Source of the DNA: Gongronella butleri
Taxonomy: Eukaryota > Mucoromycota > Mucoromycetes > Mucorales > Cunninghamellaceae
Length of the DNA: 64,000 nucleotides
Reading direction: 5' to 3'
Assembly (NCBI GenBank): GCA_025201375.1
Contig: JAIWZP010000010.1
Span: 124,001-188,000, forward strand
Shown: positions 1 through 64,000 of the stretch, one piece after another
Numbering within the stretch: the stretch's first letter is position 1
Layout of the letters: every line of letters begins with the position of its first letter
Position numbers and translations under genes: made by a program
The notes under the pieces: model-generated
The model's input: only the letters and a program-made list of their open reading frames with translations
What the model was told of the DNA's origin: nothing
Databases searched by the model: none

Positions 1-81
1 CCCGCATCGTTCGGCATCCCCATTGTAATCAAGGTTGACGTGGCCAATGTGATCCTGTCGCACACTCAAGCTTGGCGCTGA
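1..81 (+). CDS. 3' end of an unidentified gene (partial)
   Basis: Frame 1 is open from the first base to a TGA at 79-81 and gives 26 residues ending in ILSHTQAWR. The base composition is that of coding sequence here, and an AT-rich, T-run-rich stretch typical of the 3' flanks in this window follows at once. The piece is too short to assign a family and its upstream exons lie outside the window. It could also be chance open sequence, so the call is weak. Confidence 0.4.
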   Translation, partial: PASFGIPIVIKVDVANVILSHTQAWR

Positions 82-679
82 GCCGACGACACGCTTTTAT
101 TTTTATTTTTTTTCCTTCACTTACAAAAAAATTGGCCATTTTCTCATTTTAGAGGTTTGCCCGAGAACCTACGTGAGGTACAGACACGCATCAAAAAAGC
201 CATTACCTGTCTCTTTCATATGTGCCAAGAATCGCATCCATTTTATTGTTGAAGTCGCGTTCATTTCTTATTTTATGTCAAAACGCGTCATTCCCCCGAT
301 AAGCTTCTTCTTGTGCCACGTGCTTCCGCCCGTTTGGCCGTGTCGGGCTTGCTGAAATCTTCCGAGAGCAAGACGCGCCCCGGAACAGTAGCAGATGGGC
401 GCGTTTCGTCATGTTTTATGATCATTTTTCTTGAAATGCAAGCTTTCACGCCAGGATTTAGTGTGACACAAAGGGATCGGCTGACTGAGCATCATTTGGA
501 AGATGGGTGACAAGCGCATGACACGTGAATAGGAGCGGAGATTCCGGCAGGCTGGGCGAATGGCCCATTTTTTTTTGCACTTTTGGAGCTCATCCGACGA
601 GCTGTTTCCTTTTTCTTTCGTTTTCCACCTTTTTTTTTTTTTTTTACTGCTCGTGCTTGGTCTCTTTATTTTTTTTTCG
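82..679. other. Intergenic / 5' flank of the FIT gene
   Basis: I see no gene here. The right part (about 550-679) is pyrimidine-rich with long T runs, the usual composition just upstream of start codons in this window, and is the likely promoter and 5' leader of the FIT gene. An ATG at 560 is in frame with the FIT reading frame, but it would add a low-complexity Phe-rich head, so I treat that stretch as leader. Confidence 0.5.
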
Positions 680-1497
680 ATGCCCCAGCTCCTCCAGCCG
701 CACCAAAAGACCGCCGTGGCACTTTACGTTTTAAGCGTTGTTGTTGCGTTTGCGTATTCTGCTGTGTTTTCGCCGCCGCCGTCGTATTTCAGCAACAAGC
801 GCAACATCTTCAACGTAGTGTTTGTGAAGCAAGGTTGGGCGTGGATCACGCTTGTGTATGGCGCGTACTCTGCGCTTGTGTTGTCCAAGCGCTGGACGTC
901 CAAGCAGCAAATGCAATCGCTTGCGCGTTTCTTGTGCGTGACCCTGTACTGGTTTATCATGACGCAATGGCTGTTTGGGCCCAGCTTTATCGACCGCGTG
1001 TACGTGCTGACGGGCGGCGGGTGCCATCCTCTGGATGGCGTGCTTACCACGCTCCAGCAAAAGGACACGCTCGCGCAAATATTCACACAGGGCCATTGCC
1101 GACGCATGGGCGGTGCGTGGCAAGGCGGCCACGACGTATCCGGCCACTGTGTCATGTTGATCCACGCCAGCCTCATGTTCTGGGAAGAGCTGTCGTGGCT
1201 CTTTTACAACATCCCAGGCTACACGTCGCTCAAAACAAACACAACCAACGCCTGGCGCGCCGTCAATGCCGTCCTTGGCCTTCTGCTCGTCTCCTGGTGG
1301 ATGCTCGTCATGACCGCCGTCTACTTTCATGGCCATTTCGAACTGTTCACAGGTTGTCTCTTTGCCGTGCTCGGCTGGGCCGCTTTAGTAAGCCATATTG
1401 TCGAAAAAAGTGGCCATCCTCACGCTTTTTATTCTTTTAGTACCTCGGCCTCTTCCCCAACGTTGAACAGATTGGTCTGCCGCCTCGCACTCTATAG
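680..1497 (+). CDS. FIT family (fat storage-inducing transmembrane) protein, Scs3/Yft2/FITM2-like
   Basis: Endoplasmic reticulum membrane protein of the FIT family, which acts as a lipid (acyl-CoA) diphosphatase and is needed for lipid droplet budding and ER lipid balance (family knowledge). Exons 680-1387 and 1441-1497, with a 53-base phase-0 intron (GTAAGC...TTTTAG), give 254 residues. The family signature GHDVSGHCVMLIHASLMFWE is at about residues 150-169, with the expected histidines H151 and H156, and the second catalytic-type histidine lies in YFHGHFE (about 215-221). There are several hydrophobic segments (about 12-30, 52-68, 84-99, 157-176, 196-214, 226-240). Without splicing the frame runs into unrelated sequence; after splicing the tail reads LYLGLFPNVEQIGLPPRTL, as expected for FIT C-termini. 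The start at 680 was chosen over 560 because the extra residues would be a poly-T translation. Confidence 0.9.
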
Positions 1498-1648
1498 ATG
1501 TCTCCATCCACCAATTAGACTCCCTTACACCACCAAAAAAAAAACAGAGATACCAATGCCAATTTACAAACTATTAAATCGGCCGTTTGACAATGAAATA
1601 TAAAATATGGCAAAGAAAAAGATCATCTACAAATGGGTGGGACGCGAC

Positions 1649-3414
1649 TCATTCGTCGCCCATCTTTTGCAAATCGCCCATGTTGGTTGACTAGAATGAA
1701 AAAAAAAAGAATTGAAAGGGTAATGAGTGAATTGATCGTGGCGCGTCGCCAAAGGGTGCGCAGCAGACCGGGGGCCGTCGTCAGCTTACCTCGACAGGTG
1801 ATCTAATGGAAGGCAAAAGAAAAAAAAAAGAAAACAATAAGATCCCGCTCGATTTTTGCATGAATTTCCGCCGCCACGTGTTTGACGCCCGCTGGTGGCC
1901 GCCGCACCCGGGGCTCAATTGCTGCGCAGTCCCCTTTTACCCAATAAAGATCAGCTGCTGCAAAGCGGTTGTTTCCTCGTCGCCTTGGTTGTCCTCGATG
2001 AAAAGCTGGCATGGAAAAAAAAGAAAAAACGCGTCAGCAACGGCTAGCCCATTTCATTGGTGCCCTGTTTGCGGCAACTTACAACGACACTCGTGATGTT
2101 TTGGAACTTGACGAAGCGCAGTGGCACAATGACATTGTCCTCGAAATGCTTGGGCGTCAATTCAATGGTCTGTGTCTCGTTGATCGATTCAACATCGTCA
2201 AACCCAAGGTGCTGGCGGTTGGCAAAGATCTTGATCGTCTTGGGCGCCTTGTCTATGCACAAAAAAAGGCAATTGGACCGCGTCATCAGCTCCTGTGTCC
2301 CTCTTTTTTGTCTTTTTCTCCGTTTTTTTTTTTTGTGTCCTTCTCACGTACCTTGATCGCCAACCTTGAACTTTAATGAGTGAATCTTGACGGCTACGGG
2401 GCGAAAAAAGAGAGGTGAATATGGACCGTCAAGCGGATGAAAAAAAAGGAAGCTTACGTTGGTTAAAAGGGACCGTGATGATCAGCTGCTCGTCAACATC
2501 GCTCTCGAGATACGATGTGTCGCTCTTGAAGATGTTCTTGACATTGTGCTCGTCCTGTTGATTCAATGCATCCATTTGGTTGGGTGTGATGATGTCGGTC
2601 AGATCAACCTAAATATGAAAAAAAAGGTAAAAAATATGAGCCGCGTGTTCGTTGAGGGCAAGTGTGACGCGTCTTACGTGGCCGGGCGCACCCTCAAAGG
2701 CCGCCGACGCTGCGCCGCTGCTGCTGCCGCCGGCACCGGCCGCCGTGCCCTGATGTTGCTTGACCAATTGCTCAAGCTGCGTGGGATTCGCCCCCTTTAG
2801 CTCGCCAACTTTTTGACCACCCTTGAAAAACTGGAACGTCGGCCTAAAAAAAAGGAATTGAGCATCCATTGGCTCGACGTGCGCGTCGATTTTGAGCCCT
2901 TACATGGACGAAACTTGGCATTGCTGAGCGACATCCTACAAAAAAAAAAAAAAAGAAGACAAAGATTTATGCGGTGAGGCACCATCGCAAGGGAGGCCTA
3001 GGCCACTTTGCGCCTTTATTACGCGAGCCTTGTCCACGTCGACCTAAGAAAAAAAGAGTTGACGTCATCGTCCAAGGAGGGAAAAAAAGTGACAACGCGT
3101 CAGCGCCACCGCATATTTTAACTCTTTTTTTTTTTTACCTTTGCAAATTGGACGTGGCGATACTTGGAAGTCAGCTGCGCGACAAAGGGGCTGATCATTT
3201 GGCATGGACCGCTAAAAAGAGACGCGCGTCAACAACAAAAAGTGGCAAAAGCAGGATGAGCCGCCAAAAAAAAAAAGGCGCAAAAGGGGTAAAAATTGGG
3301 ACTTTCTTACCACCACGTAGCATAAAAATCAATGACAACAAGCTTGTCGGCAGCAACACCGTTGATCAGCTGGTTGAACACGGTCGCGTTGCCAATCTCT
3401 TTAATGGTGGACAT
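1649..3414 (-). CDS. Thioredoxin-like protein with C-terminal PITH domain (TXNL1-like)
   Basis: Cytosolic redox protein; in animals and fission yeast TXNL1 binds the 26S proteasome through its PITH domain (family knowledge). Eleven exons in coding order: 3414-3311, 3211-3139, 3043-3023, 2935-2904, 2843-2678, 2608-2458, 2393-2352, 2252-2083, 2005-1941, 1802-1790, 1690-1649. They give 292 residues (human TXNL1 has 289). The thioredoxin domain (about 1-105) carries the active site WCGPC at 34-38, split by intron 1, and the cis-Pro motif SSMPTF. A Gly/Ser/Ala linker follows, then the PITH domain (about 118-290) with SYLESDVDEQLIITVPFNQ and IVPLRFVKFQNITSVV. The tail ends STNMGDLQKMGDE. Exon 10 is only 13 bases long. 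All splices are GT-AG and keep frame. The start lies 121 bp from the divergent SSU72 start. Confidence 0.93.
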
Positions 3415-3535
3415 GAAAAAAAGGGGTTTAACAAAGAAAGAACAAGGAAAAGTCGAATCCAAAAGGGAGCGCTAAAAAAAAGGATACTTTTAATCCCCGC
3501 CTTTTTCGTTTCTTTCTTTCCCCTCCTCCCTCGCC
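3415..3535. promoter_or_regulatory. Divergent promoter between TXNL1-like and SSU72 genes
   Basis: The two start codons (3414 on the minus strand, 3536 on the plus strand) face away from each other and are only 121 bp apart, so one short stretch must serve both. It is A-rich on the left and strongly pyrimidine-rich on the right (CTTTCCCCTCCTCCCTCGCC just before the SSU72 ATG). I see no clear TATA box. Confidence 0.6.
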
Positions 3536-4303
3536 ATGGTTAAATATGCGGTGATCTGCGCAAGCAACCAAAACCGGTCTATGGAGGCCCACTATGTGCT
3601 AAAGTAATGGCAAAAATACATGCTCTTGGCGTCCAATTGCTCACCTTTATTATTAGCAAGCACGGGTTTGACGTTGCTTCCTTTGGTACAGGCACTATGG
3701 TCAGGCTGCCTGGCCCTGCGATCGACAAACCCAACATATACCCCTTTGGCACACCATACGACAAGGTGTACCAGGAACTCAAGGAGCGTGACGCCACTTT
3801 GTAAGCAGAAAAAGATGAATTGGAGCCATCATGACGCATTTTTTAACGCGTTTGCGCCCTTCCCCCCAGGTACACGCGCAATGGCCTGCTAAACATGCTT
3901 GATCGCAACCGCAGCGTCAAGGACGCCCCACAGAAATGGCACGAGCAGCAGGACGAATTTGACGTCATTATCACTTGCGAGGAGCGGTGCTATGACGCCG
4001 TCATTGAGGGTAAAAAAAAAAAAAAAGAGAGAAAATAAACGCGTTTCGACGTGAATTGAGCTGTTTTTCTCGAAAAAAGATCTGACGGCGCGGGGCCAGA
4101 CGCATCAATCGAGGACACACGTGATCAATGTGGACATCCGAGACAATCATGAGGACGCGTCGATCGGTGGCCAGGCCATTTTGAATCTTGTGCAAAAGCT
4201 GGACGAATCCATCGACATTGACGCAGACATTGGCGACATTGTCGAGCAATTTGGCAAGGATTACCCGAATTTACCGGTTTTGTACTCGGTCAATTTTTTC
4301 TAG
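3536..4303 (+). CDS. SSU72: RNA polymerase II CTD phosphatase Ssu72
   Basis: Protein phosphatase that removes Ser5 (and Ser7) phosphates from the RNA polymerase II C-terminal repeat and works with the cleavage and polyadenylation factor in termination (family knowledge). Four exons, 3536-3603, 3657-3800, 3870-4009 and 4080-4303, give 191 residues (human 194). The catalytic loop C-x5-R is CASNQNRS, with C8 and R14. The general-acid region is IRDNHEDA, with D139. Other family blocks are [32 protein letters not shown] and [19 protein letters not shown]. Introns are 53, 69 and 70 bases, all GT-AG. The ATG sits after a pyrimidine-rich leader, and an AATAATAAAA signal lies a few bases past the stop. 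Confidence 0.96.
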
Positions 4304-4529
4304 AACAATAATAAAACTATTTGCCCTCTCCAAATTTCCATGGCTTGGTGATTTTTATGGTTTTTTTTTCTGAAATGCAAATACAGTGGGAGTGGGGGTG
4401 GGGGACCATGGTGAACTAGAAGGGAGGAGTGGCAATGGGCACATTGAGAAAGTGGACTTTGAAATGGGAGAAAAGGGGAAGGGGAGGGGGAGAGAAAAGG
4501 AAAAAAAAAGGGAAAAAATGAGAGATGGC

Positions 4530-4560
<31 letters not shown>

Positions 4561-4615
4561 GCGCGAGATAATAAAAACGATGTTTTGTGTGGATGCGTTG
4601 CGAGAGGGCGGAAAT
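4304..4615. other. Convergent 3' intergenic region with T/A palindrome
   Basis: Shared 3' flank of SSU72 (+) and the Rco1-like gene (-). It contains a G-rich stretch on the plus strand (4387-4500) and, at about 4531-4560, a run of about 12 T followed directly by about 18 A, which is a perfect palindrome. No gene is seen. Confidence 0.6.
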
Positions 4616-7549
4616 CTAGACAAAATATCTACGCTTTCGCCGGATGCCGCCTGTGCGCGGTTGCTTGGCATTGGGCGCGGCGGTGGCGGACGTGGTGGGT
4701 GTGGGCGTCGGCGTGCTGGAGGACGGCGTGCTGGACACGGTTGGCGACGGCAGCGGTGGCGACGACGACGCGTCGCGGTCCATGGCGTCCACAGATGTTC
4801 TGCGAGAAAAAAAAGAAAAACAACGGGAATGAGTGGTCAAACGCGCTTTTTTTTTCGCGTTTTTTGTCTCTTACAAAAAGATGTGGTTCATGTATTGGAA
4901 GCGGAACACGGGCACGGCGGCCAACGGCTCGTCATCGGTGGTATGTTCGTCGTGGCTGGCCTTGACGCGCTTTCTTCCGCCTTGTGGCACAGAAACGGTG
5001 TCTGCGGCGGCCTCTTTGGCCTCGTCGGCGCCCTCGGTCTCACATGCCACAAAGAAAGGCGATGGGAACGGGATGGGCGACACCGCTTGGTGCCCCGCCC
5101 AATGCCGAGGCACGCGACGGCGGATCTAAAAATCGAAAAAAAATTCAGAAAAGATGCCCTTTGCACTTTTTCCACACAAAAAGAAAACCCGCCGTACATC
5201 GAGATGCTGCTTGTGACAGGGACACATCCATTTCTTCGACGACGTGGGCGCCGTGGTGGTGGCAGGATCCAGACAGTCCAGGTGCCAATGCAGCGGACAA
5301 AAGTCACATGCAATCATTGGTCGCCGGTACGACGACTTGCGGCACCAGAAGCAAAAGATAAACTTGTCGTGCTTGTCCTTGACCGGGTAAAAGTCGGGCC
5401 CATCCAGACGCCCGCTCCTGAGAATGGTGAAAAAAGCGAGTTCAGATCATGATTTCTTGCCTTTTTTTTTTTTTTTTTGCAATTCTGCAATTACCTTGGT
5501 CGCGACGTGCGCACCATGGTCGCATCGACGTAGGCGCCATTGCGGCCGGTGGTCACTGCAAATTGAGCGGAACAAAAAATAAAATAAGGATCGCCCGATG
5601 ACAAATGACGTTTTTGTTTTTTACCTCCAGAGTAATAAGATCGGATCTCTTCTGGCAGCGCAAAAGCCAATGGGTTCTCGTTGGCCAGATGCTCGGTCTC
5701 TTGCTCAAAGAAATCCAGAATGGACGAGATGGGTGGCTGGCGGATGGTCGACAATGGCTAGAATCAAAAAATCGGGCGAAGAAACAGGGTGATGAGATGC
5801 CACGCGACGCATTCTTTTTTTTTTCAAATACCTTGCCGTGGTCTAATTCGTAGCGACACACTTTGCAGTACCACTTGTCGTCCAGATTGCTCACATCCTC
5901 ACTGTCCATGGGCGGCTCCATGCATGTAAAGTGAAATACACGCGGGCACCCCTCGCAGCACACAAACTCGCCGCCCATCTGGCACGCGTCGCAGAAATCA
6001 TGGGACTAGTAAAAAAAAAAATAAGAGTGAGATGAGTATGCCCGTTTATCCAATTTTTTTCAATTTTTCTTACGTCTTGATCATTTTGTTGGATGGTATG
6101 GATGCTGGAGCCACGTGACGAATATTTACTGGGGTGGTGGGTGTGGTGGTGCTGTGAGAGGCGATGCTTTGCGGCGGGGGAGGGTGGCAATGAGCGATTT
6201 GCGTGTGTTTTTGGCAAATTGGGCGGGGTGCGGACGTGGGAGGCGCGTGGGGGCGGTGCGTGTTGCGGCATGGGGGGTAATGGTGGCAATTTGGCGGATG
6301 TGCGTGGTGTCTGTGTGGGTTTGGAGGCAAGACGCGCGGTTGTTGCCGCGAGGGAGGTGGCGGACGAGGCGGAGGCGCTTCGTTTATGTTGCTGTGTGGT
6401 GATTGGCGTCGAGTGGAATGATTCATCGGACGAATCCGAGGCCCAAGACGACGACGACGACGACGACGACGACGACATGGATGGCGATGGCTTGATGGGC
6501 GCATTGGACGCTTCGCGTGCCTTTGTCGTGCGACGGATGATATTTCTTGTCGCCCTTCCTGCCGTTTTTTGGTTTGTGGCCGTGGAAGGTTGCTTGCATG
6601 GCGGTTTGGGCGCAACGGCATTGCTAATGTCGGACGGACCGGCGGAATTGGCTTTGCGCAAGCCTCTTGAGGGTCTTGCCACGCCCTTGTCACGTCGCGG
6701 GGCGCGCGGCACATCCACATAGTCGTTACGTAACGATCGCCGTGGGTTCGCACGCAAAATCATCTTGCGCTTGCGCCCTGCCGCCTTGCCAATCACACGC
6801 TCATTCGACGACTCGGCAATCGCGCTGCTTTGCGCCACCACCGCGCGGTCCGCCGACGTGCGATGCTCGGGATACTTGTGATGCGCCGGCTGCTTGGACT
6901 GGGCCGCAAATGGCGACGACGACCGCGTGACCCGCGGATTCGCAAGCACATCCGCCGCCACAGACTCCTTGCTTTTGTCCGTTTTGTCGTTTTTATCACT
7001 TTTGTCGTTTTTACCATTTTCAGGAGCATGTGCGTCATCGGAACCCCGGTCGGCACTAGCGATCGTGGCCGTGGGCGTCGGCGTGGACGCGTGTTCCGTG
7101 TTATTTGTGCCGTTGAGCACGGCTGTGCGCGACGAGGCGGCATCCGAGGAGTTTGCACGCTCGCTAGCCCCATTTTCCTCCTTGATAGCCTCATTGGAGG
7201 CGGCGCGCCGCGGCACTTGAGGCGATGGCGGCGACACCGTCGTGCGCACCTTGATGCGTGGCGCGGACGACACGTCAATGCCCGTCGACGACGCAGACCA
7301 CACGCCAGTGTCAGCGGATCGCGAACCAGAAGGAGTCGTACTACCAAAAGAGCACACAGAAAAAAAAAAAAAGCGATGAGCCATCATTCCATTCCCAAAT
7401 GGTAAATCCCCCCCTCGCCCCCATCAACATCATCATCGATTTATTTACCTTGCATCTGCCATTGTCGATGTATCCGGGTCTCTAGGGCCTCGTAGCGTGA
7501 TCCGCGGACTCGCGGGAGGTGTCTTTGGCGCTCGGATGGTCAATTTCAT
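4616..7549 (-). CDS. Rco1-like double PHD-finger protein (Rpd3S complex type)
   Basis: Probable chromatin subunit related to yeast Rco1 and animal PHF12, which target the small Rpd3 histone deacetylase complex to transcribed genes. Exons in coding order: 7549-7449, 7340-6074, 6005-5832, 5757-5625, 5555-5495, 5417-5198, 5125-4875, 4799-4616; 796 residues. Residues 1-456 are low-complexity, basic and Ser/Pro-rich, with a 12-Ser run encoded by a TCG repeat (plus-strand GAC repeat near 6445-6475). PHD1 (about 457-510) has HDFCDACQMGGEFVCCEGC, VFHFTCM and KWYCKVC. A conserved linker follows (PISSILDFFEQE, LPEEIRSYYSG). PHD2 (about 600-650) starts FIFCFWC and continues MIACDFCPLHWHLDCLDP and KWMCPCH. 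All eight exons join in frame. The assignment to Rco1 over other two-PHD proteins rests on the PHD1-linker-PHD2 order. The first exon is the least certain part. Confidence 0.82.
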
Positions 7550-8187
7550 ATCTTGGGATGTTGATTTCTAGTCAAAAATAATCAGTGCCGTCAATTGTCG
7601 TGGCAAGGGCGCAGTAGCAACGAGGTGGCAACGTACGAGATGGAGCGCGGCTGCAATGGAGGATGAAGAGCACCAAGGCCTAGATGGGTGATCGAAAGAA
7701 CAAAACGAGCAGGGCCAACGAAAAGAGGTCAAAAAAGGCGGGTGCGTTGCAAAACAAGAAGAATAGAGAGAAAACAAGCGACCCCAAAGAACGACGCTGG
7801 AGTAAAAAAAAAAAAAAAAAAAAAAAAAATTCGGAAGCGGGCTGGGCGACTGTTGCTTGGCTTTTTGTTGTCGACGTGCTGTTGCTGGCGAAAAAGGGGG
7901 AACGAACAGCAGGTGAAAGGGAACAAAAAAAAATCAAAAGGAGGGACTCGCTTGAGATCAGGGAAGCGTCGCTTGAGCTCGAACGGAAGGAGGGGGTGAA
8001 GACAAGAATAAAAAAAAAAAAAAAAAGAAAAGCGGAAAAAGATGCGTTCCAGCCAGTCGCGCCATTATTATTTTTTTTTTTTTTTCACGCCAATTTTGGA
8101 GCCGTGATTTGATAAAAAAAAATAGATTAGGGGGTTCTTGCAAGATGGTGATCAAAGAACAATGAATAAAGATCATCGCTTGCTTCA

Positions 8188-8562
8188 TCACAAGAATGAA
8201 AAAAATGTGAGCCCATCATCCACCATGTACAGCCAGAGCAATTGCATGGCATCCTCGTCAATCGATATGATACATTTTCGATTACAGCGGCGACCATGTG
8301 GCTCCAATGGACGCGCGATCACTTGCTCCCCCACCCCCTTTCCTTCCTGACAAAATAGCAAGCTGGAAACAAGGAGAAACGACGCCGCTTGTGCAGATGC
8401 GACCTTGGCGCCCGCTCCATAAAACGACATTTGGCCCCACGGCAAGGGCCATCCATGTGCTGTGAACAACAGGGAACACCCGCCCGTGGCGGAAAAGGAT
8501 GCCCCCGCGCTGTTCTTTTCCACGTCATATAAATTCAAGTGCTCAAACACTCTTGTAATCAA
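8188..8562 (-). other. Unrecognised open frame, possibly a gene fragment
   Basis: The frame is open for about 125 codons without an ATG at its head. It ends in a normal-looking tail (KCIISIDEDAMQLLWLYMVDD) and a TGA at 8188. Composition is closer to coding DNA than the flanks are. I tried to join it to upstream frames (to about 9061) through GT-AG introns and found no convincing model. The tail faintly recalls the last strands of Rad1/PCNA-like clamps, but nothing else supports that. It could be the last exon of a diverged gene, a relic or chance. Confidence 0.25.
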
Positions 8563-9968
8563 TGCCGATCGCTGCTCGTTTGAACTTGACGGCCATTTTT
8601 ACATTGGCAACGCGGTCCTAAGCCTGCAGCTCCTTTCTTATACACCAGCAGCGCTCGGAGCGGCTGTTTGTGTGTGGCGCGCATGTGCTGCTGCAGAAAG
8701 GAATGCGTTATCGATTATAGAAATGACGGCATGTACCCATTTTCTTTGTTTTTTTTTTGGCCATGAAAGTGGCATTTCAACGGCTTCTGCAACGCCTTGC
8801 TCGTGATGCATTAGCCCCGTGTTTAAGTTCAATGGGTTCCAAAAAAATCAGTCACCGGTCCGTCGGGTGTCGAGCTGCGCGCAAACTAAGCCAAAAATCT
8901 AATTCTTCTTGTATTTCGACGAATAGTGGGCCCAAATTCACGAAACCAGAACCACTGGAAGGCGACGCGTCAAGAAAATTTTGTCTGCGTTGCAAGTGAT
9001 TGTACTGGACACGCTGCGCGCGAAAAGATGGACACGTAAAATTCAAAATACTTCCATTCACGCGCTTGCGCTCAATAGACTCAGAATGCTTGTGCTTGGC
9101 GAAAAAAAAAAAGTGGCACGATCATTGCCACGTTGCAGTGATACAAGGTTGACCACTATAGAATGGAAATGACTATAGTTACAATACAAAGGAACAAAAA
9201 TTCAGACTTTTATCGTCTTTCTCAAAAATCCACTCGATCAACCCCGCATAGAATGCGCCAAAGTTTAGCCGCCTATCATAGCATGGGACCCATTGCATCT
9301 GATGACACCACTATCAAAGATTTTGCAAAAGACAAAGTGCTTGGATCACATTTAGTCATTTATTAAGCCAAATGGCGTGTGGCGACCCTGGTGGCTAGGG
9401 CCCATTTCCGCTTCAATAAGTCACGATGGCTACGAAGCATTTTGGGGTCGCCCTGTTCTCAGAATAACATGATAAATCTGCAGCGGCGATCAAGCAGCTG
9501 TTGAGAAAATGTAACATTTCACCAATTTGGCCACATCTCACGTTTTCTCACCGAGAATGTTTGGGGCTATCAGAGGCAGATGAACATCGGGATCATTCGA
9601 CAGCTGAGTTTCTTAGCGTCACATGACCACCGCCGAGATTCCCTGAAAATCAACCATTGCACGCCCGCAACATTAAATCCATGTTTCAATGGCAATTCTA
9701 TTGCGTACAACCATGATAAGATTGGGTACCTAGGCTTACGAAAAGAGACAGAATTCCCGTCAACGTCGAATAGACGCAGGTTCACTGTGATTTAACATAT
9801 TAAAAGGCACGTTTTCAAAAAAAAAATTGGTCGAGACTTGATCGAGAACAACCAGTCCATTATGATATCACAGTTTACATTGAGTTGATTAGAAACCAGC
9901 GCTTGCAACTTGATTTTTGACGCGCTTTATCACGCACGAACAGTTTGCGTTGATTCTGCTTGGGACTC

Positions 9969-9969
<1 letters not shown>

Positions 9970-10015
<46 letters not shown>
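9970..10015. repeat. Homopolymer T run (46)
   Basis: An unbroken run of 46 T on the plus strand, the longest homopolymer in the window. Unlike most other long T runs here it lies in no recognisable intron. Confidence 0.95.
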
Positions 10016-10017
<2 letters not shown>

Positions 10018-10339
10018 AGTGATCATTCATATGATGGCGCGGCAGCAGCGATCGGAGGATCAAGGGTTCTCCTTTTTTCAAGTCCTCAGTTCGACCCCTT
10101 CTTGGAGAATCAGCAAAAAAAAAAAACAGCATTTATCAACATTGATACTGTTTAAAAGCAAGCTATAGAGCGGTCATCTCACCGCTGCCATAAAGGCATA
10201 TTGGCCTCTCTTTTCAGAACAAAAGTAAAAACCGGGGATCGATCTGGCCGTTGAGGAGAAAATTGACATTTCCCTATAAATTCACAATTTTGTCTCTAGC
10301 AACGTCATGCTGCTAGTCAACCATGCTTTAAATCTTACA

Positions 10340-10560
10340 AGCGAAAAGAGACGCGCAAGGGGGTCATTTCGTCCCTGCCCGGCAACGCTGATGCGCAACA
10401 TTTTTACACTTGCAATGCCCGATCACATATTTCAAATTCATTTTTCTCGGCAATGGACAAGACAGAGGATGGCGCGCTGCCGTGACATAGATGCGGAATT
10501 CGATTCTCTGTCGGGTGAACCCAGTATCGCCAGCGCACGACCAAAACTGATACAGAACTC
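10340..10560. repeat. Diverged dispersed repeat, copy A
   Basis: Shares spaced matching blocks with 37080-37300: GAAAAGAGACGCGC then a CATTTC block at the left end, GACAAGA in the middle, and GCCAGCGCACGACCAAAA at the right end. The distance between end blocks is nearly the same in the two copies (186 and 185 bases), which argues for common descent rather than chance. There is no coding capacity. Confidence 0.5.
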
Positions 10561-13200
10561 CATTGTCTAAAATTTGGCTTTGATCGCTCCTTCCTCGAAA
10601 ACGGCCTGATCGACCTCCGATTTTTATTGCAGATTGGCTTAGAAAGAAGATGTCAATGCATCGAATGACATGACTCTCAAGCCCCCAGTGTGTAGGTTGC
10701 CAAATGGATTTGAGAGACTAGTCTGGGCCTGAGCCTCTCAAAGCAGGGGACCCTCCACATGCATTTTGACCTGACCCACCTTTTTTTTTTCTAAATTTGA
10801 AAAAAAATTTGTCACCAAGGACTCATCGTAGCTCCACAAAACTTTTACATTTAATGGATGTTGCTCCTCTCTTCTCAGAAAAAAATAAAAATCTAAAGGT
10901 CAATCATGTGGTTTGTCGGGAAACACGGCATTGCTGAAATTTTGGCAGTAGCGCGTTTTTGTAAAAATCATTTCGCGGTATAATCATGATTCGATCATCG
11001 CTAAACTTTGCCACTTGGCTTTTTCAGCGTCTCTCTTTGAAAGAAAAATTAAAAAACTAGATGTTGATCGGGCCGTTTTCGTGGCATGCGCCGTTTTCAA
11101 GAAGTGGCACAAATCCATGGATGACCAACACAAATCATGAATCGATTGCCTCCCAACCTTTGCCCTTTGACTATTTCGCCGCGCCTTATTCAACAACACA
11201 ACATGAAACCCCAAGATTGACTGGATCGCTTTGCAGATGAATTCGAAATCTCGACATTTTTACTGTACAAATGCAGAATTAAATACTGTACCACAGATCA
11301 TCATCATGGTTGGGTGGCCCAAAATCTACACATAATGTTTTATCATCATACCGACGCAACTCTTTCTGAACCGTTCAAACCAGGAGTCGACCGAGTCATT
11401 GTGCAGATGAATCCAAAATTCTGACATTTCCACAAATCCGGCACGAGTCTCTCAAAATATTTTGTGGATCGCGGTGAAATGGCACCACCGATCGAAAGAG
11501 ACGCACTCGGGTTTCATTTCCTGATTGTTTGCTTGCCCGATGGATGACCTTTGCCCGCTTGCAAAAGTCGATTAAATATTGGATAAATGTTCAAACTTGC
11601 TTTTCTCGACAACTGGAAAAATAACCAACGATGTTTTTAACATGTCAAATGCTGCTACTGTATGTACTGAATCTCCACCGAATGAAACAAGTTTCACGGC
11701 TACGGTATCTGATCAAAACTGGCCGAGGAAGTACACTTTTTCAACAAAAAGTTCAATGGCGATTTGCTCGACAACTGTCTAGTCAACCCCGATTTTTAGT
11801 TCATTTTTAATAAAAACAGGGGGGCAAAGCATCTAATGGGATGACTTGCAGGGCGCTAGCTTGGGTTTTAACTTTTTGCATCGGTCATTTCGCCAGCTTG
11901 CAGCTCATTCTACAGCGCACAAAAACCTGCAAAAAAAAATGCAGTAAAAAAATTCCACGCAATTTACGTACGCACCTAAATTTGGAAGTGTCAAACCTTA
12001 AATTTTTGCAAAAAATCTTGCCTAAAGTAGGCACTTTTCTCAGTCGATCGCCGTTCATGCGTCACTGTTTGGGGTTTTTTTACGAAAGTTGGAGTGACCT
12101 GTCATTTTGTCTGCCAATAACAAATTGTCGGAGATACCTGTTTGGGATGCATTGATCACTCGGAGTTCGAAATTTCCCAAATTTGGCACTTTCTGAGGTT
12201 GAAAAGTGTGACCCCTGAATTTTTTAAAAGTGGTCGTAGCGCGTTGGTGTTTTAAGATTTTTTGTTGCAAATTTTGTGCTGATGAACGCGATGCAGCTGT
12301 TTCTGTGCGGGATCGACCGTACAGATGGCGAGATGGTTACAAAATAGAGCAAAATTGGCGTTTTTGGAATTTGTAGGTTCAAAAAAATCGGGTGTACTGT
12401 ATCCATCCCAAGCATTGGGTCACAACTCCACCCGTGACGCGACTTTTACCGGCGGGCAAGTAGGCTGTAAAAAAATTTCTGGAGGCACATCAACGAGCTG
12501 AAAAATATGGGGAAAATGTTTTCGCAAGGCAAACTTCTGATCTGTTCGTCGTGACGCGTTGCTGTAAGCAGCAAACTTGATGAACTATTACTGTATTACA
12601 GTACCGTGCAGATGAATAAGTTTCAGGCAGCTGATCGGCCAGTGGGTTGACGAGACCAAGTCATTTCCCCCTTGGAATCTCAAACGTGTCAAGAAAATTC
12701 ACCACTGAATGCTCCGTGGCTGTTCGTCGCTGCAACCAGCAAATGAAAAAGCCAGATTGTACTCGCTTAGTATCATAAATTGAAGAGGATGGTCTACAGT
12801 AAGAGGTAAGCCTTTCAATTTCCAAAAAAAGGTGAAAAGTTGATTTTTTACCACTGCAAAAAGTCTGTTCAGCAAACGGTAAAGCTTCACTAAAAGCGAA
12901 AAAGTTGTAGCAAACTTTGTGTTACTCGTGGTTGCTGTTTTGTGAAAATTAAATCTCGGCAAGGGCGTGCAAATGCCTCAAAAATCGAATGTTTAAAACG
13001 GTTTGTCAAGGGCAAAATTTTTTTTATGCATGAACATGCCCTGCCAATTGCCGCAGCAAAGAAGCGCGCGTTGAAATTGGATCGGAGTCGGGAAAGCCAC
13101 AATTTCAAGGCGAGCCTGTCACTTTTTGGCTTTTTTTCATTCTCGACTTTGCTCATTCTTGTTTTTGTTTCCCGTTTTTTCTTCTTCTTCTTGTTCTCCA

Positions 13201-14497
13201 ATGGTGTCTATTCAGGACAATACCGGGCTGCTGCCTCCGTTTCAGCTGACGGCGAACATCAGCTTTGGGTTTGAAGATCAATACGTGTTTGATGTGACGG
13301 CCAATTCGCAATACGTGATTGCGTCGGCGTCCGACCATCTTGTGCGGTTGTATGACGCGGCGACGCTGCAGCCTGTGCAGTCGCTGCCCTTCCACGACAG
13401 ACGCATTTCGAAAATGAAGCTGTACAGCGACCAATATCTGTTTACGGCATCCGAGGACGGCAAACTCGCTCGTTGGGACCTCCGTGCCCAGGCGACTGCG
13501 CCAGTGCAAGTGTTTCAATGTAAGCAAAACGTGCAAAGCGCGACACAACCAATGTAGACTGACCAATTGGTCTTCACGCTTATTAGACAACCGGCCGTTA
13601 TCCGCGTTTGACGTCAATTGCAATGATACCATGGCGGTCGCCGGCACGCTCAACGAGGACGTGATCCAAACCTCGGAATTGGCCTTTTTCGACACCCGCG
13701 CGTCGACGCTTTTGCACAAGTTTGAGGAGTCCCACGGCGATGATGTGACGGACGTAAGGGAAAACTTTGTTTTTTGACGCGGAAAAGCGCTCATTTTCTT
13801 TCTTTTATTTTCCTGGCAAATGAATGCAGATCCAATGCCACCCGAGCATTCCATCGCAGCTGATTTCATGCTCTACGGACGGCCTGGTCAACAGCTACGA
13901 TGTCAAGGATTTTGACGAGGAGGAGGATATGCTTGCTGTTGTCAATTCCGGCTCGTCGGTCAGCAAAGCCGGCTACTTTGGCCCCGACGCCAATTATATG
14001 TTTTACCTGACGCACCTGGAGACGTTTGCCTTGTACACACTGGAGGTAAATACAGGCATTGACAAGACAAGACAAAGGGCGTGCGACTGAAGCGTTTTTT
14101 GTTATCTTTGCATTCTAGGGCGATCTTGTGTGTGACTATGGCCAGCTGAAGCAGATCCCGGGCGTCGACTATGCCATTGATTGTCTTTTTGACCAGTCGA
14201 CCAGCCGACTCTACTTGGCGACCGGCGACAACAAGTAAGATTTTCGCGCAAAAAGCGCGTATTTTCACGCGTCGACTGCGCCACCGATACTCACGTCTCT
14301 CTCTCTTTTTTTTGCCTTGCAGTGGCACGGTCACTCTGTTCCACGTTAACATTAACGAATTGCAGCGATGCCAGGTGTTGTCTGGCGGGCACACAGACGT
14401 TGTGCGCTCGATTTATTGGAATCACGCGTCCCAAAGCATCCTGACCGGCGGCGAGGACGGGCACATGTGCGCGTGGCAAGGCGTCGCGCATGCTTAG
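13201..14497 (+). CDS. WD40 repeat protein, WDR89-like
   Basis: Beta-propeller protein most like the WDR89 family, whose role is not well defined; some homologues are linked to ribosome biogenesis. Exons 13201-13519, 13587-13753, 13830-14045, 14119-14234 and 14323-14497 give 330 residues. WD-type repeats are visible: ASASDHLVRLYDAATLQPV, FTASEDGKLARWDLRAQ, ISCSTDGLVNSYDVKDF, LYLATGDNNGTVTLFHV, and a last repeat SGGHTDVVRSIYW followed by TGGEDGHMCAWQ. The SGGHxD..R..W...S..LTGGED block near the C-terminus is the feature that points to WDR89. Introns are 67-88 bases with GT-AG ends, and GCTCATTTT branch-like words occur in some of them. The ATG follows a T-rich leader. Confidence 0.83.
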
Positions 14498-14621
14498 ACA
14501 TATCTCTAATTTTTTTTTTTTTGCCTCGTTTATGCCATTCATACCAACCTCATCCCCATTTAAATTCGCATCCGACTAGAAAGATTAGCAATATGAACTT
14601 TTAATATTATGAATCGTGTGT

Positions 14622-16543
14622 CTATGGGCAGTAGCCGGGCACCGCAAACGGGCACGGTGCGTTCTTTGGTCGCTCGCATGTCTTTGGGCACTTTGCGGGG
14701 CTAATTGGCGCATAAAACGGAAAAAAGGGAGCAAATACATGAGAATGCCATTCTTTTAGATCTCTTTTTTTTTTTTTTTTTTTTTTTTCAAAAGGGAGGT
14801 TGAGCTTTACCAAGGGATGTAAATCTTTGGGCAGGCCTGCAGCGGTGTGGTGTCTTTGCTGTTGGCAATGGACGAAGCCGGGGCAACTTGGGAATTGGCA
14901 TTGGCGACCGGTTTCAATGGCGGCACCGGGATGGACGGGCGTGTCTGCGAATACTCTGGTTGTTGGGCGTGCGGGTGTGGCACTGGCGGCTGGGCATCGT
15001 CGCCATTGGCGGCGTCATTTTCTTCCCCGTGGCGCTCCGTGGGCATTGCTGGCTGTTGTTGTTCTTTCTGCTGCTGCTTGATCAATTCCAGCAACGACTC
15101 CTCGTCGTGGAGGACCCCCTGGGCGTCGTGAATCAGCTTGTTTTGCCCGTCAATCAAGGCCTGCACCTTGGTACTCAGCTGTTCATAAATCAGTGCCGAT
15201 GGCTCACCCTTGTCCTTGTCTGTCGCTGGGATCGTCAGCACCGCTGGCGGTGCCGGCACCTCGCTCGGGCACTTTGGCGGGTAAAGATGTGGACATGGCA
15301 CGTTGTTTGGGTAAATGCAGCTCTTAAGGCACTCAGGAGGACTAGAAACGGAAGGGGGAAAAAAACAAGGAGAGAAACGCGCAAAAAGTGACGCGTCAGG
15401 GGGGCATGTTACACAAAAGGGGTGAGTGCGCCACGGAACAGGGGATGAGGGATATTTTTTTTTCTTACCAAGGAATGATCATGTCGATGCAAAAGACGGC
15501 TTCCTCCTCATCTTGGTTGATAATATCGTCAAATGTGCCTGTGTCGGACTCGTCCGCCTCGCGATGTGCTTTGCCTTGCTGTGCACTAGCAGAGACCACG
15601 GCGGCGGCATCATTGGAGGCGACGGCCGCGCTCACGCTAGCGGCGGCGCTCTGATCCGCCACGGAAGCATCGTTTTCGTCGTTTTCGCTCCTTTCCTCCT
15701 CTTCCACTTGGTCGAGTCGCCGGGGTACAATATGACGTCGATTGAGCGCGGCGCGTTCGCGCTGTCGTTGCTGGCGTTGCGAGCCAACGGCCGGCGCCGT
15801 AGATGTTGTGCCATTTGGGGCATCGACATCGGCTTCGGTATTGGCATTGGCGCTGTCGCCATTGATGGTCGTCGTGTCGGTGCTGATGCTGGTGCTGGTG
15901 ATGGTGCTGCTATCGCCATTGGCTTCCTTGTTTGGGCAAACGGGCTCGCCAGCGTAGGGGCAGCATGGATCGGCGTTTGGATAGAAGCAGTCCTCGGCAC
16001 ATGCCTCTGGGCACGGCGTCACAGGGCAATTGGCGCGATCAAAGCCGGCGGGGCAATCATCCTCGCACGTTGGCACGCCCAAAAACGGACAGCACGGTGG
16101 GCCATGATATTTGCATGAATGAGGACACGCGTCAGGACTAGAGAAAAAAATAAAAAAAAATAAATAAATTGCCGATCAGGTACGGATCTCCCCTTTTTTT
16201 TATGACGTACCAAGGCATTGCGCGCACCAGGCACTGAATGCCAAAGCAATACGCCTGACATACCGGCCGCCCGCTGTTTTCACAGCCATTGGAAGCCGGA
16301 TACGCGCAAGTTTGATGTTCAGGGCAATCAGGGCACTTTAGACTATATCTTGGGCACGTCACTGCTCCGTGTCAAGGAATAGGGAGTCAAAAAAGCAAAA
16401 AATAAAAAAATAAAAAAATGAGATTCATCGCGTCCTTTTTTTTTTGTGTTTCCTGGCCTTGGAGTGTGGGGTCGATTACCATTCGTGGCAGCCATCATGC
16501 TTGTCAGGCTAAATCCAATTGCAAACGTGAGCCACTTCATCAT
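14622..16543 (-). CDS. Secreted cysteine-rich modular protein (novel repeat)
   Basis: Predicted secreted or cell-surface protein of unknown function. Exons in coding order: 16543-16480, 16361-16211, 16137-15469, 15341-14811, 14700-14622; 497 residues. The N-terminus is a signal peptide (MMKWLTFAIGFSLTSMMAAT). The rest carries at least five modules of the form C-P-x2-C-x3-C-x6-C-[CP]...C, for example CPDACPHSCKYHGPPCCP, CPEACAEDCFYPNADPCCP, CPPECLKSCIYPNNVPCP and CPAKCPKTCERPKNAPCP, with a variant at the start (CPDCPEHQTCAYPASNGC). Two long hydrophilic, Ala/Ser/Glu/Gln-rich spacers separate the modules. Introns 2, 3 and 4 all split the first Cys codon of a module after its second base, right after Pro. 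I recognise no named family; metal binding, wall association or adhesion are guesses. Confidence 0.8.
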
Positions 16544-16892
16544 GTAAAAAGGAGACTGACAGTGTGGGGAATAGCAGGAAGAAAAGAAAAAAAAAAGAAA
16601 AAAGGAAAAAAAGGGGTAAAACCAAGACGCCTATGAAGTTGCCGCTCTCCATCTGCAGCATAGAGGTGTTGTGCTGGCTTTTGATCCGTCGCCCCCATCC
16701 CATCCCGCGTCTCCTTGAAGAATGTTGGGCGAGACCACACTTTTGCTAGGTTCTTTTCTTTTTTTTTTTTTTTTTATTGAACAACTGGAGCAAATGGGAC
16801 AAAAAAAAAAAAGGCTTGCGAAACCGAAGATGCGGATTAGAAGATTAAAAGAAGGGAAAGGGGGTGGCGATACACGATAAGATGAGGGCCAA

Positions 16893-18971
<2,079 letters not shown>

Positions 18972-20626
18972 AGGGGTTCAAAAGGAAAGAAAAATATAGG
19001 GCAGGGCAGGGATGAAATGAAAAAAAGAAGTAAAAAAAGGCAAAAGAGAGAGAGAAAGAGAAAAAAAGTCAAAAAGAGAGAGAGGGGAAAGGATGGAATG
19101 AAAAAGGAACGACGAGCAGGTTTTTTTTTTATAGAAAATGAGAGTGGGAGCGCGAGGTAAAAAAAAAAATCGTACAGCGTGGTGCAGTACGTCAACCCGT
19201 AACGTAAAGCAGGAGGGGAATAAAAAAAAAGAAGAAAAGGGAAAGCAAACGACCGGTCTGCAGAGAGAGAGAGCGACAAATGAAATAGAGAGAGAGAAAG
19301 AAAGGAGGAAGGGGAACAATGGGATTCAGAAAAGGAGCATTGGGTTGCATATCCAATCAGGGGGACGGATGACAGGTTTTCGTGCGACCATCAAATGGCA
19401 CAGCAATCCCCCTTTGAATTTTTTTTTTTTTTTTGGTCCAGCCTGCCAAATATCATGCTGAAAGCCTGGCCGTGCACTGTTTACGCGCATCATACTATCA
19501 CCAAAAAGAGCGAAATAAGCCGTTGAGCCCATGGAGAGCCACAGGGAGGGCCATCATGGAGCCAGAAGCCTGCGCTTACCAATGAGGTCTAATGGCATGA
19601 CACGCGCACGCGTCTGCATCTCATTTTCGTTTCCCTTTCCATCCATGCATTGTTTCTCCAAAAAGAAAAAGCGAGATAGAGAGCGAGCATGTGTGAGATT
19701 TGCCTGCATTGCGATGCGCAGCTGCAATGGGAGCACGATGCAATGTCTAGCATGGATGTGCTGAGGCCATCTTGCCGGTTTTGTTTCTTTTTTAGCTCAA
19801 TGGACGGATTTTCCATCACGCTTCACGGCTAAAAATAAACCTTGTCCCTGGCCTGACCGGTTCGCTTGGTAACGGTACAGAAAGGAGAGCGGGAGGCGCT
19901 TGGTTTAGGCTGAAACCCGATCACAGGGGGCCGTGTCAACCAAATCATCTCGCTGATCAAAGACAAACCGGGTAGCTCATTGCAGCAGACCCATGGAAAA
20001 TCATCAGTGAGAGCGAGAGAGATGGAACAAAGAGAGAGAGAGGAAAAAAAAAGGAGGCGCGACTGATGCGCGATCTGCATTGGTGGCATCCATTTGCCTT
20101 TTTTTTTTTTTTCTTTATGCTACTTTTTTTTATTTCGCGCCTGACGTCATGATCTGTTTAATGCCATTTGCTCTCATTCCAGCATGCACTTTTTGGGCGC
20201 TCATTGTGAATGTGTTTTGGGCGGAAAAGAAAAGAGACGATGCAGTCAAAAGCGCGTTATTTTTTTTTTTTTTTCAAAGTTTTCGTTCGACAGGCGGGCT
20301 GCATTCATTTTCCATGAACTTTATCTGCAACAATGGATGCAAGTCCTTCCCCCTCTGCCCCCTTCAGATGCATGCTACTCCAATGTGCTTTGTTTCTCCC
20401 AATTGCTCGCCTTTTTTTTTTTTTCTCACCGTCCCCCATGGCCACCTTTTTCGCCTCCCCATCCCGGCGCGCTCCTTTTCCCCAGCCCTGCATCACTCCT
20501 CTCTGTCACAATGGGCATAAGAACAAGACAGATTATCTTTTTTATTCAGAGAAAGAAAAAAATAAAGGTTTTTTTTTTAAAAAAAAAAGACGGAGAGGAG
20601 GCGGCGTTCCTTTTTTTTTACGCGTT
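18972..20626. other. Intergenic region with GA-rich and CT-rich low complexity
   Basis: No supported gene. It holds AG-rich simple sequence (about 18990-19300 and 20010-20060), several A and T runs, and T-rich stretches near 20100-20430. It covers the 5' flank of the kinase gene and the 3' flank of the metallothionein gene. Short open frames here are low-complexity translations. Confidence 0.6.
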
Positions 20627-20928
20627 TCACGCGCATTCGCAACTCGTGCAGCCAGATTCGCCGCAATCCTTGCATTGGCATGATCCGCCATTGGAGCTAT
20701 TTTTAAAAAAAAAAGGCGAGGATGAGCACACGCGACACTCGCGTAGGGGTGATTTTTGCCCCCCTTGCTTGCTTTCTCCACATGTTTCTCGCCCGCGTCT
20801 CACCTGCAACTGCATTTCGACGATGCATCTGCTGCCTCGCACTTGCACTCGTTGGCCTGGCACGCGCACTTGCCCTGCTCACACTTGCAATTGTCACCAC
20901 AGCAATCCGGCTTTCCAGTGTCGACCAT
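20627..20928 (-). CDS. Metallothionein (64 residues, 16 cysteines)
   Basis: Small cysteine-rich metal-binding protein that buffers copper, zinc or cadmium in the cytosol (family knowledge). Two exons, 20928-20804 and 20696-20627, are joined across a 107-base GT-AG intron that splits a Ser codon. The product starts MVDTGKPDCCGDNCKCEQGK and ends SGCTSCECA. It has 16 Cys in 64 residues, mostly as C-x-C and C-C pairs (KCEQGKCACQ, ECKCE, KCSCS, SCQCKDC), no aromatic residues, and a Cys-free linker (EAADASSK) between a Cys-dense N-terminal part and the C-terminal part. Each exon alone is far below usual ORF cut-offs, so automatic annotation would easily miss it. It is flanked on both sides by T/A palindromes. 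The next gene upstream on the same strand ends 164 bp away, which limits its promoter. Confidence 0.9.
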
Positions 20929-21092
20929 TGTTTTTTTTTTTTTTTAAAAAAAAATATCCAAGGGAAAGAAAAGAAGACAAGTCCAGAGAAGGAAAAAAAA
21001 ACACAACAATTGAGGCGTCTTTTATTGATTGCAGGTGTGACGCAAATAAACAAAGAGCTAAACCCACGTTTCAAGTCGGAAATGTTGACGTT

Positions 21093-22033
21093 TCAAGGCT
21101 TTTGCCCAGGCTTTTGGCCGACTGACTGCTTGCATGGCGGCGGGATGGGCGTGCTGGGGTCAATTTCCGGGTGCACGACGGTGCCGACCTTGAAATATTT
21201 GTGGTGATTTGCGTAAAAGCGCTTCCAATGGTCTACACCCTTGATCTGCGCAGGCGTCAGGCCGCGCAAATCGTGCGTCAAGTGTTCCTTGAAACAGCCC
21301 GTCACATACGCACGCGCCGCATCGCGCCCAGCAAAGTGGTTATAGGAACCACCCTGGTTTGTGAACAAAGCAAAGAAATAAAAAGGTAAAAAATCAAATA
21401 TTAGTTGGCCCATTGACATTCCCATGGGACGGCCCAGTGGCCCGCCGTTTGCTTACCCAGCCGTACCAGCCGCGACCTTGCGTCACATCAAACACGTCAC
21501 CGCTAACGTCAAAAATGACAACAAAAGTGAGAATGGCGCCATTCGCGCTCTGTGCGAGCCGCCATTTCGTCCCTTGCTTACTCAACCGCGAGATAAATGG
21601 GCAAATTCGGATTGCTGCCGTCGTACTTGAGCAGCTCGGCCTCGGTAAATATCTGTTGTCGTGCCTGTAAAAGAAGAAACGTGCACAAAAATGTGAGGTT
21701 TTATGCCATTGATGGGTTCGGTGTGCATAAAGTGGCATGCATGGTCTCTCCATGGATGTCATTTTCAGAAAGATGGGCTCTTACGGGCAGATATGTATGC
21801 TTATTCGTCCATTTGCCGCGATAGCCCCAAAGCCATGTCTCGGTGAGCAATTGCGAGCCCATAAAGAAAAAGACAACGACCCAAAAGAGCGCGATCAGGG
21901 CCGTCTTGGCATAGGACGCGGCAGCGCCCGAGGATTTGTTCTTTGGCGTCGAGGACGACGCGGGTATCGGTGCTGAGGCATTAGCGTCGCCTGTGTGGGG
22001 TGTGGTGCCCGTTTTACGTTGGGTGACGGTCAT
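21093..22033 (-). CDS. MAPR / cytochrome b5-like heme-binding protein (neuferricin/PGRMC-like)
   Basis: Membrane-anchored protein with a cytochrome b5-like heme/steroid-binding domain of the MAPR class, in which members bind heme and influence sterol and P450 metabolism (family knowledge). Exons in coding order: 22033-21785, 21664-21582, 21502-21457, 21353-21093; 212 residues. There is a Thr/Ser/Pro-rich head, one membrane span (TALIALFWVVVFFFMGSQLL, about 44-63), then the b5-like domain (about 87-185) with IFTEAELLKYDGSN, PIYLAVDGDVFDVTQGRGWY, GGSYNHFAGRDAARAYV and LTPAQIKGVDHWKRFY. The GDVFDVT...YG...Y..FAGRDA core is the class signature. The neuferricin/neudesin side of the family fits best because of the long insertion after the core. 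The start is 461 bp from the divergent SUR2 start. Confidence 0.88.
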
Positions 22034-22494
22034 ACTGGTCAAAAAAAAAAAAAAAATGCAAGAAAGAAATGGCTGCCTCGACTTTGTAAAGCCCGCCGCT
22101 CGGCCAGTCGCGCGCACAACCCAAATCTCAGATAGATTGGCGGGCGAATGAGCACGAGGCGGCGAGCGGTTTATCTATTTTCCGATTTTTTTTCTTTCTT
22201 TCACCATTTCCATTGTGTTGAGCAAGAACCTGTCCATTTTTCTGCCTATGGGCATAGCATTGAGCAAGGAGAATCAATGGGCAAAATGTGGCATTGGTTG
22301 CTTTTCAAGGAAACCTCGTAAATGACAAAATGAAGGCGCCAAATCTTGGCCAATGGGAGCGACAGGCAAAGCAAAAAAAAAAAAAAAAATCCAATCACGT
22401 GGCGCGGCGGACTCAAAAGGGGGATATCAGGACGGGGCGGCGGGCAATTGCAACTCTCTTTTTTTTCTTTCTCCTTTCTTTTATTGTCAAAAGT
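22034..22494. promoter_or_regulatory. Divergent promoter of MAPR-like gene and SUR2
   Basis: Shared upstream region. Seen in it: a CCAAT box in GGCCAATGGGAGC (about 22350) and CCAATCACGTGGC (about 22391), which puts a CCAAT box next to a CACGTG E-box. CACGTG is the site class bound by bHLH factors such as Cbf1, Tye7 or sterol/lipid regulators in fungi. A pyrimidine-rich leader precedes the SUR2 ATG. Factor assignment is inference. Confidence 0.5.
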
Positions 22495-23848
22495 ATGAAT
22501 TCTGTCATAGAGGGTTTGGTCAGCGACCTGCAGCGAGCGTTTGCCAACCCATGGAAAGACGAGGTGCTTGCCATGTGGTTGCCTGTTGCCGTGTACTGGG
22601 TGTACAGTCTTATGTATCACTTTTTGATGAAGGCCGAGATCCCGTTTTTTGAGCAGTTCCGTCTGCATGATCCCCAGGAGGGTGACAAGCGCAACCGAGT
22701 GTCTGTCAAGCGGGTGTTGGCCATGGTCGCATTTCAGCAAATCACACAAATGCTTCTTAGCATCCTCGTTCTCCACCCCGAGCAACCCGACCAGGTGGTA
22801 GCACACAGAGAAATGGCCCTTGCACGCTATTTTGCCATTGCATTGCACCTTGTCCGACCCGTCCCCATGGCCTCGCACGAACACGTTGCCATGCTCATCT
22901 CACGCGCCATGTATTATGCGCTCATCCCAGCCATGCAATTCTTCCTCGCCATGTAAGGAATCAAAAAGAAAAAGAGATAGAGAAATGGAGAAAAAGTTGG
23001 GTGATCGCCGGAGACATTGGCCGATGAATTGAAATGAATTGGTGGGGGGGGATTGTGAGTGTGTGTGTGTGTGTGCAAAAAAAGGGGGGGGGAGACGGGC
23101 CTGGGCACCCCCATTGTCTGCGGCAAAAGGAGCTAATTTTCTTTCTTTTTTTTTTTTTGCCAGGGTGATTCTGGATGCGCATCAATATTTCCTGCACCGG
23201 CTGTTCCACATGAACAAATTCCTTTACAAGCATTTCCACTCGCACCACCACCGATTATACGTCCCCTATGCTTTTGGCGCCTTGTATAACCATCCGCTCG
23301 AGGGTCTCCTTCTCGATAGTCTTGGCGCTGCCATGGCCTCGGAAATCATGTGCATGACACCGCGCATGTGCATCTACTTTTTCACCTTTTCCACGCTCAA
23401 AACAGGTACAAAAAGTCCAATGGCATCGAAAATAGACGAAAAAAGAAGCAAAAGAAGCAAAAAGGCACCAGTTGCATTGAATGGCTCACTGACCACCTCC
23501 CTTGCAATTTTTTCCCCCTTGTCTCTTTTATTAGTGGATGATCATTGTGGCTACGCGTTCCCTTGGAACCCCCTGCAATTCCTCTTTGCGAATAATGTCG
23601 AATAGTAAGTTCAGGATACAAAAAGGTCGCGACGCGCTGAAAAATAGAAAAAAAATTGAAGCTGACACACTTTTTTTTTTTTTTTTTTTTTTTGCCTTTT
23701 GCGTAGCCACAATGTGCACCACCAGCCGTACGGAATTAAGCACAACTTCTCGCAGCCATATTTCACGTTTTGGGACAAGCTTCTGGGCACAGAAATGCAA
23801 AAACCACGTGCGTCCAAAGCCGCCAAGCTCAATGGCAAGGCGCAATGA
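22495..23848 (+). CDS. SUR2: Sphinganine C4-hydroxylase, Sur2-like (fatty acid hydroxylase superfamily)
   Basis: ER membrane di-iron enzyme that hydroxylates C4 of sphinganine or dihydroceramide to form phytosphingosine-type bases. Exons 22495-22952, 23164-23405, 23535-23604 and 23707-23848 give 303 residues. The histidine clusters are all present: HRLFH (164-168), HFHSHHH (176-182) and YHNVHHQ (257-263), plus the fungal motif YNHPLEGLLLD. Membrane segments lie at about 25-45, 70-90 and 140-158 and after the second His box. FDKLLGT-type ending (TFWDKLLGTEMQKP) is typical of the family. Introns are GT-AG with long T runs before the acceptor. A related sterol desaturase function cannot be fully excluded, but spacing and the C-terminus favour Sur2. 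Confidence 0.88.
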
Positions 23849-24398
23849 GCTCGCTTTCTCTTTTTAATTGTACTCTTATCCCTCCTCCCTCCTTTCTCCT
23901 CTCTCTGCATCTCCTTTGCCTTCACTTTGTCTCGTGTCGTGTCTAATCCCCCACTCTGTCCCATTTTTTTTCTTATAATCGTGTTGTCTTGCGCGTCTCA
24001 TACCTCGTAGTCTCTATTTTTTTACGCATCCCCCTTTTTTTTATAATTACATTTGTTTCTCAGCTGGTCTTGCCCTGTCTCTCCCCTATTTTTTTTGTCT
24101 CCCCCCTCCATGCATTCAATTCAGATTAAAAAACATTAGTCTAATCGTTTCCAAACATGTGGTTTGTGACAATTGGCAGCAAATAGCCTTTTGCACGCGG
24201 ATCAAACAGACATTGCGCCGTGAAATTCGAATACGGAACAACAAGCTCAGCAAATTTCACTCTTCCTGCAACACTCCGATGATGTTGAATATTCATTCGC
24301 AATCGAGCAAAAAAAAAAAAAAAAAAAAAAAAGGCGCAGGACGATCAAGTAATGAATTCGTAATATGTACAATGTGGTTTTTTTTTTTATTCGCGAAT
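23849..24398. other. Convergent 3' intergenic region
   Basis: 3' flanks of SUR2 (+) and POL2 (-). CT-rich on the plus strand from 23870 to 24115, then AT-rich with an A run of 23 near 24310-24332. No gene is seen. Confidence 0.6.
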
Positions 24399-27300
24399 TT
24401 AGCAATGTGCCAGGGTCCATCGGATCATCTCGGCAAGCAATGTGAGCTGCTGCTGGTCTGCGACGGTCTTGAAGATGTTGAGCTTATTGATGAGGTCCTG
24501 CTTGCTCTGGATGGTGGCGAATTCGCCGCCGCACTTGTCGCACTGCTTGAGCAAATTTTCCTGCTTGACCCAGCGGCAGCGCTGGCACACGAGCTCCTGG
24601 AGCTGGTAGGCGACGAGCCAGCGGTTGACCTGGGTGGTCATGGTGGCCTCCATGATGGCCTTGTCGTAGGGCTCGTGGCAGCCGCGGCAATACCAAATGG
24701 CGGAAGTGGTGGAGCCATCGCTTTGCGAGACGACGATGCGGTGGTCGCGCGACACGTCGACGTCCTCGGCAAAGCCGCAGTACCCGCACACCATTTCCTG
24801 CAACTTTAGCGAGTCGCACGGGTTTTTAAATTGGGCCTCGTCGCTGAATTCGCTGATGGTGGCGGTGTCGTCATGGGCAATCAATTTCAGGCACTGGCGC
24901 TTGAGGATGCGTGCCTGGCGGTCGAGCGACCCGTCCAATTCCACGACGGCGACAATGGCCTTGACCAGCTCGAGCGCCGGGTTCGTCATGGTGAGGTGCG
25001 AGCCTGGCAAACGCGGGAATTGCATGTCGACGCGATCGGCCTGGCCGTGGTAGTGTTCCTGCTCCTTGATCAGCTTGGGCAAATACGCGATCAGCGCGGG
25101 CCTCATGGACGAGTACACATAGTCGCGCTTGAATTGCACACGGTCATCGATCACGAGCGTCGGCGCGTCGGACGCGTGCATCTTGCGAATAGCCGGCGGC
25201 GACACCTTTTTCTTGGTGGCCTTTTTCGTGCCAAAGGACATGTCGTCGAGGTTGTCGTCATCGCTCGTGTCGCTTGTGTCTGTCGTCTTGCTGCTGCGGC
25301 TGCTGGTTGTGGATCGTGCATCATCGACATCCGCATCTTCGTCATTTTCATTCTCGTCACCATCGTTGTCATCGGCCGTGTCCATCCATTGGTCGACGTC
25401 GGCGCCCTGGAGTGCAAGCAACTCCTGTTGCTGGTGTCGCTGCTGCTGCTGCATCTGGTATTGAAGGTCTCGCGGGCATTGCTTCTTGGCCTCGTGCAAT
25501 TGGGAGATGAATTTGCCAATGATCGTCTTGAACGTGGCCTGGGTGATGGGCGCTAGGTACTCGCATATGTTCCACTGCATGGACACGGTCTGGATTGGCG
25601 AGGCTTCATCGTGGTTGAGGTCGCCGTCGTGATCTTCGTTGGAGCAAGGCGGCAGGCCCAAGGATGTGCGCGAAAAGGACGGAGGAATACGACCAATGAT
25701 GCCACCCTGGTTCTTTTCGTCCATCCAGACCTTCAATTCCCAGAAATGGACGAGACGAAGGTCCAGGACCTCGAGGACCTGCTTGCGCTGGATGGACCTG
25801 CATAGATATTGCCAGTAAGGGATGGCGCTCTCCATGGATTCTTTGGCGGTGCCAATGACCATGCGCTGGAAATTGGCAAAGATGACCTTGGCGCCCAATC
25901 GCTTGAATTCGGCAACGAGCTGCATAAACACCTTTTTCATCAGACCATGCACCAAGCTGTACAGGCATGCATCATACAAGTGCGACGATGGACTGAGCAA
26001 CCACCGGAGCAAATTGTCCAACAACAGATCACCCATGGGGTCCTGCTTGGTCAATGCTTGTTGGAACCATTTTTGCACCATGGAGCGCAGCAATGCAAAC
26101 GTCTTTGTCGAGATGGCGGCATCGCCCAGGTACGTGCCATGCTTGAGCGGGCCGCTCACATAGCCATCGTCCTCATCACCGTCATTGACGCCAGCAGCAG
26201 CCTCCTTTCCATGGCCATCGACGTCCATGGCCTCTTTTTTCGCCTGCTTTTTGTTGTTGTTGTTGTCGTCGACCACAACACCGAGCGCCGTGTGGTTGGC
26301 GGCATCGTCAAAGCCGACGGTGGCAGCGGCACCCTCCAATTCGTTGATGACGGGCGCCATGAGCAACGTGTTGAGGCACAAACGCAAAATGTCTATTTGC
26401 ACGCACACCGACTCGTAGACGCCTGGGTAATTCAGCTCGCTGTTGACCAGATCCGAGGCATTGGCCATGTGCTCGTCATGCTCGCGGCCACCGAGATCGG
26501 GGCGATCCGATGCCGACCACCACAGCACCATGTCGTTGTTGAGCAATTGACGTGCAAACGACAAATCGGCCATGAACAGCGCAGGATCGTTGGGAATGTT
26601 GCCGAGCGGCACATTGACGTGTCTTGCTTGCTTGACGCGGTTCTCGATAAACTCGCCAAGATGCAAATATCGCGTCATCATGCGCTTGCACGCCGGCGTG
26701 ACCCAGGCCATGGTCTCCAAATGCGTGTCGGACGCGAGATGGGGCACTTGAATGTACGGGAATTGCTGCAATGCATCGTTCAGGTGCTGTGACAGGAAAT
26801 TGAGCGCGCGCGGCGACGAGATGGCCAACATGGTGGGCGTCTGCTTGACCTCGTGTGCGCGTTTGAGCACATTGGCAATGGCTTTTAGCGCAGCGGCCTC
26901 GGAAGTTGGCCGTTTGACGGAAAACGCCGCGGATGGCTTGTAATCAATGGCCATTTTACCATCGGTAGCCTCGTTTCGCGCGGCAATGAGGTTGGGCACA
27001 ATCTGCTCGTACTTGTCGCTGTAGATGCGGCTGAGATTCGGCAATGCTTGCTGTTCGTCAGATGGCGCATTGACCAAAAACACGTGCGCTTCGTCCAGGG
27101 ATGCGCCAATGAGGACAAAAATGTGACGCGTGCCCGTCATGGCGTGGTACAGGTACAGATATTCCAATTGATCGGGCCGTTCCATGTATCGCGATTGCAA
27201 ATCCGTGCGCGCATTGAGCCAATCCATGTGGATCAGGTCTTCGAGCTGTGTACGCGCATCGGCCTTGACGCGATCAATCTGACACACGGACCCCAGATGC

Positions 27301-30300
27301 AGCATTGCTCGCACGTCCAATGGCACCTGCGTCTCGTACACACCCTCGGTCGACGGGTCGTTGAACAGGGATGCAAACGTCTTGCGCTCGTTTTGGAACG
27401 TCGGCTCGTCCATGGACAGCTGGAAAAGATGGTGACACGGGTGCGATCGAGGCAGCGTGCGCACACACTTGACCATCTCGCAATTGGCCCCCGATTGGAG
27501 CGCAGGAGGTGCCTCTTGGAAGCTGTTGACATAAAATCGTCGCGGCACAGACAATCGCACGCTGCGCAGCTGCTGTTGGATCAGCACCCACATGCGGAAT
27601 TGCCCAGGTGTGTCTGTCTCAACAATCTGGATCACCTGCCATGGAAGCGTCAATAGCGCACCAGTTTGACGATGGAAAAAGCTCTATTTTGCGAGAAAAA
27701 AAAAAAAAAAAGACATGAGCGGCATGGTTTTTTTTTTTTTTTTTTGTTGCACGCGCGCGTTTTCTGTTTGAGACGTACCTGCAGACTGCTCGTTTCGCGG
27801 CCTGTAATGTGCGGGGGCAAGGTGCCCATGCCCATCGAGTCGCGCAATAGGGCACGATGCTTGCGCTGCTTTTTCCACTTTTTCTTTTGGTACTGGAGGA
27901 ACGCGACATAGTCTGAGTGCATGTCTGGCATCTCCTCGTCGAGCTCCTCGTCAGACTCGGGCTGCTGGGATTGCTGCTGGCGCTTGCGCTTAGTGACGCG
28001 CGCCGTTTTTGGCAAAAACGACAAAGACGATGAGCCGCCGCTGCCAATGCTGAGATCCTCAATGTCGCCCGTGTCATCTGGTTGATCCTGGCCCTCTGGA
28101 GGGTCGACATCCATGAGCGAGGGTGGTGGCGCCTTGCTAAACATGTCGGTGATGCGGTGTTGGCGGAATTTGTCATCACGCGCGGCAATGCGCTTGAACA
28201 GCCAGTCTGGGTGGGCGACGCGCGGCACGGGGTTGCGCACTTTTTGCATGGCGGCAGGGATGGTGATCAGCTTTTGGATGACAGAGCCAAAGCGCTCCAG
28301 GTAATAGGCCCAATCGATAATTTCCCTAATGTCAAACGACACGAGGCTGTCGTCCTTGAGCCACTTTCGGAGGTAGTGTTTCTTGACGCTTGGCTCGGCA
28401 GAGAAAATGGCAACGGGGATGGCACGTTCCGACACGGGCAAATCGTAAGGACGCGCGGAAATCACGAATTGACACGCGAGACCCTTGTCCTTGACCATCT
28501 GGTCGCCGAGGAACTCGGCCAGGCGCTTGGCCGTGCTGATGGACGTCGATTTCTGCGTGCCATATTCCTCGAGGGTGCGCGACATGCTGCGATTCTCGGA
28601 AATCAGGTCAAATAGCTCGTCATCTTGCAATTCGACACCCTTGCTGTACAAAATGTCCAGCCACTGGTTCGCAACACGCGCCACGGCATCGTAGCACTCA
28701 TCCAGCGTCGCGCCGTCCAAAAACACCTTGAACAGGTCGCCTTGGAAAATCTTGATCAATTTCAATTCGCCGCGACGCTTCACTTCAAAGCCCTTGAGCT
28801 CCGCAAGCGACCCGTCGTCATTGAACACGGCATAGCGCTTCTTGAGAAGCTTGTCTTCTTGTGTGGATGCCGGCAAAATCATCGCGCGATAGGGGCCATC
28901 AATTTCGAAAAAGATGGAATTCTCGCTGTGTGTGCTGTATTCCATGGTGTTCTTGTCGACGAGGTCCTGGTATTGGTGATTGGTGAATTGCGCGTGCACG
29001 AGATGGTTCAACATGGTACACGGATAGTCGATCTTGAAGCTCTTGCCATTTTTCAATTTAAACGAGAATTGCTCGGGGAAGCTCTTTGGCAAGATGCACC
29101 AAATGCCATCCGTGTCCAATTCGAGTGGGCGGCCAAGACGCTCGACCAGTTGCCGCGCCATCTGGATGATCCGTGAGCCCGTCAGACACACAATGCCGGC
29201 CATTTCCAACGAGTGCCATCGCGCACCCTTTCGCATGACATAGCCATAAAACGAATTGAGAATACACTTGTGCGCCAATTGCAACGAATCGTACAAAACA
29301 ATCATGTTCTTGGCCTCGGTGACCTTTGGCAGCGAGCCCTCGGCATTCGCCGCATCCAGGTTCTGCTTCCATTTCTTGTGCAGGCCCTTGTACTCGTATC
29401 GCCGATCGCGGAACGCACGCACCGTCTCGATATAAAACGGATTCTCGCGCTGGCAGATGATCGATTCGCGCTCCTCGATCTTTGTCTCCTTTTGCTTCTT
29501 GTACACCTTGCGCGAATACTCGCTCAGACGCTTCGTGATCAATGCTTGCTGCTCAGATTCCGCCAATGCGTGCCACGGTCGCCGCGGTGCGCCGCTGCTG
29601 GGTATCTTTGGAGGGAACGTCTCGATGCTCAGCTGATGCACAATCATTCGGTACTCGTTGCGCTTCGCAGGCGAGTATTCGCCACGCCACATCCATGTCA
29701 TCCGCCGGTCGCACGTCTTGTCGGGCAAATTAAACTCGCACGTCGCGCACATGGACTCGTCAATCATCGCATCAGGCTGCAATCGATTCGTCAGAATGAT
29801 GTTGGGGTACATGGCAGCCACATCCAAATGGTAAATCAACGGCGTCTCCTTGCGCACAGGATTGTCGCGCAAATCTTCCAATTGCGCCTTGATCTTGTGG
29901 TACGTCTCATCATAATCCGCAATGTCTTCCAGCTTCTTCTTCTCCTCCACTTGAATCGTGAATTTGAGCGCATCATCCAATTGGTCAATAAGCTGTGTCG
30001 TAAAAAAAAAAAGAAAGAAAAATAGAAAAAAAAATCGATGAGTCGCCTGCCTTTTCCTTTTTTTTTTTTTCTTTTCTTTTTGCAAGATGGGCGCGTACCT
30101 GCTGCGCCGCCGCGGGGTCGGTTTTAAAGTCGGTGGCAATGTCGCTGCGAAAGACACCAGCCTCCAGCGCCTCGACGTGGCCGCCCACGTACGTTTGATT
30201 CTCCACGCGGTGACCCTCATAGAATTGATCCGTCTCCTCGACGTGTTTGTTGGGCATGATCACCTCCACCTTGTAGGCCTCCACCTTGATAGGAAACAAA

Positions 30301-30353
30301 AATGAAAAAATGAGGAAAATGCGTGAGACGGTGGCGACTTTTTGACTGATTTT

Positions 30354-30392
<39 letters not shown>

Positions 30393-32581
30393 ATGAGTAG
30401 CAATTCACACAGTGTGCCGGAGCCCTTGCGCAGCACCTCGTCGGGGATGAGCGGGATAATGTTGCAGAGCGAAAAGATAAAGGGATGCACGTATTTCATG
30501 TACAGGTAAAATGTGGCCACAGCATCGGACACCGAATATTGCGCGAGCGTCTGCGGCTGTTCCGACGCGAATCGCGTCATGTCCTCGGGATCAAGCTCCA
30601 TCGGATTGTACCCCAACTTGGCCGTCGTCACCGCCTTGAGACCCTGACTGCCCTGCGGAAGGTACGAATCGCGCTTCACCCACCTAAAGGCGTCCATATG
30701 CGTCGCGTGCTTGCACTTGTACTCGTCCTCGTCGTCCTTGTACACGCCAATTTCCTGGTACAAACGACAATAAAGCAAAATGTCAATTGGACAGGGTCAC
30801 ATGAAAAAAGAAAAAGCAAAAATGGGTGCTTTACGTGATACATGTCCATGCCATGCACCTTGGCACGCGCTTCCACAAACGGCCAGTCGAAAAAGTCACC
30901 GTTGTACGTCACAAAGATAGTCGGCCGGGCCTGCTGGATGTGCTCAAAGAATCGCTGTAGCAATGCTCGCTATGAAACAAAATAAAAAATGAGCTTTTTT
31001 TGTTTCCCCCTTTCCGAGGCAAACCCCCTACCTCATCGGGCTCGTTAAAGATGGTGAACGGGCCCTCAAACTCGGGCTTGGGCGTGTATTCAAAGTCGTC
31101 AATGTCCTGGCTGACAATTTCGCGATTTGTGATCAAATAGCCCTAAAAATAAATAAAATATGGATAAATACACGCCCCATCGCATCACAACAGCAGACTT
31201 ACACGACCCTCAATCATGTACGAGATCATCATGATCGAGTCGATGGCCGCGTCGGGGAACTTGAGCGGCAGCTTGGTCGTTTCAATATCAAAAGCGAGAA
31301 TGACCGGATCTGGACGATGCACGAGATCCGTGCGCCTCGTCATCGCTATCGACCCATCGTCCAGCGCCTTGACATCATACCAGAGACCCACACGGATATC
31401 TACGCGGTGCAAAAAAAGGGAAAAAAAGAAAACGTGTAAGCAAACATGTCTAATTGCGTCTTTTTTTTGCACGGTTCATACCAAGATCAATGGCCACGCG
31501 CACATAGTAAGGAACGTCGTACTCGCGGATGTCAATGATGTTTTCTAGGACCTCTTGAGGGTTCTTGCGCGACGACATGGCCGCAGACATGTGCTCGTGC
31601 TCGTACGAAATGTGATTTGTTTCACTGTGCGCGTAAAAAAAAAAAAAAAGTGGGAAAGGGCAAGAGCGATGAGTCGGGATCAACACAAGCGAAGAGGGGC
31701 ATTGCGCGTACCTGACCACCTCCGCGTAAGCGTCCATGGCGTCGATTTTCAGCTGGTTCTTCTTGACAAGCGGCAAAAGCACTTTGCGCACCGACAAAAG
31801 ATCGGACACATTGCGGAATGTCAGCTTGATCAACAGCTTGCGATGGCCCACAAGATGGTTTGGCTAGGCATGAAATCGCATTGGGCAATTGGGTCAGCTC
31901 ATTTGTCGCGCTCGCTCAGGCCAATTTGTGTTTACCAGCTTCAAATCGTCCTTTTCTTCGCGTGTCATCTTCTCAATGACGTCTTCAAAGCGACGACGCA
32001 GATAGTCTTCAACCTCAGTCTCCGTGCCTCGCTAAAAAAAAAAAAAAAAAAAATTGGAGAAAAAGTGTCAGGGTCGAGCGCGTCTGTTTTTTTTTGCCCT
32101 GTTTGCGCGTTTTTGCGCGTTTTTACCTTGCACCCAATATAAAAGTACGGGCTGTAGCGGATCGTGGCCTTGAACGTCTCACCATTCTCGGCAAGAAAGT
32201 AGTAGTTGACGCCGGCAAAGCCGCCAGCCCAGTCCTCGTCCATAATCAGCGTCTAAAGTATAGAAAGGTGAGTGTGCCTGCGCTTTTTGCCCGCCTAGGT
32301 CGCTCGTTTCCCTCCTTTCTCTTTCTCTTTGTACGCACCGCATGCATATTCATAAGCCAGCCAAGTCGCTCGGGCCCGTCATCGTAGCGGTCAAAGCCAA
32401 AGCGCGACTCAATTTCGTCAAGCGTGCGAATGTCGTCAAAGCGTTGGTCCAGATTGGTCGGGCCCTCGGTGGACCGTGTGGGCAGACCATACTTGTTGGC
32501 ATGCGTCGACCCGAGGCGCGGACCACCCTTTTTCTTGAAGCGTGACGACGACACGCCAAATTCAGCGCGTGTGGCAGCCAT
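24399..32581 (-). CDS. POL2: DNA polymerase epsilon catalytic subunit
   Basis: Leading-strand replicative DNA polymerase with 3'-5' proofreading. Twelve exons in coding order: 32581-32339, 32252-32127, 32031-31936, 31863-31712, 31624-31482, 31399-31203, 31142-31032, 30969-30835, 30754-30392, 30284-30099, 29992-27779, 27635-24399; 2400 residues (yeast 2222, human 2286). Exonuclease motifs: [13 protein letters not shown] (D291, E293), [10 protein letters not shown], and [13 protein letters not shown]. Polymerase motifs: [19 protein letters not shown] (A), [14 protein letters not shown] (B), [12 protein letters not shown] (C). The Pol epsilon iron-sulfur CysX motif is seen in CATCEF...CDRR. The C-terminal half is the inactive polymerase fold and ends in zinc/iron-sulfur Cys modules ([27 protein letters not shown]). 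Extra length comes from an acidic, Ser/Thr-rich insertion (coded near 25210-25400) and low-complexity stretches. The last two exons alone carry 1800 codons. All splices keep frame. Confidence 0.97.
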
Positions 32582-34416
<1,835 letters not shown>

Positions 34417-36103
34417 TTCAGCGAATTGATTTATTTTTGTCATTCTGCAATGCAATGTATATCCCACCTTGATCGATTAAAATGTGATTAGCGCGCTTTC
34501 GGCGTGAATTAAAACTCAGTGGTACGCGTGCTGCGCCTCAGCATCCGAGTCCGAGGTCAGCCATCAAATTCTTTTAAAAGGATTACATACAATTGTAGTA
34601 AATTTCGCATTACGTGACGTTGTGAGCTTTGAGCCTAATACTGTAAAATCAGGGCCAATTCAACCCTTGATGGCCAACTCATCGAGATCTTAATCCAGTC
34701 TCTCCAAAACACAAGCGCTTTTACCGCGTTTAGCCGCTGATTCATTTGAGATGACTCGCGCGCTGAAACGTTGGACCGCAGTCGCGTACGTTACCAAAAT
34801 AATCAATACATTACACCGCATTAGCTCAGCGCGTTCTCCAGATCTTATTCATCGGGTTCTATATTTGAGCTAGAGGATGCTGAACACAAAACTTCAACGA
34901 TGTCAATTTTTTTTTTAGAGATCAGATCACTCTTGAGAAAACGCATTTTTGCATGAATCAGGGCCAAATCAACCCCGCGAAGGCTAACTCGACGAAATCT
35001 TGACGCGATGTCTCCAAACCACAAGCGCTTTTACCGCGTTTGGCCGCTGATTCATTTGAGATGCCTTGCGTCGGGGCGCTCAGCCCTTGCCGCCGTACGA
35101 GGTCAAATGGTGATGATTTTACCACCTTTACGCCTGCAAAACCGGCGCCTGCTCGTAAACTTGCTCATCTGGCCCCAAATTTGGACCAGTTGATGGTGGA
35201 CCCAATTCTTCAACGGTATTAATTTTGTTCGCGAATTGGATCGCTCAGTCCTGAGAAATTTTGAGATTTGTGTTTGCTAGTGAAAACCCAGCACGAAACA
35301 ATATTTTACACTTTCCTCCCGATGAGCCTGACCGTATGGTTCCAAATTTATACCAGTGGATACTCGACCTAAACCTTCAATGGCTCCAAGTTTTTTTGCG
35401 AATCGGATCACTCAGTCCTGAGAAAATGCATTCTCAAAAATTCAGGGCCAAACCAGGGTCAAAACGACCCCTAAAGGCTAGCTTGCCGAGATCTTGACGC
35501 GATGTCTCCAAACCACAAGCGCTTTCACCGCGTTTGGCCGCTTATTCATTTGAGCTGAGTCGCGCGTCGGGGCGCTTAGTTGTTGCCACGGTACAAGACC
35601 AAATGGTGATGATTTTACCCCTTTACACCCATGAAACTGGTGCTTCTTGAGAAACTTGCTCATTTGGCCCCAAATTTGGACCAAATGATGGTCAACCCAG
35701 ATCCCCAACCCTTTTAACTTTTTTCGCGAATCGGATCACTCAGATTCGAGTAATCTCGAGATTCGTGTTTTCTAGTGAAAACCCAGCGCCAAATAATATT
35801 TTACGCGCGTTTCCAGATGACCCCGACCGCATGTGGTGTCAAATTTAGATAAGTGGATACTCCACTCAGAACTTCGATGATTCCAAGTTTTCCAGAGATC
35901 GGATCGCTTAGTAGTGTGTGACACGCCACAATCTCCCTGTACAAACGTTTTAATTCGTTAAAAATGACTCAAACATAATATGCATTAAAAAAGTAAGCGT
36001 TTGGCAAGAAGCAATGTTCTGTGGAGATGAAAAAAAGTGGACGAGAGAGCAGTTTTGTGCAACGTGACCGCAAAAAAAGTCGCCTGGACCTTTAGAAAAT
36101 GGG
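34417..36103. other. Intergenic region dominated by a tandem repeat array
   Basis: No gene is seen. The first 230 bases hold the sirtuin 3' flank with AT-rich sequence. The rest is the repeat array listed separately, followed by about 180 bases of unique AT-rich DNA up to the end of the zinc-finger gene. Confidence 0.6.
34651..35920. repeat. Tandem repeat array, unit about 484-494 bp, three copies (first shortened)
   Basis: The block AGGGCCAA opens copies at 34651, 34960 and 35444. The long shared word TCTCCAAACCACAAGCGCTTT occurs at 35010 and 35504, with a variant at 34701. Copy 1 is only about 309 bp and lacks an internal part. Each full copy also contains an internal half-repeat of about 166 bp: CCAAATTTGGACCAG paired with CCAAATTTATACCAG, and GCGAATYGGATCRCTCAG twice. 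The units are AT-rich with scattered CG words and have no shared long open frame. This looks like a young satellite-like array of non-coding DNA. Confidence 0.88.
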
Positions 36104-36538
36104 CTACGTGCGTCGACAGGGGTTAGAATTGGCGTCTGTCTGCGTGCTTGAGTGACTTGTTATTTGCGCAGTTGTCTGCGAGCTGTTATTTAGTGCGAGC
36201 GACGGCGGAGGATGGTAAATATTGCGATTGGACGCTTCCCATGCCGCATCCGTCTGTGTGCGCATTTGGATACACGACCCAGAGCCTCCAAACACCGCCA
36301 CGCCAGGTGGCTCTATGTTGACAGCTAGGAGAAACGATCGCGTCATCGTGTCATGTGGATTCTTTGGTTCTTTTTTTTTTTTCGTTGTTTTCATACCAAG
36401 ATGGAATTCAGCCAATTCTGTGTGTGTTGTTCTCAGGTGGCGACGGAAGCTTGCGCGCTGACTGACACTCCTGAGACAAAAGGGGCATGTCAGCTTGCCA
36501 CGGGTTCGAGGGACGCTCAACGTGGCTGATTGCCCCTC

Positions 36539-36569
<31 letters not shown>

Positions 36570-36754
36570 CAAAAAACAAGAAACAAAAAAATTGGCATCA
36601 ATACAAGTTTCTCAAGCTGAATTGGTCGACGCCCTTGACAATTCATCTTACGAAGTGTATATGTTAAGACCAGAGAGAGATGGTTCTCGGCAATATGGAG
36701 CGTTAATCTAGGTCGCGTCGGGAAAGATCTATTGCATGAGGGACACACGGGCAT
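36104..36754 (-). CDS. Small orphan protein with two C2H2 zinc fingers
   Basis: Exons in coding order: 36754-36652, 36525-36397, 36324-36104; 150 residues. The product starts MPVCPSCNRSFPTRPRLTLH. Finger 1: C-x2-C-x12-H-x4-H (CPSC...HIAENH). Finger 2: C-x2-C-x12-H-x4-H (CPFC...HLRTTH), encoded by exon 2. Both are canonical and appear only in the spliced frame, which supports the model. The C-terminal third has no domain but carries two TQT triplets (MRTQTDAA and SSTQTDAN), a form used by dynein light chain LC8 partners. A DNA-binding or RNA-binding role is plausible but unproven. I recognise no named family. The gene stands alone between the tandem repeat array and 2.8 kb of gene-poor DNA. 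Intron 1 contains a 17-T/10-A palindrome. Confidence 0.75.
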
Positions 36755-39597
36755 GAGGGCAAAGAAAAGCGAAGGTGCCAAAAGATCTGCAAGAGAAGAA
36801 AGAAACGCGATGACAGGGGTGGAGGCGACGCGTCGCTGAATGGCACTATTTATGGAAATTCAAGCGATTTGAATACAGAGTGCGTACTTGTGCGTTACAC
36901 ACCAACTTCAAGGCGTTTCAAAAATCAAGATTGCGATCGAACCAGTAGCCGCATTGTTGCGAGAATATTTTTATGATAAAGGGGGTATAGTTGCTGCCAA
37001 AAAGCCATAAAACCGTAAAAAGGCTACAATTGATTTTCTCGATTCCCTGTGCGTCGTGCTCGGGGTGTAGGTTGTACCGTTCAGAAAAGACGCGCTCGGG
37101 CATCATTTCTTATCCGCTTAGCTCTTCCGATGGATGAATTTTAACATGCAGGCACACAATGCTGTCAAAGATTTCAATGCCAATTTTATCGGGAACAGAC
37201 AAGAAGTAGCACAGCGCTTCTATAACCAAAGATGTACAATCCTATCCTCTTTCAAATGAACCAATTTTGCCAGCGTACGACCAAAATCAACGGAAAAGTC
37301 TATAAAATTCTAATATCTGACATTATATCACCCTTTACTCGATAACAAGGTGGCACTATAATCCCGAAACGCTTCCCACTGTTAAGTGGCAGCCTGCAGA
37401 CACTGAGTGGGCCCCAAATTGCAGCCATTAAAGGCCATTAGAATGCGCAGCGTGAAAATAAAAAATTATCCTTGGCGAGCTCCAAACCAAATTCGAAATT
37501 CTTGCTTCTCATAATTGCACCAAACTTGCACATAAGAGAAGCCTCATGGAGAAACGAAGAAAAATGCCAAAAAACAGCGCGGTACATCATCTCGTTGTCG
37601 AGCAAAGTGTGATTTTAGATTTTACTTTAGACACGAATTGCGAATCACAAACGCGACAAAAAAGTTATGCAGACGCGTCCACCAGCAAGAAGCGTCCCTG
37701 GCGCAGAAATTTGACTAGAACAGACGCGTGTAACTCGGTGTTTGACGCGCTTTTTGACGCCTCGAAAATGTTCTATGATTTTGAAACCGCGTCAAAAATG
37801 CCAAAAATCATTGTTTTCAGTGATCTTTGGTATTCACGTACGCAGCGATCCATGCTCTTTCTGATAAAATGACTTGCAAAGGGCTGCCCCCAGTCCTTGT
37901 TGAGTTCCCCTTGTGTCGAAAAATATACCTCAATTGTAATTTACGCGGAATTAAGTCCATGGACAGCCAGTTTTTATTGCATTTTTATCGCTAAATGAGC
38001 GCAATTTACCTCCTGTATTAACGATACGGCAATCCAAAGACCTAAATTTCAGGATTTCCAGATTCTCGACTGTACCCTGGCGATTTTTGCGATTTTTTGT
38101 TTCTCGCCATTGCTCGCGACACGGATTTGCTGAAGAGCATGTTTAACTCGGATAATCAAACTGCATATTATTGGATACTTTGAATGCCAGTTCAATGCTC
38201 ATCTCGTCTCAGGATTGCGAAAATCGGTATTTTTGACATTTCGATGTTTTATTTTCACCTAGATATCTGATACCAATGAAACAGGGCCCATTTAAAAGCG
38301 ACAAGATGCCAATGTACTTTGTTGTTGGGAGGATGAGCGCATTGCTATTGGCCTAATCCGACAGACTCGCTGTTTAAAGGCATGATGTGCTGATTTGTTT
38401 CTCGCAGAAACTGGTTCTGATTTGAAGGGAGAGTGCAAGGACAGTTTAATTTGCATAACCTCAGGTCAATTACATCGCGCATTGATCGTGACACGCATCA
38501 TTTTTGAGCGCGTCGAGAGATTTTTGATTTCCCGAATGTTATTATTTATCTATTGATACAGTATTTCTCCTTTTTTGGACTTTGCCGCGAGCACTTGGGA
38601 TGAGGAAGAATCGTGCGGGATCAGAAAAGTAAGCAATGGGGACATCGTAGCGTCTCAATGCCCGTGACATCACAAAAAATGACAAAAATAACGAAAAAGA
38701 GCAAACAAACTAGCGCCAATGACGCACGCGACCGGCAATGCGTGACCACTAATCCAGCTGTCAAAAAGTGCACTCTGATACCTTGGGGATCTGGCAAGCT
38801 TGTGTACAATTGTCGCCCCCCTCCCTTTTTTTTTTTTTTTTTGATTGTGGCTAGACTGCCGTGCTGGATCATTTGGCTCTGTACCTGATTCGCATACCGC
38901 TGATTTTGTGCGCACGAAACGCTGTTACACGGGCGTGGTCAAATAGCTAGAAATGGAGGAAAAGATTCTCGATGTGAGAGGGTGGGAGCAGCCATTGGGT
39001 CAATGGAAAAAGTCCAATTCCTTGTTCTCGCTTATTCTCAGTGCCATCCACTGCACGTACATGCATCATTTTCATTGTTTAGCAATGATTTGGCCCAGGC
39101 AAGTCATGCAGCCATTTGAGCCATTCCCACCCTACTTGATTTCCATTGGATTTCGTCGAAAAAACAACAATGTGTAACGGGATGATCAAGGTTCAACATG
39201 ACGTAATGGATGACTTCCAGAAAATGGAATTGCGGCAGCAACATCGCTTCGTAGAGAACAAAAGGGGCGAGTAAAAGAGAAGAAAACGCACAAAGAAGAA
39301 AAAAAGAAAGACGAAAGACAAAGCAACACGAACCATTGTTTGTGGGATTCCCGGCGCGGGGCGGTCCAATTCATCGTTTGTTCCAAGGCCAAGGTGGCAC
39401 AATGATTGACAAAAGGGATGCACGTGTGTGAGGTGAGAGTGGCGGGAGTGAATGCAACAAAGCAAAGGTCCATGTGAGCATTTCTGCTTGACCAATCAGA
39501 GGTAGCGCGGGGCAGTAAAAAATTGAAGCAGAAAAAAAAGGAGATTCATTGCCCTCTTTTTACTTTTTGTACCTTTTTTTTTATTGTTGTCTTTCGC
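36755..39597. other. Gene-poor AT-rich intergenic region
   Basis: I see no supportable gene in 2.8 kb. A 108-codon frame at 37546-37872 has a composition of chance sequence and no family resemblance. The region holds one copy of a diverged dispersed repeat (37080-37300), a T run near 38825-38842, and, about 105 bases before the WOPR start codon, a CCAAT box (GACCAATCAGAGG, about 39490). Confidence 0.55.
37080..37300. repeat. Diverged dispersed repeat, copy B
   Basis: Partner of 10340-10560. The left block GAAAAGACGCGCTCGG and CATCATTTC, the middle GACAAGAAG and the right block GCCAGCGTACGACCAAAA occur in the same order and spacing. The left block also resembles 11490-11525. Confidence 0.5.
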
Positions 39598-41408
39598 ATG
39601 CCAGTGGTAGAAACATTTTACGGTTATATTGAGACGACAAAGGACTCGTTGCTCGTGATGGAAGCGTGCCGCCAGGGGCTGCTGCCGCGTGTGCAGCGAC
39701 GGCTGCAAGACCAGGAGCGCCAGCTTATTCGCAGTGGCGCTGTCTTTTGCTTTGACGAGAAAGAAAGTGGTAAAAAGCCGTTTTGCCTCCTCCCTATTTT
39801 TATTGTTTACACACTTTTTTGCAAGGTATCAAGCGGTGGACGGACGGTCTTGTGTGGAGCCCGTCGCGTATTCTCGGCAACTTTTTGATATATCGCGAGC
39901 TGGACGATCAGCAAGATGAACGACACTTGGACGACGACCTTTTTCCTCAGTCAATTACGTCTGGTCTGACGCTCGTCTCCAAGCGCCAGCGCGAACGCTC
40001 CCTGGTGGGGTCGCTACGCAGCAGCTATCGCTTTAAACCCGACGGATTGATAAAAAAATCCATGTCGCTCGTCGTCAATGGCGTGCAGCAGCATCTCGTC
40101 AGCTACTACACCAAGGAAGACGTGCTTCACAATATCTTCAAGACGCCATGCGACGTGCAACAACTGGCCGCCATTGAAATCTCGCCCGAACTCATCCAAG
40201 GTCAGAATTTCCGCATCCCCTTTTATTCGGATGAGAGCAAGCCTGACGACAAACAAAAAGGTACGCCAAAAATAGCTTGATCGGTGCGCCCTGGCCATGC
40301 AACTGCACTGTTGCAGAGTGCTAGAAAAAAAAAAAAAAGATCAAAATCAGCTATTTTTGGGCGAAAGGTGCGAAAAATCAATTTACTCACGCATTGTCTT
40401 TTTTATTATATTATTTTTTGTTTATTCTTACAGATACATTAGCCTCGAAAAAGACGACAAAGGTGCTCACGGACAAGCGGCGGAAGCGACGCTCGTCATA
40501 CCAGGCGAAACAGCGACACGGCAGTCTTTCTAATACCAGCGACCAATACATGCTCCTTTCAACGCCCATATCGCACGCGTCACTCGCCGCGCAGGTGATG
40601 CCGCTGTCTTCCACGTCGTCTCCCGCCCATTTCCACCCGGCAAAACCGCCGGTCCCCACGTATGCGCCGCCCAATTCCTACCCACACACGCATTTGTACG
40701 CGTACGGCGCACCGTCCAATCTCTCGCTCATGCCCGTCTCCAATGCTTCCACGCTCATCCTACACGAACACCCCGCCTCCATCGAAAGCGCCTCTACAAC
40801 GTCTTCACCTTCCACCATCGAGCACTGTACGTAAAAAAAAAAAAAAGAAATTGAGAGAAAAATGCGCGTCATCGACTCAATTCTTCATTTTTTTATATTA
40901 TGCAGCGCCTTCTCATTACGATACCATCAAACCCGACACGAATGCGAATCATACCACAGCGGCGATGCCGGCGGAATACGATTTCCATCATGATTTCTCG
41001 CAGCAATTGCATCCACAAAGAACAACGCAGCAGCACGCGCCACAACATTCCCAAACGTTGCATTCGCACGCCACGTCGTCCCATTCTTTCCATCAACATC
41101 ACCAACAGCCACAGCAGCAATCCCATCAGCACGCAATGGGCTTGGAGCAACATCTTGATCTGCCGCACGCGTCGTGCAGCGTCGGATCGATGTACCACCA
41201 ATCTTGGGCACCGCGCCAATTCACCACTGGCTTCTCAATTGATCGAATGGAGCAGAATCCGCATCAGCACCTCTTCTCGTCAACATCATTCCACGCCATC
41301 AACCACGCCGCTCTCACAAATCGCACGGAACTCGTCGGCAACGCATTCATGCTCGACCCGGACGCATTGCTGGGCTCCGGATGGAACGACTTTGAAATGC
41401 AAATGTAA
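39598..41408 (+). CDS. WOPR family (Gti1/Pac2, Wor1/Ryp1-like) transcription factor
   Basis: Fungal-specific DNA-binding regulator; relatives control morphology, sporulation and pathogenic growth (Wor1, Ryp1, Mit1, Gti1, Pac2). Exons 39598-39769, 39826-40260, 40434-40826 and 40906-41408; 500 residues. The conserved WOPR box lies at the N-terminus: ETFYGYIETTKDSLLVMEAC, IRSGAVFCFDEKESGIKRWT and DGLVWSPSRILGNFLIYREL, then LIKKSMSLVVNGVQQHLVSY, which gives both halves of the domain (about 4-85 and 125-185). The C-terminal 300 residues are low-complexity, Ser/Pro- then His/Gln-rich, as is usual in the family and likely the activation region. The KRRKRRSS stretch is a possible nuclear signal. A CCAAT box lies about 105 bp upstream. 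Confidence 0.93.
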
Positions 41409-41766
41409 ATCACTTGCCACCTACTCTTTTCTTTTTTGACTGTGCATTATTTCACACATCACACCAAAAAAAAAAAAAAAAACCATAAATCGAGCGCACA
41501 AGAGTACCCATTGCTCTCTTTTTTTTATTTTTTGCTCTTTTGATTATCATACATCTTCTCGGTCACGCTGGACAATGAAAAAAAGGGAAAACCGCGTCAC
41601 ATGGCCACCGGCTCGGTCATTCCAGATGCATGACGTCACCAATGCGAGAAAATTGGAAATGATGATACAGTGGCCCGGATGGCTGGATTTATGCGCATTT
41701 ACACGAGCACATGGATGGGGCCTGGCATCCATCAAAGAGAAGTATACGCGTAAAACGACAGAAAAA

Positions 41767-41802
<36 letters not shown>

Positions 41803-42833
41803 GCGTCGCGTCCCGACGGCACGCGTCAGTCTTTCCTCGCATCGCAAGTATTATCGTGTTCAAGTGTGCTTTGACGCAGTTGTTGGTGCTTTGACATAAC
41901 AATGACTAGTTCCGCATGGATGGACCACGGATTATGTGATGAGCGTGATAAAGATAAAACAAAAAGTGACACGGCACGGGGTCTTGGAGACATTCAAAAC
42001 AAGAAGATTCTCAGGAACTTGGTGCACCTCTTGCTTTTTTTTTTTTTTTTTTTTTTTGCACCAGGAAGTGTAGCCATAGCTGAAACATGAAGGAAATGTT
42101 CATTTTCTGGCTACAAATTAGATATTTTAACGAAATAGATTGCCTTCCAGCGATTGGAAGGGTCAGCGTTGGGGCGCAAGCTGCCTGTGTGTCAAACGTG
42201 GCCTTGTTTGATCACCTACCAGTAAAAAGAATCATACGTAAAAAAAGTGTTGTTTGTGTATTTTTTTCTTTCAATTCCTCGCATCCGCCACTTTTACACT
42301 ATCGTAGCTTGCAATACACAAAAGACGGCTCCAACTCAAAACAAGTTATTTAAACGCGTAACACGTATCATTGACAAGATCGAAATGAACATGAAGCGCG
42401 TTTACACTGTTTTTCGCTGACTTTCGATTCAGCCGCTGTGGATTGCATGTCGCATGTATTTCCATGCTCTCATGTTTCTTAGATGTGTCCAATGATGCAT
42501 TGCGGGCTTTGATGAGAGTGCTTGCCACGTTAAATATCAATTTTGAAGAAAACGTGAGTTTGGCTTGATGTGCCGTTTGATGCTGCGCCTTTTTGCTTTT
42601 TTTCTTTTTGTTTCTACAAGTCACAATGGAATTGAATCATGGCGCGAGCAAAAATTGCATGGATGGCAAGCTAATAATGAGCCAGTGCCTTGACTTTGAC
42701 TGTGAGAGGAGCGATGAGCCGCGGAAAACGGCATTTGTGCGGAAAATACAAAAAAGACAATCAATTTTTCGAGCTCCATTTGCTTTTCTTTTCACTCCTT
42801 TTTTTTTCTGAAGAAAAACACCCATACACAACG
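41409..42833. other. Intergenic region with long A and T runs
   Basis: No supported gene. It contains an A run of about 31 near 41770-41800 followed by ACGCGTCGCGTCCCGACGGC, a T run near 42036-42057, and a T-rich leader before the next ATG. Short frames (for example 42346-42624 minus) look like chance. Confidence 0.55.
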
Positions 42834-43973
42834 ATGAGCTCTGGCATAAAAATCAAGCTGCGAGTAACAATGCCGTCCGAGAGCCCCAAGGCGCCTGCGG
42901 AGTCGAGCAAGGCGTCGTCGCCGCCGTCGTCCGCGGCAAGCTCGCCCAAGCCAGTCGAGTCTACGGATCAACGACCTGCAAAGAAGCCTAGACAGCGCGC
43001 CCCACGCAAACCGCCAGCGTATGTGCCCGTCCTCCTCCCCCATCCCGAAAAACGAGCAACAGACACTTACACTCGAGCCAATTCTTTTCAAAATAGGTCC
43101 AACGACAATAGCAATATGGGCACACCATCGGCTTCCAACGACGAACTAGGTAAACGACGTCGAAAGGGGCAAAATAGGTCAAAAGTGGGTCAAAATGGCA
43201 AAAATCGAGGGCTAACGCACCGTTTTTCTTTCCATAGGCACTCCGAGCCGGCCATCGTCCACACAGGTGCGCGCCATGTATCGCATTCGATGCATTGCAC
43301 AGCACAAGGACATCCCAACGCGCAAATGGGAGCAGCGCCCGCTCTCGTTCTATACCATTGGCGGCGGAAAGGTCGAAATCCCGGTTGGTTGCTGGCAAAC
43401 CGGTAAGAATTCGCCTTTTTAAACGAGGCACCACAAAAGGAAACACCGTCGCGTCGCTCATTTGTCGCGCGTGTTTTGGCTAATTCCCTTTTTCTTTTCT
43501 TTCTTTCTTTCTTTCTTTCTTTTTTTTTTTTTTTAGACGAACAGATGCAATTGAACAAGCGATCGACGGAACCCACATCGCATGCGGAAGTGGATCAACT
43601 CTTTTCACAAGATAAGGATTTCCGTCCATTCCTGTGCACGCATGCCAATTGTAGCAAATCGTTTGCGACACTTGATCTGCTGCAAACGCACGAAAACAAC
43701 ATGCACGGGCAGAAAAAGCAGGTGTGCGGGATTGACGGGTGTCTCAAGAGCTTTGCCACGTCCGGCCAGCTGACCAAGCACCGCAAAATGGTACATTTCC
43801 GCTCGCACCGCAAGAAGAAGCTCGAGGAAGCTGCGGCAGCCGAGGCCGCAACGACCAATGCCGACGACGACACCTCTACGGCCGCCAACACCCCATCCGT
43901 CTTGCTCGGCAATGATGACGACGATTTGCAATCCATGGCATCCACGCATGATTCCCCGTCGATCCAGGATTAG
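42834..43973 (+). CDS. C2H2 zinc-finger protein with Ies4-like segment
   Basis: Exons 42834-43018, 43097-43149, 43238-43402 and 43537-43973; 279 residues. The first 80 residues are basic and Ser/Pro/Lys-rich and begin MSSGIKIKLRVTMPSES. Residues about 100-130 contain TRKWEQRPLSFYTIGGGKVE then IPVGCW, which resembles the [KR]-W-x-[KR]-x-[PF]...G....I..W core of INO80 subunit Ies4. Two C2H2 fingers follow: FLCTHANCSKSFATLDLL with H-x4-H, and VCGIDGCLKSFATSGQLTKH with H-x4-H, both of the C-x4-C type seen in YY1/Iec1/TFIIIA-like proteins. The tail is acidic. INO80 membership is inference; the fingers are certain. The in-frame ATG at 42690 would add 48 residues but is preceded by no proper leader, so 42834 was chosen. 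Confidence 0.8.
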
Positions 43974-44172
43974 ATCCTTTTTTTTAATAAAGCAATTTGT
44001 TTCTTGCATTTGCCTCGCGTATGACTCTCAAATTGCCTTTTTTTAAGGGCCTGCATCCACCATAAGCCCAATTGGATTGGTTTTGATGGCAATGGATAAT
44101 AAAAGTGGGCATTGAATGTTTAATGAGATCCCTGTAACAAAAAGGAGGAGTGTGGATGGGGGAAGGAGTGTG

Positions 44173-45784
44173 CTATGCCAGTTTTTGCTTCTTGTACCGC
44201 AAAATTACGTTCTTTTCGTCTCCAGCAAGGTCGTTTGCCGTATGCATGGTTCTATTACGTCGCTCGTCTTCTTCAGCGCGTCTATTCCTATAAGATTGCA
44301 AATTTCGTAAGCACACGCGACTCAATGACTGCCCTGTCAACTTACTTTTCTTGATCCGAGAGCTGTTTCCTTAAATCAGGATATGTGGGTAACATGGCAG
44401 GGCTCGTGGCTGGAAAACGATGCATAAATTTTAAGAAAAAAAAAGAATTTGTGTGTCAAACGCGCCTTTCCCCCTTGGGTCCCTTTGTTTTCATTGTTTT
44501 TACCTTTTGGTGACTCGGAAAAGTAGGGATGTTGCAAAGCCTGGCGGACAGTGAGACGTGCTTTTGGATTATAGCAGAGCAGGCCGGAAAGAAGGTGGAT
44601 TGTCTGCTTCGTGGCGCGAGGAAATGCGCTTGTGAGGCCGCCCGACGCGACCTCGGGTAGGACGAGGGACGACGCAAGTGGCAATTGCTTGAACCCGGGC
44701 CATGTGGTTTCTGTGGGCACGCCCAGCAGCTCGCAGATCAACTTGAGCTGGGCTTGCTCCGTGTTGCCCGGCATCATCGGCTTGTGGCACAGCAATTCGC
44801 CCATAATGCAGCCCGCTGACCACAGATCCACGGCCGTCGTGTAATTCGCCTCCCCAAACAGCAATTCGGGTGACCGGTACCATAGTGTCACCACGTTTGG
44901 CGTCATTGGTTTGCCAGGCAGACTCAGCGCACGCGCAAGACCAAAATCGGCTGATAAAAAATGGAATTGATCAGTCCATCGTCCATAATGTTGCCATTGC
45001 ACCCACCAATCTTCAGAACGCCCTGCGCCGTGAGCAGCAAATTCGACATTTTGAGATCCCTGTCGAAAAAAAAGAGGAAAAAAAGAATAGAAGCAACAGC
45101 CACGCGTCAATTCATACAAATTCATTCACAAAAGGACACAAATTGTTTACCTGTGGATAATCGAGTGACTGTGACAATATTCTAATCCTCTTAAAAGCTG
45201 CAGCATCAAGCATTTAACTATGAAAATCGAGACAAAAATGAGAAATTGAGTATATCGTTCGGCCATGGAAGGTTGCAATTGGGCTCATGGGGTACCTTCA
45301 GAGGGCGTGTAAGGCGTTTTGACCATATCCAGGAGCGTGCCGAGATCCTGGGCACAATATTCCATGATCAAAAAGATGGAATCGAGCTGTCGGCCCACGG
45401 CAACGTCCGTTACATTGACAATGTTGGTATGGCGCATCCGTTTGAGGATGCTAATTTCGCGCAGACTGCTGATCGGTGTGCCATCGGTCTCGCGCTCCAT
45501 GCGCACTCTCTTGACAGCCATGGTTTGCCCAGTTTTGACGTCCCGCACGCGACTAGATGGAAAATTGAGTGCTAATTGCCCTCTTTTTTTTTTTTTCTTT
45601 TTTCTTTTAGGGTTTTCATAGCTTACTAGACGACGCCATAGGTGCCCTCACCCACTCGATTGATCTTTTCAAAGTCGTTGATGTCTCTACAGTCACCAAA
45701 AAACGGCACGGCCTTGCACTCGAGCTTGCGCTTGCGCACCGTTAGCAGCGACGGGTATGAAATATTGCCACTGCTTCCTGACAT
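44173..45784 (-). CDS. CDK10: Cyclin-dependent kinase 10 (PISSLRE type)
   Basis: CMGC-group kinase. Exons in coding order: 45784-45627, 45552-45296, 45217-45151, 45059-45007, 44950-44504, 44409-44346, 44287-44173; 386 residues. Motifs: FGDCRDINDFEKINRVGEGT (the CDK10/11 lead-in and glycine loop), K67 in AVKRVRM, the cyclin-binding helix PISSLREISILKRMRH (79-94), HRDLKMSN (D162), ADFGLARALSLPGKPMTPNV, TLWYRSPELLFG, and DLWSAGCIMGELL. PISSLRE plus the lead-in R-[SD]-[VI]-x-[ED]-F-E-K-[LI]-N-R points to CDK10 rather than CDK11, which has PITSLRE. The family tail motif (PTYPDLRKQ) is on exon 6, and a charged C-terminal helix is on exon 7. CDK10 pairs with cyclin M and phosphorylates ETS2-type targets in animals; its role in fungi is poorly known. 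It lies 222 bp past the MED16 stop on the same strand. Confidence 0.9.
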
Positions 45785-46006
45785 GACGCTATTAAAGTAA
45801 AAAGGAGGGGAAAAAGAAGGAGGGAGGCACAAAGGGGTCTGTCAAAAAAAGAAAAAGATAAAAAAAAAAAAAAGCGAACAAGTCGAAAGGGAGGAACCCA
45901 TCGAGGCCCGAATTGGATCTTCCGAAACATTTTTTTCCAAGGGCCGCACGCCGCAGCCCGACCTGTCGGGTTCTTTTATTACGTTTTGGTTGAAGGCTAG
46001 GGGAAT

Positions 46007-46132
46007 TCAAAAGAATAAACCTCCACAAAGGCATCGACGCGTCAGACTGTGGAACCACGTCGAGTACGCGCTGGGATCCACCGTGTCAGGGCTCTCTGGA
46101 AGGTATATTTGATAGCATCTGCGTCCATTCAG

Positions 46133-46163
<31 letters not shown>

Positions 46164-49100
46164 GCAAAAGATCAGACTTTGTGCGTCATTTGCGCGTCAA
46201 GGTGTTTTTTTTTGGCGCGTCAAAATAGCCATTCTTACCTAATGCAGCTGCGCACGCGTTTCTCTGTCAATGCAATGCGGCGCTTTCGGATAACATCGAC
46301 AGGATAATCACGGTGCTTCTCGAGATAGATGGACGGCACGGCGCATTTGCTGCGATATTCGCGGGTCACAGTCTTTAGCGCGTCCAACACGTCGCCACTG
46401 GGCATGCGCGCGCCAATGAGCACCGACAAAAAGCTGGGATCAGCAATTTCGGCGGTTTTTGTCGCGTCGTCAAGGCCTGCAACACCGCCTAGCGCGCGCA
46501 GGAACGCTAGCACATCTGCAGTGGGTACGGGCTCACTCGCCATCATACTCCCCACCTGCCGCTCCAAAATCGCCTTAGTCTCGGCAAGCTGCGTCATCTC
46601 ATACTGTCCTTGGCGCACAAAGTCGCTAAAATGGTCAATTAGCACCAGAATACGCATCAATGCCACGCGTGACGCCTTGTGCACAAGCAGCACCGCGTGC
46701 GTGGATCGCTTGGAAATGTCTTGGAAGCCTAAAACAGGAAGAAAAAGAAGAAAAAAAAGGGGAAGATGGGCGTTAAAAAGTGATTTTACGCTTATGTTTG
46801 CTCATTCCTACCTGAGCCCTTGGGATGGCGGCTATTAAACAAGATGTTCCACTCCTTTAGCACCCATCGCGTGTAATCCAAGATCCAATTGGACAGATAC
46901 ACAAGAGACCAGAGTGACTCTAATAAAAAACACCAAGAATGTGAGCTAGTGCCTTGAGAAATGCCACGCGCAACTCGAGTTTTACCTGGTTGAAACGCGA
47001 GCTTGATGCCCTTGTTCGAGTCATTCTCGATGTCGATGGCTTCGGCAATGTCTGTGTGGGGCGACGTGCAGCTGGCCATGAAGCAGTCAAGAATGACAGG
47101 CAATTGCAGCGCCTTGGTCAAGTTGGTGAAAGCGATCTGCTTGGCGGGCAAGCGACGGTACACGCCCATGGCAATACCGTATGCAGGCCGCACCTTGGCA
47201 AGGCTTAATTCGTCCGCTAGATCAAATGCCACCGCCGGTTTGGACGTCGCAAGCAGCCGATTCATGTCCGCCTGCTCAAAAAACGACTCAATCGCTGATA
47301 ATGCGTTACTGATGACGCGATCCGCCACATCTGACGATAAAAAAAAAAAAAGAGGGGAGAGGAGGCCATTGTCAGCTCATGTGCTCTTTGTCATCCACGT
47401 CTTGATCTTTTTTTTTTTTTTTGATTTGCTTTTACTTTGCTGCTCAGGAAGGTGGCTGATCCGAATGACCTCGGAGATGAGATCCAAGTTGTCCCTGCGA
47501 TTAAGTAGGCACAACTTGATTTGTTCCTCCACTTTGGCGACAAGTGGCGCCGTGTCCTTTTGGTCCATTGTCATGCGCGACGTGCCGACGCGTCCAGAGG
47601 CAAGCAGGTACATCAAATGCGTCTCACTCGGTGAAAAAGTGATGCCGAGCACGGGATCTAAAAGGAAAATGAGTGGATTTTCGCTCATTTTCAGCAAAAT
47701 GATGGCACGTACCAGCAAATTCGTCGTCATCTTGATAACCCTCGGCCACCTGCCAAAAGGAATCATGAATGGAGCTCGAGGCTTGATCGTCATCGGCACT
47801 TCGTAGCAGCCCGGTGTCGTGCGAACTGCGGAATTCCATGTGAATGCTGCCATCGGACAACCCCACGGAAATCAAGCCGTGCGACGTGCATCGCGCCGAC
47901 ATAATCAGGCGCTCGGGCAGCACAAAGCCATGCATGTATTGAAAGTCCTTGAAAAAAAAAAAAATGAGCGCGCTCCCATTTGCCGATTTTTTTGTTCATT
48001 TTTGTTTACCAGGCATCGATTTGTCAAGGTCGAATCGCCATAGCCACCAGGTTCAAAGTAATGGCTGGGTATCTGTTGGGTGGTGGACTGTAATTGCCAT
48101 TTGCCCATGTAGCTCGTGTCTTGGTGGGCAAAGCACACGTGTAGCTGGAGCCCGTCCATGTTTTTGGATAAGAGAACATGCGTGATGGAGGTTTCTGGGT
48201 CGGTGATGGGGGTGAGCGCCGATTCGGGTGCCTGGACAAAGGGCAGGTCCGCGACATGCTCGCAAAAGATGGCACCGTCGTTCGTCTTTTGCGGAAATTT
48301 CAAGGAAATCTTGTACAAATACACGATTTTGGGCAAACGTTCCGCGTAGTGTGTCGCAAGATACAGGTCGCCATCTGTTAAAGGAAAAAAAAGGTCAAAA
48401 AACAAGATAAACCAGCATAATGACGCATGTTTGCTCTTTTTTTTTCTCTTTTTACTCTGATCAAGGGCCATGGACGCGTGAGATAGCCTTTCCCAGTCCT
48501 CGAGACCGGCGAGCCACATGCCGTAACAGCCAGTGTCGGAGCGGCAAGTGTCGCGATGACCGGTGATGGGCAGGGTCGTTGTGAACGAGGAGAAAATAGA
48601 ACCATTGCGCTGGAAATGGACCGACACCTCCCCATGGACCGTAACCGCGACAAAGGCAAGGTATCCAAAAGGATTCCGTGGACCATGCACCTTTTCGCGC
48701 GTGAAAACGCGCTCCTGATCCTCATTAACGCTCGACACGTACTAAAAAACAGAAGATGAGCATAACTTTTCGCATGCATTCCTCATTTGTTTTTATTTAT
48801 TTTACCTGACGCTCCGCATTTAGCCAGAAGAAGCTGGCAACAGGCTGCTTGAGGTTCGTCTCGTAAGTCAAAGTCCAATTCTCCACCGAATTCTAAGCCA
48901 AAAAGTGTCAATTGCGCCAATTCAGCTTGTTTTGTGGCGCGAATTGCTAGTTTTGCACGCTCTGCTTCTCTCTTTTTCTTTTTTTCTCTTTTTTACCTCG
49001 AGGTGCCAGACGGCTAGCTTGCCGGTCTCATCGGCGGTGGCGAGCGTGGTGCCGTTTTGATGCCATTCGAGATGGGTGATGGTGTGCTGATGGTACGCGT

Positions 49101-49383
49101 CGGCGAGGGGCAGGGGCGACTTTTTCACGGTGGCTGGCTGCGCGGGCGCGGGGTGACCCATTGTATAAAGGTCGCCAGACACGCAGTATAGAGTGAGCGG
49201 CTTTGGTCGCGGCGGCGCACACACCATGACCCCTTGGCTTGAGCAAGACAGGCACGACGACGGCTGCCGATGTGCCATGCTGGCAAACAGAGACGCAAGC
49301 GGGTACCGCGCCGTACACGCTGGCGCAGAAACCGCGCGGCGCTTCGCGTCCATCGCAGGGGGATCTGTGGGTTTGCGCTTCAT
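46007..49383 (-). CDS. MED16: Mediator complex subunit 16 (MED16/Sin4-like)
   Basis: Tail-module subunit of the Mediator coactivator. Ten exons in coding order: 49383-48997, 48892-48806, 48741-48456, 48374-48010, 47947-47713, 47657-47436, 47330-46986, 46919-46812, 46728-46239, 46118-46007; 878 residues (human MED16 877). The N-terminal half is a WD40-like propeller (HTITHLEWHQNGTTLATADE then TGKLAVWHLE; FGYLAFVAVTVHGEVSVHF; NGDLYLATHY). The C-terminal half is helical, with the family block ESLWSLVYLSNWILDYTRWV and a short Cys/Gly tail (RRCLCGGLFF) in the last exon, as in other MED16 proteins. All splices keep frame; introns 1-3 and 5-7 carry long T or A runs. The long 5' gap (49384-50792) may hold its promoter. 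Assignment rests on overall layout and these blocks. Confidence 0.83.
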
Positions 49384-50792
49384 GCTCGATCGTGAAGAAA
49401 AAGTTCAAAAAAAAAGAGACCGAAAGAAAGAGAAAAAAAAAACACCTCATCCTCCTCTCCTCTTTAGAGGATGCCCCACACACACAGACACAAAACTCCG
49501 CTGCCAGCGCCAGCTTGAAGGCTAAAAAAAAAAAAAAAAAAAAAGCGATCAACGCGTTGTCTCGCGCCGACTATTGATCGTGGTGCCATCAAGCTTTGCA
49601 AGCAAGCATTTTTAATGTCCATTTTCTCAGAAATAGAATAAAATTCTTAGATTAATAACATCGTTCATCGAGAAAATCGACACTTTATCAATTTTGGAGC
49701 ACAATCATATGTCGCTCCTGATGAACGTATCGATGTAATGGTAATAGAACTTGCGCCATTCGACAGTCACGCTCCTTTTCATCACGTGGCTGCTTCTGAG
49801 GACGTCCTTTAACGATATTTTCACATAGAAAGTATTGATCAAAAAGTTAAGCGCGATATTTCGCGCATTGAACATGACAGTGCGCTATGTCTGCGCCACT
49901 GCGCGCACCGAAAGCACAGAATTTACTGTGCGCAAAGATAGAGCGCGGCTGCGCAATGATAAAAATAAAAAATTGATGTAATGACGCATGTTTTGAATAA
50001 ATCACGTAATTTACGATTTATCCGAGAATCAATCAAATCACGATATGATCGAAAATGGTAGAGCGTTATGATACAGCGTGAAAGCTGAAAGGGAATCAAT
50101 GATAAAACAGTATCATACTGTATTTGTACAGTAAGTTTGAACATTGCACCAAGCAAAGAACGAGACTTGGCGAAAATCGAGGCCCAAATGAATTGAATTG
50201 AAAAAAAGAGCAGAAGGATTCGTACTTGAGGGCCAATTCAAATCCACGTATGCGTTTTTAGTTTTAAAGTGTGGACTTTTCGCTAAAAATCAAACTCGGC
50301 AAGTATTTGAGTATTGACGGCGGCTCGTACTGGTTGGTTGTATACAGTAAAATGAAAAATCCATGGTGCACAGGTTCACTGGGTTCAAACTGGAACGGAT
50401 TGTCTGCGAAGAAAGGCATACGACGCCAACCAAACCGAAATTTAGCTTGTTCAAGCCAAAACTTTTTTTTTTCTGGATATTGTAGAGCTATGTTGATTCA
50501 TAATAAACGACAAAAATGTAGCCAACTTTGTGCTGCACGTGTTTATAAGCGCTTTAGAGTAAATCAAATCACGGAAAAGGCATGAAAAAGTGTCAAAGAC
50601 AAAATATTCAAGTCTCTGGCTCGATTTTTCTACCCATCGATGCCACAGTGCGCTTCATCTCAGGCTGTGTTTGAATTGCGCGCATGACGTACCAGGAAAA
50701 GTCAGGCTGGGCATTAAAAAGGGCGGCGCGGTTGGGTTGAATTGTCTTTTTCTCATTTTACTTGTTTTTTTTGTTTTAATTACACCCTACGT
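49384..50792. other. Intergenic region, AT-rich, no supported gene
   Basis: Separates the divergent MED16 (-) and UBP14 (+) starts. It holds A runs near 49520-49543, AT-rich sequence with short imperfect repeats shared with the 9-13 kb region (for example TTTTCTCAGAAA-type words), and a T-rich leader at 50740-50792. The 104-codon frame at 50271-50585 shows no family resemblance. Confidence 0.55.
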
Positions 50793-52109
50793 ATGACGAC
50801 TTCTTGCCAGCATATCGATACGACGCGCTTCTCCTTGCCGACAGCGTTCACCAAGGTTTACAAGGACGAGTGCACCCAGTGCTTTGATTCGCAGGTGAGT
50901 GCATAATTGGCGTTTTACAATTGGAAATTGTGCCTGACCTTGACGCTCATCTTGCACTAGGATCTTTCCGAGGGTATCGATGTGTGTCTGACGTGCTTCA
51001 ATGGTGGCTGCGTGTCTTCCGATCGTCACCATGCCAAGCTGCACTTTGAAAAGACAGCTCATCCTCTTGCGGTCAATATTCGTCGTGTTGTCAAGCCTAA
51101 GAGGGTAAGCCAGTTGCTCAGCATTGAATGACGCAACGCGTCTCTGACTTTTTTTTTATTTTCGTGCAGGAGGAGGGCACGCCACCCCCACAAAAAATGA
51201 GCAAACTTGCGATTTTGCCCGAGAATTACGAGCCGACGTACGAGTATATTACCAAGGTGCGGTGCTACGCGTGCACCGGGGTCGAGGCACCCAAGAGTGT
51301 GAATTCCGAGGTAAAACAAGCTGCAACATGAGCCAAGAAACGCAAATTGAGCGAAAGAAACGCGTCTCATTCATAATTTGGGGGTAGATCACGTCCATTG
51401 TTGATGCGGTGCTGGCAGCGACATCGTCGGCCAAGCAGTCGGACATCAAGGCGTGGGAAGAGGAGATCACGGCGTGCGAGCACACGCTGTGCCTCGAGCA
51501 AGACGCGCCACACAAGCTGGAGCCGCAATCGTTCGCGCATTGCTCCATGTGTGATCTCAAGGAGAACCTGTGGCTGTGCTTGACGTGTGGCCATCTCGCG
51601 TGCGGCCGTCGCCACTATGACGGATCCGGTGGCAACAACCACGCCGTCGATCACGCAAAGCAGACGGGCCATGCCGTCGCGTGTAAACTCGGCACCATCA
51701 CCCCTGAGGGCACCGCAGGTAAAAAGCCAAAAAGTCTTCAAAAAAAAATGCAAATCGCTTATTCAATTCCCCCATTTTGTACGCGTCTGGCAGATATTTA
51801 TTGCTATCAATGCGACGACGCCAAGCTGGATGGCAACTTGGCAACGCATCTGGCTAATTGGGGTATCAATGTCCTGGATCAGTCGAAAACGGAGAAGAGC
51901 ATGACCGAACTGGTAAATTTTTGGCTACACTGTGGCATCTCTCCAGATTCTGACGTGTCTCTGTCTCTTTCTCTCTTTTCCATAGCAATTGGAGCAGAAC
52001 ATGAAGTTTGATTTCAGCATGACCACCGAGGACGGCAAGCATTTGGAGCCAAAGTTCGGCCCTGGCTACACGGGCATCAAGAATCTCGGCAACAGGTAAC
52101 TTTCCCCAG

Positions 52110-52144
<35 letters not shown>

Positions 52145-53918
52145 GCAAACGACCCCGTTCTCATTCATCATTTCTGTTTTTTTAGCTGTTACATTGCGTC
52201 TGTTCTCCAATCTGTGTTTGATATTCCTGCATTCCAGGAGCGCTACGGGGTGTCCTTGGCGCAACACGCAGCAGAGTGCACGGTGGAGGACCCAGCAACG
52301 TGCTGGCACTGCCAGATGCACAAGATGGCCGACGGATTGCTGTCGGGGCGCTACTCGCAGCCGTCCAAATCGGACAATGACGACGGTGTGCCGACACAGG
52401 ACGGTATTGCGCCATCCATGCTCAAGACATTGATTGGGCGCGGCCACGAGGAATTCTCGACGATGCGGCAGCAAGACGCGTTTGAATTCTTCCAATTTTT
52501 GTGCAAGTTTTTGACGCAAAAGGAGCACGCGCACGACAAGCACCATGATCCCACCAAGCTGTTTGATTTCACACTCGAGTCGCGACTCCAATGCCAACAG
52601 TGCCACAAGGTCCGTTACCAATTGGACGACGCCAGCGCCATCTCGCTCAACATCCCCGCGCGAAAGGTCGAGAGCGACACTGCCACTGCCATGCAAGATG
52701 CCGCATACGAACCCGTCGATTTTTACGAGTGCATGGACTTGTTTGTCGCCGACGAAACCGTCGACGGGTACAATTGCCCCCAATGCAACACAAAGACCAT
52801 GGCCGACAAGTAAAAAATAGAGAGGGCAGGAGCTGGGCCACCAAAAGATGCAAAAGCAACTCACTTTTTTTTTTTTTTACGAAAAGGTCCATCAAATTCA
52901 AGACGGTGCCTGATGTGCTGGTGATCCAGGCACGCCGCTTTGCTTTTATTGACTGGGTGCCCCAAAAGTTGAGTAAGTTCAAGCACAATGGCCCATTGGC
53001 CTGGTTCATTGACACTCCGCTCGCGCTTTCCTCCCCTTTTTTTCATCGCTAGACATCAAGATCAACTTTCCCGAGGGCCAAATCAATTTGGACAAATACC
53101 TTGGCCACGGTCTGCAGCCCGGCGAGGAAGAGCTTCCCGAGGACAAGGCACCAGGTACACAAGCAAAAAAAAAAAAAAAAAACACGAAATCGGATGAAAT
53201 TTGGCCACTGATCACGTCCTATGCACAGAGCCGACCGTGGACAGCGGCGCACTGGAACAACTGATGGCCATGGGCTTTGGCGAGAACCGATGCAAGCGCG
53301 CACTCTTGAACACGGGCAACAATGGTGCCGAGGTGGCGATGAATTGGCTGTTTGAGCATATGGAGGACCCAGGTACAATGGATTCATGCGCGTTCAAAAG
53401 CGCGTTTTTTTGCTCATTTTTACTTTTTTTTTTATTTTAGACATTGACGCGCCATTGACAGCGGCGGCGCCCGAGTCAACGAGCAATGCGGACCCTGCGC
53501 AAGTGTCGATGCTCATGGAAATGGGCTTCTCAGCGGCGCAGGCAAACAAGGCTCTGCGCGAGACGGTAAATGATAATAAAATGAAAAGCCAATGGACCCG
53601 CTCACGCCATTTTTTGTTTGAAATCAGGACAACAATGCCGAGCGTGCTCTCGATTGGCTCTTCAGCCACCCAGATGACCAGGGCAACGACGGGGCGGCGC
53701 AGCAGGAGGCGCAAGGCCCTGCGGGCCATGCATCGCTTCCCTTTGATTTTGGCCTGCAGGCGTTTGTGTCGCACAAGGGCACGTCGGTGCACTGTGGCCA
53801 TTATGTGGCGCACGTCCTAAAGGACGGCGACTGGATTCTCTACAATGACAACAAGGTCGCCGTCAGCGTCAATGCCCCCATTGGCGAGGGCTATCTTTAC
53901 TTTTTGCACAAGAAATAA
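50793..53918 (+). CDS. UBP14: Ubiquitin C-terminal hydrolase, Ubp14/USP5 (isopeptidase T)
   Basis: Deubiquitinase that disassembles free polyubiquitin chains and so keeps the proteasome clear. Twelve exons: 50793-50894, 50961-51104, 51170-51310, 51388-51718, 51794-51912, 51986-52095, 52186-52809, 52887-52972, 53053-53154, 53229-53372, 53441-53565, 53628-53918; 772 residues (yeast Ubp14 781). Order of parts: cryptic zinc-finger (about 1-120, CTQCFDSQ, CLTCFNGGC); ZnF-UBP (about 180-235, CSMCDLKENLWLCLTCGHLA, CGRRHYDGSG, HAVACKL) that grips the free ubiquitin C-terminus; USP Cys box GPGYTGIKNLGNSCYIASVL with C317; two UBA domains split by introns (LEQLMAMGFGENRCKRAL, VSMLMEMGFSAAQANKAL); His box SVHCGHYVAHV (H734) and WILYNDNKV. 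All catalytic parts are intact. Confidence 0.96.
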
Positions 53919-54227
53919 AAAAAAAGTGAGAGAATGCCACCTTCTATTTTTCTTTTTTTTAGCCACCCCCATTTTCGTCGATCCTTTCGTCCCAAAAACG
54001 GAAAGCCAAATGGGCTTTGATCAAGTTTGGAACAAAAAAAAAAAAGTTGCCCCTGGGCGCCCTTTTTCTATCTTTTTCTTTTCTTTTTTCGCTCTTCCTC
54101 TTCCCTTTTTCTTCTTCTTTTTCGTATCATAGACGGCCGTCTCTCTTTTGCTCGTTGGTGTTCCCTCCCCTTTCTTTTTGCGGCCCCTCTTACCCCTTTT
54201 TTCTTTTATATCTATTTTTCGCTTTAA
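53919..54227. other. Short intergenic region, promoter side of CCH1
   Basis: Tandem arrangement UBP14 to CCH1, 309 bp. It is T- and C-rich on the plus strand with repeated TTTTTC runs up to the CCH1 ATG. No gene or distinct site is seen. Confidence 0.55.
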
Positions 54228-55261
54228 ATGCCATTTGGCACTGCGCGTCGTCCGTCGGCGCCCGAGAGCGGCGCCTTGGCCGAGGGCGAGGCGTCGTTCA
54301 TGAACTTTTCTGTTCGTGCCAACACGGTTTCTCGGCGCGGGCGGCTACGGTATACCCTACGGCGGCAGCCTCAGGCGCCGCAAGAACAAGACACGCCTTC
54401 TGTGCCTTTGCATCACGATCCAAACTCTATTGTCACTATGACGGAGCTGCAGCAGGCCTTTGAGAATATGTCGCAAGAGCGGCTGAGCGACGCGACACGC
54501 CAAGCCGGCGAAAACAGCAAGAATGCAGCGCCATCGTCGGCGCCACCTTTTGGATCGCCACCACCGCTGCCGCCACCACATCGCCCGGCACTCGCGGTCA
54601 TCCACGATAAGGATGAGCGGCGCAGATCATTGTCCATGCCCATCATGCTCGCAGACGACGCGGATTTGGCAAATGACGCCTTTGAAGAGGACGACAATGA
54701 CCACGCATCGGACCCGTTCTTGCTTGCGAACCATTCGGACACGGCAGGGCTTGTAGATAATGCAGCGCCCATGGGGGGAAGGTCAAGCATTGACGAAAGA
54801 AAAAAGATTCAGCCTTGGCAACCAAAGAGAAACGCGTCGACAAATGCCGTGCCTCTAAGGCCCATTTACCAGCCAGCGCCCATCCACGATCTTGCGCCAA
54901 ACCCGTCCGTATCCACCCTTCGCATGGCTCGCACACTCGCAAAATCCATCAAACATACCATCCAGACCGTCGCACGCCGCGTCATCAATGTACAAAGCGC
55001 AAATGTAGCATCTTTCATCTTCCACCACCACCATCCCAAAGTAGACTCTGCATCATCCCACCCAGCATCCAACCATTCCAATCCCTCTCTGCATCCCAAT
55101 TCAACAAAACGCACCAGAAACACGCCCATCCGACTCGTCGGCAATACCTGTGCTTATTTTACCCCTGAAAATCCATTGCGCACCGCGCTCGCTAGACTCT
55201 TTGTCTGGAGGTAAAAAAAAAAAAAAAAAAAAAAAAAAAGGCGAGAATTGGGCTCATCAAA

Positions 55262-55296
<35 letters not shown>

Positions 55297-56351
55297 GGTG
55301 GATGGAGACAATTGCCATGCTTGTGCTCGTTCTCCATGGGCTCGTGCTACTTGTCGTCGGCCAGGCATCCACGCCCACAACGCAGCCACCCACCTCCTTT
55401 GGCCAGTCGTGGGACCAATACACCATTCTCGCCGTCTTTGTGTTTCACACGTAAAGCAAAGATCATCCAACAAATGGTTCAATTGACTTGTTTTTTTGCT
55501 TGTAGCTGGTTCCTGCTCGCGCGGATCGTGGTGTTTGGCTTTGTGTGGCGGCGCAAGCCGCGATTGTACGACGCTGAGCGCGACGGCCCCTTGCCATTTC
55601 TGCGACACAGCTGGAATCGCGTCGATCTGATTGCCGTCGTGTCGTATTGGGTCCACTTTGGCCTGCAGGTTGCGCAGCAGGAGATTGTCGGCGACCACCA
55701 GCGCATTCTCGTCTTCAAAATGCTGTCGGCACTCATCTTGCTGCGCCTTCTCAACATCACAAAGGGCAACACCGTCATTCTTCACAGTCTCAAAAAGGCG
55801 GGACCCCTCGTCGCCAAGGTTGCGTTCTTTGTCCTTTTTTTCGTCATCATCTTTGCGTAAGAAACACCAAAACCGAAAAATGGCGATCTCACGGGGTTTT
55901 TTTATATTTTTTGTCATTTTCGCTAGATCCATCGGTGTCCAGTCGTTCAAAGGCTCGTTTTTGCGACATTGCACGTGGCAGGGTAAGTACAAATGATTCT
56001 GGTCCACGAGAAAAGCTAGACTCACATTCTCTTCTTTTTTGACGCGCAGATCCGACAAATTCGACCAACATTGAGGAATTGGACCAGTATTGCGGCGCCT
56101 ACTTGGACGGCGACGGTACCAGAGTGCCTTTTCTCAAATCCGATGGCTCGCCGTCAGAGTGGTCCAAGGGATTCACCTGTGGCACCGGACTCCAATGCAA
56201 GGTAAAATGAAATAAAAAGAAGACGGATGAAAAGAGTGCTTCATGCTCATTTTTTGGTCTAGGAAACGACGAATCCATACGCCGGCACGCTCAGCATGGA
56301 CAACATCTTTGGCTCCATGCTGGTGGTACTAGTGATCACGGGCAGTAAGCT

Positions 56352-56384
<33 letters not shown>

Positions 56385-59300
56385 GAAAAAATAGAGACAA
56401 TCATTGACTTGACAAGGCGCAGCAAGACGAAAAACCTTCCACTCATTGCCTTTTTTTACGCGCAGATCAAACATGGACGGATCTAATGTACAGCATGATG
56501 GATGCAGAGTATTTTGTTGCATGCTTGTATTTTATCATCATTGTCATTGTCATGAACTTTTGGCTTCTCAATTTGTTTGTCGCCGTGATCAATGAGATGT
56601 TTGCAAAGGTGCGCGAGGATTCGCAACACTCAGCTTTTACAACATCCAAGTAAGGACACAAAAAAAAGCATGAAATGTGAAAATGGATGATTTTGATTGC
56701 TAAATGACCTCATAGAGCTGCAGCTTCGTTGGCTGATACTGAGGGCGACTGGTCGTTTGGACGCCAGGATGAGAAAAGGGCGGCAGCCGTGCCAGATCGG
56801 CCACAGCCTGCACTCACGCGCCTGATTCTGCGCGCACGCCCACTTTGGGTGCTGCTTGTTATTGTCGATCTCGTCTTTCTTGCCATCAAGAACAATGGCA
56901 TGACCGTCCAGCAACTCGCATTCTACGGTAAGACCACGTGTCACAAGCGCCACAACGCCGAACGGACGCTTACTCCTAGCCTTTTTCCTATTTTTTTTTT
57001 CGCCGCGCGCAGATTATATGGAATTCGTATTTTCGATGGCCTTTTTCGCAGAGATTGTGCTGAGATGGATGGCGAGCTGGTCAGATCTCGGCCAATTCTT
57101 CAGGGACAAGACAAATCGCGCAGACATGGTGATTGCATTCATGACATGCCTGATCTGGATCCCGCCCATCCGCAATAACCCCATGGCCTTTGCGTGGCTC
57201 AGCGGCTTCCAAGTCCTGCGTATCTACCGCGTCATTCTCGCCATCCCGCGTCTGCGCAACCTCTTTGTAAGCCCGCGGCGCCACTGGGCAAAACATCAAA
57301 ATCTCACTTTTTTTTTTTTTTCTAGTCACGCGTCCTCGGCACTGTGTGGGGTCTGATCAATTTGATCTTTTTCATCATCATGTGCACATTGATTGGCGCC
57401 ATCATTGTAAGTGGTCGTGAAGCAAACAACAAACAAAAAAAAGAGAAAAAATTAAGAAAATCGGCTTACGCCTCTTTCCAATAGGCATTCCAATTGCTTC
57501 AAGGCAGCCTTCAAGACGCTGAAGACGCGATGCAATTCTTCTCCATCTACAATTCCTTTATCGCGCTAAATCAGGTGGGTGTAAACAAATGAAAAACAAG
57601 AAAATGGACACTGACTCGCGTTTTTTTTTTTTTCTAAAAAAGTTGTTTTCCGGCGAAAACTGGACGACGGTGCTGTACGATGCGATGCAACACGGCGCAC
57701 CGAGCGGCAATGCCGCCATCAATGCGCTGTTTCTAAGCCTCTGGTTTGCATGCTCCAATTGTAAGTGTTGTTTTATTGAAAATGGCGTTTGCGGTGGCGC
57801 AGTGGCGCGTCTTGTCACTCTTTGCTTGTTTTGCGCCACATGGACGCGGTTTGACGCGGTTTGACGCGGTTTGACGCGGTTTTTTCTACAAGCGTTGACG
57901 CGATTTTGCTCATTTTTATTTGATAGTCGTCATGGTGAACATGATCATTGCAATTTTGATGGAGAATTTCGACACTGCCGAGGAGGAAAAGAGGCAGCGG
58001 CAGGTGGCGCAGTATGCGCAGACCAACAATCACTCTGTGCACGACAACACGGACGCGATTGTGAGCCGGTGGAACATTTACAGATACCTGACGCCGCAGC
58101 CGACGCAGGCAACGACGACTCAGATGCCGTCGAACCTCGTCTTGCCTCTGCCCAAGAGCGACATCAAGCAATTCCTCAAGGAATGGCAACCGGATGAGGA
58201 CATGCGCGCCAAATACCAGAAACAGCAGCAACAGCATCGCAAGCACATGAAAAAGCGAAGCGACTGGCGCAGGCGTCTCGGGCCCTTGTATACGATCGGC
58301 CAGTTTATGCAGGAGCACCTTGCTCGCCTCAATCACGCGTCAGTACTCGCCAATGGCGGCCAACATGGCGGCCGCATCGATTTTTCGACCGCCTACGACC
58401 GTGGCCGCGGATTCGACGGCCATCCTTCGTCTCTGTCGACGACAACGACAACTACATCTATGATGGACCCAGGCATGCCGCCCTTTGATACCAACCAGAC
58501 GACGTTTGAGCAATTAAACACGTTTTACGACATTAGCAAGAGCACGCGCAATACCGACGATCGCAGCACGTCGCTCCGATACATTCTGGCGCCGAGTTTA
58601 CGCGTGAACATTGCGGCATCCGTCGAGGAAGCGACATTGCACGATATTGAAGAAAGGCGAGCCATGCATCGCGATTTCTTGCGCGCACACCCGGCATATG
58701 ATCGTTCGCTCTTTTTGTTCCATCCCCACCATTGGCTACGATACGCGTGCCAGCGCCTCGTGCCTGCGAGTCATGGTGAACGCACCTTTGGCACACAACC
58801 TTCGTTCTGGGCGAAAACATTGTTTTTGTCGCTCATCACCCTTTGTGTGTTGACCAATGTGATCCTCACCATTTACAACAACCCCGTCATGGTTCTCGAG
58901 CACACGCGGCAGAACGATACGGCACCGCTGCGGCGCGTCGCGTACGCCGATTGGGTGTTTACCTTTGTGTTTTCCGTGGAATTCGTCATTAAGATCATCG
59001 CCGATGGCTTTTTGCTCACACCCAACGCGTATATGTTGAATGGATGGAACGTGCTTGATGTGTTTGTGCTGCTGACCCTGTATCTGTCGAATTTCGGCCA
59101 CTTTGCCGCGTCGACCGGCCTGGAACGCGTGTTTCGCGCCTTCAAGGCGTTACGTGCATTGCGCCTCATCAATCTCCTGGCGTCGGCCAAGCACATTTTC
59201 ACGGTAGTGCTCATCCAGGGCCTGCCGCTCATTCTAGACGCCGCGACGCTCGGCCTGTTTTTGATTGTACCCTTTGCTTTGTACGGCAAACAAGTGTTCA

Positions 59301-61346
59301 TGGGCTTGTTTTTCACTTGCAATGACTCGGCCGCAGCCAACAAGATGGCATGCACCTTTGAAACCATGCTGGCAACCACGACGCCCATGCCATCTTCGAC
59401 GCAAATCCTCGCGCCACGCGTGTGGACCAATCCGTACGTGTACAGCTTTGACTCGTTTTGGTCGTCGCTGCTCATTTTGTTTGAAATTGCGAGCGGTGAA
59501 GGCTGGACCGAAGTGCTCGAGACCAGCATGTCGCTCGTCGGCAAGGACCAGACCCAGCAACCATTTGCTAGCCAGTGGGCAGGCATCTTCTTCATGGTGT
59601 ACAATCTGGCAGGCTCCATTTTCGTCATTTCGCTCTTTTTGGGCATCATCCTCGAGAATTTCGCGCGCCGCAACGGCACCGCGTACCTGACGCTCGACCA
59701 GCGCCGATGGCTCGACCTGCGCAAGCTGCTCGGCAGCATCACGCCCGCAAAAAGACCCGTGCGCATCCCAACACGCGGCATTCGCAAAATATGCTTTGAT
59801 CTTGTCGAAGACAAGCGCGGCAAATTCTACAAAGTGCTCACGTGCGTCATCCTCTTCAACATTGTCCTGCTCTGCACTGATACCTACGGCTCCGACGACA
59901 TGGAATGGCTCAGGGATCTAAAAGGTAAAAATAAATGGAAAAAAGGGGGAAATCGACTCTCATTTTTCGACTTTTAGCCTTTTTTTACCTTGCGCTCGTG
60001 CTGTTTTACTGGGTCGAGATTGCCATCAAGTGGCTCGGGCTCGGTTACCACTCATTTCGCCAGAACCTCTGGAATCTATTCGATTTTGTCGCGACGCTCG
60101 GTGCCACCGTTTCCATCATCTTCACGCTAGCCATGGATCAGCACCACGTCAATGTAGAGAGTCAGAAATTGTTCCTTACGGCTCTCTGCTTCAAGCTTGT
60201 CCAGCGAAACGATGCGCTTCATCAATTGTTCACGACCATGGCGTAAGAAAACATGGGCGAAAATAGCCTTCAATGGGTTGGGATTTAACTTTTTTCTTCT
60301 TTTCACCTAGCGCATCATCGTATCAGATCATCAATGTGTACGCCGTGTGGCTGGTGGTGATGCTCACATATGCCATCATGTTCATGGAGATCTTTGGCTT
60401 GACAAAATACGGCACGGTCGCAACGACAGAGCATGTGAACTTTCGATCCTTTGCCAACACGCTTGTCTCGCTGATTCGGTACTCGAGCGGCGAGGGCTGG
60501 AACCAGGCAATGCACGATTTCACCGTCGAGGCGCCGCGCTGCGTCGCTGCCGAGAATTACCTGGACTCGGATTGCGGATCCACCGCCTGGGCCTATTTTT
60601 TGTTCCTCTCGTTCAACGTCATCTCCATGTACATCTTCACTGCCATCTTTGTCGCCGTCGTCGCGGACAATTTCTCCTATGTGTACCAGGTCGCGTCCAA
60701 TTTCACCCTTGTCAATCGCGACGAAATCAGAAAATATCCTTTTTATTTATTTATCACGACGCGCTCTGACGCGTTTGCGCGTCGTGAAAAAAAAAAATTG
60801 TTTGCAAACAGGCGCTTTGCATGCGCCGCGTGAAAAAGACACGTTTTTACGCGTTTTCGCGCATCGCGCTCTTCAAACAAAGAAAAAAAAAACACATTTT
60901 ATCCTTAACCTTTTCTCCTTTTTTTTACGTTCAAGAAATGTTGGGCTGACTTTGATTGCGAGCGCACAGGATATATCCGTGGCAAGGACTACATGTCATT
61001 TTGGCGCGTAAGCAAAGATAAAAAAAGAAAAAGTGCAACGCGACAACATGTGCCATTTGCTCACTTTATGGCTTTCGCGACAGAAATTGGATGGCATGTT
61101 CTCAATCAAAGTGTACGACGACGCATTCTCGTACAAGAACCTCGTGACGACGTGTTCCGCGCCACCACGCGTAGATCAGGATCCCAACGACCTGTACAAA
61201 GTGCGCGTTGACTTGCATCATCTCCGTCGCCGTCTCGCCGATCTCGACCCGCAAGCTATCCACAAACGCAAGCAGGATCTCAACAAGATCTACTGGGTAA
61301 TGCGCCTAAAAAAAAAAAAAAGGAGAAAAGGGAGCGCGGCAACCAC

Positions 61347-61384
<38 letters not shown>

Positions 61385-62227
61385 GAGACGGCCATGACCG
61401 AGACCGCGCGCGGCATTGCGTTCAATGACATGCTGCTGATGCTCGCGCAGCAAAAGCTCATTGTGCCTGAGAATGCCCTGTTGTAAGCCAGTTGTTCCTC
61501 CCCCCCCCTTTTTTTTTTTTTTACTCCTTGTGTGATGACCGGGACAATGGGTGGCACAGCGGCCATGTGAAACCATATGCCTGGTTCCTGACACCTTTTT
61601 CTTTCGTGCTGCAGGCTGGAAGAATTGCTGTTCAATCAAAAGAAAATGGACGCGATCAACACATTGATCAGCATCGACCGCGTCAAGGGCATGATGGAGA
61701 CCATTGCCTTGCGCAAAAAATTCCTGCAGCACCTGCGCACCAAACACCCGCGCAACACTACCCCGCCCGCTGGTAAAAAGAAAAAAAATGCCATCTTGTG
61801 CGCGTTTCATTCATTTTTTTCAATCATAGTGCACGTTCATGTCGCCGACTCCGGTGCCATGTCACCATCCATGCTGTCGCCACTCGGCCACGAGTCGCCA
61901 CTCATGTCTCCGGGCTTGTAAATACGCACAAAAGGAGAAACAGAAAAAAGTGCTGGCTTGCTTTACTGACGACTTTTTTTCGTTTATTTGCGTAGACCCG
62001 GCTACATGTCAGATGATTCGGACGTCGATCACACCAATAGCACATTCAGCCTCGTCGCAGGAAGCGAAGCGATTGCTGAATCGGCCGAAACCAGCGTGTG
62101 GAAAGGTAAAAATCAAAGAAAAGGAGAAAAAAAAAAAAGAAATAGAAAAAGCTATTGCCATGGCATGCTCACGCCTCTTTTTTTTCCACGGCCCAAAGAT
62201 CTCCTGGCTCGCGAATTGCATCAGTAG
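54228..62227 (+). CDS. CCH1: High-affinity voltage-gated-type calcium channel alpha subunit, Cch1
   Basis: Plasma-membrane Ca2+ channel of the four-domain family, partner of Mid1. I count 22 exons: 54228-55210, 55298-55450, 55506-55856, 55927-55982, 56050-56201, 56263-56344, 56466-56649, 56716-56927, 57013-57266, 57326-57406, 57485-57574, 57643-57760, 57927-59924, 59978-60242, 60311-60733, 60929-61007, 61084-61296, 61385-61482, 61615-61772, 61830-61917, 61996-62105, 62199-62227; 2058 residues (yeast 2039). Pore glutamates are seen in domain II (FSGENWT, E871), III (ASGEGWTE, E1430) and IV (SSGEGWNQ, E1721); domain I reads ITGNQTWTD with no Glu. Domain III has a clear S4 (RVFRAFKALRALRLINL); domain I S4 is poor in Arg. 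An EF-hand-like segment follows IVS6 (KFKKCWADFDCERTGYI). The 15th intron is an AT-AC U12-type intron; all others are GT-AG. Confidence 0.96.
57841..57880 (+). repeat. Four tandem 10-bp units (TTGACGCGGT) inside a CCH1 intron
   Basis: Near-perfect head-to-tail repeats in intron 12 of CCH1, upstream of a T run, a further TTGACGCG and the likely branch site GCTCATTTT. Oriented with the transcript. Confidence 0.9.
60734..60928 (+). other. U12-type AT-AC intron of CCH1
   Basis: 195 bases. The 5' splice site reads ATATCCTTTTT, matching the U12 donor consensus ATATCCTT exactly. The branch site TCCTTAAC lies at 60902-60909, an exact consensus match, and the intron ends in AC at 60927-60928, about 20 bases beyond the branch A. 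Splicing here gives NRDEIRKFKKCWADFDCE, the expected channel sequence. No GT donor in this stretch gives that join, and the frame otherwise runs on into a 5' splice-site translation and stops. Confidence 0.92.
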
Positions 62228-62723
62228 AAAATAAAAAAAGGCGGGAAAACACTGATCGTTTTGTGGGTCAGGCGCTGTTTTGCCCATTTCATGACAAATT
62301 AGGGCCAATGAGCGGCAATTGAGCGGGGCGCCTGAGAAAAAAAAACACAAAAAAAGCCCAAGCCAAATTCCAATGGGCGCATTTCTGTTCCTTCGCCTCT
62401 CTTTTCCCTTTTGTTCCTTTTCTTTTTGGCGTCACCACCTTTTTTTTTTTTTCTTTTTTTTTTTTTGCACGTGTGCCGTCGACTTTTGTCCTCCCTTTCT
62501 CACCCGCCTCGACAACCCGCCACTCTACACACGCACCACACACACACACGCACCCACGCACACGGACACACGCGAAAACATATACACTCTCCCTTGCCGC
62601 TGCCTTTTTTTTTTGTCCCTTCTTTTTTTTTTTTTTTTTGTCGTGGCACGCCAGGCCCCTCACCCCCAGCCGTCTCTCTCTATTACACTATATTTTCTGT
62701 CTCTTTTACGTTAGTCTCATCGG
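62228..62723. other. Intergenic region, promoter side of the carrier gene
   Basis: 496 bp. It has CCAAT boxes (GGGCCAATGAGCGG near 62303 and TTCCAATGGGCG near 62369), C/T-rich sequence with long T runs, and a CA-rich simple stretch (ACACACACACGCACCCACGC, about 62538-62570). No gene is seen. Confidence 0.55.
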
Positions 62724-64000
62724 ATGGATTACGCCTCTTCTCGGCTAAAAAGTTTCATGTAAGGCGAAAACGACACGCATGGCGTGCCTTTTGGTCAACG
62801 TCTTATTGACCTCACTCTTTTAATGCTTATTTTTCCTATAGTCGAACACATGAAAATCTCAAACATGCAATTGCTGGTGCAGGCGCTGGAGTTGCGTCAT
62901 CCATAGTCGTTGTGCCGCTTGATGTGGTCAAGACGCGCTTACAAAATCAGGGCAAGCCACCACCAGGCGCCCTGCAGTACCATGGCACATCGGGTAAAAC
63001 AAGTGAACAGGCTCACGGGGGAGCGTCTCAAAACAATTGAGCTCATCCACCATCTAAACCTCGGATCCAGGTACATTGTCAAGGATTTGGAAGGAAGAAG
63101 GCATCCGCGGTCTGTATCGCGGCCTTGGCCCTACGATTTTTGGATACCTGCCTACGTGGGCCATCTATTTCACCACATACGACTATTGCAAGGCCGAATG
63201 GGCTAACTATCTAACAGGTAAACAACTCAAAAACGCCCAAAACGCCGAAATCTCATCCTTTTTCTCCTTTTTCTCCCCTCTGAAAAGGCACATCCGGCCA
63301 CGAGTGGCTGACACACATCTTGTCTGCCATGACGGCAGGCGCAGCATCGACGACACTGACGAATCCATTGTGGGTGATCAAGACGCGGTTCATGGTAGGC
63401 CGGATTTTGCGCCAATTTTTGGACAACCAGAGGCTGACAGTGCTTTTTTTCCATTGTTTTAGACGCAGAGCGACTCAACGCCGTATCGCTACAACAATAC
63501 CATTCATGCATTCCGCACAATTGCCAAGGAGGAGGGGATTCGCGGCTTTTACAAGGGGCTCGGCACATCGCTGATCGGTGTCAGCCACGTGGCCGTGCAA
63601 TTCCCACTGTACGAGAAGCTCAAGGCCTGGTTCGGTAAACATGCAGCAAACGCGGCTGACAAGCGCGTGCAAAAAAAAAAAAAAAAAAAACGAGGAAAGT
63701 GCCCGATCTGACGCGCCTTTTCGCGTCTTTTTCGCGTTTTACAGGGCAAGGCGACGTGACGTCCGGGAACATTGGCATTCTATTGGCATCTTCTCTGTCA
63801 AAGATGGCGGCAAGCACAGCGACATATCCCCACGAGGTAAGGACATGGACAAGAGAGGGGAAAAAAGGAAAAAGAGGGGTCTTAAAAGTTTTATTTTTGG
63901 CATCTTGATGGTGTGATGGATGACGCATGGAGCTTATCTTTTTTCTTGATTTTTTTTTTCCTCTAGGTGATTCGTACGCGTCTGCAGAACCAGACGGTCA
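62724..64000 (+). CDS. Mitochondrial carrier family protein, NAD+ carrier (Yia6/Ndt)-like, 3' truncated by window
   Basis: Inner-membrane solute carrier (SLC25). Visible exons: 62724-62758, 62842-62993, 63071-63217, 63288-63394, 63463-63634, 63745-63836 and 63967 onward; about 247 residues before the window ends. Three carrier signatures appear: PLDVVKTRLQ (repeat 1), NPLWVIKTRFM (repeat 2) and YPHEVIRTRLQ (repeat 3), each P-x-[DE/WV]-x-x-[KR]-x-[KR]. Other blocks are GIRGLYRGLGPTIFGYLPTW, AIYFTTYD, VAVQFPLYEKLK and LASSLSKMAASTATYPHE. Tryptophan in NPLWV and the SKM.AST.TYPHE block place it in the NAD+/pyrimidine-nucleotide/folate branch, closest to Yia6/Ndt; folate/FAD or pyrimidine carriers are the alternatives. 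The first exon is only 35 bases. Confidence 0.85.

Follow-up and report, generated by a model that had tools for sequence, protein, structure and literature searches.

An AT-AC intron with U12-type motifs in the Cch1 calcium-channel gene of the fungus Gongronella butleri

The calcium-channel gene Cch1 of Gongronella butleri almost certainly contains a U12-dependent AT-AC intron, in an organism that keeps the minor spliceosome together with a few U12 introns, and the same site is probably shared by many Mucorales and some Glomeromycota. The intron lies at positions 60734–60928 of the window, the 64,000-nucleotide stretch of genomic DNA analyzed here. By its motifs it belongs to the minor type; we infer its actual splicing, the presence of U12 and the occurrence of the intron in the DNA of relatives.

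Results

A single AT-AC intron in Cch1

The Cch1 model was built manually, with splice sites picked by hand (Table 1). Twenty of its 21 introns are of the GT-AG type, the AT-AC intron being the sole exception, and the 20 hand-picked GT-AG donors read GTAA in 19 cases and GTGG in one. For comparison, we examined the best 120 of 1,115 homologues passing the E-value limit. Within this set, the closest match to residues 1400–1960 was a Hesseltinella vesiculosa protein (80% identity), followed by proteins from Chlamydoabsidia, Halteromyces and further Mucorales. An Ion_trans domain (PF00520) was found in the domain IV segment, and this domain, together with likeness to fungal Cch1 and to Cav and NALCN structures, places the product among the Cch1/NALCN/Cav channels. 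A sequence-only reading of the window had named the gene fungal CCH1, an identification borne out by homologues that are Cch1/Ion_trans proteins.

Table 1 Features of the Cch1 locus in window coordinates
Feature	Position	Strand	Remarks
Cch1 calcium-channel gene	54228..62227	+	22 exons, 2,058 aa; manual model, start codon and small exons provisional
U12-type AT-AC intron	60734..60928	+	195 nt, phase 2
U12-type 5' splice site ATATCCTT, then TTT	60734..60741	+	matches RTATCCTT
11-bp hairpin within the intron	60754..60787	+	in the strongly folded middle
U12-type branch-site motif TCCTTAAC	60902..60909	+	putative branch A at 60908, 20 nt before intron end
Intron 3' end TTTTTTTTAC	60919..60928	+	terminal AC
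False GT-AG 'intron', GTCAAT (Val codon) to TTCAAG	60711..60935	+	in frame, removes conserved VNRDEIRKFK

The same reading had described a U12-type donor, a branch site about 20 bases from the end, a terminal AC and an exact in-frame join, and our coordinates and motifs confirm all four. The intron begins with ATATCCTTTTT, ends with CTCCTTTTTTTTAC and reads ATATCCTTTTTATT...TATCCTTAACCTTTTCTCCTTTTTTTTAC overall. Donor and branch motif, separated by 160 nt, both match the U12 consensus exactly (RTATCCTT and TCCTTRAC), and the phase 2 join yields ...NRDEIRK/FKKCWADFD..., so that motifs, exact ends and join together support assignment to the U12-type AT-AC class. Splicing at these sites would give the cDNA junction AATCAGAAA/GTTCAAG, that is, GTCAATCGCGACGAAATCAGAAA joined to GTTCAAG. 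If retained, the intron introduces an in-frame stop (after ...RRFACAA), while another, non-coding frame remains open. In the window, ATATCCTTT occurs once (0.28 expected) and TCCTTRAC seven times (2.72 expected); from both rates, about 0.002 chance donor/branch pairs are expected per window, for motifs up to 300 nt apart on the same strand and before an in-frame join is demanded.

AT-AC ends alone do not settle which spliceosome acts, as the available text on SCN4A intron 21 illustrates (PMC2831892), and the major spliceosome might process the Cch1 intron in the manner of the U2-type AT-AC introns of sodium-channel genes. That class is described as carrying G at position +5 (PMC2831892), whereas the Cch1 intron has C, and an exact U12 consensus at both donor and branch site likewise speaks against it; we give this explanation next to no weight. 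Alternatively, the major spliceosome could remove an in-frame GT-AG intron of 225 nt that overlaps the AT-AC intron (Table 1), giving a predicted cDNA junction CACCCTT/AAATGTTGG. Its donor, GTCAAT, resembles none of the 20 GT-AG donors in the hand-picked model, the perfect U12 donor and branch motifs would become an accident, and the block that it deletes is kept in 104 of the best 120 of 1,115 homologues (95 ungapped and nine with a one-residue gap). We consider this GT-AG intron very improbable and return to it with the proteins of relatives.

The AT-AC intron is predicted to fold at -52.2 kcal/mol (z = -3.5), a stability equaled by none of 200 shuffles, and the centroid structure leaves both donor and branch motif outside helices. 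Between the donor and the U11 5' end of the same genome, an 8-bp duplex is predicted, as a single value without control.

Some additional features of the locus were recorded. None of the other 20 Cch1 introns is as long as the AT-AC one, and the second longest (166 nt) holds a perfect four-copy tandem repeat, GACGCGGTTT, at 57843–57882. GACGCG is also present in the AT-AC intron and in one of the U12-like introns described below (L021). Runs of A or T of 27–38 nt, one of them imperfect, lie in Cch1 introns at 55213–55239, 55266–55293, 56354–56391 and 61351–61382. The neighboring gene, at about 62725–64000 and continuing past the window end, appears to encode a mitochondrial carrier (PF00153, E 7e-28, with two exons joined by eye).

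Probable traces of the intron in deposited Cch1 proteins

Among the same best 120 of 1,115 homologues, four proteins showed an insertion at the junction, ten a deletion and two ended before passing it, next to the 104 in which the block is kept. These categories were defined after viewing the alignment; groups were assigned by names and recall, with six assignments checked, and five unnamed proteins were counted among the 82 others. Disruption affected 16 of 38 proteins from Mucorales, Umbelopsis and Glomeromycota versus 0 of 82 others (Fisher p = 7e-10, for rows that are related by descent and not independent). By group, it was seen in 12 of 27 Mucorales, 4 of 10 Glomeromycota and 0 of 1 Umbelopsis. 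The disrupted proteins are P0003, P0004, P0006, P0015, P0017, P0018, P0021, P0023, P0026, P0028, P0029, P0030, P0034, P0037, P0047 and P0063. Two Cch1-like proteins bear the species name Dichotomocladium elegans (P0010 and P0029), and of these P0029 is the one disturbed at the junction.

The disruptions include two recurrent forms. Five proteins (P0003, P0004, P0017, P0021 and P0028) have the junction sequence EIRKYPF or EMRKYPF, which is the translation of AAATATCCTTT, and P0030 ends in DQKISFF, the same stretch one frame over. In five others, from Absidia (P0006), Apophysomyces (P0015), Phycomyces (P0018) and Ambispora (P0034 and P0037), exactly the ten residues equivalent to VNRDEIRKFK are missing, the block that use of the false GT-AG pair 60711/60935 would delete from the present protein. 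The gap is what splicing at the GT-AG pair predicts, but that splicing leaves KYPF in the five other relatives unexplained. Both forms are, in our reading, traces of an AT-AC intron left in deposited proteins by gene finders restricted to GT-AG.

A pseudogene or an assembly error at the junction, with the stretch left unspliced, would be a further explanation, and the stretch is indeed rich in homopolymers. Against it, Cch1 is open over 2,058 aa and 22 exons, its residues 1400–1960 keep the high identity to a relative noted above and models built on many other assemblies show a disturbance at this same junction, so we deem such an artifact exceedingly unlikely.

Returning to the U12-type intron, six Mucorales have models that seem to translate the donor, and these fungi very probably carry the intron at the same codon. 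The remaining lineages with disruptions, Archaeosporales and Diversisporales among them, probably have it too. Judged from relatives' protein models, the same intron is thus probably present in many Mucorales and at least some Glomeromycota, and it is probably old. The 22 of 38 intact models may reflect either correct annotation or intron loss. Four Mucorales proteins (P0002, P0005, P0007 and P0025) read KYK in place of the KFK of the present gene, which we take as an ordinary substitution.

Minor-spliceosome components in the genome

We searched the genome (33.0 Mb, 110 contigs) for components of the minor spliceosome. U6atac (53.7 bits, Rfam threshold 33) and U11 (65.8 bits, threshold 39) were both recovered over threshold, and a U4atac candidate scored 48 bits, below its threshold of 53 (E = 5.4e-6). 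In 14 prokaryote control genomes searched at E up to 10, matches appeared in 11 (U6atac), 3 (U11) and 11 (U4atac), none over threshold; the G. butleri genome itself yielded 14 additional below-threshold U6atac matches. The 5' part of the U4atac candidate and the U6atac of the same genome form a near-continuous duplex of -38.4 kcal/mol, compared with a mean of -26.4 kcal/mol for 500 shuffled versions of the U4atac part, of which one equaled the observed value. This strong pairing supports the U4atac candidate. In the G. butleri U6atac, AGAGAUAUUUGGCAAUCCCC stands in place of the AGAGAAGGUUAGCACUCCCC of the Rfam consensus, a change across which pairing with the U4atac candidate is preserved.

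At the protein level, a gene of several exons on contig C15 matched PF18036 with 73.3 bits after three pieces were roughly joined; we take PF18036 to be the U11/U12 25K protein family. PDCD7 (PF16021) gave no match in the genome, a negative that carries no information because the controls were likewise without a match.

U12 (Rfam RF00007) gave no match at E 0.001 or at E 10, either search scoring 42 of 2,992 first-look candidates. With up to three mismatches allowed, an 18-mer taken from the conserved 5' part of U12 matched 36 times versus 63 in the control; ten matches were scanned with Rfam, none being U12, and the other 26 lacked the GTAAGGA core as judged by eye. The pattern GTAAGGA...RATTTTTG matched 13 times (control 10), and all 13 were scanned without a U12 hit. 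A pattern predicted from the changed U6atac matched once (control 2), at a locus, L077, that we rejected, as it showed no Sm-like site on reading and no Rfam U12 match. Altogether the U12 Rfam scans took in 24 candidate loci, ten from the 18-mer, 13 from the GTAAGGA pattern and L077. Divergence of U12 is the likeliest reason for its escape, because the Lichtheimia genome paper describes U12 in basal fungi with the third stem atrophied and the last one shortened (PMC4133162), and the available text of the Apophysomyces genome paper reports an Rfam search likewise without U12 (PMC5604411). The U12 partner of the changed U6atac stretch may itself have changed, possibly explaining why it was missed.

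Retention of the minor spliceosome, as the sequence-only reading had proposed, is therefore well supported by the recovered components. U11, U6atac and the 25K-like PF18036 protein were found, U4atac is represented by a below-threshold candidate that pairs with U6atac and U12 was not located.

Other U12-like introns in the genome

The combined pattern RTATCCTT...TCCTTRAC with short spacing occurred 13 times in the genome versus twice in a reversed control. With 160 nt between its motifs, the Cch1 intron lies outside both spacing ranges scanned. We submitted the joins of ten of the 13 loci to Pfam, one acceptor and phase per locus being hand-picked among several open choices and most joins being trimmed to a methionine. 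Seven of the ten matched a Pfam family, and in six the domain crosses the junction: VPS11 (L013, branch motif 13 nt from the intron end), LSM12 (L017, 19 nt), NF-YB (L018, 21 nt), Brr6-like (L020, 31 nt), WAC/Acf1 with GT-AG ends (L022, 31 nt) and the importin N-terminal domain (L014, 37 nt). In three of these six (L014, L020 and L022), the branch motif is 31–37 nt from the end, over 10 nt farther out than in the Cch1 intron (20 nt). At L012, a CDC24 OB match begins just after the junction; at L016, L021 and L023, the join is open without a family match. Such in-frame U12-like introns suggest that the organism keeps a small set of U12 introns.

The importin-like gene of L014 lies on the reverse strand of C27, where its AT-AC U12-like intron (phase 0) is around 463886–463970; there, TCCTTAAC is 37 nt from the terminal AC, with a second, TTTCCTTGC-like motif nearer to it. 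L011, L015 and L019 lack protein support, L011 and L015 having been joined but left out of Pfam and L019 giving no join. A long-spacing version of the pattern matched five times (control 0); none of these loci gave a convincing join.

Discussion

Minor introns are recognized by U11 at the donor and by U12 at the branch site; U6atac then takes the place of U11 at the donor, and exon joining follows. For the Cch1 intron, U11 and then U6atac would recognize the donor ATATCCTT, U12 would recognize the branch site TCCTTAAC and phase 2 exon joining would restore the segment after domain IV S6 (EIRK/FKKCWADFD). We suggest that the strong mid-intron fold could bring donor and branch site closer together. 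A broader account, to which we give somewhat less than an even chance, holds that the intron dates from the Cch1 of the Mucoromycota/Glomeromycota common ancestor and was kept in many lineages, even though reports for Rhizopus and Phycomyces give low numbers of minor introns; that a sizeable part of the public Cch1 models from these fungi (16 of the 38 compared here) consequently carries a stereotyped error just after IVS6; and that the folded middle shortens the path from donor to branch site and may make splicing of the channel adjustable via the minor spliceosome, as reported for Cacna1c in rat heart cells.

The disturbed junctions suggest that many public models of fungal Cch1 have a conserved segment truncated or lengthened by gene finders that accept only GT-AG. 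KYPF or the ten-residue gap at the junction might serve as a simple marker with which to trace the intron, and hence the minor spliceosome, in early-diverging fungi.

Rhizopus and Phycomyces belong to the same order as the present fungus. Rhizopus oryzae and Phycomyces blakesleeanus have U12-type introns (PMC2846911), about 4 and about 20, respectively (PMC10639083), of the same class as the Cch1 intron and, in the reports available, with both AT-AC and GT-AG subtypes; here, six Pfam-supported U12-like introns were found besides that of Cch1. The available text of PMC2846911 does not contain 'calcium channel'. Rhizophagus irregularis (Glomeromycota), with 205 predicted minor introns and all four minor snRNAs reported (PMC10639083), shares fungal minor introns but has far more of them than the present genome. 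For Lichtheimia corymbifera, excerpts of the genome paper describe minor snRNAs in a Mucorales genome, with a divergent second half of U6atac, and report U12 but not U4atac (PMC4133162), whereas here a U4atac candidate was found and U12 was not. For Apophysomyces, the corresponding text lists some minor snRNAs but neither U4atac nor U12 (PMC5604411), in contrast to our U4atac candidate. U12 introns are also listed for the LSM12 genes of fly and human (PMC2831892), a likeness to L017 at the level of the gene.

Our literature searches found no paper joining Cch1 with U12 introns in fungi, none under U12-type introns in Mucorales and none with both 'minor intron' and 'Cch1' among the matches listed; published supplementary tables may list the intron. 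Minor introns in Mucorales and Glomeromycota and minor snRNAs in Lichtheimia were already known; the Cch1 instance may be new, unless it stands in a published table.

Animal voltage-gated channels, members of the same gene superfamily as Cch1, have U12 introns that include AT-AC ones, and minor introns are described as characteristic of the SCN and CACNA1 genes (PMC6865273, PMC2831892). The link to these genes drawn by the sequence-only reading holds at the level of the gene family; the reported positions differ. Animal channel minor introns are reported as N-terminal (PMC3634016), and those of rat Cacna1c are introns 2 and 13 of 44 (PMC8767276); by these published intron numbers, the Cch1 intron, which follows domain IV S6 and whose junction aligns with LDE/FKRIWAEYD of Cav1.2 just after IVS6, is at a different position. 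In rat heart cells, a Cacna1c minor intron was retained and Cav1.2 reduced when U6atac was lowered, according to the text available (PMC8767276); regulation of the fungal channel through minor splicing is conceivable. G. butleri Cch1 offers a clean, testable minor intron in a fungal channel gene whose animal relatives depend on minor splicing at other reported positions.
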